A stretch of 64,000 nt of DNA from Corynebacterium pseudopelargi (GTDB taxonomy: Bacteria > Actinomycetota > Actinomycetes > Mycobacteriales > Mycobacteriaceae), in NCBI RefSeq assembly GCF_003814005.1, contig NZ_CP033898.1, forward strand, positions 1,364,001 to 1,428,000. Reading direction: 5' to 3'. A program made the position numbers and the translations under genes. The notes under the pieces are model-generated. The model ran no database searches and had not been told where the DNA came from. It saw nothing but the letters and a program-made list of their open reading frames with translations. Positions 1-64,000 of the stretch are shown here, piece by piece (position 1 is the stretch's first letter; each line of letters opens with the position of its first letter).

Positions 1-1282
1 GGCCTGGTTTGAGTTGATCCGGGTTCATGCCAAGGCACATCGAACACCCTGCGGTGCGCCATTCTGCACCGGCGGCCTCGAAGATCTTGTCCAGGCCTTC
101 TTCTTCGGCCTGCAGCTTGACCATGGCAGAGCTTGGCACCACCATCATCCGCACGCCTTCGGCTACTTGGTGGCCTTGGATAACATCGGCGGCAGCGCGC
201 AGATCCTCGATGCGCGCATTGGTGCAAGAACCCAAAAAGACGGTGTCGATGCTGATGTCGCGCAGCGGGGTGCCTGGGGTAAGCCCCATGTATTTCAGTG
301 CCTTTTCGGCTGCGGCGCGCTCATTATCGCCGGCGATCAGTTCTGGGTCCGGTACGGATTCAGACAAGGGCAGGCCTTGGCCGGGGTTCGTACCCCAGGT
401 AACGAAGGGGGTAATGGCAGAGCCGTCGATTTCTACCACCGTGTCAAAGTGCGCGCCTTCGTCGGTAGGCAAGGTTTTCCAGTACGCCACTGCCTCGTCC
501 CACTGCTTGCCCTTCGGCGCCATCTCGCGGCCTTTGATGTATTCGAAGGTGGTTTCATCGGGGGCGATCATGCCGGCGCGAGCGCCTGCCTCGATGGACA
601 TGTTGCAGATGGTCATGCGTGCTTCCATGGAAAGCTTCTCAATGGCCTCGCCACGGTATTCGATCACATGGCCTTGGCCACCGCCGGTGCCGATCTTGGC
701 GATGATGGCCAAGATGAGGTCTTTAGCGCTCACCCCTGGCTGCAGCTCCCCGGAGACTTCGATGGCCATGGTTTTAAAGGGTTTCAGCGATAGTGTTTGG
801 GTAGCCATCACATGCTCTACCTCAGAGGTGCCAATACCGAAGGCCATGGCACCGAAGGCTCCGTGGGTAGAGGTGTGGGAATCGCCGCACACGATGGTCA
901 TGCCGGGTTGGGTTGCGCCAAGTTGTGGGCCTACCTGGTGCACGATGCCCTGGCGGCTATTGCCCATTGGATATAAGGTCACGCCGAATTCTTCGCAGTT
1001 TTTGCGCAAGGTTTCGACTTGGGTGCGCGAGGTTTGGTCTTTAATTTCTAATAGCGAGCCTTGCTCGATGCCCTCGGTGGGCACGTTGTGGTCTTCGGTG
1101 GCAAGGTGGAGCTCCGGGTGGCGCAGTGAGCGGCCGGCAAGGCGCAAACCATCGAAGGCCTGCGGTGAGGTCACTTCGTGCAAAAGCTGAAGATCGATAA
1201 AAATGAGGTCTGGTCGGTCTTCTTCGCCTTTGACCACGATATGATCGCGCCACACTTTTTCTGCGAGTGTCAGCGGAGCCAT
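1..1282 (-). CDS. leuC: 3-isopropylmalate dehydratase large subunit (partial, C-terminus beyond window edge)
   Basis: Isomerises 2-isopropylmalate to 3-isopropylmalate in leucine synthesis, with LeuD as small subunit. The reading frame starts at ATG 1282 ([11 protein letters not shown]), has a GGAAGGTG ribosome site just upstream, and runs off the left edge after 427 residues; the family is about 470-480 residues, so roughly 50 are missing. The [4Fe-4S] cysteines are seen in FLGSCTNAR and in [10 protein letters not shown] (C413 and C416). [12 protein letters not shown] motif typical of aconitase-type dehydratases is present. leuD would be expected just left of the window. It is divergent from ltbR, whose C. 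glutamicum homologue represses leuCD. No frameshift is seen. Confidence 0.97.
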
Positions 1283-1336
1283 GCTGCATCACCTTCCGAG
1301 CTAGATTCCCGCATTATGGGATGGTAGTATCATTCT
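1283..1336. promoter_or_regulatory. leuC/ltbR divergent promoter region
   Basis: A 54-nt spacer holds both promoters. For ltbR (+), a TAGTAT -10 box at 1325-1330 ends 6 nt before ATG 1337 and there is no Shine-Dalgarno, which fits a leaderless transcript. A small dyad TCCC-N7-GGGA lies at 1307-1321. In C. glutamicum LtbR binds here to control leuCD and itself; the exact operator in this sequence is inferred, not shown. Confidence 0.55.
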
Positions 1337-2047
1337 ATGGGAAAGATTAGCACAGAAAGCGGCATTAAAGTTCTCGACCGGGCGGTCACTATCCTGCTCG
1401 CCCTGGCCGACCACCCCATGAGCCTCAATGAATTGTGCGAATTCACCGGCCTGCCCCGCGCCACCGCACACCGCCTGGCCACCGCACTCGAAGTACACAA
1501 TATCCTCACCCGCACCAACGACGGCAGGTGGACCATCGGTGCGGTATTGGCAAGCCTTGGCGCCAGTAGCCAGACCAAGCTTATCGACGTAGCCACGCCG
1601 ATCATGTCTACCCTGATGCACACCACCAATGAATCAGTGCAGCTCTACCAACTCGCCGGTGCGGTACGCGTGTGTATTGCTGCCCAAGAACCAGCGATGG
1701 GCTTGCAAAATACCGTGCCCGTAGGCACTCGCCTACCACTGAGCGCAGGCTCTGCAGCACGGATCTTCTTAGCCTATTCCTCTGCGCACCTGCGCGATGC
1801 AGTGCTATCGGAGGGCACAAAATTTAGCCAAGCAGATCTGCGCGAAGCCCGCGAACAGGGCTGGGCTGCCTCCATGAGCGAACGCGAGGTTGGGCTGGCC
1901 AGCGTTTCTGCCCCCGTATTTGATTCAGAAGGCACCTTCTGCGCCGTGCTTTCTATTTCTGGTCCTGCCGAAAGGCTCAAACCCAGCCCCGGCAAGTGGG
2001 CAGATGAGCTAGTCGCTGCAGCCAATAGGCTCTCAGCACAGCTTTAA
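1337..2047 (+). CDS. ltbR: IclR-family regulator, LtbR-like
   Basis: Transcription regulator of 236 residues. Residues about 8-62 form a winged helix-turn-helix (LNELCEFTGLPRATAHRLA) and about 75-235 the IclR effector-binding domain. It is divergent from leuC, the position of C. glutamicum LtbR, which represses leuB, leuCD and tryptophan genes; the assignment rests on family plus position. The start ATG 1337 follows a -10 box by 6 nt with no ribosome site, so it is probably leaderless. Its stop codon overlaps the stop codon of the convergent HD-domain gene by 4 nt (TTAA). Confidence 0.88.
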   Translation: MGKISTESGIKVLDRAVTILLALADHPMSLNELCEFTGLPRATAHRLATALEVHNILTRTNDGRWTIGAVLASLGASSQTKLIDVATPIMSTLMHTTNESVQLYQLAGAVRVCIAAQEPAMGLQNTVPVGTRLPLSAGSAARIFLAYSSAHLRDAVLSEGTKFSQADLREAREQGWAASMSEREVGLASVSAPVFDSEGTFCAVLSISGPAERLKPSPGKWADELVAAANRLSAQL

Positions 2048-2568
2048 AGCTTGTCTACCAAGGCCCGCAACTGCAGCACCAAGGGGTGATCCAGGCGTGC
2101 TTCGAGCTTGGCCAGCACGCTTTGATACCACCAGCATTGCCCCTCATAGCCGCTGCGAAACCTTTCCCACACAGCCTCCCCGGCATCGCGATCTCTAAGC
2201 GTGCACAGCAAATTATGCACCTTATCTGCGGCAATAATTTTTAGCGCCTCCTGCGAGGCATCGTCCATGCGCTCTAGATAGTCCTCTGCCCTGGCCTGCC
2301 AGGTGGGCAGGGATTGATCCTTGCTCACCATCGACACCAGCGTGCGCACCTCGTGGCCAAATTCTTCTTCTAATACCGCAGGATCTACGGATTGATCCTC
2401 CACACTGTCGTGCAAAAGTGCTGCGATGCGTGTGGTGTCCGATTCGCCTTCAAGCAGCGTTGCCACGGCAAAGAGGTGCGAGACGTATGGTGTGGCCGTG
2501 CCTTTGCGCATTTGGCCGGCATGGATTTCGGCGGCGCGCTCAATAGCAAAAAGGAGACGTGTGTTCAC
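2044..2568 (-). CDS. HD-domain phosphohydrolase-like protein
   Basis: 174 residues with a single HD fold of the SpoT/MESH1 kind: H31 in YVSHLF, the HD pair H53-D54 in LLHDSVED, and a later ADKVHNL motif that matches the distal metal/substrate segment. The family hydrolyses phosphate esters, in some members (p)ppGpp; there is no synthetase or regulatory domain here, so it would be a small alarmone-hydrolase-like enzyme if active. The start is GTG 2568, the only one giving a full N-terminus, with an AGGAG only 2 nt upstream. Start codon and AGGAG both lie inside the terminator hairpin of the upstream tRNA-Glu gene, so expression may need read-through. The substrate is not determinable from sequence. 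Confidence 0.75.
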   Translation of the reverse strand: MNTRLLFAIERAAEIHAGQMRKGTATPYVSHLFAVATLLEGESDTTRIAALLHDSVEDQSVDPAVLEEEFGHEVRTLVSMVSKDQSLPTWQARAEDYLERMDDASQEALKIIAADKVHNLLCTLRDRDAGEAVWERFRSGYEGQCWWYQSVLAKLEARLDHPLVLQLRALVDKL

Positions 2569-2575
2569 GTCTCCT
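2548..2575 (-). terminator. Intrinsic terminator of tRNA-Glu, overlapping the HD gene start
   Basis: A perfect 10-bp stem (AGGAGACGTG / CACGTCTCCT, loop of 4 nt, 2552-2575) is followed on the minus strand by a run of five T (2548-2552). It lies 3 nt past the encoded CCA of the tRNA. The GTG start and AGGAG of the downstream HD gene are parts of the stem. Confidence 0.85.
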
Positions 2576-2580
2576 GATGG

Positions 2581-2653
2581 TACCCCGTACGGGATTCGAA
2601 CCCGTGTTACCGGCGTGAGAGGCCGGCGTCCTAGGCCACTAGACGAACGGGGC
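2581..2653 (-). tRNA. tRNA-Glu(CTC), copy 1
   Basis: A 73-nt cloverleaf read on the minus strand: acceptor GCCCCGT / ACGGGGT with G1:U72, anticodon stem CCGGC/GCCGG, loop CTCTCAC with anticodon CTC, T-loop TTCGAAT and discriminator A73. A genomic CCA follows at 2578-2580. Identical over its whole length to copy 2 at 4303-4375. Confidence 0.97.
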
Positions 2654-3033
2654 TAGTAGCAAGCGGTTGCTTCTCAAGCAATAGTAGAGTGCCGATGTTG
2701 TACTCAACAAATCGGCACGTCAGGGTAGTAAAAGCGCGGATCCTGAGAAACATTCTCGTCGAAAAGCGAAAGTATCAAGCAGTGGTGTGCTGCGTCCGCT
2801 AGAAGGGGTTAGGACCGATGCTTCTAAAAAAGGATCGCGCTGTGCGTTTCCTCTTCCATAGCACCTCCGGATCTCGGGGAATAGTTCCACAGAACCGCTT
2901 TGCTCGACCACCTTCACCTCATGCCCTTAAGAGCATGAACCTTGCTATTTATTTCGATGGGGCGAAGTTGCTCTGTTAGCTCTGATGCTAGACCCAATAT
3001 GGGCTTGTGGGAAGAGAAAACAGGAAAATTTTT
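2654..3033. promoter_or_regulatory. Gene-poor spacer with tRNA-Glu promoter and palindrome
   Basis: 380 nt without a convincing gene. On the minus strand a promoter for the tRNA is likely: -10 TACTAT (2681-2686) and -35 TTGTTG (2705-2710), spaced 18 nt. A palindrome with arms GTGCCGAT (2689-2696) and ATCGGCAC (2711-2718), extended by GTTG/CAAC inside, straddles the -10/-35 interval. A minus-strand ORF of 11 codons (2824-2859) has a strong GGAGG 4 nt before its ATG but no recognisable product. The rest shows nothing I can name. Confidence 0.5.
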
Positions 3034-4170
3034 CTAAAGATCAAACACCTGCCACGTCAATTGTGCCTGATCAGATTTCGGCCCATAGAGCTGATCCATA
3101 ACCTTCCACAGCGGATAGCCCATCACCTGCCAATAGCCGTGGTGCTCCTCGGCGGGTTTGGGCTGGATATCCTTGTGCTCGCCGGTGACCTCGGAGGCAA
3201 TGCGGCTTAATTCCATGGCCATCCAATCATCCACGCGCACCCCGTCGATGGTGGTGAAATCTCTGCGCTCGCCGGTATAAGTGGTGTGCTGCGAGGCCTG
3301 CAGCATCACCTTAGCCAGCGAAGTCGATGGCAACTGCCTCACCATGGCCAACTCACTGGCAAGCAAGCGGGCTTGATCAATGCGGCTATCGCTTTCTAAA
3401 TACGCTGTCGCATCACTGCGTTCGTCTTGGGCGCGGGCAAAGTCAATCACGGGATCGCCCTGGATAATCGAGCACACAGGATCATGCAGCGCACACACCT
3501 GCACCACATTCAGCCCCTCAAACTCCCCCGGTTGACGCTCGCCAAGCACCCCGTGACGATCGGACGGGATGGCGCCCTTGTTGGTGATAGGAAGCGCAGC
3601 TCCTGCCGCGGTCTGGTTGCCGAAGGCCCTGGAACGCTTGGGATCTGAAATCAAATACACCGCCGCTACCCGATCAGCGGGGATCTGCGTGGCCACATCG
3701 CCGGCGATGTGCGCGCCTTGAGAAAACCCAACCAGCGCCACCTTGGTATCGCTGCACTGGGCTAAAAGCTGCTGGAGGTGCTCAAGCAGCCTGCGTTCCC
3801 CCTCGCGCCGCGACACACCATAGGGCATGGCCTGGGCGTCATCTTTATCAATGGAGGTGACCATACCGGCACTGGCCGGATAGGGAGTTTGCCAGGCATC
3901 TACCCCATCGAATTGCTCAGCTACTTCTTGGACGAAGTTCCTGCCCTTGCTTAGGCCTGTGATCTCTCGCGGATCTTCCTGGGCGTTGGATTCACCCGTG
4001 CCAGGAGTGACGGCAATATGTAACGCCGGGCAGCTAGCTTGCTGGGCTTCTGCTTGCTGGGGCGCTGCTTGCTGGGCTTCTACTTGATGGGGCGCTGCCT
4101 GAACAGGCAGGCAAAGGGCGGAGGATGCGAGCAATAAAGAGACGATGCTAAGGGCTGCAGATCTGCGCAT
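3034..4170 (-). CDS. Secreted cutinase-family serine esterase
   Basis: 378 residues. Residues 1-25 form a signal peptide (MRRSAALSIVSLLLASSALC...AAP). An alpha/beta-hydrolase core of cutinase type follows, with nucleophile S150 in VGFSQGA, probable D230 in CALHDPVC and H295 in ASQHTTY, plus the paired cysteines of that family. Mycobacterial and corynebacterial members hydrolyse lipid esters at the cell envelope; the exact substrate is not evident. It is exported by the Sec route, presumably. The N-terminus of the mature protein carries a 10-residue duplication rich in Gln and Ala, seen in DNA as a 30-bp repeat. The C-terminal about 80 residues lie outside the minimal cutinase fold. It stands alone between tRNA genes. 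Confidence 0.85.
   Translation of the reverse strand: MRRSAALSIVSLLLASSALCLPVQAAPHQVEAQQAAPQQAEAQQASCPALHIAVTPGTGESNAQEDPREITGLSKGRNFVQEVAEQFDGVDAWQTPYPASAGMVTSIDKDDAQAMPYGVSRREGERRLLEHLQQLLAQCSDTKVALVGFSQGAHIAGDVATQIPADRVAAVYLISDPKRSRAFGNQTAAGAALPITNKGAIPSDRHGVLGERQPGEFEGLNVVQVCALHDPVCSIIQGDPVIDFARAQDERSDATAYLESDSRIDQARLLASELAMVRQLPSTSLAKVMLQASQHTTYTGERRDFTTIDGVRVDDWMAMELSRIASEVTGEHKDIQPKPAEEHHGYWQVMGYPLWKVMDQLYGPKSDQAQLTWQVFDL
4037..4096. repeat. 30-bp tandem duplication in the cutinase-like gene
   Basis: Two adjacent 30-nt units (4037-4066 and 4067-4096) are identical at 28 of 30 positions. They encode the related decapeptides APHQVEAQQA and APQQAEAQQA just after the signal peptide. Being in frame, copy number change would only lengthen or shorten a linker. 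Confidence 0.85.
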
Positions 4171-4267
4171 ATCACTACCCTACAATGCAGGAATTGCCCC
4201 TCGGGCGAAGTTGCGAGCGCAAAAAGATGGGTACGAAAAAAGATGCGAACGAAAGGGCCGTGAATGC

Positions 4268-4296
4268 AAAAAATCAGCCGACGTTTGTCGACTGAT
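4268..4296 (-). terminator. Intrinsic terminator after tRNA-Glu copy 2
   Basis: Stem ATCAGTCGAC / GTCGGCTGAT (one G-U pair, loop 4 nt, 4273-4296) followed on the minus strand by six T. It ends the tRNA-Gln/tRNA-Glu unit before the cutinase-like gene. Confidence 0.85.
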
Positions 4297-4302
4297 CATT
4301 TG

Positions 4303-4375
4303 TACCCCGTACGGGATTCGAACCCGTGTTACCGGCGTGAGAGGCCGGCGTCCTAGGCCACTAGACGAACGGGGC
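4303..4375 (-). tRNA. tRNA-Glu(CTC), copy 2
   Basis: Same 73-nt sequence as copy 1, anticodon CTC. The 3' end is followed by CAA rather than CCA, so unlike copy 1 the CCA must be added after transcription. It lies 16 nt downstream of tRNA-Gln and is probably cotranscribed with it. Confidence 0.97.
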
Positions 4376-4391
4376 ATAGGCAAAAAGCCTG

Positions 4392-4463
4392 CTGGCCTAC
4401 CAGGACTCGAACCTAGAATGACGGTACCAGAAACCGTAGTGTTGCCAATTACACCATAGGCCA
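4392..4463 (-). tRNA. tRNA-Gln(CTG)
   Basis: A 72-nt cloverleaf: acceptor TGGCCTA / TAGGCCA, anticodon stem ACGGT/ACCGT, loop TTCTGGT with anticodon CTG, T-loop TTCGAGT, discriminator G73. CCA is not encoded. With no glutaminyl-tRNA synthetase expected in this lineage it should be charged with Glu by GltX and amidated by GatCAB, all encoded in this window. Confidence 0.97.
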
Positions 4464-4506
4464 ATGTTGTGCGGCTGGGCTTTCACCCTGCTGTGCAACG
4501 AGGCTT

Positions 4507-4536
4507 AATATAACCACATCTGCGAAAGCCACACAA
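4507..4536 (-). promoter_or_regulatory. Promoter of the tRNA-Gln/tRNA-Glu unit
   Basis: On the minus strand TATATT (4507-4512) as -10 and TTGTGT (4531-4536) as -35 with 18-nt spacing, about 40 nt before the tRNA-Gln 5' end and just after the gltX stop codon. Confidence 0.6.
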
Positions 4537-4545
4537 ACCTGCTGG

Positions 4546-6018
4546 TCAGGCGGCCTGGTATGGGGTTTGCTGGCGGGCAGCACGCAGACGAGCAAGGGTG
4601 GATTCCTTACCCAGCAACTCCATGGACTCGAACAGCGGCGGCGATACCGCAGCACCCGAAATACCAACGCGCAGCGCACCATAGGCCACACGGGGCTTCA
4701 GCTCCAGCTTTTCAATCAACGCGCTGTGCAATGCCTGCTCGATATTGGCGGTGTTCCACTCATCTACGGCCTCAAGCGCAGCGATGCCTTGTTCAAGCGG
4801 TTCGATAGCTGCTTCCTTGAGGTTCTTCTTGGCGGATTTTTCATCCAATTCCAGATCCTCATCGGCTGTAACCAGGAACTTCAGCAGGCCATAGGCATCG
4901 GAGAGCGTCTTGATGCGGGTCTGCACCAAATCGGCTGCGATTGCGAACTTCTCCTCCGGGTACTCAAAGTCGTAGTACTCGCGCAGGTAGTCACGCAGGC
5001 GATCGCGGAAATCTTCAGGCGATAGCAGGCGAATATGATCCGCGTTGATCGCTTCAAGCTTCTTTTGATCAAAGCGAGCAGGGTTGGGGAGGACATCGGT
5101 GACGTCGAAATGCTCAACGAGCTCTTCTACCGAGAAGATGTCCTTATCGTGGCTCAAGGACCAACCAAGCAGCGCGAGGTAATTCAGCATGCCCTCGGGG
5201 ATGATGCCGTGGTCGCGGTGATTGAACAGGTTGGACTGCGGATCGCGCTTGGAAAGCTTCTTATTGCCCTCGCCCATAACAAAGGGAAGGTGGCCGAATT
5301 CCGGGGTGCGCTCGGCAACGCCGATGGCCTTCAAAGCCTCGTAGAGGGCCAATTGGCGCGGGGTGGAAGGCAAAAGGTCCTCGCCGCGCAGCACGTGGGT
5401 AATGCCCATCAGTGCGTCATCGACGGGGTTTACCAGGGTATATAGCGGTGCACCATTGGAGCGGGCTACTACGAAGTCCGGCTGCGTGGAGGCCTTGAAT
5501 TCGATCTCGCCGCGGACCAGGTCGTTCCACTTCCAGTCCTGATCTGGCATGCGCAGGCGCCACACGGGCTTGCGGCCTTCTGCCTCAAAGGCATCAATCT
5601 GCTCTTGGCTGAGGTCGCGATCGAAGTTGTCGTAGCCAAGCTGCGGGTCGCGGCCTGCGGCCTTGTGGCGTTCTTTGACTTCTTCGGCAGTGGAATAGGC
5701 CGGGTAGATGTAGCCGCCGGCTTTGAGCTTTTCAAGCACCTCGGCGTAGATATCCATGCGCTGGCTTTGGCGGTACGGCTCATCCGGACCACCTTTGACT
5801 ACGCCTTCATCCCAGTCCATGCCGAGCCATTGGAGGGAATCGATAATGGCCTGGTAAGACTCTTCGGAGTCGCGCTGGGCGTCGGTATCTTCGATGCGGA
5901 AGATGAGCTTGCCGCCGTGGTGGCGTGCATAGGCCCAGTTGAATAAGGCGGTGCGCACCATGCCTACGTGGGGCGTGCCGGTGGGCGAAGGGCAGAATCG
6001 AACGCGTACTTCAGACAT
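4546..6018 (-). CDS. gltX: Glutamyl-tRNA synthetase (non-discriminating)
   Basis: Class I aminoacyl-tRNA synthetase of 490 residues, the normal family length. The HIGH-type motif is H17-V-G-M and the KMSKS-type motif is K254-L-S-K-R. An upstream-extended frame exists, but ATG 6018 ([17 protein letters not shown]) is the family start. A TAGTAT -10 box ends 7 nt before this ATG and there is no ribosome site, so the mRNA is probably leaderless. Because GatCAB is encoded in this window and GlnRS is typically absent in these bacteria, the enzyme is inferred to charge both tRNA-Glu and tRNA-Gln. It sits directly upstream of tRNA-Gln and tRNA-Glu on the same strand. Confidence 0.97.
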
Positions 6019-6043
6019 GGGTTTTATACTAGACTGTCCTGCC
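6019..6043. promoter_or_regulatory. Interlocked divergent promoters gltX / isochorismate synthase
   Basis: Only 25 nt separate the two start codons. On the plus strand TATACT (6025-6030) is a -10 box; on the minus strand TAGTAT (6031-6026) is a -10 box for gltX. The two hexamers share five base pairs on opposite strands, so polymerase can occupy only one at a time. Confidence 0.65.
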
Positions 6044-7162
6044 ATGTGTGCATCCTCTCGCCCGGCTTCCGCGCCCGATTTTCTACTTTCTCGAGCGCAT
6101 GGGTCTATCCGCACCCAGGGGGTAAAGGAGCAGTTCAATAATATCGACGACGCCATCGCGGCTCTTCGTCGCGGTGAAATGGTGGTAGGGGCCTTAGCTT
6201 TTCGACGCGACCACGCCTGCGCTTTCACCGTCCCCCAAAGCATCATCCGTGAAGATGGGCCACTAGAGCCTCATGGCTACTATCGCCAAGGACCAGGCGC
6301 GCAGCTTCATGCTAGCCTCGATGCCTTAGTTCCCGATGAGGCCGAGCATGCCCACCGCGTGGCCGCTGCGATTGAGACGATGCGCAACACCGTGCTGCGC
6401 AAGGTGGTACTTGCCCGCGCCGTCGACGTGCGCTTTGATCCGCCGGTAGATCCGCGCCTGATTGCGGCCCGCCTGATTGACCTTTCTTTGCACCGCGATG
6501 GCTTTATTGTGGATCTCTCCCCTGCTGGTGAGGACTTTGTGGGCAATATGCTCGTTGGTTCTTCACCGGAGGTGTTGATAAAAAAGCAAGGCTCCACCGT
6601 GAGCGCCTATCCCCTGGCAGGTTCTGCGCCAAGGGCGGTGGATCCGATTGAAGATAAAAAACGTGGCGAAGCCCTGTTGCGTTCGGCAAAAGATCTTGAT
6701 GAACACCGCTTTGTGGTCGAGCACCTACGCCGAAAGCTTTCACCTTTGTGCTCGCATCTAGATATCCCCGATACCCCGGAATTAACCTGCACCAATGAGA
6801 TGTGGCACCTGGCCACCCCCGTGCTTGGCACGCTCAAGGATGCACAGATGACTGCCCTCGAGCTCGCGCGCATCGTGCACCCCACCCCCGCGATCTGCGG
6901 CACGCCAACCGATGACGCCGAGGAGTTAATCTCTTTTGCCGAGGCAGACAGGCGCTTCTACGCCGGCGCGGTGGGCTGGGCCGAAGGTGTCGATGGGGAA
7001 TTCATGGTGGCCATCAGGTGCGCTGAGGTATCCGGTGATGGCACTCACGCCCGCGCCTGGGCCGGAGGTGGCATTGTGGAGGCCTCCGATGCGCAGGCAG
7101 AGGTGGCAGAAACAAGTGCCAAATTGCGCACCATTATGAAAGCCCTTGGGCTTCGGCTTTAA
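6044..7162 (+). CDS. Isochorismate synthase / chorismate-binding enzyme
   Basis: 372 residues of the MenF/EntC/DhbC family that turns chorismate into isochorismate for menaquinone or siderophore synthesis. Family blocks seen: [52 protein letters not shown] and FYAGAVGW. No fused glutamine amidotransferase. A longer frame from 5939 would run through gltX, so ATG 6044 ([13 protein letters not shown]) is chosen; a -10 box 13 nt upstream leaves a leader of only a few nt. No siderophore or menaquinone genes lie next to it, so which pathway it feeds cannot be read from context. A terminator-like palindrome follows. Confidence 0.85.
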
Positions 7163-7163
7163 A

Positions 7164-7193
7164 GAAAAAGCGCCAGCGATATCGCTGGCGCTT
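7164..7193 (-). terminator. Terminator of the FAH-family gene
   Basis: A perfect 26-nt palindrome (13-nt arm AAGCGCCAGCGAT, 7168-7193) followed on the minus strand by TTTTTCTTT. It may also stop the convergent isochorismate synthase transcript, though a T run is lacking on that side. Confidence 0.85.
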
Positions 7194-7206
7194 GGGAGGG
7201 CAGTAG

Positions 7207-8004
7207 TTAGGCTCGTTCTACTGGGTTACCCAGTTTGCCAATGCCTGGGATCTCGATTTCGATGAAGTCGCCCGGGAACATTGCAGCGGTGCCGGCTGGC
7301 GAACCGGTACAAATAATATCGCCCGGCAGCAGCGTCATGGAGGCGGTAATAAATTCGATAATCTCGCCCAGATTCATGATCATCTGGTTGGAGTTCGAAT
7401 CCTGCTTGGTTTCAGTCTTGCCCTCATGGGTGAGGTGAGCCTTGATGGGCAAATTGGAGGTATCGATGGATTCGAGGTCAGTTTCAATCCACGGACCAAG
7501 TGGCGCGAAGGTATCAATGCCCTTGGCGCGAGCCCACTGGCCATCGGCAAATTGAAGATCACGCGAAGACACATCGTTGATGATGGTGAAGCCGAGCACC
7601 ACCTGCTTCCAGTCTTCAGCCTTGACATTCTTGCAGGGCTTGCCAATAACGAGGGCAAGCTCGCCTTCAAATTCCACCTTGGTGGCAAAATCAGGGATCT
7701 TAATGGCGGCACCAGGGCCAATCACGGCTGTCGGGGGCTTTAAAAAGAGCGTCGGGGGCAGGTGCTCAGCACTCTTTTGGAACACCTCTGCAACGTGATC
7801 TGCATAATTGCGGCCAATCGCCACGATCTTGGAAGGCAGCATTGGTGCAAGCAGGCGGACGTCGCCAAGCTTCCATTCCTTGCCTGTGAACTTCGGTTCG
7901 GTAAACGGGGTACCTTCGATCTGGCGGCACAGGGCGTTCTCGCCTTCGCCCTCTACTACGCAGAAGGCCATTCCTTCGGGGGTCGCAATTCGTCCAAAAC
8001 GCAT
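7207..8004 (-). CDS. Fumarylacetoacetate hydrolase-family protein, oxaloacetate decarboxylase-like
   Basis: 265 residues. The FAH catalytic core is complete: IGRNYADH, PPTLFLKPPTAV, VEFEGELALVIGK, GFTIINDVSSRDLQ, KGIDTFAPLGPW and GSPAG, giving the metal-binding acidic residues of the fold. The closest protein I know is Cg1458 of C. glutamicum, which was characterised as a soluble Mn/Mg-dependent oxaloacetate decarboxylase, and the sequences are alike along their whole length. ATG 8004 (MRFGRIATPEG) is preferred over ATG 8013 because an AGGA lies 8 nt before it. It is cytosolic and could divert oxaloacetate to pyruvate. The exonuclease gene lies 28 nt upstream in the same direction. Confidence 0.88.
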   Translation of the reverse strand: MRFGRIATPEGMAFCVVEGEGENALCRQIEGTPFTEPKFTGKEWKLGDVRLLAPMLPSKIVAIGRNYADHVAEVFQKSAEHLPPTLFLKPPTAVIGPGAAIKIPDFATKVEFEGELALVIGKPCKNVKAEDWKQVVLGFTIINDVSSRDLQFADGQWARAKGIDTFAPLGPWIETDLESIDTSNLPIKAHLTHEGKTETKQDSNSNQMIMNLGEIIEFITASMTLLPGDIICTGSPAGTAAMFPGDFIEIEIPGIGKLGNPVERA

Positions 8005-8032
8005 GGAGGCCATCCTACTACGAGGGGTGGCC

Positions 8033-8683
8033 TTAAGGTTGGGAATTATGCAAAGCTTTCAAAGTATTCGCTTTCGTGTGCACCCTGAGCGCCAAATACA
8101 ACTCGGCACAAGCAAGGGCATCACTTAAAGCATTGTGATTGCCATACCAAGGCAACCCATAGCGTTCACGCACACGAGCAAGCCGAAGATCCTCACCACG
8201 CGGATACGTGCCCATGCGCTCCATGTGCCTGCGCTCTAACGCAAAGGTATCTACCACCGGCGCGCGCAAGGGGGCATTGAAATACTTCTGGCACAGCACA
8301 TCCAAAAAGGAGGTTTCCAAACTGGCAAAGTGCGCCAAGAGCACCCGGGATTCAAGCGCAGCCAAGAAGGCCTCGAGTGCGGCTTGTTGCTCGAGACCTT
8401 GGGCCACCATGGCGTCGGTGAGCTGGTGGATCGTTGCCGACTCCCCCACCGTGTGCTCAGACTTCACCACCGTATATCCCGCACCCGATAACTGGATCTC
8501 GCCACCGTTGATCGGCACCCAGCCAATAGAGATGAGGTGATCGCGCTTGGCATCAAACCCCGTGGTCTCAATATCCACAGCCAGCAGATTCAACTGATCA
8601 AGCGGCGTGGAAGGCGCAGGCCACGGCGGCATCTGCGCGAGTGCCCCGGTGGGCTTGGGTTTAGATTGAAACAGTCCAAACAT
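8033..8683 (-). CDS. DEDDh 3'-5' exonuclease (DNA polymerase III epsilon-like)
   Basis: 216 residues. Exo I motif LAVDIETTGF (near residues 35-44), Exo II region around SLETSFLDVL, and Exo III HNALSDALACAELY (H and D of DEDDh) are all present, so it should be active. The start ATG 8683 is 3 nt after the stop codon of the cNMP/CBS/DUF294 gene, so the two are cotranscribed and probably translationally coupled. The same pairing occurs in related bacteria. Whether it acts on DNA or RNA cannot be told. Confidence 0.85.
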   Translation of the reverse strand: MFGLFQSKPKPTGALAQMPPWPAPSTPLDQLNLLAVDIETTGFDAKRDHLISIGWVPINGGEIQLSGAGYTVVKSEHTVGESATIHQLTDAMVAQGLEQQAALEAFLAALESRVLLAHFASLETSFLDVLCQKYFNAPLRAPVVDTFALERRHMERMGTYPRGEDLRLARVRERYGLPWYGNHNALSDALACAELYLALRVHTKANTLKALHNSQP

Positions 8684-8686
8684 GGC

Positions 8687-10540
8687 TTAGATATTCCGGA
8701 TCGGGTACTTGGTGCTCAAAGCATTTTGCATATTCTTAATGATCTGGAAGGCATCACGCAGGTGCTCGCGGTCCAGCTTCTTCAACGCATTCGGGTCCAC
8801 GTGATAATCCGGGCGCTGCCCTGCCCTAATCTGGGCTGCCTGGTGGCGCAATGCGATGGTGCTTAAAAACTCAAACGCATCAATCAAATCCTGCGCGCCG
8901 CGTTCAGACACACTGCCTACCTGGCCTGCCAGTTGGAGGCGCTGGCGCGTAGCAATCTGATCAATCCCGCCGGCGACGGCAAATAGTCGCGCTAATTGCG
9001 TGACCGCATAAATGCCGCCCTTTTTCAGATCGAGCTGGTGCACGTGCTCCCCGCTTCGCTCGACCACAAAGCCACGGAAAAATCCCAGCGGCGGTTCGCG
9101 CCGAGCAGCCAAGGTAGCAAGGTGGGCGTGCAAGCGTTTCGACGTCTGCGCCATGGCAATGGCTTCGGAATGGACTTCCTTGGCCAATTCGCTCGCACCG
9201 TGGATCGCGCGGAAATCAAAGAAGGTCTGCGCGTGCAGCAAGGCATCGGGCTCGGGGGCGGTGATCCAATGCTGGAAAGTATCAATCCACTGCCGTCGCG
9301 TCATGCGCCACTGAGGATTGGAGGCCATCATATCCCCTGGGCACAGCACCTGCCCGGCCGCATCGAGTCCACTGCATACACGCTGTGAAAGCGCCTCGAA
9401 ATACTCATTGTGCTCGTCTTGGTACTCATCACTGAGCACCAGACAATTATCTTGATCCGAGGCAAGACCCATGCCTTTTCTCGCCTGCGAGCCTGCCACC
9501 ACAAAGGCATAGGGCACCGGCGGTGGGCCGAGCTCTTCTTCTGCGAGCGTGCACAACCTGCGGGCAATGCCATCGGCAGCCAGGGTGAGCACGCCGCTAA
9601 CAGCTTCGGCACCTGCGCCACGCTCGATAAATCGCAGCGCCACATCGTGGGCCATGCTGTAGGCCTGCGCGAGTTCTTCGGGCGTTTGCCGCGAGGAGAT
9701 ATCGGCGGTGATATACATCGGGTCGTTTCGAAGCAGCCGCATGATATCGGCGGCTGAGACGATGCCGATGAGCAGCTCTTGTTCATCCACCACGGGCAGG
9801 TGGTGGATGCCAAGCTCTGTCATGGTGAGCATGGCCTCCAGTGCTGAGGTCTCGGCCCTGGCCGTCACAGGTTCGATGGTGGCAATGCGCTCGATGGACT
9901 CGTGAGGATCTCTAGCCTGGGCCACCACCTTGCTGCGAAGATCACGGTCGGTAACAATGCCTCTTACCTTGCCGTCCTGGGTGATCAGCAACGATGAAAC
10001 GTTGCGGCTCGTCATCACTTGGGCAGCCTCGCGGATGCTGACCTGGCCTACGGTGGCGGCGTCGCGGATCATGAATTTTTCTAGCGGCGTGCGCAGCAGC
10101 TCTGAGGAGGAATCGGAACGCAAATGCTGGGCAGCAGCGCTCATGCGCTTGGATTGGCTAGAAAAGAAGCGCTCGAATGCCGCATCTTGCTGCGCCACCT
10201 GAAGGAATGCTTCGCGTGGCAATAGCAGCAACAGGGAATCTTCTACGGCCACCATCTGATAGCGGGAGCGGTTTTCGCCCAGGATGGTGGAATAGCCAAA
10301 GCAACGTCCGGCATCGCGTCGATCCAGCAACACGCCTTGCTGATCAAGCACATCCACGGCACCCGAACGGATAATAAAGCAGTAGTCATTGGGGCTATCC
10401 AAGGCCACTACCGTCTCGCCTGCACGGACATAGCGCATGGTGCAGGCTTGAGGTAGTGGCGCAAGCAGCGTGTGGCTGAGTTGAGCAAATGGGGCGTGTT
10501 CGGCGAGGAAGTTGTGTACCTCTTGCAGTTCCACTGACAT
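8687..10540 (-). CDS. cNMP-binding / CBS / DUF294 nucleotidyltransferase-like protein
   Basis: 617 residues in four parts: a cyclic-nucleotide-binding-like beta-roll (about 15-135), two CBS domains (about 155-275), a DUF294 nucleotidyltransferase-fold domain (about 300-440, with GSQARKGMGLASDQDNCLVL, where the DxD-like DQD is the probable metal site), and the DUF294 C-terminal helical domain. Similar to the GlnE/GlnD nucleotidyltransferase class in fold only; no target is known to me. Expected to be a cytosolic sensor of nucleotides. It is the first gene of a two-gene unit with a 3'-5' exonuclease. Confidence 0.85.
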   Translation of the reverse strand: MSVELQEVHNFLAEHAPFAQLSHTLLAPLPQACTMRYVRAGETVVALDSPNDYCFIIRSGAVDVLDQQGVLLDRRDAGRCFGYSTILGENRSRYQMVAVEDSLLLLLPREAFLQVAQQDAAFERFFSSQSKRMSAAAQHLRSDSSSELLRTPLEKFMIRDAATVGQVSIREAAQVMTSRNVSSLLITQDGKVRGIVTDRDLRSKVVAQARDPHESIERIATIEPVTARAETSALEAMLTMTELGIHHLPVVDEQELLIGIVSAADIMRLLRNDPMYITADISSRQTPEELAQAYSMAHDVALRFIERGAGAEAVSGVLTLAADGIARRLCTLAEEELGPPPVPYAFVVAGSQARKGMGLASDQDNCLVLSDEYQDEHNEYFEALSQRVCSGLDAAGQVLCPGDMMASNPQWRMTRRQWIDTFQHWITAPEPDALLHAQTFFDFRAIHGASELAKEVHSEAIAMAQTSKRLHAHLATLAARREPPLGFFRGFVVERSGEHVHQLDLKKGGIYAVTQLARLFAVAGGIDQIATRQRLQLAGQVGSVSERGAQDLIDAFEFLSTIALRHQAAQIRAGQRPDYHVDPNALKKLDREHLRDAFQIIKNMQNALSTKYPIRNI

Positions 10541-10581
10541 GGGCTTAGCTTAATGGTGAGCCAAGCCATATGTCTTGGTTT

Positions 10582-11595
10582 TTAGCAAGAAACTGCGGCG
10601 GCAATACGGTCGCCTACTTCTTCGGTGCGAATCTCTCCGCGATTTTGCACATCCTCGGCAACCGCCTCTTCGATCTTGCGGGCGTTTTCTTCATCGCCTA
10701 GGTGACGAAGCATCAGTGCCACGCTCAAGATCGCGGCAGTGGGATCTGCAATGCCCTTGCCAGCGATATCCGGGGCCGAGCCATGCACCGGCTCAAACAT
10801 GGAGGGGTGTGTTCCTGTGGCATCGATATTGCCTGAGGCCGCAAGGCCAATGCCGCCGGTAATCGCGCCGGCGAGATCGGTGAGGATATCGCCAAAGAGG
10901 TTATCGGTGACGATCACGTCGTAGCGCGAAGGATCAGTGACCATATAAATGGTGGCTGCATCGATGTGGTGATAATCCACGGTGACGTCTGGGAATTCTT
11001 TGGCTACCTCGTCTACGGTGCGCTTCCACAAACCACCGGCGTTGACCAGCACATTGGTCTTGTGCACCAAGGTGAGGTGCTTCCTGCGCGCTTGGGCGCG
11101 AGCAAAAGCATCACGCACAACGCGTTCCACGCCATAGCGGGTGTTTTGCGAAACCTCCGAGGCCACCTCGTGGGGAGTGTTTTCACGCAAGGTGCCGCCG
11201 TTGCCGCAGTACAGCCCCTCAGTACCTTCGCGCACCACAACGAAGTCGATGTCGCCGGGGTTTGCCAGCGGAGATGTTGAGGAGGGGTAGAGCTTTGAGG
11301 GCCTGAGATTGACGTGGTGATCCAGCGCGAAGCGCATCTTTAATAGCAGGCCGCGTTCGAGCACGCCTGGGGGCACCTCGCCTGGAGCACCAATGGCTCC
11401 GAGCAAGATTGCATCGTGTTCGCACAAGGCTGCTAAATCGGCATCGGGCAGAATTTCGCCATTACGCAGATAGCGAGTGGCGCCGAGGTCGAATTCTGTG
11501 ACCTCGACGTCATCGCGGAGCGCGCGAAGCACCTTGAGTGCCTCATTGGTTACTTCTGGGCCAATGCCGTCGCCGCCAATCACTGCCAGTTTCAT
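10582..11595 (-). CDS. leuB: 3-isopropylmalate dehydrogenase
   Basis: NAD-dependent oxidation and decarboxylation of 3-isopropylmalate in leucine synthesis. 337 residues, normal for the family. Seen: N-terminal [15 protein letters not shown], substrate arginines in [27 protein letters not shown] (metal-binding aspartates) and [32 protein letters not shown] 11595 is preferred over the in-frame ATG 11610; GGAG lies 9 nt before it. A TAGACT -10 candidate sits about 40 nt upstream. LtbR of C. glutamicum also controls leuB, so coregulation with leuC is likely. Oddly not adjacent to leuCD, as usual in this genus. Confidence 0.96.
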
Positions 11596-11647
11596 TCTAT
11601 GGAACTCCAATTCCCACTAGGTGAACTTACCGGCAGTCTAACACAGC

Positions 11648-12679
11648 CTAGGCGGCCTTTTTGGCCTGATCGAGTTCCCACTTCAATTGAGCCTCGCTTG
11701 GCGATTGCACCGGCAAGAAGGCCGCCTCGCGGAAACGTCGAGAAGCTGGAGAATGCTGCGCATAACCTGCGCCACCGGCAACACGAACCTCCAACTGGGT
11801 GGCATTAACAGCAGCCTGAGCAGCAGCAAGGCGAAGCTCAAGCAGCTCCACAGGTTGCGGCGCATCCTTGGTGGCAAGCTCTTCTTGCACACGAATCAGT
11901 TGCGCAATATCAGCCTGCACCTGCTCCACCTCGGCAGCGAACACGGCATTTACACCCTCAAGGCGCTTGGATGCCTGCTCGGCAGCCGATTGGGCCACAC
12001 CCAAACACTCCGAAGTTTGCAGCAGCACGAAGGTCGGGCGAATGCTCTTGGCAAAGCTCGAAAGATCCCGCGAAAGAATCTGACGCTCAGGCACAAACAC
12101 CTGATCAAACTGCAAAGAGGTAGAAGCCGTGGCATTGAGGCCAAGCAGCCCGAAAGGAGTGCCGAGGCTGACACCTTCGGCATTCGCATCCACGGCGAAG
12201 ACCACCGGCTTGCCCTCGAGCTTGGCGCCGGTGATCACCAGCGACTCAGGCTTGAGGTTCGAAGCCCAGCGCAAGGTGCCGCTGACCACGAAGCCACCCT
12301 GAGCAGGTTCAGCCTCAAGCTCAACCTCACCGCAACCGGCAGCCTCTTTAAAGACCGAAGCCATGCCGGTCACACCTGGGCGCTCGCCGCGGAACAGACC
12401 CGGAAGAACCTCCTGGGCATACTCCCCGCCTGCGAGGTTGAGGTACTCAATGACCATGCTGTGGGCCCAGAGGCTAAAGGCAGCAGAAAGGTCCAAGGTG
12501 GCAATCTCGCGGATCAGGCGAATCGGTTCGAGCAACTGCCCGCCACGCGGTGCGCCAAGGCCAAGCAGATCTTGCTGTGCAAGCAGGTCGATGATGTAAT
12601 CCGCGCCGAGTTCGCCTTTATCTACAGCCTGGGCGTTCTTGGCGATAGTCTCGGCAATATCTCGGGGTAATGCGCTCAT
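11648..12679 (-). CDS. Acyl-CoA dehydrogenase-fold flavoprotein (SfnB/DszC-like)
   Basis: 343 residues, somewhat shorter than classical acyl-CoA dehydrogenases (about 380). The N-terminal helical domain, the central beta domain (VTGMASVFKEAAG, GTLRWASN, LGLNATASTSLQFDQVFVPE) and the C-terminal helical domain (GGAGYAQHSPASRRFREAAF) are recognisable. The set resembles the flavin-dependent monooxygenase branch of the fold that acts in sulfur-compound use more than the beta-oxidation branch, but that is inference. It starts directly after the OsmC-like gene with no gap, so the two work together or at least are coexpressed. Substrate unknown. Confidence 0.7.
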   Translation of the reverse strand: MSALPRDIAETIAKNAQAVDKGELGADYIIDLLAQQDLLGLGAPRGGQLLEPIRLIREIATLDLSAAFSLWAHSMVIEYLNLAGGEYAQEVLPGLFRGERPGVTGMASVFKEAAGCGEVELEAEPAQGGFVVSGTLRWASNLKPESLVITGAKLEGKPVVFAVDANAEGVSLGTPFGLLGLNATASTSLQFDQVFVPERQILSRDLSSFAKSIRPTFVLLQTSECLGVAQSAAEQASKRLEGVNAVFAAEVEQVQADIAQLIRVQEELATKDAPQPVELLELRLAAAQAAVNATQLEVRVAGGAGYAQHSPASRRFREAAFLPVQSPSEAQLKWELDQAKKAA

Positions 12680-13228
12680 TTAGACCAGCTCGGAGGTGAG
12701 GTTTGCCGGACGGGTGTAGGTGTTTACCACAGGAGACCACTTCACAGCATCGCGCTGGATCTTATCCAGGGTCTCGCGGTCTGCATCGCCCTCAAGCTCG
12801 ATCTTGACGCGAACATCGGAAACGCCGGTGCGCTTGTCCTCGTCAAGGTCGCCAACGCCCCATACGGCAGAGATGTCGATATCGGATTCGATGTCGATGG
12901 CGATCTTGGTCAGCGTAACGCCGCGGTGGGTAGCGATGGCCTGGATGCCAACAGAAATGCAGGAAGCCAGAGCAGCCTGCGCAACCTCGGTGGGGTTGCC
13001 TGCGCTGTTATCGCCAAGAAGCTGAGGGGGCTCAGCCACGAGGACCGGCTCCAGATCGCGGATCTGGGTGTAGTTGCGGAACTGGCCGTCTGCCTCGGTG
13101 TGGGTCTTAATCTGCTTCTTGCCACCGGCGGGGTTTTCCTGGTTCTTCTGAGCCAGGGATGCAAGACGCTCGGCATCGATGGGTTCGAGTGCTTCGCCGG
13201 GCTTGTGGTTAGGGGTGAGATCAGACAT
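12680..13228 (-). CDS. OsmC-family protein
   Basis: 182 residues with an OsmC/Ohr fold from about residue 45 onward after a polar N-terminal tail. Peroxidatic-type C90 is present in ALASCISVG. The position where Ohr/OsmC usually carry a second cysteine reads AVKWSPVVNT, i.e. serine, so this is a one-cysteine member that may need an external thiol, plausibly mycothiol. First gene of a pair with the acyl-CoA-dehydrogenase-like flavoprotein (start codon follows the stop with no gap). AAAGGAAC precedes the ATG. A putative operator lies upstream. Confidence 0.8.
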   Translation of the reverse strand: MSDLTPNHKPGEALEPIDAERLASLAQKNQENPAGGKKQIKTHTEADGQFRNYTQIRDLEPVLVAEPPQLLGDNSAGNPTEVAQAALASCISVGIQAIATHRGVTLTKIAIDIESDIDISAVWGVGDLDEDKRTGVSDVRVKIELEGDADRETLDKIQRDAVKWSPVVNTYTRPANLTSELV

Positions 13229-13258
13229 GAAGTTCCTTTCAGTAGGTCGGTCTCAACC

Positions 13259-13305
13259 ATACTAAAGCGTTCCGTCTATTTTTGCCATACCGAGCGGTCT
13301 ATTTT
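13259..13305 (-). promoter_or_regulatory. Promoter and putative operator of the OsmC/flavoprotein operon
   Basis: On the minus strand a TAGTAT -10 (13264-13259) precedes the OsmC-like gene. Upstream are two copies of AAAATAGAC (complement at 13274-13282 and 13297-13305), 23 bp apart. The distal copy continues as TAGACCGCTCGGTATG, containing the dyad ACCG-N2-CGGT and resembling the TAGAC-N6-GTCTA type site bound by TetR-like McbR in C. glutamicum. Similarity is partial. Confidence 0.4.
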
Positions 13306-13313
13306 ATTCATAC

Positions 13314-13380
13314 AAAAGAAAACGCCGCCCAAAGGCGGCGTCAACGCAAGCGCCAAGAGGGATGATCACCCCTTGGCGCT
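13314..13380 (-). terminator. Tandem hairpins downstream of serA
   Basis: First hairpin AGCGCCAAG/CTTGGCGCT (13349-13380), then ACGCCGCC/GGCGGCGT (13322-13341) followed on the minus strand by TTTTCTTTTG. The second has the form of an intrinsic terminator. Confidence 0.85.
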
Positions 13381-13388
13381 AGACCTGA

Positions 13389-14981
13389 TTAAGAACCGAA
13401 ATCAACGGCGAAGCACTCTGCGCCGATCTCGCCTGCGATCTCATTGAGCAGATCTTCTTCCACCGCGCGATCCACGCGCAGGATCAGGGTAGCTCCGCCA
13501 CCTTCTGCATCTTGAGACAGCGCAGCAGCATCGATGTTGATGCCATTGCTGCCCAGCTTCGTGCCAACCTTGCCCAGCGCGCCGGGGGCGTCGCTGTACT
13601 GGAAAAAGAGGTTGTAGCCACGGGCGCGAAGATCCAAGCCACGGGAGTTAATGCGCACGATCTTCTCCACGCCATTGAGCCCAGTCAGCGCACCGATCAC
13701 CGAAGCAGTGGTGCCATCGGCGGCAACCGCACGCACCTCGAGCACCGAACGGTGCGTCTTGGATTCGGTGTGGGTGGACACTTCCACCTCTACCCCACGC
13801 TCTTCTGCGATGCGCGGAGCATTGACAAACGTGACAGGTTCTTCAACGATGCCCGAGAACAAACCGCGCAGCGCCGCGAGGCCAAGCACGTCGACGTTTT
13901 CGCTGGAAAGCTCACCGCGAGCCTCAACCTCCAGGGAAACCGGTGCTTGATCCAATAGCCTGCCTGCCACCAAGCCGAGCTTGCGGGCAAGATCGAGCCA
14001 CATCGATACCTCTTCGCCCACCTGGTTACCGGCAACGTTGACGGCATCGGGGACGAATTCGCCAGCCAGGGCCTTTAGCACCGAAGCCGCAACATCGGTG
14101 CCGGCGCGATCCTGAGCCTCAACCGTTGAAGCACCAAGGTGCGGAGTCACCACGACCTCGTCAAGCTCAAAGAGGGGCGAATCGGTGCAAGGCTCGGTTT
14201 CAAACACATCGAAGCCTGCGCCACGGATCTTGCCCGAACGGATGGCGTCGGCAAGCGCCTGCTCGTTGACCAATCCACCGCGCGCAGCGTTGATGATGAT
14301 CTGACCCTGCTTCGACTTCGCAAGCAACTCGGCATCAAACATGCCGGCAGTTTCCTTGGTCTTGGGCAGGTGAATGGTGACGAAATCGGAGCGCTGCATG
14401 AGCTCTTCAAGATCGACCAACTGCACACCCAACTGAGCAGCACGAGCCGGATTTGCATAAGGATCGTAGGCAATGATGGTGGTTTCAAACGCAGCCAAGC
14501 GCTGGGCAAACAGCTGACCGATGTGGCCAAAGCCCACGATGCCGATGGTCTTGCCAAAGATCTCTACACCGGAGAAAGAAGAGCGCTTCCACTGAGCATC
14601 ACGCAAGGTCTTATCTGCCGCGGGAATCTGACGCGCGGTGGACAAGAGCAAGGAGATGGCGTGCTCGCAGGCCGAGTGAATATTGGAAGTCGGGGCGTTT
14701 GCCACCATCACACCGCGTTCAGTCGCAGCGGCAATATCCACGTTATCGAGGCCAACGCCGGCGCGACCAACAATCTTGAGGTTCTTGGCGGCGTCGAGCA
14801 CTTCCTTATCCACGGTGGTAGCAGAACGCACCAGCAGTGCATCGGCGTCAACGACGGCCTTGAGTAACTCAGGGCGGTTTGGGCCATCAACCCAACGTAC
14901 TTCTACGGAATCTCCCAGTGCATCCACGGTGGACTGGGCGAGTTTATCGGCAATGAGGACGACCGGACGGGTGTTGCTCAC
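13389..14981 (-). CDS. serA: D-3-phosphoglycerate dehydrogenase
   Basis: First step of serine synthesis from 3-phosphoglycerate. 530 residues, the long actinobacterial type. Substrate domain 1-100, NAD domain with GFGHIGQLFAQRL near residue 150, catalytic motifs INAARGGLVNE, DVFETEP and TPHLGAST (R, E, H), an allosteric-substrate-binding (ASB) intervening domain at about 320-450, and a C-terminal ACT domain (YSDAPGALGKVGTKLGSNGINI) that would bind serine for feedback control. The frame is open far upstream, but GTG 14981 has AGGAG 8 nt before it and gives the C. glutamicum length. The leader would be about 100 nt if the -10 box at 15085-15090 is used. Confidence 0.96.
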   Translation of the reverse strand: MSNTRPVVLIADKLAQSTVDALGDSVEVRWVDGPNRPELLKAVVDADALLVRSATTVDKEVLDAAKNLKIVGRAGVGLDNVDIAAATERGVMVANAPTSNIHSACEHAISLLLSTARQIPAADKTLRDAQWKRSSFSGVEIFGKTIGIVGFGHIGQLFAQRLAAFETTIIAYDPYANPARAAQLGVQLVDLEELMQRSDFVTIHLPKTKETAGMFDAELLAKSKQGQIIINAARGGLVNEQALADAIRSGKIRGAGFDVFETEPCTDSPLFELDEVVVTPHLGASTVEAQDRAGTDVAASVLKALAGEFVPDAVNVAGNQVGEEVSMWLDLARKLGLVAGRLLDQAPVSLEVEARGELSSENVDVLGLAALRGLFSGIVEEPVTFVNAPRIAEERGVEVEVSTHTESKTHRSVLEVRAVAADGTTASVIGALTGLNGVEKIVRINSRGLDLRARGYNLFFQYSDAPGALGKVGTKLGSNGINIDAAALSQDAEGGGATLILRVDRAVEEDLLNEIAGEIGAECFAVDFGS

Positions 14982-15316
14982 GAAAATTGCTCCTGAAATG
15001 GAAAATGCTGCTTTGCCGTGGCGACACGACCGCGCCACCGCGCCAAAGGACCACGCCTTCCCAATTGTGGCGTGCGACGCGACAAGCATAACGCCAACCG
15101 CCTCCGACTGAGACACCCATTTGCACACCACTCCCCCCATTTGCGCACGCGGATCCACCGAGAAAAACTTCAAGCATCCCCCAAACGCGGGGGCTGCACG
15201 CCAATAGTGCTCTGAAGGTTCGGTGCCGATGCACCCCTGGCAAGACCCGGCGCGACGAGCGCCAAGCATGCGACGTTGGTGCCGCGTGTGCGTTGGTTTT
15301 AGGTGCGGCGTTGGCG
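14982..15316 (-). promoter_or_regulatory. serA upstream region with promoter and 13-bp direct repeats
   Basis: 335 nt without a gene. On the minus strand TATGCT (15090-15085) is a plausible -10. Just upstream of where the -35 would lie are two direct repeats GTGYGCAAATGGG (complement at 15116-15128 and 15136-15148), start-to-start 20 bp, about two helical turns; this is a typical spot for an activator. Nothing else was recognised. Confidence 0.5.
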
Positions 15317-16936
15317 CTAGTAGCCCATCAACGCAAGCCAGGGCACGGGCTTGAACTGTTCGGACTCTAATAACCAATCGCTTTGTTTGCCGTCTTCTTG
15401 GCCAATAAAGGAGCCATCGCGAAGGATCGCTGCGTGCCAGGGAGCTTGAATATCGAAGCGTTCGTAGCGTTGTTGTGCTTGGGCCAAAGAGCCTGCGCCT
15501 CGTACATCTGCTGCCAGAGCAAAGGCCACTTGGGGGAAGCGGAAATTCAGATCCTTAGGATGGCCAATTTGCTCTTGGTCTTCAGCCACCACGATCAGGG
15601 CTTTTTGGGCGAGCTGGTTTTGCTTGACAATGGTGGCCAGCAGTTTGGCCACGGCGTTGAGTTCTTCGCTTTCAACAACGCCCTCGCCTACTTTGGAGGC
15701 GTCGATGGCCACATGGATATTTGGCAAGCTCAAGGCTTGGCTGAAGGTATTGACTTGCTGGACCAGCAACTCATCGCCTGGTTCAAAAAGCAGCACACCA
15801 AAATCGCCGGCGCCTTCAAGGCGCTTGGCCCAATCCAGCACCCGTTGTTGATTAGCGCTAAATGATTCTTGGCCGATCAGCGTTGAAGCTCGCATCCATT
15901 TGCCAGTTGCACCCTGGGTAGTGATCGGGTCTTGGTCTTCTGGATTGCTTGCATCATCGCCATTGCCCGCGGCTTCTGATTGATCCACGCCGCCGGGTTG
16001 GATGTAGATGGGCTCTCGGCTAAAGACGATGCCGCGGCCGTTGGGAAGCCAGTGGCGGATCTGTTCGGCTTCTTCGATGCGGCGGCTCAGTGTTTCCTCG
16101 TTGCCAAATTGAGAGCCCAGGGCAATCAGTGGTTCTTCTGCCAAACCAGCCACGCTGAGTGCAGTTTGGGCATCAAAGCGTGGATCTGGAAACGGCAGCA
16201 CCTCCAGTGCTGCGCCGTATGCTCGCGCGGTGGCAGCAGCAGCGATGGAAGATTCGGGGCTTGCGATTACCAATGGGGTTTGATCAGCATCGCGTTTCGA
16301 TTGGCCGGGGAAGCCATGCGGTACTTCATCTTCTCTCGCCTTTGGTATCTCTGGTGCAGGCCCAATATTTGGCCAATCGGGTACCAGCAGCGTGGCGTCG
16401 TCGGCTTCAAGCCCAGCAATGGCGGCGGTGACATCTTGGCGGTTACTCACCGGCATCGGGTTGAATTTCAAGGCAGTGAGGTGCCCGAGGGCATCTTCGG
16501 TGCCGGGATCTTGGATCACCATCACTTCGCCACGGGTGGTGGCGATGCTGACGTCTCCTACTAATAAGACATAGCGGGCTTGAAGCCGATCCACCTCGTT
16601 GAGCACGGTTGAGCGGTTATCATCGCGCATGGTCACCATGGGCGAGTGGCTGACCACCGCTAGTGATGCTGCGCGCAACTGCGAGTGGATCTCGTCATCA
16701 GAGATGATCAGGGTGTTGGAATCTTTAAAAAAGCGCTGGGAGGCCGCTACCCCATCGCCAAAGGGATCACCAATGACTTCTGGGGTTTGCTGAAAATCCG
16801 TTGAGGCGTGGTGGCTGAGGTTTTCGGCACGGGCATTTTCTAAGGCTTGCTCGTATGTTTTGGGCTCATCGCTTCCAAATACGCAGGCACTTAAGAGCAA
16901 GGTCAAAGCACTTGCCAATGCCAGTTTTGCCTTCAC
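15317..16936 (-). CDS. Lipoprotein of unknown function
   Basis: 539 residues. A short charged N-terminus and hydrophobic stretch end in the lipobox LLLSAC with C18 as lipidation site, so it is anchored at the outer face of the plasma membrane. GTG 16936 is taken as start because GGAGG lies 8 nt before it; an earlier ATG 16960 would put eight residues before the signal. The remainder shows alternating alpha/beta segments with repeating hydrophobic strands (YVLLVGDVSIAT, DATLLVPDWP, PLIALGSQFG, FGVLLFEPGDEL, KALIVVAEDQEQI), which suggests stacked Rossmann-like subdomains reminiscent of cell-wall-binding repeat 2 proteins; I cannot assign the family. A proline/aspartate-rich linker lies near residue 330. 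No partner gene is obvious. Confidence 0.65.
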   Translation of the reverse strand: MKAKLALASALTLLLSACVFGSDEPKTYEQALENARAENLSHHASTDFQQTPEVIGDPFGDGVAASQRFFKDSNTLIISDDEIHSQLRAASLAVVSHSPMVTMRDDNRSTVLNEVDRLQARYVLLVGDVSIATTRGEVMVIQDPGTEDALGHLTALKFNPMPVSNRQDVTAAIAGLEADDATLLVPDWPNIGPAPEIPKAREDEVPHGFPGQSKRDADQTPLVIASPESSIAAAATARAYGAALEVLPFPDPRFDAQTALSVAGLAEEPLIALGSQFGNEETLSRRIEEAEQIRHWLPNGRGIVFSREPIYIQPGGVDQSEAAGNGDDASNPEDQDPITTQGATGKWMRASTLIGQESFSANQQRVLDWAKRLEGAGDFGVLLFEPGDELLVQQVNTFSQALSLPNIHVAIDASKVGEGVVESEELNAVAKLLATIVKQNQLAQKALIVVAEDQEQIGHPKDLNFRFPQVAFALAADVRGAGSLAQAQQRYERFDIQAPWHAAILRDGSFIGQEDGKQSDWLLESEQFKPVPWLALMGY

Positions 16937-16962
16937 CGAACCAGCCTCCTTTTTCAGCACAG

Positions 16963-16990
16963 AAAAACCCCACTCCGCGGTGGGGTTTTT
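16963..16990 (-). terminator. Terminator after the DUF262 gene
   Basis: Symmetric hairpin AAAAACCCCAC / GTGGGGTTTTT with 6-nt loop, lying between the DUF262 stop and the lipoprotein start. The A and T runs on both sides would allow it to act in either direction. Confidence 0.9.
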
Positions 16991-17002
16991 AAGGGTAGCA
17001 CC

Positions 17003-18793
17003 TTAGTTATTAAAGGCCTCTGGGCCTTCTTCACCGGCGCTTAAATCTGCCTCGTCTACGTCGTGGACTGCAGTGGTGCCCATGGCGTCTTCGATCATGG
17101 CAAGCAACCTGCGGCGGCGATCATTAAAGAAGGCCTCGGCGTTGGCGCTAAATAGTAGGTAGGGATCAAGCTGGTGGCTTGAAAGCACCTGATCAAATTC
17201 CTCATCATCCATCAGCGACTTGGATTGCACTCGATAGAGGTAGCGCGCCGGGGAGCTTTCTTCCACCATGACGTAGGTGCGCCGCCCCATGGGGGTGCGG
17301 TTGAGCACCGAGTGTGCAAGCACCGGGTCGATACCGTTTTCCTCGCACCAGCGAAGCGGGAAGATGGTGCGGAAATGCACGCCCATGGCGGGGGCTGTGT
17401 GCTGATCGATCACCGTGCCGGTGCGCCAATCCCTGGCCCCGAGCCCCTCGAGCAAGGCGTAGATGCCTTTATACAATCCGGAGTCTGGGCCGGCGGAAAG
17501 CAGGCGGGATTCTACAAAGCGTGCACCGCTGATAGAGGCAGGCAGTGCTTCGCGCTGGCCGCGAATCCATGCGGTGACTTCGTCTACGTCTTGGCCCATG
17601 CGGATGGTAAGCGCTGGGGAGCCGTAGAGTTCACCGAACACACCGCACCAGAACCAGCGATTGAGTCGATCCCAGGATTGCTTCTGCGTCATCACATGGG
17701 GATCTTCTGCGAGCAAGGCGATGATTGCCGCGAGCGGAACGAGCTGCTGGGTATAGGGCACCTGCGAGGTGGTGAGCATGCAGCGCTGGCGCATATAGTT
17801 CGCGGCTTCATGGAAGGCTGCGCGCACTTTCTTTGCCGCAGGCAGGTATTCGCGAAGCGAAAGCGCAAGCACGGCTTCGCGCTGGCCACTGGCATGGCCT
17901 TGCAAGGCGGTGACATAGAGTGCCACCGCGCTTAGGAAATCAGTTTTGGTGATGCCATCAAGCGCTGGGTATCGACGCAGCACCGATTCGGTAAGCGCCC
18001 AGTCGTCGTGGAGGCGGAAATCCGGATCTTCCGCAGCAAAGACGGCGGTGAGCAGTTCGAAGACGTCCATTTGCAAACCGTGCGCATTGGCTTGGGCAAA
18101 AATGGAGCCGATGCTGGCTTGTGCCGTTTCGCGGTCGAGGCGAGTCATCGGCACTGCGTAGCGCACCAGTGGACGAAGCACTGCGTTATGGAAGCGCTTG
18201 GTGCGCTCGCGTTGGCCTTCATCAGAGCGGCCGGCAAGATCAAAGAGCATGTCTGATCCGCGGTCGGTCAGCAGCGTGTGCACCGGGATGAGTCCGGCTT
18301 CGATGGCGGTGTCTTCGCTAATGGTCTCAGGCAAACCAACGGCGAAGTGTGATCGCACATGGCCGTGCTCGTCAACGGAAATGACGGCCTCGTCGGGCAT
18401 CACTTCGCTTTCCACGGCGCGGTTGATATCGACGAAGAAGCGTCGTTTAGCTTTCTTGTTGCGCAGATCCACAGACTCTACGAGTCCATCGCCGCGTAAG
18501 CACTGGTACAAGGTGGTGATGCGTTGCTGGCCGTCGAGCAGCAGCATGCCGGGAGCCACACCGGTATCCGGCGCACCCTGGATTGGGCGCGGGCGAAAGC
18601 GCATGGGCTCGTTGCGGGTATCCAGGGCCATCAGGGTGCCGATTGGATAGCCACGCAGCACCGTTACCAGCAGGGATCGAATGCGATCGACATCCCAGCG
18701 ATAGTCGCGCTGGAAGTCTGGAAGCTGCAGATCTCCTCGGTCGATGCGGTTGAAGATGTCAATGAGGTCGTAACTTGGAGTACTAAAACCCAT
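17003..18793 (-). CDS. DUF262 protein (GmrS-like N-domain) with degenerate HNH-like C-region
   Basis: 596 residues. The N-terminal DUF262 domain (ParB/sulfiredoxin-like fold) shows LPDFQRDYRWD (25-34) and LLDGQQRITTLY (85-96) with the D87-G-Q-Q-R motif used for nucleotide hydrolysis in GmrSD-type systems. The C-terminal region around 473-509 (HFRTIFPLRW ... LNRTPMGRRTYVM) aligns by eye with the HHIFP...N...TN blocks of DUF1524-type HNH nucleases, but the HH pair reads RT and the final TN reads TY. The nuclease site therefore looks lost while the NTPase-like motif is intact. Start ATG 18793: a TAGACT -10 overlaps the stop codon of the CDF gene 10 nt upstream and suggests a leaderless mRNA. Role unknown; relatives serve in phage restriction. 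Confidence 0.72.
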   Translation of the reverse strand: MGFSTPSYDLIDIFNRIDRGDLQLPDFQRDYRWDVDRIRSLLVTVLRGYPIGTLMALDTRNEPMRFRPRPIQGAPDTGVAPGMLLLDGQQRITTLYQCLRGDGLVESVDLRNKKAKRRFFVDINRAVESEVMPDEAVISVDEHGHVRSHFAVGLPETISEDTAIEAGLIPVHTLLTDRGSDMLFDLAGRSDEGQRERTKRFHNAVLRPLVRYAVPMTRLDRETAQASIGSIFAQANAHGLQMDVFELLTAVFAAEDPDFRLHDDWALTESVLRRYPALDGITKTDFLSAVALYVTALQGHASGQREAVLALSLREYLPAAKKVRAAFHEAANYMRQRCMLTTSQVPYTQQLVPLAAIIALLAEDPHVMTQKQSWDRLNRWFWCGVFGELYGSPALTIRMGQDVDEVTAWIRGQREALPASISGARFVESRLLSAGPDSGLYKGIYALLEGLGARDWRTGTVIDQHTAPAMGVHFRTIFPLRWCEENGIDPVLAHSVLNRTPMGRRTYVMVEESSPARYLYRVQSKSLMDDEEFDQVLSSHQLDPYLLFSANAEAFFNDRRRRLLAMIEDAMGTTAVHDVDEADLSAGEEGPEAFNN

Positions 18794-18803
18794 GGGGTTG
18801 AGT

Positions 18804-19691
18804 CTAGCTGTGATGGCAAACTTCCTCGTGGGCGCCGTGGCCGGAAACTTCGATTTGGATCGTGGAATGCCCCACACCGTGATGCTTCAATGCAGCTTGT
18901 GCTCGATCAAGAAGGTCACAATCGGTGGTGACTGGTGTTTCCACCACGAGGTGGCAGGTGGCCAAAATCTCAGCGCCGTCGAGGCTCCACACGTGAAGAT
19001 CGTGCACGGCGGTGACGCATTCTAGTGATTCGAGGCTTTGGCGAATCTCGTTAGTATCTACATTCGCAGGCACTCGTTCAAGCAATACGTTTAGGGCGTT
19101 CCACAGCAGTTGCATTGCTCGCGGCAGGATCAAGGCGGCGATGATCAGCGAGGCTACGGTATCGGCCCAGAACCAGCCGAAGGAAAGCATGAGGATCGAT
19201 GCGATGATCACGGCGATGGAGCCGAAGAGATCGACAAGCACGTGCAGGTAGGCGCCCTGGATGTTCATGCTGTGTTCGCGGTCGCGGTGCAGCACCAGTG
19301 CGCTGATGATGTTGGCAACCAGGCCGATGGTGCCGATGAGCAAGGTGGTGCTGGCGTTATTGACTGCCCCGTTGCTGAGGCGGTTGAATGCTTCGACCAC
19401 GATCCAGATTGACACTCCAGCCACCGTGACGGCGTTGAGCATCGCGGCGAAGACCTCAATGCGCTTATAGCCGTAGGTGGCTTTGGCGTTGGCGGCCTTG
19501 CTGGCCATGAGCGTGGCTACTAAGGCCACGACAAGGCCGGTGGAATCCGAGAGCATGTGCATTGCATCAGAGACCAAGGCCAAGGAGCCGGCGATGGCGC
19601 CTCCGATGAGCTCGACTAGGAAGATGCTGCCGGTAACGCCCAAGGCGATCAGCAATGAGCGAGTGCCGCGAGGTTCAGCGTGGGAGTGCAT
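18804..19691 (-). CDS. Cation diffusion facilitator, CzcD/ZitB-type metal exporter
   Basis: 295 residues, six predicted membrane segments and a cytosolic C-terminal domain. Metal-site residues in SLALVSDAMHMLSD (D and H of TM2) and YLHVLVDLFGS (H and D of TM5) fit a zinc-transporting CDF. The tail is rich in His (VGHSTIQIEVSGHGAHEEVCHHS). It likely exports Zn or similar ions against protons. The DUF262 gene follows after 10 nt. Confidence 0.88.
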   Translation of the reverse strand: MHSHAEPRGTRSLLIALGVTGSIFLVELIGGAIAGSLALVSDAMHMLSDSTGLVVALVATLMASKAANAKATYGYKRIEVFAAMLNAVTVAGVSIWIVVEAFNRLSNGAVNNASTTLLIGTIGLVANIISALVLHRDREHSMNIQGAYLHVLVDLFGSIAVIIASILMLSFGWFWADTVASLIIAALILPRAMQLLWNALNVLLERVPANVDTNEIRQSLESLECVTAVHDLHVWSLDGAEILATCHLVVETPVTTDCDLLDRAQAALKHHGVGHSTIQIEVSGHGAHEEVCHHS

Positions 19692-19775
19692 GGCGCACAG
19701 TGTAGCCAGAAACAGCGCTTATTGAAACCCTATTGAAAACCCTCCCCCGCCTCACTACCCCCACGACAGCAGAGC

Positions 19776-19824
19776 AAAAAGGCAACTGCCCCACACACCC
19801 AACTATCTGGGTATGCGGGGCAGT
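19776..19824 (-). terminator. Terminator of the ilvBNC operon
   Basis: Stem ACTGCCCC/GGGGCAGT (19785-19792 with 19817-19824) continued by an inner ACCCA/TGGGT stem, followed by TTTTTG on the minus strand. Confidence 0.85.
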
Positions 19825-19860
19825 GTTGATTGCGGTATTTCAGCCTCGCTTAGCCTGCGG

Positions 19861-20983
<1,123 letters not shown>

Positions 20984-21029
20984 TAATTTGTCTCATTTTG
21001 TGGGATTTTTAAGCTTTTCGACGGCCGCG

Positions 21030-21551
21030 TTAGCGGTTTCCGCTCGGCGCCATGGTTTTAGGCCCTCGCGAAAGCGCAATTTGACCAGAAGAGATCAACT
21101 CGCGAATACCAAAGGGTTCAAGCACATCCAAGAGGGCGCGCAGCTTGCCCTTCGTGCCCGTTGCCTCGATCACCACCGACTCCGGTGCCACATCCACCAC
21201 GCGGGCGCGGAAGATATTGGCAGCATCAACCACCTGCGGCCTGTTGGTGGCATCGGCAGATACCTTCACCATCATCAAACCGCGAGCCACCGTGGTGTCC
21301 TCGTCCAAGCGCACCACCTTTAACACCGGCACGAGCTTGTTTAATTGCTTGGTGATCTGCTCAATCGTGTTCTCATCAGCATCAGCAACGATGGTCAGGC
21401 GATTGATGCCTTTTTGCTCAGTAATGCCCGAGACGATCGAAACGAGGCTGAAGCCACGGCGCGAGAACATCGCGGCAACGCGCGAAATGATGCCGTCGGA
21501 GTCTTTGACCAGCACACTCAAAATGTGCCTGGAAATTTCAGTATTACTCAT
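21030..21551 (-). CDS. ilvN: Acetolactate synthase small (regulatory) subunit
   Basis: 173 residues. The N-terminal ACT domain (HILSVLVKDSDGIISRVAAMFSRRGF, residues about 9-34) binds valine and related effectors to feedback-inhibit IlvB; a second ACT-like domain follows (about 95-165). The start ATG 21551 lies 11 nt after the ilvB stop with AGGAGG-like sequence just upstream. The C-terminal tail SRGPKTMAPSGNR is polar. Confidence 0.96.
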   Translation of the reverse strand: MSNTEISRHILSVLVKDSDGIISRVAAMFSRRGFSLVSIVSGITEQKGINRLTIVADADENTIEQITKQLNKLVPVLKVVRLDEDTTVARGLMMVKVSADATNRPQVVDAANIFRARVVDVAPESVVIEATGTKGKLRALLDVLEPFGIRELISSGQIALSRGPKTMAPSGNR

Positions 21552-21562
21552 GACATATCCTC

Positions 21563-23455
21563 CTAGGCCTGCTCGTCGCGGCGCTCTAAGGCTTCTTCGA
21601 TGCCCTGGTCGACAGCCTCGTCGATATCGGAAAGTTCAACTGCAGCGGACTCTTCGTCGTCGAAAAGCGGGCGAAGATCCCTGGCGTATTCGATCTCGGA
21701 GTTGGAATTGCCCGCAGCCACCATCGGCCACACCTGGGCGTCTTGGCCAACGATGAAGTCGATCAGCACCGGACGATCATTGATCGAACGCGCCTTTTCA
21801 ATCGCCGGAATGATCTCCTCTTCCTTGGTCACGCGGATAGCAACGCAACCTTGGGCCTCGGCAAGGCCAACGAAATCCGGCAGGTAATGATCCTGCTCGC
21901 GCAGCTTGGTGTTGGAATAGTGCCCGCCATAGAACAGGGTCTGCCACTGGCGCACCATGCCCAAGTTGCCGTTATTAATCACAGCAACCTTGATGGGGAA
22001 ACCCTCAACGGTGCAGGTGGTCAGCTCCTGATTGGTCATCTGGAAGCAGCCATCGCCATCAATCGCCCACACCTCGGCATCGGGATCGCCAGCTTTTGCA
22101 CCCATGGCCGCAGGAACCGAATAACCCATGGTGCCCAAACCACCAGAGTTCAGCCACTTACGCGGTTGCTCAAAGTCAAGGAATTGCGCGCACCACATCT
22201 GGTGCTGGCCAACACCGGCACAGAACACCGCGTCTTTATCGGCATGCTTGGCAATCGCACGGATCACCGCCTGCGGCTCCAACATCCCGTCGTCGCTTTC
22301 ATCCCAACCGCGCGGGAACTTCTCTTTGAGGTTGTCCAAGTAGTGACGCCAACGGTCGATCTTGGGCTTGGGCAGCGCCAACTGCTTGGAGGTTTCAAGC
22401 AGCGCACGAAGCACCTCTGCCGCATCGCCCACGATGGGCACATCTGCGCTACGAATCTTGCCAATCTCCGCCGGATCAATATCGGCGTGAATCACCTTGG
22501 CATCAGGAGCGAAACTATCAACGGCACCGGTGACGCGATCATCAAAACGAGTACCGATAGCGATCAGCAAATCAGAGCGCTGCATCGAAGCCACCGCCGG
22601 CACCGTGCCATGCATACCAGGCATGCCCATGTGCAATTCATGAGAATCCGGGAAAGCACCAAGAGCCATCAGCGTGGTCACCACCGGCACACCGAGATAT
22701 TCAGCCAATTGGCGCAACTCTTCAGAAGCATTGGCCTTCACCACACCACCGCCGATATACAGCACCGGGCGCTTGGCCTCGGAAATCATGCGGGCAGCCT
22801 GTTCGATCGGGCGGTTGTGGGGGGTAAGCACGGGGCGATAACCGGGCAGATCAATCACCGGCGGCCATTGGAAATCCATCTCCATGGCCTGGATATCTTT
22901 AGGAATATCCACCAACACCGGACCAGGGCGGCCCGTGCTAGCCAGGTGGAAGGCCTCGGCAATCGCCTGCGGAATTTCCTCTGGGGAGGTGACCATGAAG
23001 TTGTGCTTAGTCACCGGCATGGTGATGCCGCGAACATCGGCTTCTTGGAACGCATCGGAACCAAGCAAGCTGCGGCCAACCTGGCCGGTAATGGCCACCA
23101 AGGGCACCGAGTCGAGATAGGCATCTGCGATTGGAGTAACCAAGTTGGTGGCACCAGGGCCGGAGGTTGCAATACACACACCAACCCGCCCGGTGACCTG
23201 CGCATAACCAGTAGCTGCATGCCCTGCGCCTTGCTCGTGACGCACGAGCACATGGCGTAGCTCCTCTGCGTCGTAGAGGGCGTCGTAGAGGGGAAGCACT
23301 GCGCCACCAGGTAGACCGAACACTGTGTCGGTGCCGAGTTCTTCTAGTGATCGCACCACAGCTTGCGCACCGGTCATGCGCTGGGGCTGCTGGGCCTTTC
23401 GACGCGCGGCGAGCATCGCCGGGCTAGGTGTTGTGGGCTTGTTTGGGGCTGCCAC
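21563..23455 (-). CDS. ilvB: Acetolactate synthase large subunit
   Basis: Thiamine-diphosphate enzyme that condenses pyruvate with pyruvate or 2-oxobutyrate. 630 residues. The catalytic glutamate E74 in [15 protein letters not shown], the FAD-linked middle domain, and the ThDP/Mg motif [14 protein letters not shown]...INN are present. GTG 23455 ([10 protein letters not shown]) is chosen because AAGGAG lies 9 nt before it; an open frame continues further up. The C-terminus has an acidic tail ([19 protein letters not shown]). First gene of ilvBNC, preceded by a leader peptide and attenuator. Confidence 0.97.
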
Positions 23456-23537
23456 GACTTCAAGCTCCTTTTTCCATCTCAGTGCTACGGAGGTGTACCG
23501 CAACTTCGCAATCATCCCACCGGGTCAAACAACAAAA

Positions 23538-23565
23538 CCCTCGCTTCAGCTACTGCTGGCGAGGG
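23538..23565 (-). terminator. Attenuator terminator of ilvBNC
   Basis: Stem CCCTCGC/GCGAGGG (23559-23565 with 23538-23544) followed on the minus strand by TTTTGTTGTTTG, about 80 nt before the ilvB start. It lies between the leader peptide and ilvB, the place of a transcription attenuator. Confidence 0.85.
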
Positions 23566-23577
23566 CGTCTGACGTTA

Positions 23578-23627
23578 CGACTTGTAGGCCGCTACGGCAG
23601 GCGCCGCTCGGTAATTACTACAAGTCG
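23578..23627 (-). promoter_or_regulatory. Leader hairpin covering the ilv leader peptide codons
   Basis: A perfect 10-bp stem (CGACTTGTAG with CTACAAGTCG) encloses most of the leader ORF including its Val-Val-Ile codons and stop. Ribosome stalling at those codons would disrupt it. This fits the pause/anti-antiterminator hairpin of an attenuator; the alternative antiterminator pairing was not worked out. Confidence 0.75.
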
Positions 23628-23639
23628 AAGGATGTTCAC
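23592..23639 (-). CDS. ilvBNC leader peptide
   Basis: A 15-codon ORF starting at GTG: MNILRLVVITERRLP, with seven branched-chain residues (Ile, Leu, Leu, Val, Val, Ile, Leu), including the consecutive run Leu-Val-Val-Ile. A TAAAAT -10 box (23648-23653) ends 8 nt before the GTG, so the leader is probably translated from a leaderless mRNA. C. glutamicum has a similar leader upstream of ilvB. Too short for routine gene finders. Confidence 0.82.
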   Translation of the reverse strand: MNILRLVVITERRLP

Positions 23640-23835
23640 AGGGCGTTATTTTACACAGCAGACCACGGCAAACAGATTCTTCCCCCTGCTCCACCCCCGA
23701 AATGCCCCACAACGTCGAAAATGAGCTGCTTCACACTACCCCCGCACTATGCCCTAAATTTCACCTTGCGCCCCCTGCTTGAGATTGCTCACCCACCACG
23801 GAAGCAACCTCGCTTAGGTGTCTATAGTTGGGCGC

Positions 23836-25269
23836 ATGCCGTTTAGCTATCTTCTGCACAAATTCTGGATTTGGATGGTGGAGACTGGCTTTAACCTCGG
23901 TCTTCTTATCATCTTGGTTTTCCTCGTCCCACGCGCAGGCCGCCTTGCCATGCGCATTGTGGAAAGGAAGGTGATCGATCAAAACGATCGAGAATCCAAA
24001 ACCCACCTCGCCTTTGCAGGCGTAGCTGTCTATATTGCGCAGCTCATTGCCTACTTTGTCTTATTCGTCTTTATCCTGCAGCAGCTCGGCTTCTCACTGG
24101 CGGGTGCTGCCATTCCTGCCACCGCGGCCTCAGCCGCCATTGGTTTAGGCGCCCAGTCGATCATTGCCGACTTCCTCGCAGGCTTTTTCATCTTGAGCGA
24201 ACGCCAATTCGGCGTGGGCGACTGGGTGCGCTTTGAAGGTGGCGCAGCCACCGTTGAAGGCACCGTCATTCAGATCACCATGCGTGCTACCCGCATCCGC
24301 ACCCTGGCCGAAGACACCGTGATCGTGCCGAACTCCAAGGCCGGCGTATGCATTAACAGCTCAAATTATTGGTCGAAGGCCGTATGTAAAGTCTCGGTGC
24401 CGCTGCTTGGCTCCGATTCGATCTATCAGGCCATTGACCGTGCAGGAAAAGCTGCCCAAAAGGCCCTAAACCAACACGACGTGGCAGAAAAGGTCCTTGG
24501 CCAGCTCGACGTGCACCCCTCCTTGGACGTCACCCCACCAACCACCGTGGGCATGCCGTGGACTTCGGATATGCGCTTTGTAGTCCAGGTCCAGCCTGGC
24601 ACCCAGTGGTTTGTCGAGCGCGCAATCCGCACCGAGATCATTAATGAGTTCTGGCGCGAATACGGCTCAGCCCCCACACTGACTGGTGCGTTTGCCGAAG
24701 AGTTCCAAACAGCAGCCCCAGAAGCTTCGGAAAGCAACGAGACCGCCTCCACCACGCAGGATCACGCCCACGGCCACAGCGTGAAAAACTCCATCGAACG
24801 GATCGATCACCCCGAAGATCCGGCAGCGGAGGAAGAAGCACCGGCCACCTTGAACAAGCAAGACGATCCAGTGCACTACACCGGCTGGCGCAGGATCATT
24901 ACCGGCGGCGGCAAGACCAGGGTCTCTACCGCATTATTGCTGGGCGCTTTCGGCATATTGCTGGTACTCAAAGGTTTGACCTGGTCGCCGGATGATCAAA
25001 ACTACGACGGCACCGTTGGTTTGCTGGCTCCTGAGCGTTTTAGCACCTCCAGCACCAGCCCAACGCCGAGCGAGGCACCCGCCACCTCATACCCGCAGCA
25101 GCAACCCACCCAGCAGCAGCAAACTCAGCAACCCACTGCCACCTCACCGCAGCAACCAACTGGCGAGCCCACCACCACGGCCGAGCCAGAAGGCGGCGAG
25201 CAGGAGCGCGGCCAAAGCGAGCGCACCTCTGAGCGGGAGGGTGCCGAGGGCCTTTTCCCGCTGCGCTAG
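23836..25269 (+). CDS. mscCG: MscS-type channel with long C-terminal extension, MscCG-like
   Basis: 477 residues. TM1 about 14-33, TM2 about 62-83, TM3 about 88-120 with the Gly/Ala-rich pore helix (AAIPATAASAAIGLGAQSIIADFLAGFF), then the MscS beta domain with QFGVGDWVRFEG. A linker rich in acidic residues and His leads to a fourth hydrophobic segment (364-383, STALLLGAFGILLVLKGL) and an extracytoplasmic Gln/Pro/Thr tail. This four-TM layout and the position between ilvB and ilvD are those of C. glutamicum MscCG, the glutamate efflux channel. ATG 23836 is taken because TATAGT (23823-23828) ends 7 nt before it (leaderless). Shorter than the C. glutamicum protein (533 residues) mostly in the linker and tail. 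Confidence 0.9.
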   Translation: MPFSYLLHKFWIWMVETGFNLGLLIILVFLVPRAGRLAMRIVERKVIDQNDRESKTHLAFAGVAVYIAQLIAYFVLFVFILQQLGFSLAGAAIPATAASAAIGLGAQSIIADFLAGFFILSERQFGVGDWVRFEGGAATVEGTVIQITMRATRIRTLAEDTVIVPNSKAGVCINSSNYWSKAVCKVSVPLLGSDSIYQAIDRAGKAAQKALNQHDVAEKVLGQLDVHPSLDVTPPTTVGMPWTSDMRFVVQVQPGTQWFVERAIRTEIINEFWREYGSAPTLTGAFAEEFQTAAPEASESNETASTTQDHAHGHSVKNSIERIDHPEDPAAEEEAPATLNKQDDPVHYTGWRRIITGGGKTRVSTALLLGAFGILLVLKGLTWSPDDQNYDGTVGLLAPERFSTSSTSPTPSEAPATSYPQQQPTQQQQTQQPTATSPQQPTGEPTTTAEPEGGEQERGQSERTSEREGAEGLFPLR

Positions 25270-25281
25270 AATCTTTTGCTT

Positions 25282-25800
25282 ATGAGCCAGGAAACCTCAC
25301 CCCAGCTATTCCGTCCCGATCGCACCCATTTGCTCTCTGCAGGCATCATGATCTGCATTGTGCTGATCGGCATTAGTTATAACCCGCTGCTGCTGGGGTG
25401 GTTCTTGGTCTTTCCCCTTGTGTTTATCGCCTGGGTGTTAAAAGTAAAGACCGTGCTCAACGAGGACGGCATCAGCGCCCACTACCTATTTTCAAAGCCG
25501 AAATCTGCAAGCTGGGACTCCATCGCAGGTATTAGCTTCCGCGGATCAAAGGCCTTGGTAGAGCGCAAAGATGGCACGAGTTTTAGCCTTCCGGGTGTCT
25601 CATTTAGTAGTTTGCCTAAACTTGAAGAGGCTTCACGGGGTCGCATCCCTGACGCATTGACTGCCGGACGTCGCGCCGCCGATGAAAAGGTCGTGGTGGT
25701 GCACAAGGACGGCCGTCAGGTGATGATGACCCAAGAAGAATACGAACAGTATCAGGCACGCGCAGCAAAGCCTGGTCAAGCAGACTCCCCTAAGGAATAA
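25282..25800 (+). CDS. PH-domain-like membrane protein
   Basis: 172 residues. Two hydrophobic helices (about 20-60, [21 protein letters not shown] and [16 protein letters not shown]) followed by a small beta-rich domain of the bacterial PH type ([30 protein letters not shown]), typical of a conserved corynebacterial protein next to ilvD. The tail is charged. The start ATG 25282 follows a TAGAAT box that overlaps the mscCG stop codon, so it may have its own leaderless message or be read from mscCG. The stop is 2 nt before ilvD, so the two are cotranscribed. Function unknown. Confidence 0.8.
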
Positions 25801-25802
25801 CG

Positions 25803-27644
25803 ATGATCCCCCTTCGTTCACGCGTCACCACCGTTGGCCGCAATGCTTCGGGGGCTCGTGCCCTCTGGCGGGCAACCGGCACTAAGGAACATGAATTTGG
25901 CAAGCCAATCGTGGCGATTGTGAATTCATATACCCAATTCGTTCCAGGCCATGTGCACCTAAAAAACGTCGGCGACATCGTCGCAGACGCTGTGCGTGCA
26001 GCCGGTGGCGTACCAAAGGAATTCAATACCATTGCCGTTGACGACGGTATTGCCATGGGCCACGGCGGCATGCTGTATTCGCTTCCCTCGCGTGAAATCA
26101 TCGCAGACTCCGTGGAATACATGGTCAATGCCCACACCGCCGATGCCATGGTGTGCATTTCAAACTGCGACAAAATCACCCCCGGCATGCTCAACGCCGC
26201 GATGCGTTTGAATATCCCCGCAGTCTTCGTATCCGGCGGGCCGATGGAAGCCGGTAAGGCGGTCGTGGTGGACGGCGTGGCATCAACCCCCACCGACTTG
26301 ATCACCGCCATCACAGCGTCTGCCAACGACGCCATTAGCGATAATGACTTGGCCACCATCGAGGCCTCGGCCTGCCCCACCTGCGGATCCTGCTCCGGCA
26401 TGTTCACCGCCAATTCCATGAACTGCCTGACCGAGGCGCTAGGGCTTTCCCTACCCGGCAACGGCACCACCCTTGCCACCCACACCGCCCGCAAGCGTCT
26501 TTTTGAGCAAGCCGGCGAGCTGGTGGTGCGGCTGTGCGAGCGCTACTACGGCGAAGAAGACACATCGGTGTTGCCGCGCAACGTGGCCACCAAAGAGGCC
26601 TTCTTAAACGCCATGGCCTTGGATATGGCCATGGGTGGCTCCACGAACACCGTGCTGCACACGCTTGCAGCCGCCCAAGAAGGAGAGATTGATTTCGATC
26701 TTTCCGATATTGACGAGCTTTCCTACAGGATCCCCTGCATTTCTAAGGTTGCCCCCAATGGCAGCTACCACATTGAAGATGTCCACCGCGCCGGAGGCAT
26801 TCCGGCGATTTTGGGCGAGCTGCACCGCAAGGGTTTATTAGAAACCAATGTGCACTCCCTTGCCCACTCCAATGTGGATGAGTGGTTAGGCGAGTGGGAT
26901 ATTCGCGGCGGCAAGGCAAGCGATGAGGCCATCGAGCTCTTCCACGCCGCACCCGGTGGCGTGCGCACCACCGAGGCTTTTTCTCAATCCAACCGCTGGG
27001 AGTCACTGGATACCGATCAGGAACACGGCTGCATCCACTCTGTAGACCACGCGTTTAGCGAAGACGGCGGCTTGGTCATTCTGCGCGGCAACCTGGCACC
27101 AGATGGCGCCGTGGTGAAGTCGGCCGGCGTGGAAGAAGAGCTGTGGAAGTTCACCGGCCCTGCCCTGGTGTGCGAGAGCCAGGAAGAGGCAGTATCGAAG
27201 ATCCTGAATAAGGAAGTCTCCCCCGGCGATGTTGTGGTGATTCGTTATGAAGGCCCCTCGGGTGGTCCGGGCATGCAGGAGATGCTGCACCCCACGTCCT
27301 TCCTCAAAGGCGCTGGTTTGGGCAAAGCCTGTGCGCTGATTACCGATGGGCGTTTCTCCGGTGGCACCTCCGGGCTCTCTGTTGGCCACATGTCTCCAGA
27401 AGCCGCACACGGTGGACTCATTGGTGTGGTAGAAGATGGCGACCCGATCACGATTGATATTCACAACCGCGTGCTTTCGCTTGATCTCAGCGAAGAAGAG
27501 ATCAACCGCAGGGTCGAACGCATGCAGGCAAGCGAGCACCCCTGGACGCCCAAGGAGCGCCAACGCCCAGTAAGCAAGGCGCTGCGCGCATACGCAAAGA
27601 TGGCGACCTCAGCCGATAAGGGCGCGGTGCGCCAGGTGGATTAA
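25803..27644 (+). CDS. ilvD: Dihydroxy-acid dehydratase
   Basis: Dehydrates dihydroxyisovalerate and dihydroxymethylvalerate to the 2-keto acids. 613 residues. Cluster-binding cysteines C122 in [11 protein letters not shown] and C194 within [17 protein letters not shown]. At the position where [2Fe-2S] enzymes have an extra cysteine the sequence is QFVPGHVHL, as in the E. coli [4Fe-4S] type, so an oxygen-labile cluster is inferred. Catalytic-serine region [14 protein letters not shown] is intact. AAGGAA lies 5 nt before ATG 25803. It ends at a strong terminator. Confidence 0.97.
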
Positions 27645-27656
27645 CAAGCTAGAAAA

Positions 27657-27717
27657 AACACTCCCCAAAAGCTGAAGACCGAGAAGATTCGGTGGCTTTT
27701 GGGGAGTGTTGCTTTTT
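27657..27717. terminator. Bidirectional terminator between ilvD and the DoxX-like gene
   Basis: A 16-bp perfect stem (AACACTCCCCAAAAGC with GCTTTTGGGGAGTGTT) and a 22-nt loop, flanked by A and T runs on both sides, so it can end ilvD (+) and the convergent DoxX-like gene (-). Confidence 0.92.
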
Positions 27718-27728
27718 GCGGTGATGCG

Positions 27729-28652
27729 TTAGCGCTGGATCGGGTTGACTGCCGCTCCGAACCACCACAGCGCAATGGCGCCTGCGATGGCTGCGATAAC
27801 AAAGAACCAGGAGCTTGCCAGCGGGCGACGTGCCCAGGATCGGCTGGTATCCAGCGAGATGAGGCCGGGGCCGGTAAATTGCACCACCACGCTCAGTGCT
27901 GCGAGCAGACCACTTAAGAAGAGGGTGTCTTTGGTGGACGCAAAGGCCTCGCCATTTGCCAAAAAGACCTGGTGGAGGAACATAAAGGAGGTAGCAACAG
28001 TGGCAAGTGCCGCGGCAATCGGGGTGAGCAGGCCAAAGAGCAGGAATACGCCGGCTGCAAGTTCCAAGGTGGGCAGGATAATGGAGAGCAGGTTCGGATA
28101 TGCATAGGCTCCGAAGTCGGATTCCAGTGCGCCGAGGCTGCGATCGCCCACGCCGAAGAACACGCTAATAGAGTCGTAGAGCAGCCAGGCCGCAAGCACC
28201 ACGCGCAGCAGGAGCAAACCAAAATCGATGGTGCCGCGCTTTGCGCCTTCGGCAGCGCCTACTGCTGCAACCTGCTCTACTTGCTCATCGCTGAGCACCT
28301 GAGCATTCGGATCCGCATACACCGTGGTGGCAGGAGCCACTGGGTGAGATCCGGTGGGCGCATAATCCTCATCCGCATAGGAGGAGGGCTCATAGGTTGC
28401 TGGCGCGTCAGAGGCCAAGGGGGCGCTGCGATCTACCTTGGGCTCTTCAAATACGGTGGTGGCCTCTTCGTCTGGATCTACAGCCGGCGTCTTAGCGTTG
28501 GTGCTGCTTTGAGGTTCGATCTTCTGAGGCGCTACGCGGCCGGCGCGGCGATAGAGATCATGTTGTTTGCCCTCGTTGGCGGCCGGCTTTGCACCATAGG
28601 TGGGGATATCGTCGAAGTCGCTTGCGCGATCTGGTGTTTCATTGTTGCTCAT
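27729..28652 (-). CDS. DoxX-family membrane protein with long polar N-terminal tail
   Basis: 307 residues. The first about 145 residues are acidic, Pro/Ala/Thr-rich and look disordered (TTVFEEPKVDRSAPL, SSYADEDYAPTGSHPVAP). Then comes a DoxX-type domain with four membrane helices (FGLLLLRVVLAAWLLYDSISV, LLSIILPTLELAAGVFLLFG, LATVATSFMFLHQVFL, SGLLAALSVVVQFTGPG) and a final helix near the C-terminus. In mycobacteria DoxX partners help respond to thiol and radical stress, which need not hold here. Start ATG 28652: TACGCT ends 7 nt before it (leaderless). A threonine in the TTVFEEP segment could be a Ser/Thr-kinase or FHA target, a guess from composition. Confidence 0.75.
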   Translation of the reverse strand: MSNNETPDRASDFDDIPTYGAKPAANEGKQHDLYRRAGRVAPQKIEPQSSTNAKTPAVDPDEEATTVFEEPKVDRSAPLASDAPATYEPSSYADEDYAPTGSHPVAPATTVYADPNAQVLSDEQVEQVAAVGAAEGAKRGTIDFGLLLLRVVLAAWLLYDSISVFFGVGDRSLGALESDFGAYAYPNLLSIILPTLELAAGVFLLFGLLTPIAAALATVATSFMFLHQVFLANGEAFASTKDTLFLSGLLAALSVVVQFTGPGLISLDTSRSWARRPLASSWFFVIAAIAGAIALWWFGAAVNPIQR

Positions 28653-28723
28653 GGGCACCAGCGTAGGTGATTGCCTGGAAGTTTCTGGGCTCCCACTCGC
28701 CCGCTGCAATAGAATCGTTACTT

Positions 28724-29410
28724 TCAGTTGCAGCCGTTTAGGATTCTGGCCATCGCGTCGTGTTCTTCTTGGGTCACGCTTAATTGGTAGTGCAGCTTCA
28801 AATCCACTTGGCGCTGGACGTAGGTGCAGGCGTAGGCCGGGTCAGAAGGAAGCCATTGATCTGCAGTTTTTGCTTTCTTATTTTGGTTTTCTGCTGCCAG
28901 GGTGGCCTGTAAGTTAGCTGGATCATTGGCAAAGTTTCTTCTCAAATCTGCATCCCAGCGCCATGCACCTGATTGCCAGGCATCGGCTAAGGCTACAACG
29001 TGATCAATTTGTACTTCGGTGGAGGTGCGGTTGCCTTTGAGAAATTGGTGTCCCAGGCCGGAGTAGGGATCTTGTAAGTAGCCGGAAGTCACCACACAAT
29101 TTCGGGTGTTGGGTTTGAATGTGATGTTGCTCAGGTCGCGTTGGAGCATATCGTTGCGGGTATCGCAGCCATTGTGCCCGCCTGGGACGTCGACGTCGTC
29201 GCTCCATGCCTGACCAAAGGCATCACGATCATAGGGCGGTGTTGCCTCGGGCTGGCGAATGATGAGTTGATCGACTGCCCCATGTGCTGGCACTGGTGTG
29301 GTGATCTGCTCTGGTATCCAGCCCCGCTCTTGTGCCACCTGCCATGCAATGCTTGTGAGCGTTATAAAAACCGCACAGGCAACGAGGAGTCGTGGAAGCT
29401 TGGATCGCAT
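28724..29410 (-). CDS. Secreted HNH-family (DUF1524-type) nuclease
   Basis: 228 residues. N-terminal signal anchor (LLVACAVFITLTSIAWQVA). The mature part carries GCDTRNDMLQRDL, a central EVQIDHVVALADAW motif (DH of the HNH nuclease) and NDPANLQATLAAENQNKKAKTADQWLPS (the N-x-N/K segment), plus four cysteines that could form disulfides. Proteins of this type are secreted nucleases common in actinobacteria, used presumably for nucleic-acid scavenging or competition. ATG 29410 is preferred; the frame is open 20 codons further. Confidence 0.82.
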   Translation of the reverse strand: MRSKLPRLLVACAVFITLTSIAWQVAQERGWIPEQITTPVPAHGAVDQLIIRQPEATPPYDRDAFGQAWSDDVDVPGGHNGCDTRNDMLQRDLSNITFKPNTRNCVVTSGYLQDPYSGLGHQFLKGNRTSTEVQIDHVVALADAWQSGAWRWDADLRRNFANDPANLQATLAAENQNKKAKTADQWLPSDPAYACTYVQRQVDLKLHYQLSVTQEEHDAMARILNGCN

Positions 29411-29499
29411 AGGAAAAGAATGTAGCAAGCAACCTCCGATATGATCGAACTGGAATTCGAAGGCTTGCACTGAGTGGGCTTTTGAGTTATTTTGTTGAT

Positions 29500-30582
29500 A
29501 TGTCTACTTCTAAAGATTGGGCCGGAGACGCCCAGAACGCATCAACCACCGGCGAGTTCATCCGCGACACCCGCTATATCGACGACCGCATCCTCTCAAG
29601 CGTCGATACCCCAACCCAGCAGCCAGATGGCCGCACCTTCTGGCCGGCCGTACCGGGCAAGTATCGCCTCGTTGCCGCCAGGGCCTGCCCCTGGGCCCAT
29701 CGCTCGGTCATTACCCGTCGCCTCAAAGGCCTCGAAGATGTCATCTCTATTGGCCTTGCAGGCCCCACCCACGACAAGCGCTCTTGGACCTTTGACCTCG
29801 ATCCCGGCGAGGTAGATCCAGTGCTGGGAATCGAACGCCTGCAGCAGGCGTACTTTAATCGCTTCCCCGATTATCCCCGCGGCATCACCGTGCCAGCGAT
29901 GGTGGATATTGAATCCAAGTCGGTTGTCACCAACGACTTTCCCTCGCTGGTGCCTGATTTGAATGATCAGTGGAGCGAGTACGAACGCGAAGGCGCTCCG
30001 GATCTCTACCCTGAGGAATTACGCGAGGAAATCGACGAGCTTACTGCCTACATTTTCAAGGAAGTAAATAACGGCGTGTACCGCTGTGGCTTCGCCTCAA
30101 CCCAGGAGGCATACGACAAAGCCTATGCACGCCTCTGGGATGCCCTCGATACCCTCGAAGAACGCCTGAGCACACAGCGTTATTTGGTAGGCGAGCACAT
30201 CACCCTTGCCGATATTTACCTCTTCCCCACCCTGGTTCGCTTCGATGCCGTCTATCACGGCCACTTCAAGTGCAACCGCAACAAGATCACCGAAATGCCC
30301 GCGCTATGGGGCTACCTGCGCGATCTGTTCCAAACCCCCGGTTTTGGCGACACCACCGATTTCAAAGAAATCAAAGAGCACTATTACATCGTGCATACCG
30401 ACGTAAACCCCACCCAGGTAGTGCCCCAAGGCCCGGATCTGTCCGGTTTCTTTAGCGAGCATGGCCGTGAGCAGCTCGGTGGCAGCCCCTTTGCTGCGGG
30501 TGCCACAGCACCAGGGCCTGTGCCCGAAAACGAACGAGTGCGCAATATGCTGCCGGAGCAGCAGGCATTCTTCGAAGCCTAA
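29500..30582 (+). CDS. Glutathionyl/mycothiyl-hydroquinone reductase-like (Xi-class GST fold)
   Basis: 360 residues of the ECM4/YqjG family: thioredoxin-fold N-domain with C63 in ARACPWAHR, then an all-helical C-domain (EEIDELTAYIFKEVNNGVYRCGFASTQEAYD, ERLSTQRYLVGEHITLADIYLFPTLVRFD). The family reduces S-conjugated quinones; since corynebacteria make mycothiol and not glutathione, mycothiol is the likely thiol (inference). ATG 29500 (MSTSKDWAGD) is chosen. The C-terminal 40 residues are a Gly/Pro-rich extra tail. Its stop overlaps that of lysG by 4 nt. Confidence 0.85.
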   Translation: MSTSKDWAGDAQNASTTGEFIRDTRYIDDRILSSVDTPTQQPDGRTFWPAVPGKYRLVAARACPWAHRSVITRRLKGLEDVISIGLAGPTHDKRSWTFDLDPGEVDPVLGIERLQQAYFNRFPDYPRGITVPAMVDIESKSVVTNDFPSLVPDLNDQWSEYEREGAPDLYPEELREEIDELTAYIFKEVNNGVYRCGFASTQEAYDKAYARLWDALDTLEERLSTQRYLVGEHITLADIYLFPTLVRFDAVYHGHFKCNRNKITEMPALWGYLRDLFQTPGFGDTTDFKEIKEHYYIVHTDVNPTQVVPQGPDLSGFFSEHGREQLGGSPFAAGATAPGPVPENERVRNMLPEQQAFFEA

Positions 30583-31448
30583 TGAGCAAGCGCTGCCGCC
30601 GCCTCAACCACGGCGGCACTAAGCATGCTTAAGGTTTCTGATTCCAGCCTCCAAGATTGCCAATACAGAGGCACTTCGATGCGTTTTGCGTCGAGAAGCA
30701 CCAAAGCAGCACGCTCGAGCAGTGGCTGCGCTTGAACTTCCGGCAGCAAAGCCCAACCGAGGCCAACACGCGCGGCCTCCAGGAAGGCATCCACCGAGGG
30801 AATCTCGGATACATTCCTCCGAGAAGGCACGAAACCGATGCGCCGCTCTAAATCAACATCCTGGAGGCGATCGCGCGGGCCAAAGCGCAAAACCGGCATC
30901 GCCTCCCAATCAACCTCGCCATTGTGGGTGTAGCGATCAAGCAATACGGGGTTGGCTACAGACACATAGCGCATCGCCCCGAGCGGGCGAACCTCGCAGC
31001 CTGGCACCGCCTTGGATTGGCTGGTAACTGCGCCCATCACATCACCGCGCGAGAGTAGCTTCGCCGAGTGCGTTTCATCTTCAATACGCACATGCAATGC
31101 AGCCTGCTGCCAATTGGCCACCGCCTGGAGTACCGGGCTAAACCACAGCGAAAATGAATCGGCATTCACGGCTACCGATAAGGGCAAGGCACCCATCTTG
31201 CCGCCAAGTTCCACGTCCACTTCACTGCGCAGCAAGGCGAATTTTCTTGCCATTTGCGCAATAACTTCTCCAGCCGGTGTCGGCACAGGAGGAGAGGATC
31301 TTCGAATCAGCACCCTGCCATAGGCGTGCTCTAAGGCTTTAATTCTTTGGCTCACTGCCGAAGGGGAAATACCGAGGGCTGCGGCAGCGCCTTCAAAGCT
31401 CGCCTCGTCGATAATGGCGAGCAAAGTGTCCAGGTGAGCGGGGTTCAT
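30579..31448 (-). CDS. lysG: LysR-type activator of lysE
   Basis: 289 residues. Winged helix-turn-helix at 1-60 (FEGAAAALGISPSAVSQRIKALE) and a LysR effector domain. Divergent from lysE with 58 nt between starts, as in C. glutamicum, where LysG senses Lys, Arg, His or citrulline and turns on export. TAGCAT (31455-31460, minus strand) ends 6 nt before ATG 31448 with no ribosome site, so probably leaderless. Confidence 0.93.
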   Translation of the reverse strand: MNPAHLDTLLAIIDEASFEGAAAALGISPSAVSQRIKALEHAYGRVLIRRSSPPVPTPAGEVIAQMARKFALLRSEVDVELGGKMGALPLSVAVNADSFSLWFSPVLQAVANWQQAALHVRIEDETHSAKLLSRGDVMGAVTSQSKAVPGCEVRPLGAMRYVSVANPVLLDRYTHNGEVDWEAMPVLRFGPRDRLQDVDLERRIGFVPSRRNVSEIPSVDAFLEAARVGLGWALLPEVQAQPLLERAALVLLDAKRIEVPLYWQSWRLESETLSMLSAAVVEAAAALAH

Positions 31449-31506
31449 GAAGCTATGCTACACCAAGTTTATTTTCTTTAATTTTACTTCAGCAACCGCT
31501 CGCGCC
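31449..31506. promoter_or_regulatory. lysG/lysE divergent promoter region
   Basis: 58-nt AT-rich spacer (TTTATTTTCTTTAATTTTAC core) between the divergent starts. LysG of C. glutamicum binds in this place. A lysG -10 box is visible at 31455-31460; the lysE -10 may be TAATTT in the AT tract. No clear T-N11-A dyad was fixed. Confidence 0.5.
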
Positions 31507-32184
31507 ATGCTCAATGCCATGGGAATCTTCATCACTGGCCTTTTGATGGGGCTATCACTAATTATCGGCATCGGTCCGCAAAACGCGCTGATAATTAAAC
31601 TCGGCATGCGCAAACAAGCCATCGTGCCAGTGATCCTTGTGTGCCTGATCAGCGACATCTTGCTCATCATCGGCGGCACCCTGGGAGTAGGCGTCATCAT
31701 CGCAACGGTGCCCCAGGTGCTCACCGTTTTAAGCATCGCCGGCGCGGCATATCTGCTGTGGTTTGCCTGGACCTGCTTTCGCGACGCAGCCCGGCCTCAA
31801 CCCACCACCATCGTGGTAGATACTCCTGCCCAACCGCAGCCTCAGGGAGGCGTTGCGCTTGCCACCCGCCAAGACACCGTGGTGGCAACGCGCACCTGGC
31901 TAAAACCAGTGCTGATGATCTTGGCCATGACCTGGCTGAACCCAGCAGCGTATGTTGATACCGTGGTCATGCTCGGCGGCATGGCCAATCAATACGGCAG
32001 CGATGGGCGCTGGCTTTTTGCCGGCGGCGCGCTCGTGGCAAGTGCCCTGTGGTTCCCGACAATTGGATGGGCATCAGTGCGCTGTGCGCACCAGCTTGCC
32101 CGGCCGAAAGTGTGGCAATGGATGAATATCGCCGTTGGCTGCATCATGGTCTTGCTAGCACTTCGGCTTATCGCCCATATTTAG
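31507..32184 (+). CDS. lysE: L-lysine/L-arginine exporter
   Basis: 225 residues, about five or six membrane helices. Family blocks: FITGLLMGLSLIIGIGPQNALIIKLG, LVCLISDILLIIGGTLGVG, AAYLLWFAWTCFRDA, MTWLNPAAYVDTVVMLGG and LWFPTIGWA. Between the third and fourth helices lies a polar loop of about 45 residues. Start ATG 31507 (MLNAMGIFI) gives the known length; ATG 31519 is an alternative. Drives amino acid efflux by the proton motive force. Its stop overlaps that of the tetR gene by 4 nt. Confidence 0.92.
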   Translation: MLNAMGIFITGLLMGLSLIIGIGPQNALIIKLGMRKQAIVPVILVCLISDILLIIGGTLGVGVIIATVPQVLTVLSIAGAAYLLWFAWTCFRDAARPQPTTIVVDTPAQPQPQGGVALATRQDTVVATRTWLKPVLMILAMTWLNPAAYVDTVVMLGGMANQYGSDGRWLFAGGALVASALWFPTIGWASVRCAHQLARPKVWQWMNIAVGCIMVLLALRLIAHI

Positions 32185-32843
32185 CCTTTGCACTCTAAAA
32201 GGTAGCCAGATACCAAGCGGTGCAGCTCCAGGCACCACTTATCTGGGCGCGGCACAATGGAGGCCACTGCCGGTGCCGACAAGATAGCCGATTGCACCGT
32301 CATCACCACAAAGATGGCCAGCACCTCTGGGTCGCCTTCCCTGATCCGGCTTTCGCTGTCTTGTTCAATCGCTTGATCTCGAACCGCATCGATAAGCCGC
32401 TTGAGGTAATCCACCAAGCGTCGCTGGGTGCCCACCAGGTGGCCGAAAAGGAAGTGATGCAAAATATCTGGATCGCTTTGGGCCACAGAGGTAATGAACT
32501 CATTCGAGCGCAAAGAATCTGCCACGTAGACGATTTGATCGATGAATTGCTCGGGGCTGGTCACACGATCAAAGGCACCTTCGAGCACGGTGAGGTACTC
32601 GTGGCGCAGGACGTCGCCGGTGAGCAAATCGATGTTGCGATAGCGGCTATAAAGCGTTGGACGGCTCACCCCTGCAGCGCGTGCCACTGCGGACATAGAT
32701 GTAGCCCGAATGCCATTTTTAATGAATGCCTCGCGGCCTGCATTCAGCAGCAAGCTATCGATGTCACGATGCCTCGTATTATTGCGCTTCTTCGGAGTAT
32801 CGAAGTGCAGCACCGAGGATGCCCTTGGCAAATCGAATGGCAT
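32181..32843 (-). CDS. TetR-family regulator
   Basis: 220 residues. DNA-binding helix-turn-helix at about 30-75 (AGREAFIKNGIRATSMSAVARAAGVSRPTLYSRYRNIDLL), then a helical ligand domain. ATG 32843 (MPFDLPRASSVLHF) is taken; the frame continues upstream without a better signal. No obvious target gene: it is convergent with lysE and its own promoter faces gatB's terminator. It may act elsewhere in the genome. Confidence 0.85.
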   Translation of the reverse strand: MPFDLPRASSVLHFDTPKKRNNTRHRDIDSLLLNAGREAFIKNGIRATSMSAVARAAGVSRPTLYSRYRNIDLLTGDVLRHEYLTVLEGAFDRVTSPEQFIDQIVYVADSLRSNEFITSVAQSDPDILHHFLFGHLVGTQRRLVDYLKRLIDAVRDQAIEQDSESRIREGDPEVLAIFVVMTVQSAILSAPAVASIVPRPDKWCLELHRLVSGYLLECKG

Positions 32844-32972
32844 AATGTCACTCTTTCTTGGCTCGAGACGCCCAACAAGGTTTTGCTTTACATAAAGCAT
32901 AACCCGTACAAGCTATCAGTCAGGATTCTCACAGCTCGGAGTTCACCCCCAAAAGGTGAAGCCCGGATTCCC

Positions 32973-33004
32973 AAAAAGCGCCGCACGAATCTGTGCGGCG
33001 CTTT
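32973..33004 (-). terminator. Terminator of gatB
   Basis: Stem AAAGCGCCGCAC / GTGCGGCGCTTT with a 6-nt loop, followed on the minus strand by TT (TTTTT in all), 19 nt after the gatB stop. Confidence 0.9.
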
Positions 33005-33023
33005 ATCCAAGAATGCTGCTGCT

Positions 33024-34529
33024 TTAGCTCAGCTTCTTGGCAATGAGTTGGTTAACCTGCGCAGGGTCAGCCTTGCCTCGGGTAGCCTTCATCACCGCAC
33101 CCACAATAGCGCCGGTGACCTTGGTGTTTCCGGCCTTGTACTTCTCTACGATGTCCGGGTTTGCAGCCAAAGCCTCATCCACGGCCTGCTCGATGGCGCC
33201 ATCATCGCGCACCACCTCAAGGCCGCGAGCCTTGACCACTTCATCCACATCGCCTTCATCAGCCAGCACGCCGTCGACTGCCTGGCGGGCCAACTTGTTG
33301 GTGAGCTTGCCTTCCTTGACCAACTCGGCAACGCGAGCGACCTGCTCGGGGCGAATATGCAATTGATCGAGCTCAACGCCTTGTTCATTGGCTTTTTGAG
33401 CAAGATAGGACACCCACCAAGAACGAGCCTCTGCGGCAGAAGCGCCCGCTTCCACGGTGGCCAAGATCAGCTCGAGTGCGCCGGCATTAACCAGATCGCG
33501 CATCTCTTTATCTTTCAGGCCCCATTCCTTTTGAATGCGCGCGCGGCGAACCCACGGAAGCTCCGGCAAGGTAGCGCGGATCTCTTCGACCCATTCGCGC
33601 GGTGCAATCACCGGAGGAAGGTCGGGATCGTTGAAGTAGCGATAATCCTCGGCAGTTTCCTTCGGGCGACCCTTGGAGGTAGAGCCGTCGCTTTCTTGGT
33701 AGTGGCGCGTTTCCTGCACCACTTCCCCACCATCGCTAATCACCTGCGCCTGACGCTGCATTTCAAAACGCACGGCTTGCTCAACGGACTTCAAAGAGTT
33801 GATGTTTTTGGTTTCGGTGCGAGTACCAAAGGCCTCTTGCCCACGCGGGCGAAGCGAGACATTGGAATCCACACGCATAGAACCTTGGTCCATGCGCGCA
33901 TCGGAAACGCCAAGCGCCTTCACCAAATCGCGCAGCGCTGCCACATAGGCGCGAGCCACCTCTGGTGCGCGTTCGCCCGCGCCCTCGATGGGCTTGGTTA
34001 CGATCTCGATCAGCGGGATACCTGCGCGGTTGCAGTCCACCAAAGAGCTGGTTGCGCCACTGATACGGCCGGTGGCACCGCCAATGTGGGTGAGCTTGCC
34101 GGTGTCTTCTTCCATGTGGGCGCGTTCGATTTCCACGCGCCACGTGGTGCCGTCGTCAAGCTGCACGTCCAAGTAGCCGTTGTAGGCAATGGGCTCGTCG
34201 TACTGCGAAATCTGGTAGTTCTTCGGCTGATCCGGGTAGAAGTAGTTCTTGCGAGCAAAGCGAGAAGATTCTGCAATCTCGCAATTCAGCGCCAGGCCGA
34301 TCTTGATAGCCCACTCCACGCCCTTGGCGTTTACTACCGGCAATGCGCCAGGCAGGCCCAAAGAAACGGGGTCGACGTTGATATTCGGCTCAGCGCCAAA
34401 GTGCGCCGAGGGGGCAGAAAACATCTTGGTTTCCGTTGCCAACTCAACGTGGACCTCAAGGCCCATTACCGGGTCAAACTTCTCCAATACCTCATCGAAA
34501 TCCATGAGGTCATACATCGCAGCAGTCAT
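33024..34529 (-). CDS. gatB: Aspartyl/glutamyl-tRNA amidotransferase subunit B
   Basis: 501 residues. The kinase-like catalytic domain ([54 protein letters not shown]) phosphorylates misacylated Glu-tRNA(Gln); the C-terminal tail (about 350-500) has the YqeY-like helical domain. Start ATG 34529 ([14 protein letters not shown]): TAAACT ends 7 nt before it, suggesting a leaderless mRNA. As in other actinobacteria it is encoded away from gatCA, separated here by pfkA and the transporter genes. Confidence 0.96.
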
Positions 34530-34583
34530 GCCGGCTAGTTTAACCCATTGCAGTTTTGCCCCTAGCGCTTGACCACGAATAGC

Positions 34584-34664
34584 AAAAAAGCACTCAAACC
34601 ACGCCACAACATACGCGCGGTTTGAGTGCTGCAAGGGTGCTGCGCTGATGCGCCAAGCACCCTT
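34584..34664 (-). terminator. Two hairpins after pfkA, the second a terminator
   Basis: Downstream of the pfkA stop on the minus strand: hairpin AAGGGTGCT/AGCACCCTT (34633-34664), then AGCACTCAAACC/GGTTTGAGTGCT (34589-34630) followed by TTTTT. Confidence 0.85.
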
Positions 34665-34682
34665 AGAAGGCTCTACAAAGAT

Positions 34683-35711
34683 TTAGCCAAACAGTGCCTT
34701 GGCGGTGAGGTAACGGGCCTCTGGCACCGTCTTGAGCTTGCCCACGGCCTCTTCGAGCGGGATGAGGTCGATGTGCTCGCCGTGCAAGGCCACGACCTTG
34801 CCAAAGTCTTGGGTATGGCAGGCGCGCGCTGCGTGCACGCCATAGCGCGTTGCCAGCACACGGTCATAAGAGGTGGGCGTACCGCCGCGCTGGATGTGGC
34901 CAAGCACCGAGGTGCGAACATCGTGGCCAAGGCGCTTTTTAATTTCATCACCGATGACTTGGCCGATGCCATTGAAGGTCTGGTGGCCGAATTGATCTAC
35001 CCCACCAGCTTCAAAGTCCATGGTTCCTTCCTTTGGAAGGGCACCTTCGGCCACGACGATGATGCCGTATTTCTCGCCCATCTGGAATCGGCGTTCCATG
35101 GCCTTGCAGATATCTGCAATATCGAAGGGCTGCTCGGGGATCACGGTGTAGTGGGCGCCGCCGGCCATGCCTGCATGCAAAGCGATCCAGCCGACGTGGC
35201 GGCCCATGACCTCCACGATCATCACGCGGTTGTGCGATTCAGCGGTGGTGTGCAGGCGGTCGATCGCATCGGTTGCAACAGATACGGCCGTATCAAAGCC
35301 GAAGGTGTAGTCGGTGCCGTTGACGTCATTATCAATGGTCTTTGGCACGCCGACGACCGGGATGCCGTTATCGGAGAGCCATTTAGCGCCCTTGAGGGTG
35401 CCTTCGCCGCCGATTGGGATGAGGGCGTCGATGCCGGCATCTTCGAGGTTTGCTTTGATCTGATCCAGACCATTTTTAAAGCGGTCCGGATGCAGCCGGC
35501 CGGTGCCGAGGATGGTGCCGCCGCGCAGCAAAATACGGTCGATATTCTCATCGTCGTAGAGCTGTACGCGCTTATCATCCATCAGGCCAACCCAGCCGTC
35601 TTGGTAGCCAACCACGGTGGAGCCGTATTGGGAACAGGTTCGGACGATGCCGCGGATCACTGCATTGAGGCCTGGGCAGTCGCCGCCGGAAGTCAGGGTG
35701 GCAATTCGCAT
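34683..35711 (-). CDS. pfkA: 6-phosphofructokinase
   Basis: Phosphorylates fructose-6-phosphate in glycolysis. 342 residues. Motifs: [35 protein letters not shown] (Gly after the acidic residue, as in ATP-dependent enzymes, not the Asp of PPi enzymes), [12 protein letters not shown] (catalytic Asp) and EVMGRHVGW. Start ATG 35711: TAGACT ends 7 nt before it, so a leaderless mRNA is likely; GTG 35717 is the alternative. The synteny gatB-pfkA-gatA is shared with M. tuberculosis. Confidence 0.95.
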
Positions 35712-35832
35712 AGCCACAAGTCTAAACCCTCATCTGTGTTTGTGCCCGCCCGGAAAAGAGACACCGGGCAAAATATGTCCGTTTTGTTGCGAAACTCATA
35801 AAAGGCTGCCCGAAAATCCACGCGGCTTCGGT

Positions 35833-36903
35833 TTAAGAAGCCTGGAAATACTTCAGCCCCGGGGTGCTAGAGGGAAGCGTTAGGGCAGGTTCGATGTCGC
35901 TTTCTGGCACCAGTTTGAAATACTCCAGCGCTTTGCGTACATGCTCTGCGGCATCAATATTCAACGGCCCCGAAGTCCACATGGCATAGGGCAAGTTGAT
36001 AAAACGCTCCTCTTTCACCGCAGGCAGGTTCTTGGTAGCCGGGTTCTTTTTAAGCTGCTCAATTTTTTGATCAAGCTCCTGGCCGGGATATTCCACAAAC
36101 ACAAACACATCGGGTGCTGCTTGAGCCAGACGCTCCCAGCCCACGCTTACCCACGTATCTTCAATATCTTCGGTGGCGTTGCTGGCATCGGCGGTGGCAA
36201 GAATGGCCTGCGGTGCTCCATATTTACCGGAGGTAAAAAGAGCGTCGGTGCCGGAGTCATACAAAAACGCCACTGGGGTTTGCTCAGCCTTCGGCGCAGC
36301 CCGAAGTGCTTCAAGGCGCTGTTGCTGATCCTTGATTACTTCTTCGGCCTTATCTTCATGCCCAGTTAAAGCACCAAGGTTGTGCAGATCTTGTTCCACT
36401 GCCTCCCAGGGATCCATGGTGCCGCGCGCAGAGGAATCGCCTTGGCGGCAAGCCTCGCTCAGGATATAGGTGGCAATATCGTGTTCTTGGAGCGATTCAG
36501 GAGTAATCCCCTTGCCCTCGTCGAGCCCATAGCCCCAGCCGGCCACATACACATCGGGGGCCTCGGCAATGATCTGTTCGAGTGAGGGGTATTCCTTGGC
36601 AATATCATCAAGCCCGGCCACCGTTTGTTCCCCATACTTCGCGCTCAGAATCGGGGTATCACGCTGGATGGAGCTCACGGCTTTGATTTGGTCTGCAGCA
36701 CCCACACTCAAGGTGCTAGCAATCAAGTTTCCATCATTGACCAGCATGTGCTCTGCGAGCGGGAATTGCCGTTCCTGGCCGCAGTTTTCAATGCTCACGC
36801 TTGCCCCCTCGGGAGCTGCTGCCTGATTGCTATCGCTGTGATTGGCGCAACTAGCCAGCAAGGCACCTGCGCACACAAGCGCTAGGGGTTTAGTAAGTTT
36901 CAT
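35833..36903 (-). CDS. ABC transporter substrate-binding lipoprotein, predicted vitamin B12 (BtuF-like)
   Basis: 356 residues. Lipobox LLASC with C19. The mature part is a helical-backbone periplasmic-binding-protein (class III: FepB/BtuF/FhuD): start VAGLDDIAKEYPSLEQIIAEAPDVYVAGWGY, middle long helix, end PYAMWTSGPLNIDAAEHVRKAL. Last gene of a three-gene unit; its start overlaps the ATPase gene by 14 nt. Sequence alone fits siderophores or B12; the cobalamin-riboswitch-like element upstream of the operon favours B12 or another corrinoid. Confidence 0.8.
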   Translation of the reverse strand: MKLTKPLALVCAGALLASCANHSDSNQAAAPEGASVSIENCGQERQFPLAEHMLVNDGNLIASTLSVGAADQIKAVSSIQRDTPILSAKYGEQTVAGLDDIAKEYPSLEQIIAEAPDVYVAGWGYGLDEGKGITPESLQEHDIATYILSEACRQGDSSARGTMDPWEAVEQDLHNLGALTGHEDKAEEVIKDQQQRLEALRAAPKAEQTPVAFLYDSGTDALFTSGKYGAPQAILATADASNATEDIEDTWVSVGWERLAQAAPDVFVFVEYPGQELDQKIEQLKKNPATKNLPAVKEERFINLPYAMWTSGPLNIDAAEHVRKALEYFKLVPESDIEPALTLPSSTPGLKYFQAS

Positions 36904-37777
36904 GGTCTTCCTTTCGAGGTTTTTCTAAAAGCAAATGCGCCCGCTGCAAAGGCGCATCGAGTCGAGCGTCGTTGGCCTGAGCCACATATCCCCTCACCCC
37001 AAAGGTCTGATGCAGTAATGGATCCTGCAAAGCGGTGACCGGGGCGTCGCAAAGCACCTGCCTGCCAAGGTTTCCCTGCTTTTCAAGCACCACCACCTGA
37101 TCGGCATAGCCAATCGCAAGATCAAGATCATGCAGGGTAATCACCACCGTTTTGCCCGATGCAGCAAGCAATTCGAGCAGATTGAGCTGGTGATAGATAT
37201 CCAGATGGTTGGTTGGCTCATCCAAAATCAGCACCGGAGTTTCCTGAGCAAACCCGCGGGCAATCATCGCCCTTTTGCGCATACCGCCAGACAAGGCACC
37301 ACAAGGAGTATCGGCATGAGCCTCTAATTCGCAGGTGGCAATTGCCTTATCGACGACCCCCTGATGCTTTTTGGCTGAGAACTCCCAAGGCGTTGTATGT
37401 GGCAGCCTGCCCAGCGTGACAATCTCGCGGACCGTTAAATCTTCGGCCAACTGCCCTTCCTGCGAGACCATCGCGATCTTTTTGGCGCGCTGCTTTACGC
37501 CCATCGTGGCCACATCCCAACGCGGCGGTTGGGATGCCTCTGCATCATCGCCGCCGCCTACCGCGCCGTGTTGGGCCTGGCCTAATGTCACCTGGCCTGC
37601 GAGCATGGGGTGGATGCCCGCCAAGGCCCGAAGCACCGTGGTTTTGCCGGCGCCATTGGTGCCCACAATCGCGGTAATAGTCCCAGGCTCGCAGCGAAAT
37701 GCCACATCTTCTACCACCGGGGTGGAACCAAAGCCCACAGCAAGGTTGTTGGCTTGAAGGTACAGTGCTTCACTCAT
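36890..37777 (-). CDS. ABC transporter ATPase, FecE/BtuD type
   Basis: 295 residues. Walker A GTNGAGKTT, Q-loop MVSQEGQ, signature ALSGGMRKRAMIARG, Walker B PVLILDEPTNHLD, H-loop LHDLDLA. Between Walker A and the Q-loop there is an insertion of about 30 residues (GQAQHGAVGGGDDAEASQP) not usual in this family. Start codon overlaps the permease stop by 4 nt; C-terminus overlaps the lipoprotein start. It energises import by the permease encoded upstream. Confidence 0.85.
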   Translation of the reverse strand: MSEALYLQANNLAVGFGSTPVVEDVAFRCEPGTITAIVGTNGAGKTTVLRALAGIHPMLAGQVTLGQAQHGAVGGGDDAEASQPPRWDVATMGVKQRAKKIAMVSQEGQLAEDLTVREIVTLGRLPHTTPWEFSAKKHQGVVDKAIATCELEAHADTPCGALSGGMRKRAMIARGFAQETPVLILDEPTNHLDIYHQLNLLELLAASGKTVVITLHDLDLAIGYADQVVVLEKQGNLGRQVLCDAPVTALQDPLLHQTFGVRGYVAQANDARLDAPLQRAHLLLEKPRKEDHETY

Positions 37778-38841
37778 CCTTGGCCTCCCTGGAAACGCAG
37801 CGTTTTTCTACCCATGAGGATCAAAAACAGCGGTGCGCCAAGCACGCCGGTGACCACGCCAAGCGGGATCTCTTGGGGCGGAGCAGCGATTCTGGCGAGC
37901 ACATCCACCCAAAGCAGAAACAGTGCGCCACACAGCATCACCACTGGGATTAGCCGGGCGTGCAAAGAACCCACCAGCAGCCGGCCTACGTGCGGGATCA
38001 CCAGGCCAACAAAGCCGATGCCACCTGCCACCGCCACCATCGCGCCTACCAACACAGCCTGAATCACAAACAGCAATTGGCGCATCGCATCAACTCGCAC
38101 ACCCAGCGAGGCCGCCACATCAGGGCCTGCCATCAGCGCATCGAGATTACGGTGCATGGCCAACATCAGCAGCGCAGCAAGGACCAACACCACCGCTGGG
38201 ATTAATAGCTTGGAAAAATTCGCACCGGCCACCGAGCCGAGTAGCCAGAACATCACCGACTGAGCGGCGCGAGGATCAGGGCCTTTAAACACAAGGAAGC
38301 TCGCGGCGGCAGAAAAGGCACTCGACATCACCACTCCAGTAAGGATCAATTGGAGCGGGTGAAAGCCACCCTGGAGCCTGGTAATGGCATAGACCGAGGC
38401 GGTGGCTGCAAGGGCACCGATGAGTGCCCCGCCAGAGAGCGCATAGATGCCTAAGCTGCTAAAAAGCCCGAAGGTCAGCACGGCGGTGGCGCCCACGCTG
38501 GCGCCGGAGGCAACGCCAAGCAAGTAGGGATCTGCGAGGGGATTTCGCACCAGGGTTTGCATGGCAACGCCCGAAAGCGCCAATCCAGCCCCAACCAATA
38601 AAGCGAGCAGCCCGCGAGGGGCGCGAAGCTGCCAAATCACGGCATCAAGTGAGGCATCGGCAACTTGCTCACCGCGCAGATGCGCCAGCACCACCTGCCA
38701 CACCTGCTCGCGACTACAAGCTACAGAGCCGAAGCTTAAAGAAAGCACAAAGCTCAGGCCCAGAAGCACAACAAGGGCAATCGAAAGCGCCAGCAACGCC
38801 CATGTAGAGCGGAGCTGACTCGTGGGCTTCGTGTCTCCCAC
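37774..38841 (-). CDS. ABC transporter permease, FecCD/BtuC family
   Basis: 355 residues with about nine or ten membrane helices. Family blocks: LRAPRGLLALLVGAGLALSG, GVAMQTLVRNPLADPYLLGVASGAS, VAVAGGIGFVGLVIPHVGRLLVG, and PPQEIPLGVVTGVLGAPLFLILM. First gene of the operon. Starts at GTG 38841 with GAGG 4 nt upstream. It forms a homodimer in the membrane with the ATPase. Confidence 0.85.
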   Translation of the reverse strand: MGDTKPTSQLRSTWALLALSIALVVLLGLSFVLSLSFGSVACSREQVWQVVLAHLRGEQVADASLDAVIWQLRAPRGLLALLVGAGLALSGVAMQTLVRNPLADPYLLGVASGASVGATAVLTFGLFSSLGIYALSGGALIGALAATASVYAITRLQGGFHPLQLILTGVVMSSAFSAAASFLVFKGPDPRAAQSVMFWLLGSVAGANFSKLLIPAVVLVLAALLMLAMHRNLDALMAGPDVAASLGVRVDAMRQLLFVIQAVLVGAMVAVAGGIGFVGLVIPHVGRLLVGSLHARLIPVVMLCGALFLLWVDVLARIAAPPQEIPLGVVTGVLGAPLFLILMGRKTLRFQGGQG

Positions 38842-38879
38842 GCATCCTCAATTCTGTGACGTGCACTCTCCCGGCAGTG

Positions 38880-39010
38880 TTCTTGTGCGCGAAGAACGCT
38901 CTGCTCGTTGTCTGGTTAAGGGGGCGTCAATCGGGCTTTCACCGTTGCGCGCCAGTCCCGGAATTCCACCGGTGTTCCCGCCTCCGCATAACCCTGGTTC
39001 GCGAAAACCT
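38880..39010 (-). promoter_or_regulatory. Cobalamin-riboswitch-like element upstream of the FecCD operon
   Basis: Read on the minus strand, 38932-38980 is GGGAACACCGGTGGAATTCC then GGGACTGGCGCGCAACGGTG and AAAGCCCG. This matches the conserved cobalamin (RF00174) core GGGAA..CCGGTG.AA.TCCGG..CTG.CC.GCAAC.GT.A. A GGTT lies upstream (about 39000-39009) and CCAGAC-AACGAGC downstream (38911-38925) in place of the CAGGA-ACCTGCC segment. The distal hairpin GTTCTT/AAGAAC (38881-38898) may be the expression platform. The permease starts at 38841. Call based on eye matching only. Confidence 0.72.
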
Positions 39011-39058
39011 TACCCAATTACGCCCGCAAAGATCTAACTGGGGGTACATTGCAGTGGT

Positions 39059-39397
39059 ATGAGCATCTGCGATTCTTCAAAGTCCCCCTTCAAGCCAGCC
39101 AAAGACGTCAATACCGCCTCCGTTGTTGCCACCGGCTTGGTCGGCGGTTGGCTCACCGCCCGTGAGACTGGCATCCGCCCACTGGGCGGTGTGATCCTTG
39201 CCGCCGCCGGCATCTATGCTGGCCGTTCCTGGGCTAAAAAGACCAATATCCCCACCACTGCAGCGCTGATCGGCACCTACGTTGGTGCGTTCGGGCTCAG
39301 CCACCCTCTGGCTAAAAAGATTGGCGCTTGGCCTGCTGTTATCGCAGTCACCGGTGTTGCTTCTGGCGCAGCCTGCGTGCTCAGCGATCTGAAGTAG
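39059..39397 (+). CDS. Small conserved membrane protein
   Basis: 112 residues with three or four short hydrophobic segments (VVATGLVGGWL, LGGVILAAAGIYAGR, ALIGTYVGAFGLS, PAVIAVTGVASGAACVLS). Similar small proteins are known only as hypothetical in this genus. ATG 39059 is preceded by TACATT 8 nt before it. No partner is visible; it is divergent from the transporter operon. Confidence 0.68.
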   Translation: MSICDSSKSPFKPAKDVNTASVVATGLVGGWLTARETGIRPLGGVILAAAGIYAGRSWAKKTNIPTTAALIGTYVGAFGLSHPLAKKIGAWPAVIAVTGVASGAACVLSDLK

Positions 39398-39450
39398 CGC
39401 CACACACTCACGTTGTAGCCGCTGCCTTGAAGGCTTGAAGCAATCTGTGC

Positions 39451-40842
39451 TTAGTCTTTGGCAGCGGCTGAACTTATTGCACCGATGAGCAGCACCGCCG
39501 CGGCCAAGATGATGGCCTGACCATAAGCTGTGCCCATATCTGCCACGCTGATCCGCCACTGCAGCACCGCACCTACTGCGGCAGAGCCCACCACGGAACC
39601 CACCTGGCGGGTGGTGTTATACACTCCCGAACCTGCTCCCATCAGCGCGTGGGGCAGATCCCGCATGGTGGAAGTGGAGTTCGGTGCCCAGATCACGCTA
39701 TTGCCGAGGCCCTGGATCACCATGATGCCGAGGAACCAGCCGCCTGCAAGCCCGAGTGTCATCGACCAGCCCAAGAGGAAGAAGGACAAGGAGAGCACGC
39801 TAAAGCCAATGGCAGCAAGGCGCCCTGGAGAGACTCGGTCGGCTAAACGCCCCACGAAGGGTGAAAGGACTGCAGAGATCAAGGCCTGCGGCACCATGAA
39901 GAGTCCGGCCTTTAACGCGCTGTAATCGTGCACCTGTTGTAAGTAGAGCATCACGGGCAAGGGGGTGCCCGCAACGGCGAAGCCCATGACCGCAATACCG
40001 ATATTGCCCAGCGAGAAGTTTCTAAAGCTAAACAGCTCCAAGGGTGCCAGGGGCTCTTTAGAAGCCGCTTCTGCTCGTGCTTGCTGGCACACAAACGCGT
40101 AGGCGGTGATAAAGCCGAAGGCGAGCAGGACCCAGATCGGCCATCCCCATTGTTCGCGTTCGCCTTCTTGCAGCGCCACGATTACCGATGCAACGGCCAC
40201 GACCGAAAGCAGCATGGAAAGCCCATCGATGCTTCTTTCGATGGGGCGGAAACGCGGCACCCACTTTGCCACCGCGAGCACGGAGACCACGCCGAGGGGG
40301 ACGTTGATAAAGAAGATCCACTGCCAGCCAATGGTGGAGGTAATAAGCCCGCCAAGGGTGGGACCTGCCAGGGTGGCCAATCCGGCGGTAGTGCCCCACA
40401 CGCCGAGGGCTGCTCCGCGGCGGTTGCGGGCAAAGATGCGGTTGATCACGCTCATGGTTTGGGGTGTCAGCAGCGAAGCGCCGAGGCCTTGGACGGCGCG
40501 GGCAATGATCAGCGTGGTCATATTCGGGGCAAACCCGCAGGCCAAAGAGCTGAGCGTGAAGATGATCATGCCGAGGATATAGACGTTTTTTGGCCCGAAC
40601 TTATCCCCGAGGCGGCCAGTGATCAGCAGCGGCACGGCGAAGGTGAGCAGATACGCAGAGGTAACCCAGATGACTTCGTTATAGGAGGCCTGCAAGGACT
40701 CTTGCAGCACTGGTGTGGCCACCGCGACGATGGTCTGGTCGAGCAGGATCATGAAAAATCCCACGCAGAGTGCGATCAGTGCTGGCCAGGCCTGGCGTTC
40801 TGGTAGTGGCATGCTGGGGTATTCGGCGTTGTGTTGTCTCAC
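39451..40842 (-). CDS. MFS transporter, DHA2 (14-TM drug/H+ antiporter) family
   Basis: 463 residues. Helices run throughout with the family motifs LDQTIVAVATPVLQ (TM1), GRLGDKFGPKNVYI (loop 2-3), and GPTLGGLI (motif C for antiporters). GTG 40842 (VRQHNAEYPSMPL) is preferred because AAGGAG lies 4 nt before it; ATGs at 40812 and 40866 are alternatives. Substrate unknown, likely hydrophobic cations or metabolites. Confidence 0.85.
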   Translation of the reverse strand: MRQHNAEYPSMPLPERQAWPALIALCVGFFMILLDQTIVAVATPVLQESLQASYNEVIWVTSAYLLTFAVPLLITGRLGDKFGPKNVYILGMIIFTLSSLACGFAPNMTTLIIARAVQGLGASLLTPQTMSVINRIFARNRRGAALGVWGTTAGLATLAGPTLGGLITSTIGWQWIFFINVPLGVVSVLAVAKWVPRFRPIERSIDGLSMLLSVVAVASVIVALQEGEREQWGWPIWVLLAFGFITAYAFVCQQARAEAASKEPLAPLELFSFRNFSLGNIGIAVMGFAVAGTPLPVMLYLQQVHDYSALKAGLFMVPQALISAVLSPFVGRLADRVSPGRLAAIGFSVLSLSFFLLGWSMTLGLAGGWFLGIMVIQGLGNSVIWAPNSTSTMRDLPHALMGAGSGVYNTTRQVGSVVGSAAVGAVLQWRISVADMGTAYGQAIILAAAVLLIGAISSAAAKD

Positions 40843-40938
40843 TCGGCTCCTTCTTTGACGTTGCATGAGCTGGCTGCTTGAGCATCTATGCAAAGGCTTG
40901 CCTGGCAAGAATACTCCTTCCGGCTACACTGCAGTGTC

Positions 40939-41433
40939 ATGAGTAAGACATCCCATACATTCGATTTCCGCCCCACCAATGAACGCGACTTTAGCTATAT
41001 CGCACGCTTGAACTTCCTCACCGACACCTTCGGTGATGAGCACGGCGAGCTCAGCGATGGCTTTGACAAAGACACCGACTTTTATGTCCATAGCTGGAAG
41101 CCCGAGGATGGCTTTGTCATTTTCGACGAGCACTACATTCCCGCCGGTGGCATCTGGTGGACTTGGGGTGACGAGCAGCACCACGGCCGTGGCTTTGTCG
41201 ACGCCGCCTACCCAGAGATCGCCATCGCAGTAGAGGCCCGCTTCGGCGGCAACGGCCTTGCAGGCGAGCTCTTCCGTCGTTGCTTCGAGCGCTTAGAGGC
41301 CGAGGGCGTTCCTGGTGTGTCCTTGTGCGTATCCGATGACAATGATCGCGCCCAGCACGTCTACCGCCGCCTTGGTTTTGAGCTTGTGCACCAAAGCGAG
41401 CACGGCTACCAGGTCATGCAAAAGGTGTTCTAA
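40939..41433 (+). CDS. GNAT-family N-acetyltransferase
   Basis: 164 residues. The acetyl-CoA motif ARFGGNGLAGELFRRCFERLEAEG (R/Q-x-x-G-x-G/A type) and the C-terminal VSLCVSDDNDRAQHVYRRLGFEL are typical. The N-terminal FDFRPTNERDFSYIARLNF matches the opening of GNAT folds. The start ATG 40939 follows TACACT by 8 nt (leaderless). Substrate unknown. Confidence 0.85.
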   Translation: MSKTSHTFDFRPTNERDFSYIARLNFLTDTFGDEHGELSDGFDKDTDFYVHSWKPEDGFVIFDEHYIPAGGIWWTWGDEQHHGRGFVDAAYPEIAIAVEARFGGNGLAGELFRRCFERLEAEGVPGVSLCVSDDNDRAQHVYRRLGFELVHQSEHGYQVMQKVF

Positions 41434-41451
41434 ACTTTTGGCACGATAGAG

Positions 41452-41483
41452 AAAATGCCCCGGTTGTTTCCGGGGCATTTTTT
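41452..41483. terminator. Bidirectional terminator between GNAT gene and gatA
   Basis: Stem AAAATGCCCCGG / CCGGGGCATTTT, loop 6 nt, with T run on the plus side and A run giving Ts on the minus side. It ends both convergent transcripts. Confidence 0.92.
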
Positions 41484-41495
41484 GCTGCTGTGGGC

Positions 41496-42980
41496 TTAGC
41501 GCTGTGCCGACTCGAAGGCAGCACCGACTTTGTATAGGCGGTGATCTTCAAAGGCGGGAGCCATGATCTGCAGACCAACTGGCAGCTTGGTATCCGATGC
41601 CAGGCCAGCAGGCACGCTCATGCCGCACAGTCCAGCCAGGTTCAGCGGCAGGGTGCACAGGTCGAAGTTGTACATGGCCAAAGGATCAGAGACCTTTTCA
41701 CCCAGCTTGAAGGCCGTGGTGGGTGTGGTTGGCGAGACAAGCACATCAACCTGGTTGAATGCCTTGGCAAAGTCCTGGGCGATCAGGGTACGCACGCGCT
41801 GTGCTTGGAGGTAGTAGGCGTCGTAGTAGCCCACGGAGAGCGCATAGGTGCCCAAAATGATGCGGCGTTTGACCTCAGGGCCAAAGCCTTCGGCGCGAGT
41901 CAATGCCATGACTTGTTCGGCCGAGTGGGTGCCATCGTCGCCTGCGCGCAGGCCGTAGCGCATGCCGTCGAAACGCGCGAGGTTGCTGGAAACTTCGCAG
42001 GGCAGAATCAGGTAGTAGGCGGCCAGCGCATCGTCGAAGTGGGGGCAATCAACCTCGACGATTTCGGCGCCCATGTTGGTGAGCTTTTCGACGCTCTCGT
42101 GGAAGGCCTCGAGCACACCCGGCTGATAGCCCTCGCGGTCAAATTGCTTGACCACACCAACTTTCAGGCCACGCAGATCACCCTTGGCGCCCTCGCGAGC
42201 TGCTGCCACCACATCGGGCACGGCACGATCCACGCTGGTGGCATCGTATTTATCGTGTCCTGCAATTACCTCGTGCAGCATCGCGGTATCGAGCACGGTG
42301 CGAGCACTAGGGCCACCTTGATCCAGGGAGGAAGCACAGGCCACCAGACCATAGCGAGACACCGTGCCATAGGTGGGCTTTACACCAACGGTGTTGGTAA
42401 GAGCGGCTGGCTGGCGAATGGAACCGCCAGTATCAGTACCGATGCCAAGCGGTGCCAGGCCAGCAGCAAGCGCGGCAGAGGTACCGCCGCCGGAGCCACC
42501 TGGGGTGCGCTCAATATCCCAAGGGTTGAGCGTCGGCCCATAGGCGGAGTTCTCGGTAGAAGAACCCATGGCAAATTCATCCATGTTGGTCTTGCCCAAG
42601 ATTGGAATGCCGGCCTGACGGATCTTCTTGGTCACGGTCGCGTCATAGGGAGCGATGTATCCCTCGAGGATCTTCGAGGCGCAGGTGGTTGGCGCATCGG
42701 TGGTAACGAATACGTCCTTTAAGGCCAACGGCACGCCGGCGAGGCTGGAGGCCGGCTGCTCACCGCGGTCGAGTGCCTCATCTACGGCATCGGCGGCCTT
42801 GAGTGCTTCTTCGGCACCGACGTGCAAGAAAGCGTGCAGCGTGGAATCGACTGCCTCGATGCGGTCGAGGTGTGCCTGGGTTACTTCCCTAGAGCTGACC
42901 TCACGGGAGTGAATCATCTGCGCTAGTTCGGCGGCAGTTTTCGAGGCGAGGCCTTCGTTTGGTACCAGATAGCTGTTCAT
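41496..42980 (-). CDS. gatA: Aspartyl/glutamyl-tRNA amidotransferase subunit A
   Basis: Glutaminase subunit that passes ammonia to the GatB active site. 494 residues of the amidase-signature family. Catalytic Lys in [11 protein letters not shown], Ser pair in [16 protein letters not shown] and [14 protein letters not shown]. Start ATG 42980 directly follows the gatC stop, so gatC and gatA form one operon. Confidence 0.96.
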
Positions 42981-43280
42981 TTAGTCCTGCTCCCCCAAAA
43001 TCTGCGGAACTTCAAAGCGGTGCTGATCAACCTTTGGCGCCTGGCTTAATGCCTGCTCCTGGGTAAGGATCTGTTCCACCACGTCTTCTCGCATCGCGGT
43101 ATCAATTGAGTGAGGGTGGCTCATTGGCTCTACTCCCTCGGCCGCCACCTTTTGCACGTCGCTGACGTTGCCAATGATGCCGTCGATCTGCTCGGCAAAT
43201 TGATCCAGTTCTTCATCCGACAGCGCCAGCCGGGCAAGCTTGGCCAAGTGGGCGACTTCGTCGCGCGTAATCTCGGGCAC
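42981..43280 (-). CDS. gatC: Aspartyl/glutamyl-tRNA amidotransferase subunit C
   Basis: 99 residues, normal for the family (about 95-100). MPEITRDEVAHLAKLARLALSDEEL is the conserved N-terminal helix pair, DRIIGxV-like FAEQIDGIIGNVSDVQ follows, and the C-terminal belt ends in FEVPQILGEQD. GTG 43280 start with AAGGATG 7 nt upstream. It stabilises the GatA-GatB interface. Confidence 0.95.
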   Translation of the reverse strand: MPEITRDEVAHLAKLARLALSDEELDQFAEQIDGIIGNVSDVQKVAAEGVEPMSHPHSIDTAMREDVVEQILTQEQALSQAPKVDQHRFEVPQILGEQD

Positions 43281-43438
43281 GGGCGTTCATCCTTATGATC
43301 GTTTGTCATGCTCAAGCCACCGTCAGATGCGGTGGCAGTGGTTGCCAAACCATAGTACTGCACCCCGCCACCAAGCCTTGGGTGGGGCGGGGCGTTAGGA
43401 TGGTGGGCACTGTACCGCTACTGCTGGAGAATTCCCCG

Positions 43439-46191
<2,753 letters not shown>

Positions 46192-46243
46192 TTAGAGGCG
46201 CGTATGGCTTTGGAATCGGAGGTGGTTGTCTATGGTTTGAGTC

Positions 46244-46924
46244 ATGAACTCCTTTGATCCCACCAAAGTGCTGTCCTTTGACCTTGAAACCACCTCGGCC
46301 AATCCCTTCGAAGCAAGAATTGTTACCTCCGCGCTTGTGCGTATCGACGCCCAAGGTGCCCACCCCACCGAACTCTTGGCAGATCCAGGTGTGGAGATCC
46401 CCGAGGCCGCCGCCAAGGTGCACGGCATTAGCACCGAATACGCCCGCGAGCACGGCAAACCCCATGCCGAGGTGTTAGCACACACCATCGATGCCATCCG
46501 GCAGGCCTGGGATCAGGGCTACTGCTTGGTGGTGTACAACGCCGCCTATGACCTCACGGTGCTCAATCAGCTTGAGCCATCGTTTTATGTCACAGGCCCT
46601 GTGTATGACCCCTTCGTCATGGACAAGGTGTTGGATCCCTACCGCAAGGGGAAAAGAACCTTAAGTGATGTCTGCGAGCACTATCACGTCAAGATCGACA
46701 ACGCCCACGAAGCAACCTCCGATGCGCTCGCGGCAGCCCGCGTTGCCTGGAAACAAGCCAAGCAGGTGTTTGCAGAAGAAATTGGCTCAAAATCGCTTGA
46801 TCAATTAATGGAGTTTCAAGCGGTGCAATACTTCGAATCTCAGCAGCGCTTTGCCGAATACCTCAAGCAACAAGGCAAAGACGCCTCAACGGTCAATACC
46901 TCCTGGCCGATGCAAAGCCGCTAA
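46244..46924 (+). CDS. DEDDh 3'-5' exonuclease (epsilon-like)
   Basis: 226 residues. Exo I VLSFDLETTSA (D13, E15), Exo II VYNAAYDLTVL, Exo III HEATSDALAAARVAW. A second, divergent paralogue of the exonuclease at 8033-8683. Start ATG 46244 with TATGGT ending 7 nt before it (leaderless). It is divergent from ligA, which hints at a repair role, without proof. Confidence 0.85.
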   Translation: MNSFDPTKVLSFDLETTSANPFEARIVTSALVRIDAQGAHPTELLADPGVEIPEAAAKVHGISTEYAREHGKPHAEVLAHTIDAIRQAWDQGYCLVVYNAAYDLTVLNQLEPSFYVTGPVYDPFVMDKVLDPYRKGKRTLSDVCEHYHVKIDNAHEATSDALAAARVAWKQAKQVFAEEIGSKSLDQLMEFQAVQYFESQQRFAEYLKQQGKDASTVNTSWPMQSR

Positions 46925-46942
46925 AAGGCTGCAATCAGCCTT
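46925..46942 (-). terminator. Short hairpin at the exonuclease/MetE-like junction
   Basis: Seven-bp stem AAGGCTG/CAGCCTT with loop of 4 nt and TTTT at its 3' side on the minus strand. It overlaps the MetE-like stop codon; weaker than other terminators here. Confidence 0.4.
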
Positions 46943-47888
46943 GGAGCATCCTTGAGGCTTCTCTTGCTTCGGCAATCACCTTGGAGGCACCCAGCAGATC
47001 ACTACTGGCCGTGGGATCATCCAACATGATCGCCGCCGCTGCTGTTTCTGCCGAGTAGCCGAGCTCTCGAACCAAGTTGAGCACAGCGGTGGCACGATCA
47101 CGCGGATCCTCTGAGCCAGTGCAGGCAATGGCGCCATGGCCTAGCCAATCGGCTAAACCATCGAGTTGTTCATGCTCCCAGTGCCACGCCGCTATTGGAG
47201 AAAACACCAGCGCATCAGGTGCGGCTAGGTTGAGCATCTGCATCAAAGGCCGTGAGCCTACATCGAGCAGTATCTTCGCTTCGGTGTGCGCACGAAGCTG
47301 GGAAATAAAGTCATGCTCGCGTTCTCCAAGCAACTTTGGGCTACGGGCAGCAATCACATCGAAATCGCTGGTTCCAGGTATGGTGCCATCGGCGAGTCGA
47401 TGCACGGCAGGTTCGAGGATATGCACCACCACCTCATGCGCACCGAAGCGCTGTTTGAGGGCGTGGATGTGCTGGGCGGTGGCGTCGACAAGCATGGCAG
47501 CAATGTCCCTGCTTGCCCCTGGATCGGCAAGGATTCGGTGCCCATTGTTCAGTTCCACGGCGCTCAACAGGGTCCACGGGCCGCATATCTGCAGTTTGAG
47601 CTGGGAGTATTCACCCCACTGTGCCTCGATGGCGTCGAGGTCATCGCGCAGGCGCCGCCGAAGCCTCATGGTGGCTAATTGTGGGCGCTGCTGCACCACC
47701 CAACCGCGAGGGCCTAGATCTACGGGCAGCTCCTTGATAAACGCCAAGGTTGTGGCGAGTGCATCAGAATCTACACCGCGCTGGGGCAAAATCGGCAGGG
47801 CGCGAGCACCTTCAGATTCGCCGGCGATCACATCTGCGGCCTGCTCAATCGACTGCCCAGGCAGCAGCCCATAGGCCATCGCGCTCAT
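46935..47888 (-). CDS. MetE/UROD-fold protein, MetE C-domain-like, zinc ligands not evident
   Basis: 317 residues. The (beta/alpha)8 layout of the methionine-synthase C-terminal domain is suggested by [36 protein letters not shown] and [13 protein letters not shown]. In true MetE the zinc is held by H-x-C, E and a late C; here the HxC region reads [10 protein letters not shown] and only a late Cys in [13 protein letters not shown] is in place. So a working cobalamin-independent methionine synthase is unlikely. It shares a 4-nt overlap with mnmA and follows it in one operon; a similar gene is placed near ligA in M. tuberculosis (Rv3015c). Function unknown. Confidence 0.7.
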
Positions 47889-48985
47889 GATCGAGCCGTG
47901 GCAGTAATCGTTCCCGAACCAAGCACAATATCGCCATCGGGATCCTTCAGATACAGCACCGCTGCCTGGCCGCGAGCCACACCACTCAGAGGCTGCTTTA
48001 AGTACAAGTGCATCTGATCTTGCTCCAAGTCCACCTCGGCGCGACACGGCACCACCGAGCCATGAGCACGAACCTGTACCTCTGCTTCAATCTCGCCGCG
48101 CATGGCGGGGTGTAAAACCTTGAGGCGATCAGCCACGATGCGATCAACCAGAAGATCCTCACGCGAACCCACGGTTACTGTGCCACTTTGAGCATCAATA
48201 TCAGTGACATAGCGCGGCTTACCATCGGCGGCGGGCTGCTTAATGTCGAGTCCCTTGCGCTGGCCAATGGTGAAATTCCAGGCGCCGTCGTGCTCTTTGA
48301 GGGTATTGCCTTGAGTATCTTGAATAGCCCCAGGGCGCACGCCAATGTGCTTGCCCAAAAATGCCTGCGTGTTGCCATCGGGGATAAAGCAGATGTCATA
48401 AGAATCAGGCTTCTTGGCCACAGAAAAGCCCATGCCGGCAGCTTCTTCTCGGATTTGGGGCTTATGCGTATCGCCTACAGGGAACATGCAATGGGCGATT
48501 TCCTTCGCGCTCAGCACGCCAAGGACGTAGCTTTGATCCTTATTTGGGTCCACACCACGACGCAAGTACCCATCGCCGCCATCAGCAGGCTGGGTCAGCC
48601 GCGCATAGTGGCCGGTGACTACGGCATCAAAGCCGAGGGCGATGCCGCGTTCAAGCAAGGCGGCGAACTTGATCTTCTCATTGCAGCGCAGACAGGGATT
48701 CGGTGTTTCACCTGCGGCATAGGATTCAATGAAATCGTCAATAACGTCTTCTTGGAAGCGCTCGGAAAAATCCCACACATAGAAGGGAATGCCCAACTTA
48801 TCGCAAACACGCCGGGCATCGGCGGAATCTTCCAAGGAGCAACAGCCCCTTGAGGATTCACGCACAGATTGAGGATCCCGCGATAACGCAAGATGCACAC
48901 CTACCACCTCGTGGCCTGCGGCAACAGCTCGTGCTGCAGCCACGGCAGAATCAACTCCACCAGACATCGCGGCTAACACCCGCAT
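47885..48985 (-). CDS. mnmA: tRNA-specific 2-thiouridylase
   Basis: Places sulfur on U34 of tRNAs for Lys, Glu and Gln. 366 residues. PP-loop SGGVDS (8-13); the catalytic cysteines are C98 in [10 protein letters not shown] and C199 in [11 protein letters not shown]101 completes the CxxC. Start ATG 48985 has AAGGAA 7 nt upstream. It needs a sulfur donor; a cysteine desulfurase gene lies 2 kb away at 50114. The stop overlaps the MetE-like gene by 4 nt. Confidence 0.96.
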
Positions 48986-49180
48986 CGCTGAATTCCTTTC
49001 CCTTTTTCCTGCACACAACAGCGCTGCTGTTTCGCCTCATACTGCTGCAATTCCAAAACCATGCCAGCATAGACGCTTGGGCTTCGTTGACGCGAACACA
49101 CGCGGCGTTCCCCAGCTTCGCACGCCGGGGTGCTGAGGCGATGCAGAGGCGGTGCGGGGGCGATTAAAGTAGCCCACATT

Positions 49181-50068
49181 ATGGGACGCAGCCGCAAGCA
49201 ACGCCAATCATCACAGCATCGATCTTCACAACACCAGCCACTGACTCCGCATTCCATTCACACCTCAACCGGCGAGGTGGAATTGCGCGAAGATCCCTTC
49301 CAGCCTGGCGCCTGGGAGGTATTGGTCAATGGCGTTCCATCGAGCCACATCCACCCCGATCCTTTGCAATTGGAATTCGAATACATGCGTTGGATGGCCG
49401 AGATGCTGGCGTGGTTCGAGTCCACCGCCGTGGCGCAATCCCAATTGCGTATCACCCACCTAGGCGGTGGCGCCTGTAGCTTGGCGCGCTATTGCTGCGC
49501 CCGCTGGCCAAAGGCCCGCAACACCGTCATTGAACTGGATGAAGAACTCACGCGCTTAGTGCGCCAATGGTTTGATTTACCTCGCGCGCCGCAATTGAAA
49601 ATCCGCGCGGCTGAGGCACGCGCCTCGGTGGAGGCATTCCAGCCACATTCACGCGATGTGATCATCCGCGATGTCTTTTCGGGCAACCGCACCCCACAAC
49701 GCTGCAGCAGCCTGGAGTTTATGCAGGCATGCGCTCGGTCCTTAGCGCCCGGCGGGCTCTACTTGGCCAATTGCGGGGATCACCGGGATTTGCAGCTAGC
49801 TAGGTCCGAGCTGCGCAGCATGCAAGAGGTATTCGCCCACACGGCATGCATTGCAGATCCAGCGATGCTCAAGGGAAGGCGTTACGGCAATATCGTGCTC
49901 ATTGGCAGCGATCGGCCATTACCTGAAGGCACCGCGCTGCAGCAGATGCAACGCAACCTTTTAGCGGGTGCCGTACCTGCGCAATATAAGGCTGAGCAGT
50001 GGACCGGTGATTTTAGTTCTGCTGGATCGGTGCTGCATGATCCAGCAGATGAAGCCCAGCCCCTATAA
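49181..50068 (+). CDS. Spermidine synthase-like methyltransferase-fold protein
   Basis: 295 residues. Rossmann-fold SAM-enzyme core: THLGGGACSLARYC (motif I), NTVIELDEELTRLVRQ (motif II), DVIIRDVFSGNRTP, and GGLYLANCGDHRDL. Lacks the usual D-x-D-D of spermidine synthase at the putrescine site that I can recognise, so polyamine synthesis is not sure. Start ATG 49181 (MGRSRKQRQSS) gives a basic, low-complexity N-tail. Its relatives in actinobacteria are annotated as spermidine synthase without evidence. Confidence 0.72.
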   Translation: MGRSRKQRQSSQHRSSQHQPLTPHSIHTSTGEVELREDPFQPGAWEVLVNGVPSSHIHPDPLQLEFEYMRWMAEMLAWFESTAVAQSQLRITHLGGGACSLARYCCARWPKARNTVIELDEELTRLVRQWFDLPRAPQLKIRAAEARASVEAFQPHSRDVIIRDVFSGNRTPQRCSSLEFMQACARSLAPGGLYLANCGDHRDLQLARSELRSMQEVFAHTACIADPAMLKGRRYGNIVLIGSDRPLPEGTALQQMQRNLLAGAVPAQYKAEQWTGDFSSAGSVLHDPADEAQPL

Positions 50069-50113
50069 CAGCCCCAATCACAGCCGCCATCACAGCTGCC
50101 GCATGCCCAGTAG

Positions 50114-51232
50114 CTAGGCCATACCGGCAAGCCGGGCGCGTGCGACCAGCGAGGGCAACGCTGCAATCAGCGCGTCAACATCTTCCTTGGAGCTAGCGCT
50201 GCCGAGGGTGAAACGAACAGCACTGCGCGCGGTGGCATAGGGCACGCCCATGCTCAACAGCACTTCGCTGGCGCGGTTGACGCCATTGGAGCACGCAGAG
50301 CCGGTGGATGCCTCAAAGCCTTGGCTATCGAGCAGCATGATCAAGCTATCGGCTTCTGCTCCTAGGAAAGAGGCATGCACATGGCCGGGCAGTGAGTGCT
50401 CTGGGGTGTGGATCACCGTATCTTCGATTCCTGCGATTGCGCTGCGCAGGCTTTCTTTTAATGCGCTTAGACGCTGTTGTTCGCTTTCCATTTCTGCCAC
50501 GGCTTCGCGCAACGCCGCCGCGGTTGCCGCGGCTCCTGCCACATCATGCGTACCAGGGCGGATGCCTCGTTCCTGCCCACCACCGTGCAGGATCGCCGAA
50601 GGCGCTGGGCTGCGCCGTGCAAGCAGCAGCCCTACTCCTTTGGGTCCGCCAAATTTATGGGCGCTGGCGGCAAGGGTGGTTGCACCGAGTTCATGAAAGT
50701 GCACCGGAATGTGGCCGACTGCCTGTACCGCGTCGATGTGCACTGGGATCTGTCCTGCTGCATCGCAGAAGTCCTGCACCGGTTGGATGGCACCTGTTTC
50801 ATTATTGGCCATCATCAGTGTGGCTACTGCGGCCTCGCCGGCGAGTGTCTCCCGGTAGCCTTCAACTACCCCATCGGCGCCAACTGGCAACCAGCTCACT
50901 TCAGCGCCTTGGGTTTCCATGTTGCGCACCGTCTCGAGCACCGCTGGGTGTTCGATGCCGCTGGCAATGACGCGGCCGCGAGCGTTGTGCTGCCACAGGC
51001 CTTGAAGGGCGAGGTTATCGGCTTCTGTGCCAGAGGCGCAGAAGATCACCTCGATTGCTTCGCAGCCTAAAAGCTCGGCGATGGCCTCCCTGGATTCATC
51101 GAGCACGCTTCGTGCTCGCCTCCCGGAGGCGTATTGCCCGCCGGCATTAAGCGCGTCGGCGTGCTCGATCCATGCTTCTTTGGCCACCGCGCGCATGGGC
51201 GCGGTGGCTGCGTGATCAAAAAAGCAGGCCAC
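50114..51232 (-). CDS. Cysteine desulfurase (NifS/IscS-like)
   Basis: PLP enzyme that removes sulfur from cysteine. 372 residues. PLP-lysine K193 in SAHKFGGPKG, sulfur-carrying C314 in STGSACSNG, and GTEADNLALQG. The loop around the Cys is of the group I type. Start GTG 51232 lies 3 nt after the etfA stop with no good ribosome site, so translation depends on etfA. Possible sulfur donor for MnmA and Fe-S proteins. Confidence 0.92.
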   Translation of the reverse strand: MACFFDHAATAPMRAVAKEAWIEHADALNAGGQYASGRRARSVLDESREAIAELLGCEAIEVIFCASGTEADNLALQGLWQHNARGRVIASGIEHPAVLETVRNMETQGAEVSWLPVGADGVVEGYRETLAGEAAVATLMMANNETGAIQPVQDFCDAAGQIPVHIDAVQAVGHIPVHFHELGATTLAASAHKFGGPKGVGLLLARRSPAPSAILHGGGQERGIRPGTHDVAGAAATAAALREAVAEMESEQQRLSALKESLRSAIAGIEDTVIHTPEHSLPGHVHASFLGAEADSLIMLLDSQGFEASTGSACSNGVNRASEVLLSMGVPYATARSAVRFTLGSASSKEDVDALIAALPSLVARARLAGMA

Positions 51233-51235
51233 GGT

Positions 51236-52192
51236 CTAGCTGCGGTGTTGGCGAATTGCTTCGATCAGCGCGGGCACGATTTCTTCGGCATTGCCCACCG
51301 CACCCAGATCTGCCAGTTGGAAAAATGGCGCGTCTTCGTCGGGGTTGATTACCACGATCTTCTTCGCTGTTTGCATACCAGAGGTGTGCTGGATTGCACC
51401 CGATACGCCAAGGCCGATGTAGAGATCGGGCGAGACGGTCGCACCGGTTTGGCCAATTTGGTACTGCGCTGGGTAGAAGCCTTCATCGACGGCATCGCGG
51501 GTGGCACCAACGGCGGCGCCGAGCTCGTCGGCAAGCGGCTCGACGAGCTCGCTAAAGCCTTCGGCGGATTCAACGCCGCGGCCTCCGGCCACCACGACCT
51601 TGGCTTGGCTGAGCTCGGGGCGATCGCCACGCTCGGTGGGGATAAAGCGGGTGACCTTGACGTCCTTGTCGCTTGCTGCGGGCAAGGCCAGGGTCTCGAG
51701 CGCACCGGCGGCTGCGTGGGGCTTTGCCTCAATAGCGCCTGGGCGCAGGGTGTAGATGGGGCAGGTGCCACCTACTGCTGCAGATACGTCGATGGAATCG
51801 CCAAAAATGGACATCGAGGCGGTGCGATCAGCATGGATAGCTACCACATCGCAGAGCACGCCGGAAGAAAGGCGGGCGGCCAGGCGGCCGGCGATTTCAT
51901 TGCCGTGGGCGCCGGCTTCGATCACGATCGGGCCTGGTTCTGCTGCTGCCAGCATGGAAAGCGCATCGGTGTGGGGCAAGATGATGCGCTCATCAGCATC
52001 ATCGGCTTCGGCGGCCACCACCTTCGCGGCGCCGAGTTCAGCCAGTGCTTCACGCAGCGGCTCTGCGGTTCCGGGGGTGCCAACCACAACGGCGGTGACT
52101 TCTCCGAGGTTGTTGGCGGCGGTGATCAGTTCAGCGGTGGTGGGCACGAGTTCACCCTGGGCGTGCTCGACCAATACATACACAGTTGCCAT
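51236..52192 (-). CDS. etfA: Electron transfer flavoprotein alpha subunit
   Basis: 318 residues. The N-terminal half forms the nucleotide-binding-like domain; the C-terminal half has the FAD motif GRGVES...LADELGAAVGATRDAVDEG and SPDLYIGLGVSGAIQHTSGM. It transfers electrons from acyl-CoA dehydrogenases. It lies 13 nt downstream of etfB in one operon with the cysteine desulfurase. Confidence 0.95.
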   Translation of the reverse strand: MATVYVLVEHAQGELVPTTAELITAANNLGEVTAVVVGTPGTAEPLREALAELGAAKVVAAEADDADERIILPHTDALSMLAAAEPGPIVIEAGAHGNEIAGRLAARLSSGVLCDVVAIHADRTASMSIFGDSIDVSAAVGGTCPIYTLRPGAIEAKPHAAAGALETLALPAASDKDVKVTRFIPTERGDRPELSQAKVVVAGGRGVESAEGFSELVEPLADELGAAVGATRDAVDEGFYPAQYQIGQTGATVSPDLYIGLGVSGAIQHTSGMQTAKKIVVINPDEDAPFFQLADLGAVGNAEEIVPALIEAIRQHRS

Positions 52193-52205
52193 AGGGTTTG
52201 CCTTT

Positions 52206-52994
52206 CTAAATCAGCTTCTCGTCGGCCAGGAACTGAGCAATCTTGGTGGCCAATTCCTCTGGGTTGCCGTAGATTCGCTCGCCGGCTTCGCGCTTGGGGC
52301 GCTCTTGGGCTTGGGTCACGGCGGTGGCGGCGTGGGCCAAACCGACCTGCTCTGCTGCCACACCAATGGCGGCCAGGTTGAGGGTCTGGATCTCTGCCTT
52401 CTTGGCCGCCATGATGCCCTTGAAGTTCGGGAAGCGCGGCTTGTCGGCTTTATCGCTAATCGAGACCACCGCGGGAAGGCTGGCCTCAATTTCAAAGTCG
52501 CCATCGGCAGTTTCGCGAACACCGCGGACGGTATCGCCTTCGATGCTGATGCTCTTGAGGTAGGTAAGCGCTGGCTGTTGGCGGTATTCGGCCAAAATGC
52601 CAGGAACTTGCCCCATGGAACCATCAGAAGATGCGGCACCGGTGATTACTAGCTGCACATCGGGGACCTGGTTGATGGCATTGAATAATGCCCAGCTCGT
52701 GCCAAGCACATCCGAGCCGGCAAGGGCATCGTCTTGGAGCAGCACAGCGCGATCAGCGCCCATGGCAAGTGCCTTGCGCAGCGCTTCTTCTGCACCAGCA
52801 GGACCGGCACACAGCGCTACTACCTCGTAGCCCTCATTGGCTTCTTTCAGCCGCAATGCCTGTTCCACGGCGTATTCGTTGACTTCATCGATAACCAAGT
52901 CGACATTGTCGCGATCCATGGTGAAGTCTTCTTCTAACGTGCGCGTTGACCAGGTATCCGGCACGTGTTTGACCAACACAACGATTGCTGGCAT
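52206..52994 (-). CDS. etfB: Electron transfer flavoprotein beta subunit
   Basis: 262 residues. AMP-binding subunit: IVVLVKHVPDTWSTRTL, DEVNEYAVEQALRLKEA, LCAGPAGAEEALRKALAMGADRA, and TGAASSDGSMGQVPG. First gene of etfB-etfA-nifS. Start ATG 52994 with GGATG near position -10. Confidence 0.95.
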   Translation of the reverse strand: MPAIVVLVKHVPDTWSTRTLEEDFTMDRDNVDLVIDEVNEYAVEQALRLKEANEGYEVVALCAGPAGAEEALRKALAMGADRAVLLQDDALAGSDVLGTSWALFNAINQVPDVQLVITGAASSDGSMGQVPGILAEYRQQPALTYLKSISIEGDTVRGVRETADGDFEIEASLPAVVSISDKADKPRFPNFKGIMAAKKAEIQTLNLAAIGVAAEQVGLAHAATAVTQAQERPKREAGERIYGNPEELATKIAQFLADEKLI

Positions 52995-53090
52995 CTACAG
53001 CATCCACCCTTCGGCGTCTATCTTGAACTCGTTTGATATCCGGCAGCCTAAAAGCCCTATACAAGCTTAGGCTGCGCAACTTCCAGCAGT

Positions 53091-54236
53091 CTACGCTACC
53101 GCGTGGTGTTGGCGCGGATGGCAAATCATCGCCTGCGCACCATCGCCAATGCGGGCGATGATGATCGCCATCGGCTGGCTGCCTCGCAGTTTGAGCTGCT
53201 TACGCAAACGATCCGGGTCTACATCGACGCCTCGTACAAGGATTTCAAGCGAGCCACAGTCATAGCCCTGCAGTGTGGTCTTTAACTGCTTAAGCCCCAC
53301 TGATTCGATATAGGCAAAACCACTCGTGCCTTCGGGGATACTATTGCCGGTGAGGTAGGCGATGTGGGGATCGAGCATGCTCAAGGATTCGCGGTGGGCG
53401 TAGTGGCGCACTAACCCGGCGCGCACGATGGCACCGTCGGGATCAATGATGTAGCGGCGCGGTTCGGTCACGGCGACGGCATCTGGCATGTCTGAGTGCA
53501 GCGTGTCGATGCCCCCGGCGCTATTGATGAGCACTGCTTCGCGGCCTTGGAGCAGCTCAGGCGAGTACAGGCAGAGTTCTTTTACGCCGCCATCCACGCT
53601 GACGACGGATACTCCCCCTTCCCAAAAGGAGTAGTTCAGCCCTGGTGCGCATTTGATCGCACAGGGGGTGTGGTGCCAGGTATCGAGCAAGGTGGGAAGT
53701 GGCGGTTGGAGGTCTTCGGGTTTCCAGATTCTTCTGCCGCCGCTGCGTCGTGCTGGATCGGCGATCATCACATCTGCTCGCACTGCTGGGGCAAGTGCAT
53801 CGGCTTGCAGCAGTGGGGTGCCTGCAACATTGTGCTGGGCCATGGCCAGACGCGCTGGGTCGATATCCGAGCCGATGGCGCGCAGCCCTTCGTGGGATAA
53901 GGCTGCAAGTTCGGCACCGATCGAGCAGGTCACGTCTGCCACGGTGGCCCCGGGCATCGTGGAGGCGATGCGCTTGGCTCTGCGCGCTGCCACCAGGGGG
54001 TGTGTGGCCTGTTGGGCTGAGTCTTTATCCATCAGCCAGGTCTGCGGCAAGCTGCTGGATGCTCTGGCACTTGCAAGTTCCATGACCGCCCGGCCTGCAT
54101 CGCCGAATTGTTGGCGTAGCTGCACGGCTTGGCGCATTTGATCTTTCTTGTTGTGCGGGCCAAGTGCTTGGAGTGCTTCTTGTACTTGTGCAAAGTGGGT
54201 GCGCAGATAGTGCACTTCTTGGATGCTCAGTGCCAC
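53091..54236 (-). CDS. Class I SAM-dependent methyltransferase with THUMP-like C-terminal domain
   Basis: 381 residues. SAM motif ATVADVTCSIGAELAAL, IGSDIDPARLAMAQHN, LLQADALAPAVRADVMIADPARR (DPxR motif in place of NPPY), suggesting an RNA methyltransferase fold. N-terminal 90 residues are helical. Start GTG 54236 is adjacent to the stop of the Nudix gene (no gap). Target unknown. In M. tuberculosis a similar protein is near etfA (Rv3030). Confidence 0.78.
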   Translation of the reverse strand: MALSIQEVHYLRTHFAQVQEALQALGPHNKKDQMRQAVQLRQQFGDAGRAVMELASARASSSLPQTWLMDKDSAQQATHPLVAARRAKRIASTMPGATVADVTCSIGAELAALSHEGLRAIGSDIDPARLAMAQHNVAGTPLLQADALAPAVRADVMIADPARRSGGRRIWKPEDLQPPLPTLLDTWHHTPCAIKCAPGLNYSFWEGGVSVVSVDGGVKELCLYSPELLQGREAVLINSAGGIDTLHSDMPDAVAVTEPRRYIIDPDGAIVRAGLVRHYAHRESLSMLDPHIAYLTGNSIPEGTSGFAYIESVGLKQLKTTLQGYDCGSLEILVRGVDVDPDRLRKQLKLRGSQPMAIIIARIGDGAQAMICHPRQHHAVA

Positions 54237-55025
54237 CTAGAACCGCCTTGGGGGCTGGAATGTCATGAACTCTTCAAAGTAGTCCCCTGCTGCGATGTGT
54301 TCGCTCATGGGTTGCATATTTGGGTCTTTGAGGTGTTCGAGGACGTCTTGCACGCAGTTGAAGTGGCTCAGTGCTTTGAGTTGCGCCCAGGTAGGCAGCA
54401 CGAGCCTGAGCAGCCCGGCGCGCCATCCATCGAGCACCAATGAGGGGGCGAACCAGCCGGTGGAGGCCACCTCTGGGGTGTTGCCATCGGGTTCTTGGCC
54501 GGGTGGTTGGACGGCCACGAAGGAAAAGACGTCGAATTGGTGGCGGTCTTGTTTTGGGCTATGCCAGCGGGCAAAGGGCCTGAGCAGGTCGGTGCGGATT
54601 TTTAAGTTGTGATCATCCAATACCTCGGCTAAAGACATCTGGTGGCTTTCCAGCATGATTCTTTGCTGGTGAAAGGGTGCTGCGCTACCGATGCGTTTGC
54701 CGTTGGCAAAGGCCACGAGGAAGGTGCCTGTTTCTTCGAAGAGTTCTCTGACTGCGGCAAAGAGCAGCGCTTGGGCTTGGTTTTGATTCACATGCAGGCT
54801 TTGGGCCCAGTGTTCAAGCGAATCGCCGATAAGGGGGTTATCGCTTGGGTCGAGCAGGAAATCGCGCGGGTCTACTCCCCCACCTGGAAAGACGGTGGTG
54901 TTGGGGAATGTGGGCATAGAAGACACACGTTCTTGGACGTACACCTCAAGTCCGTCCACGCTATCGCGCAGCAACAGCACGGTAGCGGCTAGTCTTCGCC
55001 CGTCGAGCGCCGTAGCGCTAGTCAT
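54237..55025 (-). CDS. Nudix hydrolase with inserted Nudix box (NUDT19-like)
   Basis: 262 residues. GGG48-50 opens the Nudix box in FPGGGVDPRD, but the REUxEExG part (AAVRELFEETG, 91-100) comes about 40 residues later instead of 14, so the box is split by an insertion of about 30 residues, as in NUDT7/NUDT19-type CoA diphosphatases. Start ATG 55025 has AAAGG 7 nt upstream. Followed without gap by the methyltransferase gene and preceded by an ABC ATPase gene 18 nt away. Confidence 0.85.
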   Translation of the reverse strand: MTSATALDGRRLAATVLLLRDSVDGLEVYVQERVSSMPTFPNTTVFPGGGVDPRDFLLDPSDNPLIGDSLEHWAQSLHVNQNQAQALLFAAVRELFEETGTFLVAFANGKRIGSAAPFHQQRIMLESHQMSLAEVLDDHNLKIRTDLLRPFARWHSPKQDRHQFDVFSFVAVQPPGQEPDGNTPEVASTGWFAPSLVLDGWRAGLLRLVLPTWAQLKALSHFNCVQDVLEHLKDPNMQPMSEHIAAGDYFEEFMTFQPPRRF

Positions 55026-55042
55026 TCCCACGCCTTTCTAGC

Positions 55043-55888
55043 TTATCGACGATGACTGCCCGCGCGTCGAGCGCGTCGAGCAAAGTATCGCCCGTCTAAT
55101 TGGGTGATCTCGATTGGTTGATGGAAGGCCTTGGTGAGGTTCTCGCTGGTGAGCACATCTTCGATCAGGCCTTGGGCCACCACGCTGCCCTCGTCTAGGA
55201 GCATGGCATGGGTAAAGCCGAGGGGGATTTCCTCAACGTGGTGGGTGATAACCACCATCGCCGGGGCGTCGGGATCCATGGCCAGATCCCCCATGTAGGC
55301 CACGAGGTCTTCCCTACCACCGAGGTCCATGCCGGCGCCTGGTTCGTCGAAAAGCAAAAGCTCCGGATCGGTCATGAGCGCGCGGGCAACGAGCACGCGC
55401 TTGCGTTCACCTTCGCTCAAGGTGCCCCAGGTGCGATCTATAAGGTGGTAGGCGCCGACTTGTTCCAAAATGTCGGTGGCGCGTTCGCGGTCGAGCTCAT
55501 CATATTCTTCACGCCAACGCCCAAGGATGGCGTAGCCGGCTGAGATCACCAGATCACCCACATTTTCATTGGCGGGGATGCGGTTGGCTAAGGCCGCCGA
55601 GCTCATGCCGATTGAGGCTCGCAGGTCGCGCATATCGGTTTTACCGATGCGCTCTCCAAGCACCCACAACCTGCCTTGAGAGGGAAACTCCTCGGCTGCT
55701 GCCATGCGCAATAGCGAGGTTTTCCCAGCACCGTTGGGGCCGATAATCACCCAGCGTTCATCTAACTCAACCTGCCAATTCACCGGGCCCACCAGTGTGG
55801 TTCCGCCGCGGATTAACGAGACCTCATCGAAGTCGAGCAGAAGGTCTGGGTCGCGCGGCGCGGTGTGTGAAGAATCCATACCTTCCAT
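55043..55888 (-). CDS. ABC transporter ATPase without visible permease
   Basis: 281 residues. Walker A GPNGAGKTS, signature TLSEGERKRVLVARAL, Walker B ELLLFDEPGAGMD, H-loop VITHHVEEIP. The signature carries E in place of G (LSEGE). No permease gene lies nearby; ModF/SufC-like solo ATPases occur. In C. glutamicum a like gene adjoins glgE. Start ATG 55888 (MEGMDSS) or ATG 55879. The gene is divergent from glgE. Confidence 0.82.
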   Translation of the reverse strand: MEGMDSSHTAPRDPDLLLDFDEVSLIRGGTTLVGPVNWQVELDERWVIIGPNGAGKTSLLRMAAAEEFPSQGRLWVLGERIGKTDMRDLRASIGMSSAALANRIPANENVGDLVISAGYAILGRWREEYDELDRERATDILEQVGAYHLIDRTWGTLSEGERKRVLVARALMTDPELLLFDEPGAGMDLGGREDLVAYMGDLAMDPDAPAMVVITHHVEEIPLGFTHAMLLDEGSVVAQGLIEDVLTSENLTKAFHQPIEITQLDGRYFARRARRAGSHRR

Positions 55889-55992
55889 AATGACGTATTT
55901 CTCACTGTGCATGTGGAAGTGACACAGCTGAACTACTCTGGAACACGATTGCCTCAACCCGAACGATGAAGCGAAAGTGAGCCATCAACGAC

Positions 55993-58011
55993 ATGATCGG
56001 CAGACTAGCCATTGAAGATGTCCGCCCTAAGGTTTCCGGCAGGTCACAGCCCTCAAAAGCTGTCGTTGGCGAGGTTGTTGCCGTAAGCGCGCTGATTTGG
56101 CGCGAAGGCCACGATGTCATCTCCGCCACCTTAAATCTCACCGCACCCGACGGCTCCGTGCGATCGACCACGATGGTGCGCGATCCTTTCGACCAAGACA
56201 AGATGCACGCCACCTTCAGCGCCGAAGAAGCAGGCCACTGGAGCTTCCGGGTGGATGCTTGGTCTGATCCGATTGCCACCTGGCGCCACGCCGTCACCAC
56301 CAAGATTGAGGCCGGACAGTCCGAAGCTGAACTGGCCAATGATCTTGCCCACGGTGTCGAGCTTTTCGAGGCTGCCGCGAAGAACCTGAAGAACAAAAAA
56401 GACAAAGCCGCCCTGCACCAGGCCGCCGATGCGCTGCGCTCAGACGATGCCTTGCGTGCCCGTGTGGCACCGGCGCTTTCGCATCGAGTATCGAAGATCT
56501 TAGAGGCGCACCCCTTGCGCGAGCTGCTCACCCGAGGCGAAGAGCACCCAGTGTTGGTGGAACGCAAAAAGGCGCAGTTTTCTAGCTGGTATGAGCTTTT
56601 TCCCCGTTCTACTGGCGGCTGGGATGAACACGGCAATCCCATCCACGGCACCTTCGCTAGTACCGCGGATGCACTCGAGCGCGTGGCGCGCATGGGCTTT
56701 GATACCGTCTACTTCCCGCCCATCCACCCCATTGGAAAGCTCAACCGCAAAGGCCGCAATAACACCCTGATCCCCGAGCCAGAAGATGTGGGATCGCCTT
56801 GGGCCATCGGCTCGGCAGAAGGCGGCCACGATGCCACTCACCCGGAACTTGGCACGCTCAAAGATTTTGCCAAGCTCATGCAGCGCGCCGAGGCACTCGG
56901 GCTCGAGGTGGCCTTGGACCTCGCACTTCAAGCGGCACCGGATCACCCTTGGGCGAAAAGCCACCCAGAGTTTTTCACCGTGCTTGCCGATGGCACCATC
57001 GCCTATGCCGAAAACCCACCCAAGAAGTACCAGGATATTTATCCTCTCAACTTCGATAATGCCCCGGAGAAGATCTACAAAGAGATCCTTCGGGTGGTGG
57101 AGTTTTGGATTGCACAGGGAGTGCACACCTTCCGCGTGGATAACCCCCACACCAAGCCCACCAACTTCTGGCATTGGCTGATCTCTACGGTGCATGAGCA
57201 ACACCCCGAGGTGATCTTCCTGGCCGAGGCCTTTACCCGCCCGGCGCGCCTTTATGGTTTGGCTAAGGCTGGATTTAGCCAGTCTTATACCTACTTCACC
57301 TGGAAAACCACCAAGGAAGAATTAGAAGAGTTCGGCCAAGACATTGCCGCGATGGCCGATGTGATGCGCCCGAACCTCTTTGTCAACACCCCCGATATCT
57401 TGCATGCCTCCCTGCAATACGGCGGGCCTGCCATGTTTGCTATCCGCGCGACACTGGCCTCCACCATGTCTCCGCTGTGGGGTGTGTACTCGGGCTTCGA
57501 AATTTTCGAGCACCGCGCTTTGCACCACGGCAGCGAGGAATACCTGGATTCTGAAAAGTTCCAGCTTCGCCCCCGCGACTTCGATGGTCCTTTGCACCGC
57601 AATGAGTCTTTGGAACCCTACTTAACGCTGCTTAACCAGATCCGACGCGATCACCCCGCTTTGCAGCAGCAGCGCATCTTGGATTTCCACCCCACCAGCA
57701 ATGAGAAGCTGCTGGCTTATTCCAAGGTAGATCCGGCCAGCGGTAATGCTGTGCTGGTGGTGGTCAATCTTGACTCGGAATTCACCCAAGAAGGCACCGT
57801 GGATCTTCGGATGGATCGCATTGGCCAGGAAGACTATGCCGAGTTCCAGGTGCGCGATTTGGTCAGCGCCCATGAATTCCCCTGGCGCAAGCACACCTTT
57901 GTGCGTTTAGATCCGCACAGCGATGTTGCCCATATTCTCGAGCTGCCTGATGTTCGACCAGAAGCCCGAGAGCAGCTTGCGTGGCGCAATGAAGTCGATT
58001 ACCACAACTAA
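55993..58011 (+). CDS. glgE: Maltosyltransferase using maltose-1-phosphate
   Basis: Elongates alpha-1,4-glucan from maltose-1-phosphate. 672 residues. GH13_3: N-terminal domain (1-195), catalytic barrel with D383 in FRVDNPHTKP, E412 in FLAEAFTRP, and the NTPDI segment after it. C-terminal beta domain ends at residue 672. Start ATG 55993 has no ribosome site, weak -10 region upstream. glgB follows after 14 nt, so they form one operon. Confidence 0.95.
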   Translation: MIGRLAIEDVRPKVSGRSQPSKAVVGEVVAVSALIWREGHDVISATLNLTAPDGSVRSTTMVRDPFDQDKMHATFSAEEAGHWSFRVDAWSDPIATWRHAVTTKIEAGQSEAELANDLAHGVELFEAAAKNLKNKKDKAALHQAADALRSDDALRARVAPALSHRVSKILEAHPLRELLTRGEEHPVLVERKKAQFSSWYELFPRSTGGWDEHGNPIHGTFASTADALERVARMGFDTVYFPPIHPIGKLNRKGRNNTLIPEPEDVGSPWAIGSAEGGHDATHPELGTLKDFAKLMQRAEALGLEVALDLALQAAPDHPWAKSHPEFFTVLADGTIAYAENPPKKYQDIYPLNFDNAPEKIYKEILRVVEFWIAQGVHTFRVDNPHTKPTNFWHWLISTVHEQHPEVIFLAEAFTRPARLYGLAKAGFSQSYTYFTWKTTKEELEEFGQDIAAMADVMRPNLFVNTPDILHASLQYGGPAMFAIRATLASTMSPLWGVYSGFEIFEHRALHHGSEEYLDSEKFQLRPRDFDGPLHRNESLEPYLTLLNQIRRDHPALQQQRILDFHPTSNEKLLAYSKVDPASGNAVLVVVNLDSEFTQEGTVDLRMDRIGQEDYAEFQVRDLVSAHEFPWRKHTFVRLDPHSDVAHILELPDVRPEAREQLAWRNEVDYHN

Positions 58012-58025
58012 CCCAAAAGGAAAGC

Positions 58026-60197
58026 ATGTCCGAGCACATTCACATTAGCGAGCATGATCGCCACTTGCTCACCACCTGCCGCCACTTCAATCCCCATGGC
58101 CTGCTGGGTTGGCACCTCATCGACGAGCGCAACGCGGTGATTCGCACGCGCCAACTCGGCGCAGAACGCGTCGCCGTACAAAGCGGCGGGCGCCGCTATG
58201 AAATGAATCCCATCGGCGACGACATCTTCGCCGTGGTGGTCGATTCCACCATCAGCGATTATGTTTTCGAGATCGACTGGCACGGCGGCCACCACTCCAC
58301 CATCGCCGATGCTTATCATTTCCTGCCCAGTGTTGGTGAATTCGATCTTCATCTCATCCGCGAAGGCCGCCACGAGCGTCTCTGGGAGGTGCTGGGTGCT
58401 CGCCCCAGCCACATGGGTGATGTAGCAGGAACCGCATTCGCGGTGTGGGCTCCGAATGCCGCTGGCGTGGCCGTCATTGGCGATTTCTGCGGATGGAACC
58501 CTAACCAGTACCCCATGCGTTCCCTGGGCGCTTCGGGCGTATGGGAGCTGTTTATTCCGGGCATCGGTGCTGGCGAGGTGTATAAGTTCTGCATCCATAC
58601 CCACGATGGGCGCCGCATTGATAAGGCCGATCCGCTGGCACGCCAATCTGAGGCTCCGCCTGCTACCGGCTCGGTGATTGCAGGTAGCCACTACACCTGG
58701 AATGACGATGCCTGGCTTGAGGCTCGCGCCAATACTGATCACATCAGCTCTCCGATGAGCGTGTACGAGGTGCACCTGGGCTCTTGGCGCCAGGGGCTAA
58801 GTTATGCCGATTTGGCAACGGAGCTGGTGGATTATGTGGATGAGATGGGCTACACGCACGTGGAGTTCATGCCGGTAGCCGAGCACCCCTTCGGCGGTTC
58901 TTGGGGCTATCAGGTTTCTGGCTACTATGCTCCCTCGGCCCGCTGGGGTTCGCCCGATGAGCTTCGTAGGCTTATCGACGCCTTCCACGCCCGCAATATC
59001 GGCGTGATCATCGACTGGGTGCCTGCGCACTTTCCCAAAGATGACTTCGCTTTGGGCCGCTTCGATGGCCAGCCGCTGTATGAGCACCCCGATTGGCGCC
59101 GCGGCGAGCAACGCGACTGGGGCACCTACGTCTTTGACTTCGGACGCCCCGAGGTGCGTAACTTCCTGGTGGCTAATGCCTTGTACTGGCTAGAAGAATT
59201 CCACGTCGACGGCCTCAGGGTCGATGCCGTGGCCTCCATGCTGTATTTGGATTACTCCCGCGAAGAAGGCGAGTGGCTGCCCAATATCCACGGCGGCCGC
59301 GAAAACCTCGAGGCGGTACAGTTCCTCCAAGAAATGAATGCCACCGTGCACAAGACCCACCAGGGCGTGCTCACTATTGCCGAGGAATCAACCTCCTGGC
59401 CTGGGGTTACCTCCCCCACCGATCAGGGCGGTCTTGGCTTTAACCTCAAGTGGAATATGGGGTGGATGAACGACACCCTCGAGTACTTCTCCGAAGACCC
59501 AATCAACCGCATGTACCACCATCACGAGATCACCTTCTCCTTGGTATATGCCTACTCTGAGCGTTTCGTTCTTCCCTTTAGCCACGATGAAGTGGTCCAC
59601 GGCAAGGGCTCCTTGTGGACGAAAATGCCAGGCGATGCCTGGAATAAGGCCGCCGGGCTTCGCGCGCTCTATGCCTACATGTACGCCCACCCAGGCAAGA
59701 AGCTGCTCTTCCAAGGCCAAGAATTTGGTCAGGTGCTCGAATGGTCCGAGGGGCGCTCGCTTGACTGGGATGATTGCGTTGGTTGGGAAGGCGAATATCA
59801 CGAGGGACTTCGCCTAATGCTCAGCGATCTCAACCGCCTCTATCGCGATTCCTCCGCGCTCTATACCCAAGACGATGTGCCAGAAGGCTTTTCTTGGACC
59901 AAGGCCGACGATGCACAAAACAACATCTTGTCCTTCGTGCGCTACGGCAACAATGGTGAAAAGATCTTGGGCACCTTCAACTTTGGTGGCACCTCCCAGC
60001 CCAACTACAAGCTGGGCGTGCCAAATGGCGGGCGTTGGGAATGCATCTTCAACTCCGATGCTGGAGTGTATGAGGGTGCCGATAACTGCCTGGAACCTGT
60101 TGTGACTGCATGGGACACCGGCTGGGATGGCTATAGCCACTCCTTAACAGTGCACATCCCTGCGATGAGTGCGCAGTTCTACCGCTGGATTGATTAA
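58026..60197 (+). CDS. glgB: 1,4-alpha-glucan branching enzyme
   Basis: 723 residues. Two N-terminal beta domains (the second CBM48, about 135-225), GH13_9 barrel with nucleophile D400 in VDGLRVDAVASM, acid E453 in IAEEST, and FSHDEVVHGKGS. AAAGGA lies 5 nt before ATG 58026. Adds alpha-1,6 branches to the glucan made by GlgE. Ends at a clear terminator. Confidence 0.97.
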   Translation: MSEHIHISEHDRHLLTTCRHFNPHGLLGWHLIDERNAVIRTRQLGAERVAVQSGGRRYEMNPIGDDIFAVVVDSTISDYVFEIDWHGGHHSTIADAYHFLPSVGEFDLHLIREGRHERLWEVLGARPSHMGDVAGTAFAVWAPNAAGVAVIGDFCGWNPNQYPMRSLGASGVWELFIPGIGAGEVYKFCIHTHDGRRIDKADPLARQSEAPPATGSVIAGSHYTWNDDAWLEARANTDHISSPMSVYEVHLGSWRQGLSYADLATELVDYVDEMGYTHVEFMPVAEHPFGGSWGYQVSGYYAPSARWGSPDELRRLIDAFHARNIGVIIDWVPAHFPKDDFALGRFDGQPLYEHPDWRRGEQRDWGTYVFDFGRPEVRNFLVANALYWLEEFHVDGLRVDAVASMLYLDYSREEGEWLPNIHGGRENLEAVQFLQEMNATVHKTHQGVLTIAEESTSWPGVTSPTDQGGLGFNLKWNMGWMNDTLEYFSEDPINRMYHHHEITFSLVYAYSERFVLPFSHDEVVHGKGSLWTKMPGDAWNKAAGLRALYAYMYAHPGKKLLFQGQEFGQVLEWSEGRSLDWDDCVGWEGEYHEGLRLMLSDLNRLYRDSSALYTQDDVPEGFSWTKADDAQNNILSFVRYGNNGEKILGTFNFGGTSQPNYKLGVPNGGRWECIFNSDAGVYEGADNCLEPVVTAWDTGWDGYSHSLTVHIPAMSAQFYRWID

Positions 60198-60210
60198 GCG
60201 CTTATACAAC

Positions 60211-60250
60211 AACGCGGCCTTTCACCTTGTAGTGAAAGGCCGCGTTTTCC
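60211..60250 (+). terminator. Terminator of glgEB
   Basis: A 15-bp stem AACGCGGCCTTTCAC / GTGAAAGGCCGCGTT with 6-nt loop and TTTTCC 3' tail. Confidence 0.9.
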
Positions 60251-60293
60251 TTGGGCTATACGCTCTGATGCTTGGGCGAAGCGCTAGCCCAGC

Positions 60294-61163
60294 TTAGAAC
60301 AGCGCATTGGCCATATCCCCGCGTGCTTTGAGCACCCTCGGATCAGTTGCGGGATACAGCGCGAAGAGCTCCACGAGGCGCTCGCGGATCTCGTTTTTCT
60401 CTTTGCCGCTGCTGTGGCGCAACAGGGCAATCAAACGCTCGAACGCACCACTGGCATCGCCTGCTGCGATTTGGGCGTCTGCGGCAGCAAATGCAAGGGA
60501 TACATCCCCAGGTGCGGCCTCCGCCATTGCGATGGGATCTTCGCCTTGGTGCTGTTCTAAGCGCTGAAGCAAACGCACATTATCGCGAGCCTGCTGGGCT
60601 TCTACGTTTTTAGGTTCGCTGGCAAGAATCTTCTCGTACACCGCGATGGCTGCATCAAAATCGCCCTCATTTAAAGCCTGCGTGGCTTCGGCAAAGCGAG
60701 GATCCTCTGCTGGCTGCTCTGCTGCTTCTTCTCCGCCGGCGCCGGTGGCTTTTTGGATGGCCTTGATCCACTGCTGAAGGGCATCTTTTGGTTGCGCACC
60801 TTCGAAATTGGCAAGGGGCTGGCCTTGGTAGAGCGCTACTACCGTGGGCAAGGCGCGCACACCGAACATCTGCGCCACATCAGCTGCTTGATCCGCATCA
60901 ACATACGCAAAGCTAAACGCTCCGGGTAGCTCGGATCCCAGCGCTTGGAAGTGCTGGCGCAATTGCACCGATGCCTCGCTGCGCTGGGTGCCGATGAGCA
61001 CCACCACGGGTGTGGAGTTCGACATCTCTACCAATTGCTGCACATTGCCGGCATGAACCTGCAGCTCGCCTGCGCCGCCTTCCTGCTGGGGTTGGGAGCG
61101 CTGGGATTGTTGGGCAAGTGCGCCGAGGTCGATCGCGCCTTGGGCAAATTGCGGCTCTGTCAT
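60294..61163 (-). CDS. YbbN/CnoX-like thioredoxin-fold protein without CxxC
   Basis: 289 residues. Thioredoxin fold at about 34-140: the redox centre position reads PVVVLIGTQRSEASVQL, with S62-E-A-S65 in place of CxxC, and cis-Pro loop RALPTVVALYQG is kept. TPR-like helices follow (about 155-285). So it should bind proteins, not act as disulfide reductase; E. coli CnoX (YbbN) has a comparable layout and works as a chaperedoxin. Second gene of a pair with the MTH1187-like protein (5 nt gap). Confidence 0.85.
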   Translation of the reverse strand: MTEPQFAQGAIDLGALAQQSQRSQPQQEGGAGELQVHAGNVQQLVEMSNSTPVVVLIGTQRSEASVQLRQHFQALGSELPGAFSFAYVDADQAADVAQMFGVRALPTVVALYQGQPLANFEGAQPKDALQQWIKAIQKATGAGGEEAAEQPAEDPRFAEATQALNEGDFDAAIAVYEKILASEPKNVEAQQARDNVRLLQRLEQHQGEDPIAMAEAAPGDVSLAFAAADAQIAAGDASGAFERLIALLRHSSGKEKNEIRERLVELFALYPATDPRVLKARGDMANALF

Positions 61164-61168
61164 CGCTG

Positions 61169-61477
61169 TTAAGCTCCTTGCTTCAAGTGGCGTTCTACAG
61201 ATTCCACCTTGGTGGTGATCTGCTTATCGTATCCGGGACGTATATCGGCCTTGAGCACAAGCCCGACTCGTGGTGAAACGGCAAGCACGGCGTCGGTGGC
61301 CTTTTTCACCACCGCCATTACCTCGTCCCATTCCCCTTCGATCAGGGTGAACATGGCGTTGGTTTCGTTGGGTAGTCCGGATTCACGCACCACCCGGATG
61401 GCTTCGGCCACGGCCTCAGACATTTCTGCCTGGGCATTTGGCACCTCGGTGGGGGCTACTGAAAAGGCGATAATCAC
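61169..61477 (-). CDS. MTH1187/YkoF-like thiamine-binding protein
   Basis: 102 residues, one DUF77 (thiamine-binding) domain: VAPTEVPNAQAEMSEAVAEAIRVVRESGLPNETNAMFTLIEGEW. The fold often binds thiamine or HMP; the partner is unknown. Start GTG 61477 with TAGGAT ending 8 nt before it (leaderless). Cotranscribed with the YbbN-like gene. Confidence 0.8.
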   Translation of the reverse strand: MIIAFSVAPTEVPNAQAEMSEAVAEAIRVVRESGLPNETNAMFTLIEGEWDEVMAVVKKATDAVLAVSPRVGLVLKADIRPGYDKQITTKVESVERHLKQGA

Positions 61478-61561
61478 AGTGCCCCATCCTAGCGAAAAGC
61501 TGCTGGCAGGTGAGTTTTTTCACCCTGCGCGAACAGGCTCGCGGTACTAAACTGGTTGCCT

Positions 61562-62020
61562 ATGAGCCACAATGTAGCTGATATTGAAATCCCCCACGAG
61601 CTTGTGATCTGCCTTGATCACGTTGGCATCGCGGTTCCAGATCTCGACGCGGCGGTGGAGTTCTACCGCAGCGCCTTCGGGTGGGTCAATCACCACCAGG
61701 AGACGAACGAGGAACAGGGCGTTACCGAGGCCATGATCGGCCCGAAGAACCTCAAGGAAACCGACGGCATGATCCAGTTGCTCGCACCGCTGAATGAGGA
61801 CTCGACCATTGCCAAGTTCATTGATAAGAAAGGCCCCGGCCTGCAGCAGATGTGCCTGCGCACCTCGGATATTGACGAGCTTTCAGCGCACCTGAAGCAA
61901 CAGGGCGTTCGCCTGCTCTATCCCGAGCCCAAGCGTGGCACCGGCGGGGCTCGCATCAACTTCGTGCACCCCAAGGATGCTGGCGGAGTACTCCTCGAGC
62001 TCACCGAACCTGCTGCCTAA
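61562..62020 (+). CDS. mce: Methylmalonyl-CoA epimerase / VOC-family
   Basis: 152 residues. CLDHVGIAVPDLDAAVEFYRSAFGW (metal His), the GVTEAMIGPKNLKETDGMIQLLAP segment, GLQQMCLRTSDIDEL and GGVLLELTE (metal Glu). The full set of metal ligands (H, Q, H, E) of the VOC epimerases is met. TAAACT ends 8 nt before ATG 61562 (leaderless). Part of propionyl-CoA/odd-chain metabolism; mutase genes are not here. Confidence 0.85.
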   Translation: MSHNVADIEIPHELVICLDHVGIAVPDLDAAVEFYRSAFGWVNHHQETNEEQGVTEAMIGPKNLKETDGMIQLLAPLNEDSTIAKFIDKKGPGLQQMCLRTSDIDELSAHLKQQGVRLLYPEPKRGTGGARINFVHPKDAGGVLLELTEPAA

Positions 62021-62026
62021 AACTTC

Positions 62027-62051
62027 CACCGCCTTCGGGCGGTGTTTTTTT
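62027..62051 (+). terminator. Terminator of the epimerase gene
   Basis: Stem CACCGCC/GGCGGTG, tetraloop TTCG, followed by seven T. Confidence 0.92.
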
Positions 62052-62054
62052 AGC

Positions 62055-62339
62055 TTATCGACGCTCCCAGCATCCCTTATGCCAATGACGTCGATCCTCT
62101 GCCCCACGTCCAAAATCTCGTGGCCAGGCCACGATGTGGGCGATGCCGGGCGGAATATTTTGATTGCAGCCGGGGCAGATATAAAACTTCTGGGCGGCAT
62201 GTGAACCCATCTGCCGCATGAGATAAATCTCGCCATTGGCCCACTTGGGCCCTTCCACCGCGCGGGTGCCAAAGTAGGCACCACCATCGCGTGGCAATGG
62301 CCTAGGTGCTTGACGTTCGCGCCGATTTTTTCGAGCCAT
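62055..62339 (-). CDS. Small zinc-ribbon protein coupled to nucS
   Basis: 94 residues. A basic N-terminus (MARKNRRERQAPRPLPRDGG), then YICPGCNQNI...AHIVAW...HWHKGCW. The C-x2-C...H...H-x2-C arrangement resembles a short treble-clef/HNH-like zinc motif. Known only as a conserved actinobacterial protein. Its ATG lies exactly after the nucS stop, so it is in the same operon. It might assist NucS in DNA; this is unproven. Confidence 0.72.
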   Translation of the reverse strand: MARKNRRERQAPRPLPRDGGAYFGTRAVEGPKWANGEIYLMRQMGSHAAQKFYICPGCNQNIPPGIAHIVAWPRDFGRGAEDRRHWHKGCWERR

Positions 62340-63014
62340 TTAAAACAGACGCAATTCTTGTGACTCCGCACCGCGAAGCGCATCATAATCCAGGGTCACG
62401 CAGCGAATCCCGCGGTCTTCCGCCAAGGTTTTGGCCTGGGGCTTAATCTGCTGCGCAGCAAACACACCTTGGACTGGCGCAAGGAGCTCATCGCGGTTGA
62501 GCAATTCCAAATATCTGCTCAACTGCTCTACTCCATCGATACCGCCGCGTCGCTTTACTTCTACGGCAACGGTCTGGCCATCGGCATCGCGGCACAAAAT
62601 ATCTACAGGCCCAATAGCTGTTGGATATTCACGGCGGACCAGCGAGTAGTCATCACCGAGGGTTTCAATATGTTCTGCCAGCAGTGCTTGCAGGTGGTCT
62701 TCTACTCCGTCTTTTTGTAGGCCTGGATCTTCACCCAGCTCGAAGCTCAGCTCTGAATGCACTGCCTCGATGTGGATGCGCAGTTGTTCCTTCTTCTTGT
62801 TTTCGACCACCCACAACGTGCTGCCATCTTCGAGTGATTCTTCAGCCAATGAGCACGGTGGCGTCATCCAATTCAGGGGCTTATAGGCGCGGTCATCGGC
62901 GTGGATGGATACTGACCCATCGGCTTTGACCATGAGCAATCGATCTGCCATGGGCAAATGGGCTTGGAGCCTACCTACATAATCCACGCTGCAGCGAGCA
63001 ATAACGAGACGCAT
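62340..63014 (-). CDS. nucS: Mismatch-specific endonuclease NucS/EndoMS
   Basis: Cleaves both strands at mismatches in actinobacteria and archaea that lack MutS/MutL. 224 residues. The N-domain [20 protein letters not shown] and the C-domain with [23 protein letters not shown] (catalytic D, E, K) and [21 protein letters not shown] are intact. Start ATG 63014: TAGGGT ends 7 nt before it (leaderless); GTG 63020 is an alternative. The C-terminal ELRLF tail could be the beta-clamp binding motif. Confidence 0.94.
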
Positions 63015-63029
63015 GCGCACTACCCTAGC

Positions 63030-63494
63030 TCATACGCTCGGGCGGTTTGTGCTCATCTTTCTACGCAGGGCTTTTACGTCGATGCGTTCCATGCGCGCAT
63101 CGGGGGCAGCCTCGATCCAGGCGGTAAAGGCCATCTCTGCGCGTGGCTCAAGGGCGAGTTCATATTCTTTGGAGGAGAAGCGCACTGTAAGAATATGCTG
63201 CGCAGGGGACAAAAATTCGGCCTCGTGCTCGGTGAGCGAACGATGGCCGATGAGTGCTACATCTTTGCGTTGGAAGGTGACGTTGGCAAAGGGCAAAACA
63301 GAGCGAAGCTTGTAATACTGCAGTGAGGAGCCGGAATAGCGAAACAGCCCGTGGCGCCAACCATGCACGCCCTGAGCCGGCATTCGACGCAAGGTCACTG
63401 AAGTGCCACGCGAGCGAAGAGTAATAAAACGCCAAGCGATGAGCATGGCAAACACGGCGAATACTGCTACGAGAGAAAATAGGAGAAACGCCAC
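63030..63494 (-). CDS. DUF2550 membrane-anchored protein
   Basis: 154 residues. An N-terminal membrane helix (1-22, MAFLLFSLVAVFAVFAMLIAW), then a basic domain (RFITLRSRGTSVTLRR, VHGWRHGLFRYSGSSLQYYKL). It follows atpC in corynebacteria and mycobacteria (Rv1312-like). Start GTG 63494 with AAAGGTGA upstream. Function unknown. Confidence 0.83.
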   Translation of the reverse strand: MAFLLFSLVAVFAVFAMLIAWRFITLRSRGTSVTLRRMPAQGVHGWRHGLFRYSGSSLQYYKLRSVLPFANVTFQRKDVALIGHRSLTEHEAEFLSPAQHILTVRFSSKEYELALEPRAEMAFTAWIEAAPDARMERIDVKALRRKMSTNRPSV

Positions 63495-63575
63495 GTCAAT
63501 TCACCTTTATGCTCGACCCGATGTGTCACTTGAGGCAATAGTACCTCTCTTTTTCAGTCCTGCAAACCATATGCA

Positions 63576-63605
63576 AAAGCTCCCATGATTTCTCATGGGA
63601 GCTTT
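63576..63605 (-). terminator. Terminator of the atp operon
   Basis: Stem AAAGCTCCCATGA / TCATGGGAGCTTT with 4-nt loop, 12 nt after the atpC stop. Confidence 0.85.
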
Positions 63606-63616
63606 GTGCTTGAGCG

Positions 63617-63988
63617 TTAAGACTCAGTGCTGCGACGCACGGCCTTGAGGTGAGCGCCAGCGCGCGCCTTCATAGCCTCGTCTTCGCTATGCAGGTTCTT
63701 TTCCGCCTCGGCGGTATCTACCTCATCGGCCCAGATGGCGTAATCGGCAAGGATGGTGACCTTCTCTGTGGTGACGGAGAGGAAACCGCCCTGAACCGCC
63801 GCTACCTTCTTGGCACCGTCGATGGGACGAATGGTCACGACACCATCTTCGACCAACTGGCCGAACATGGGTTCGTGGCCGGGCAGCACGCCGATCTCAC
63901 CCTCAGTGGTCTGCGCGGTGACGATGCTCGCCTTACCGGACCAAAGCAGTCGCTCGACGGAGACCAGTTCTACGGTGATGTCAGCCAT
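63617..63988 (-). CDS. atpC: F-type ATP synthase epsilon subunit
   Basis: 123 residues. Epsilon beta-sandwich: [61 protein letters not shown]; the short C-terminal helices [23 protein letters not shown]. Last gene of the atp operon, which would extend to the right of the window. Part of the F1 stalk on the inner side of the plasma membrane. Confidence 0.96.
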
Positions 63989-64000
63989 GTGCGTGCCTCC

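Follow-up and report, generated by a model that had tools for sequence, protein, structure and literature searches.

A probable shortened cobalamin riboswitch, possibly derived from class I, before a putative BtuCDF-type corrinoid importer operon in Corynebacterium pseudopelargi

Riboswitches that control vitamin B12 importers are expected, from known cases, to act as OFF switches, and importers that combine a FecCD permease with a PF01497 substrate-binding protein usually prove to be corrinoid importers when they are placed under cobalamin riboswitches. According to PMC11260477, both B12 riboswitches of Mycobacterium tuberculosis are translational OFF switches, and class IIb is defined by UCU in J6/3 together with GGAA in J3/4. 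PMC9600381 places cobalamin riboswitches of skin species, including two of Corynebacterium, near genes for isozymes, for ABC and cobalt transport, and for the synthesis of cobamides; PMC5784534 reports that DIP1084 of Corynebacterium diphtheriae has an RF00174 leader that is transcribed, and PMC11071462 bears on Corynebacterium glutamicum. No description of the shortened leader reported here was found in the literature searched, which shows little, since subscription papers lay mostly outside its scope.

Our analysis concerns a 64,000-nt stretch of Corynebacterium pseudopelargi (contig NZ_CP033898.1, positions 1,364,001 to 1,428,000; here called the window), taken from a genome of 2.35 Mb in two contigs. 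Comparison of sequences indicates that the leader of one operon in it is, very probably, a shortened cobalamin riboswitch derived from class I that controls a BtuCDF-type corrinoid importer. The genes and the candidate expression signals are as follows.

37774 to 38841, minus strand: FecCD permease gene (btuC-like; PF01032, 299.9 bits)
36890 to 37777, minus strand: ABC ATPase gene (btuD-like; PF00005), overlapping the permease gene by 4 nt
35833 to 36903, minus strand: substrate-binding lipoprotein gene (btuF-like; PF01497), overlapping the ATPase gene by 14 nt
38845 to 38849, minus strand: GAGGA, candidate Shine-Dalgarno sequence, 3 nt before the GTG start
39007 to 39012, minus strand: TAAGGT, candidate -10 element (TANNNT), picked by eye just upstream of the aptamer

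The 5' spacer of the operon extends to 39058. A leader of the same short form precedes the orthologous operon in Corynebacterium pelargi, whose FecCD permease shares 95% identity with the one in the window, and in genome G060, which was taken as Corynebacterium gerontici. GAGG is kept in all three short leaders, and the spacing between the candidate Shine-Dalgarno sequence and the start codon is short. By eye, TATCAT stands at the candidate -10 place in G060 and TACAAT or TACACT in some class I relatives; a scan for the sigma-70 consensus was empty. A divergent open reading frame of 112 amino acids (39059 to 39397, plus strand), for which there was no Pfam or NCBIfam match, faces the leader, and by eye the leaders of C. 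pelargi and G060 also have DNA resembling this region next to them.

At gathering cut-offs, the Rfam matches in the window comprised three tRNAs and no riboswitch. A search with permissive filters over positions 38700 to 39150 (451 bases, 4227 families) matched the leader to AdoCbl-II (RF01689) with 33.2 bits (E=4.3e-6), against a cut-off of 36.5.

38917 to 38997, minus strand: AdoCbl-II-like cobalamin aptamer core (RF01689, 33.2 bits)

AdoCbl-II was the sole family listed for this interval, two weaker overlapping matches of the same clan being omitted. The alignment spans model positions 1 to 81 of 81, several of its pairs being non-standard, and over the 2.35-Mb genome it was the better of two RF01689 matches (E=5.2e-6). 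RF00174 gave 19.8 bits (E=0.0066) on the same leader and did not reach its cut-off of 31.5. The leaders of C. pelargi and G060 scored 33.6 and 38.8 bits with RF01689, the latter above the cut-off. A preliminary description of this DNA had recognized riboswitch core blocks in order on the minus strand and had looked to a covariance-model match above the gathering threshold for support; the blocks are present in that order and the match is above chance, and the threshold was exceeded by G060 and not by the window. As a whole, the window leader folds no better than its shuffles (z=0.37), a result that is neutral toward a pseudoknotted aptamer.

On the minus strand the motif blocks follow one another as GGGAA (38979-38975), CCGGTG (38972-38967), TTCCGG, CTG, GCGCG, and CAACGGTGA. 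They fit into a structure of 32 pairs, drawn by hand and scored on the three short leaders.

38992 to 38995, minus strand: 5' arm of the outer closing helix, AGGG, pairing with 38919-38922, invariant in the three leaders
38919 to 38922, minus strand: 3' arm of the outer closing helix, CCCT (32-pair structure)
38979 to 38982, minus strand: 5' arm of P3, GGCG, pairing with 38923-38926, invariant in the three leaders
38923 to 38926, minus strand: 3' arm of P3, CGCC (32-pair structure)
38975 to 38978, minus strand: J3/4, GGAA (from the sequence)
38958 to 38972, minus strand: P4 hairpin, CCGG-TGGAATT-CCGG (RF01689 alignment and 32-pair structure)
38946 to 38954, minus strand: P5 with L5, GCGCG at 38948-38952 (RF01689 alignment and 32-pair structure)
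38932 to 38944, minus strand: P6, CGG...CCG, with a 7-nt loop; the accessory domain of class I is gone, leaving 3 nt between the anchors

Standard pairs occupy 99% of the 96 cells of this structure (window, C. pelargi, and G060), and the letters of the core hardly change between the window and G060, at a FecCD identity of 77%. The 3' side of the aptamer core reads AGCCCGA...CGCC...CCCT (38937-38919). The following CCAGAC-AACGAGC (38915-38903) had been read as an aptamer 3' half that departs from the consensus and is instead a linker leading into the hairpin P13. The GGAA at J3/4 is a class IIb feature according to PMC11260477. J6/3 reads ATTGA in the window and ATTAT and ATCA in the two relatives; with GGAA there and UCU missing, the window leader falls outside class IIb as defined in that text.

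Downstream of the core lies a hairpin that the preliminary description missed (38897-38879) and whose loop is suited to kiss L5.

38879 to 38897, minus strand: P13 hairpin, GTTCTT-CGCGCAC-AAGAAC, with compensatory changes and a CGCG-loop hairpin in relatives
38887 to 38891, minus strand: L13, CGCGC, complementary to all five bases of L5
38874 to 38904, minus strand: lower stem of P13, GCAG (38901-38904) with CTGC (38874-38877), invariant in all three short leaders

P13 shows three compensatory pair changes (two from U-A to C-G, one from C-G to U-A), and with one pair broken in G060, three of its four changed pairs are compensated. Three double changes were matched by 15 of 500 shuffles, in a comparison of three sequences of which two are nearly identical, and taken alone this covariation is modest evidence. 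The evidence across leaders is stronger. Among 33 loci examined for P13, a recognizable core was present in 28, and a CGCG-loop hairpin lay 25 to 48 nt past the J6/3 anchor in 25 of these 28; the expectation from shuffles is 1.79, and the hairpins have 21 different 5' stem sequences. The rule on loop and position was fixed after an earlier, looser hairpin search, in which shuffles equalled the window hairpin in 1 of 200 cases and the G060 hairpin in 16 of 200, and which picked other hairpins in some leaders. Kissing between L5 and L13 is thus suggested by sequence comparison, from the complementarity of the loops and the covariation of P13.

Given the riboswitches before its orthologs, the case for B12 control of this importer does not depend on the weak match in the window. 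A search of 242 Corynebacterium genomes with the FecCD permease (E<=1e-60) gave 128 matches in 104 genomes, all of which were used, 50 at 54% identity or more and 78 at 38 to 49%. The riboswitch places entered were 39 of RF00174 and 5 of RF01689 for the 50 closest loci and 48 for the 78 distant ones, and all resulting counts are lower bounds. On the same strand, a match of the cobalamin clan was located no more than 4 kb upstream at 36 or more of the 50 closest loci (the window included), and within 400 nt at 26 or more. At least 33 of these 36 or more are RF00174 matches above cut-off; the other three are the RF01689 matches of the window, C. pelargi, and G060. The corresponding figure for the distant proteins is at least 6 of 78 (Fisher p=2e-14, from counts without phylogenetic independence). 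At most 14 of the 50 closest loci had no listed riboswitch, including most of those at 54 to 57% identity; one locus so scored, that of G165, has class I-like motifs in its leader by eye. Some riboswitches stand farther off, at about 1.1 kb upstream, and in some of these cases the lipoprotein gene intervenes, as judged by eye in G208, G056, and G071. In a first scan, of 8 of 17 named loci, RF00174 scored above cut-off before the operon in six and RF01689 matched in C. pelargi, while L011 had neither model before its operon. An ortholog from Kineosporia (L015) has a core with a 70-nt accessory stretch and a P13 hairpin. Conservation of the leader at the same place in related species, whose lack would have refuted the reading of the preliminary description, is seen in the form of RF00174 elements above cut-off.

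The three short leaders differ from these relatives in the spacing between the P6 anchors, where P7 to P12 are situated in class I. This spacing measures 3 nt in all three short leaders, 18 nt in G012, 38 nt in Corynebacterium sp. 74A (L010), and 70 to 114 nt in the remaining 23 of the 28. The window leader has no P8-P12 extension, as is characteristic of class II, and no P7-P12 accessory domain, the mark of class I in RF00174; the loss of the P6 accessory domain supports the earlier suggestion of a short or divergent subclass. This loss is insufficient to account for the low RF00174 score, because the leaders L031 (G041) and L036 (G165) also have 2 to 3 nt at this place yet reach 57.5 and 58.6 bits with RF00174, which implies that the outer helix and 3' side of the window leader have diverged too. 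These two leaders also raise the possibility that cobalamin riboswitches have been shortened more than once in the genus. The three rows with 3-nt spacing formed one clade (100/100) in a tree built from 37 FecCD proteins, and because the backbone was unresolved, the tree does not give the order of the shortening steps.

Wear in place of a class I element is the better reading of the origin of the short leader, although unproven. The P5/L5/P6 letters of the window (CTGGCGCGCA-CGGT...CCG) are those of the class I leaders of btu operons and differ from those of cobN leaders (CGGTCGCGCCACTGT...CAG). The nearest core is that of the btu leader of G012, with its 18-nt accessory stretch (0.806 for the window and 0.823 for C. 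pelargi); for G060, G012 and the best class I leader are level at 0.774. The agreement of the letters and of the nearest core favors wear in place, and the equality of the mean core identities leaves it unproven. For the window, these means are 0.651 to the btu class I leaders (24 leaders) and 0.659 to the cobN leaders (10), so that overall core identity does not discriminate between origins for the window and C. pelargi; G060 leans slightly to the class I btu leaders (0.699 versus 0.674). It is conceivable, if somewhat unlikely, that a class II riboswitch was instead copied in from another locus, such as a cobN leader. The genome of the window does contain an AdoCbl-II-like leader without the accessory stretch before cobN (29.1 bits), the mean identities would permit such a source, and 2 to 3 nt at the P6 accessory place were found in ten leaders of cobN-like genes, including the one in this genome, as well as in L028, L031, and L036 (the identity of the cobN-like genes rests on a model match for L003 and on inspection by eye for the other nine). 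The letters at P5/L5/P6 and the G012 core speak against copying, as does the distance of P13, which lies 38 to 39 nt past the J6/3 anchor in the short leaders, near the 31 to 37 nt of most class I btu leaders. Returning to wear in place, we hold with middling confidence that a class I element was converted at one operon leader into a class-II-like one, with L5, P6, and P13 (the latter save in sp. 74A) being kept. If this is true, class I and class II are not everywhere separate lineages, and the form of cobalamin sensed (adenosyl, methyl, or hydroxo) may have shifted with the loss of the accessory stretch.

The leader before cobN in this genome (L003:1501-1575; G000:C1:1225629-1225703, plus strand; below cut-off) has, by eye, an L5 of TCGCG and a downstream hairpin CGGG-CGCGCAA-CCCG. 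RF01689 matches below cut-off were also noted before genes of predicted secreted proteins, at L033, L041, L042, L043, L047, and perhaps L035; four of these six places were also listed as RF00174, two of them above cut-off. The secreted proteins look alike by eye. Those at L043 and L047 are without a Pfam family, and that at L043 is also without a match among solved structures. Possibly, an unrecognized B12-linked secreted family lies behind these riboswitches.

With regard to the substrate, the proteins are ambiguous and regulation is the main evidence, by which corrinoids are most likely. The NCBIfam cut-offs for BtuC and BtuF were not reached (203.7/334 and 30.6/234), and solved-structure searches singled out neither protein: HI1471, the heme permeases (HmuU), and FhuB outscore BtuC for the permease, and the best solved relatives of the lipoprotein are called periplasmic binding proteins only. 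Among the 120 best of 546 relatives of the lipoprotein, names include 'Vitamin B12-bindin...' (P0003) and 'corrinoid ABC transporter substrate-binding protein' (P0025), others refer to iron or Fe3+-hydroxamate, and most of those named are called 'ABC transporter substrate-binding protein'. The earlier assertion that operons of this type are routinely named after iron or siderophores is correct insofar as such names occur, and too sweeping in that B12-binding and corrinoid names occur beside them. These iron-related names, the solved heme and hydroxamate permeases, and the position of the window leader under all Rfam cut-offs would accord with a siderophore or heme importer behind a decayed, non-functional riboswitch relic. 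We consider this very unlikely, as the leader is more uniform than a relic would be expected to be, with a near-invariant core from the window to G060 and compensation in three of the four changed P13 pairs, and many orthologs have RF00174 riboswitches above cut-off. Control of an iron type, which would have told against the B12 reading, finds no counterpart in the DNA either: no DtxR-like site with up to 3 mismatches to the consensus was found in the 64-kb window.

The best NCBIfam models of the three proteins, TIGR03868, TIGR03869, and TIGR03873, would name the operon an importer of F420-0, with the permease best matched by TIGR03869. This label was rejected on the model cut-offs and on CofD. 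All three scores are far under their cut-offs (147.6/392.4, 265/437.35, and 200.7/372.4), a paralog at C1:2157589 scores higher (302.6), and among 198 genomes sampled across the phylum no match passes the cut-off. CofD, of F420 synthesis, reaches 20.9 bits in the genome against a cut-off of 257.45, which further disfavors F420-0 as the cargo and makes it extremely improbable.

The genome encodes MetH (1162.7 bits, cut-off 1010.85) and methylmalonyl-CoA mutase (1131.4 bits, cut-off 876). A CobG-like protein falls just under its cut-off (222.6 versus 234.8), CobN reaches 234.8 of 822.05 bits, with only its N-terminal part within the locus examined, and CbiM (247.3 bits, cut-off 184.15) is encoded behind a class I riboswitch, indicating that cobalt supply is B12-controlled as well. 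Such corrinoid synthesis genes, and B12-controlled cobalt uptake, would also suit an operon with a real riboswitch that imports another B12-controlled cargo than complete B12, be it a cobalt chelate or a precursor such as cobinamide. This is unlikely in our estimation, given that CbiM already serves cobalt and that riboswitch-controlled FecCD/PF01497 importers usually carry corrinoids. The preliminary reading of the operon as a B12-regulated BtuFCD system thus gains support from a match that lies below cut-off here and above it in G060, from RF00174 elements in relatives, and from covariation in P13, and a real cobalamin riboswitch of shortened form before a corrinoid importer is probable.

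With regard to the mechanism, a kissing loop joined to a ribosome-site or terminator hairpin had been envisaged: a candidate kissing-loop hairpin is there as P13, whereas a terminator scan found none, and no convincing ribosome-site switch emerged from free and aptamer-forced folds of the window leader or from consensus and single folds of the three short leaders. In the free fold of the window leader, P4 and P6 have pair probabilities of 0.01 to 0.04 and P13 one of about 0.23. Both in this fold and in the aptamer-forced one, the GTG start is base-paired. Pairing of the Shine-Dalgarno sequence with a C-rich stretch about 70 to 87 nt upstream is predicted for G060 (p~0.94) and C. pelargi (p~0.43) and is absent from the fold of the window leader. 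In the predicted fold of G060 (L052), the Shine-Dalgarno sequence and start (GAGGGCGCGTG) pair with the apparent 3' arm of the aptamer (CACGCCCCCT). If this pairing is real, the aptamer and the expression platform overlap, and the opposite switch polarity would be suggested.

We propose the following mechanism. The leader would be a cobalamin riboswitch descended from the class I form that precedes the operon in most close relatives, with P7 to P12 lost. The retained junction of P3 to P6 would hold a corrinoid, upon which L5 would kiss the loop of P13. Plentiful intracellular cobalamin would most likely lower expression of the permease, ATPase, and lipoprotein, and because no intrinsic terminator was found, repression would proceed through a block of translation or through Rho. 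From this regulation, the operon would encode an importer of the BtuCDF type that takes up cobalamin or other corrinoids, and not siderophores. Such a riboswitch would assign a likely substrate to an importer with ambiguous protein similarity and represent a Corynebacterium cobalamin riboswitch overlooked by scans at Rfam cut-offs, and the natural size series at one locus would offer a test bed for the role of P7 to P12 in ligand choice and switching.

The window leader shares features with several described systems and differs from each in others. Like AdoCbl-II (RF01689), it has the P3-P6 junction without P7 to P12, GGAA in J3/4, and the potential for L5/P13 kissing; unlike it, it scores 33.2 bits against a cut-off of 36.5 and has a J6/3 without the UCU of class IIb. 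With the class I (RF00174) leaders of its orthologs it has in common the genomic place, the P5/L5/P6 letters, and a similar position of P13, and G060 keeps their AGTCCGA motif, whereas the accessory stretch is 3 nt instead of 70 to 114 nt (23 of 28) and the RF00174 score is 19.8 instead of 31.5 bits or more. Among actinobacterial elements, it resembles the M. tuberculosis ppe2 riboswitch, which PMC11260477 describes as lacking P8 to P12, with GGAA in J3/4 and no UCU in J6/3; the ppe2 leader, according to the same paper, acts through an upstream open reading frame and precedes ppe2-cobQ/U. The operon itself is like BtuCDF in joining a FecCD permease, an ABC ATPase, and a PF01497 lipoprotein, and unlike it in that the proteins of the window score under the NCBIfam cut-offs of BtuC and BtuF.
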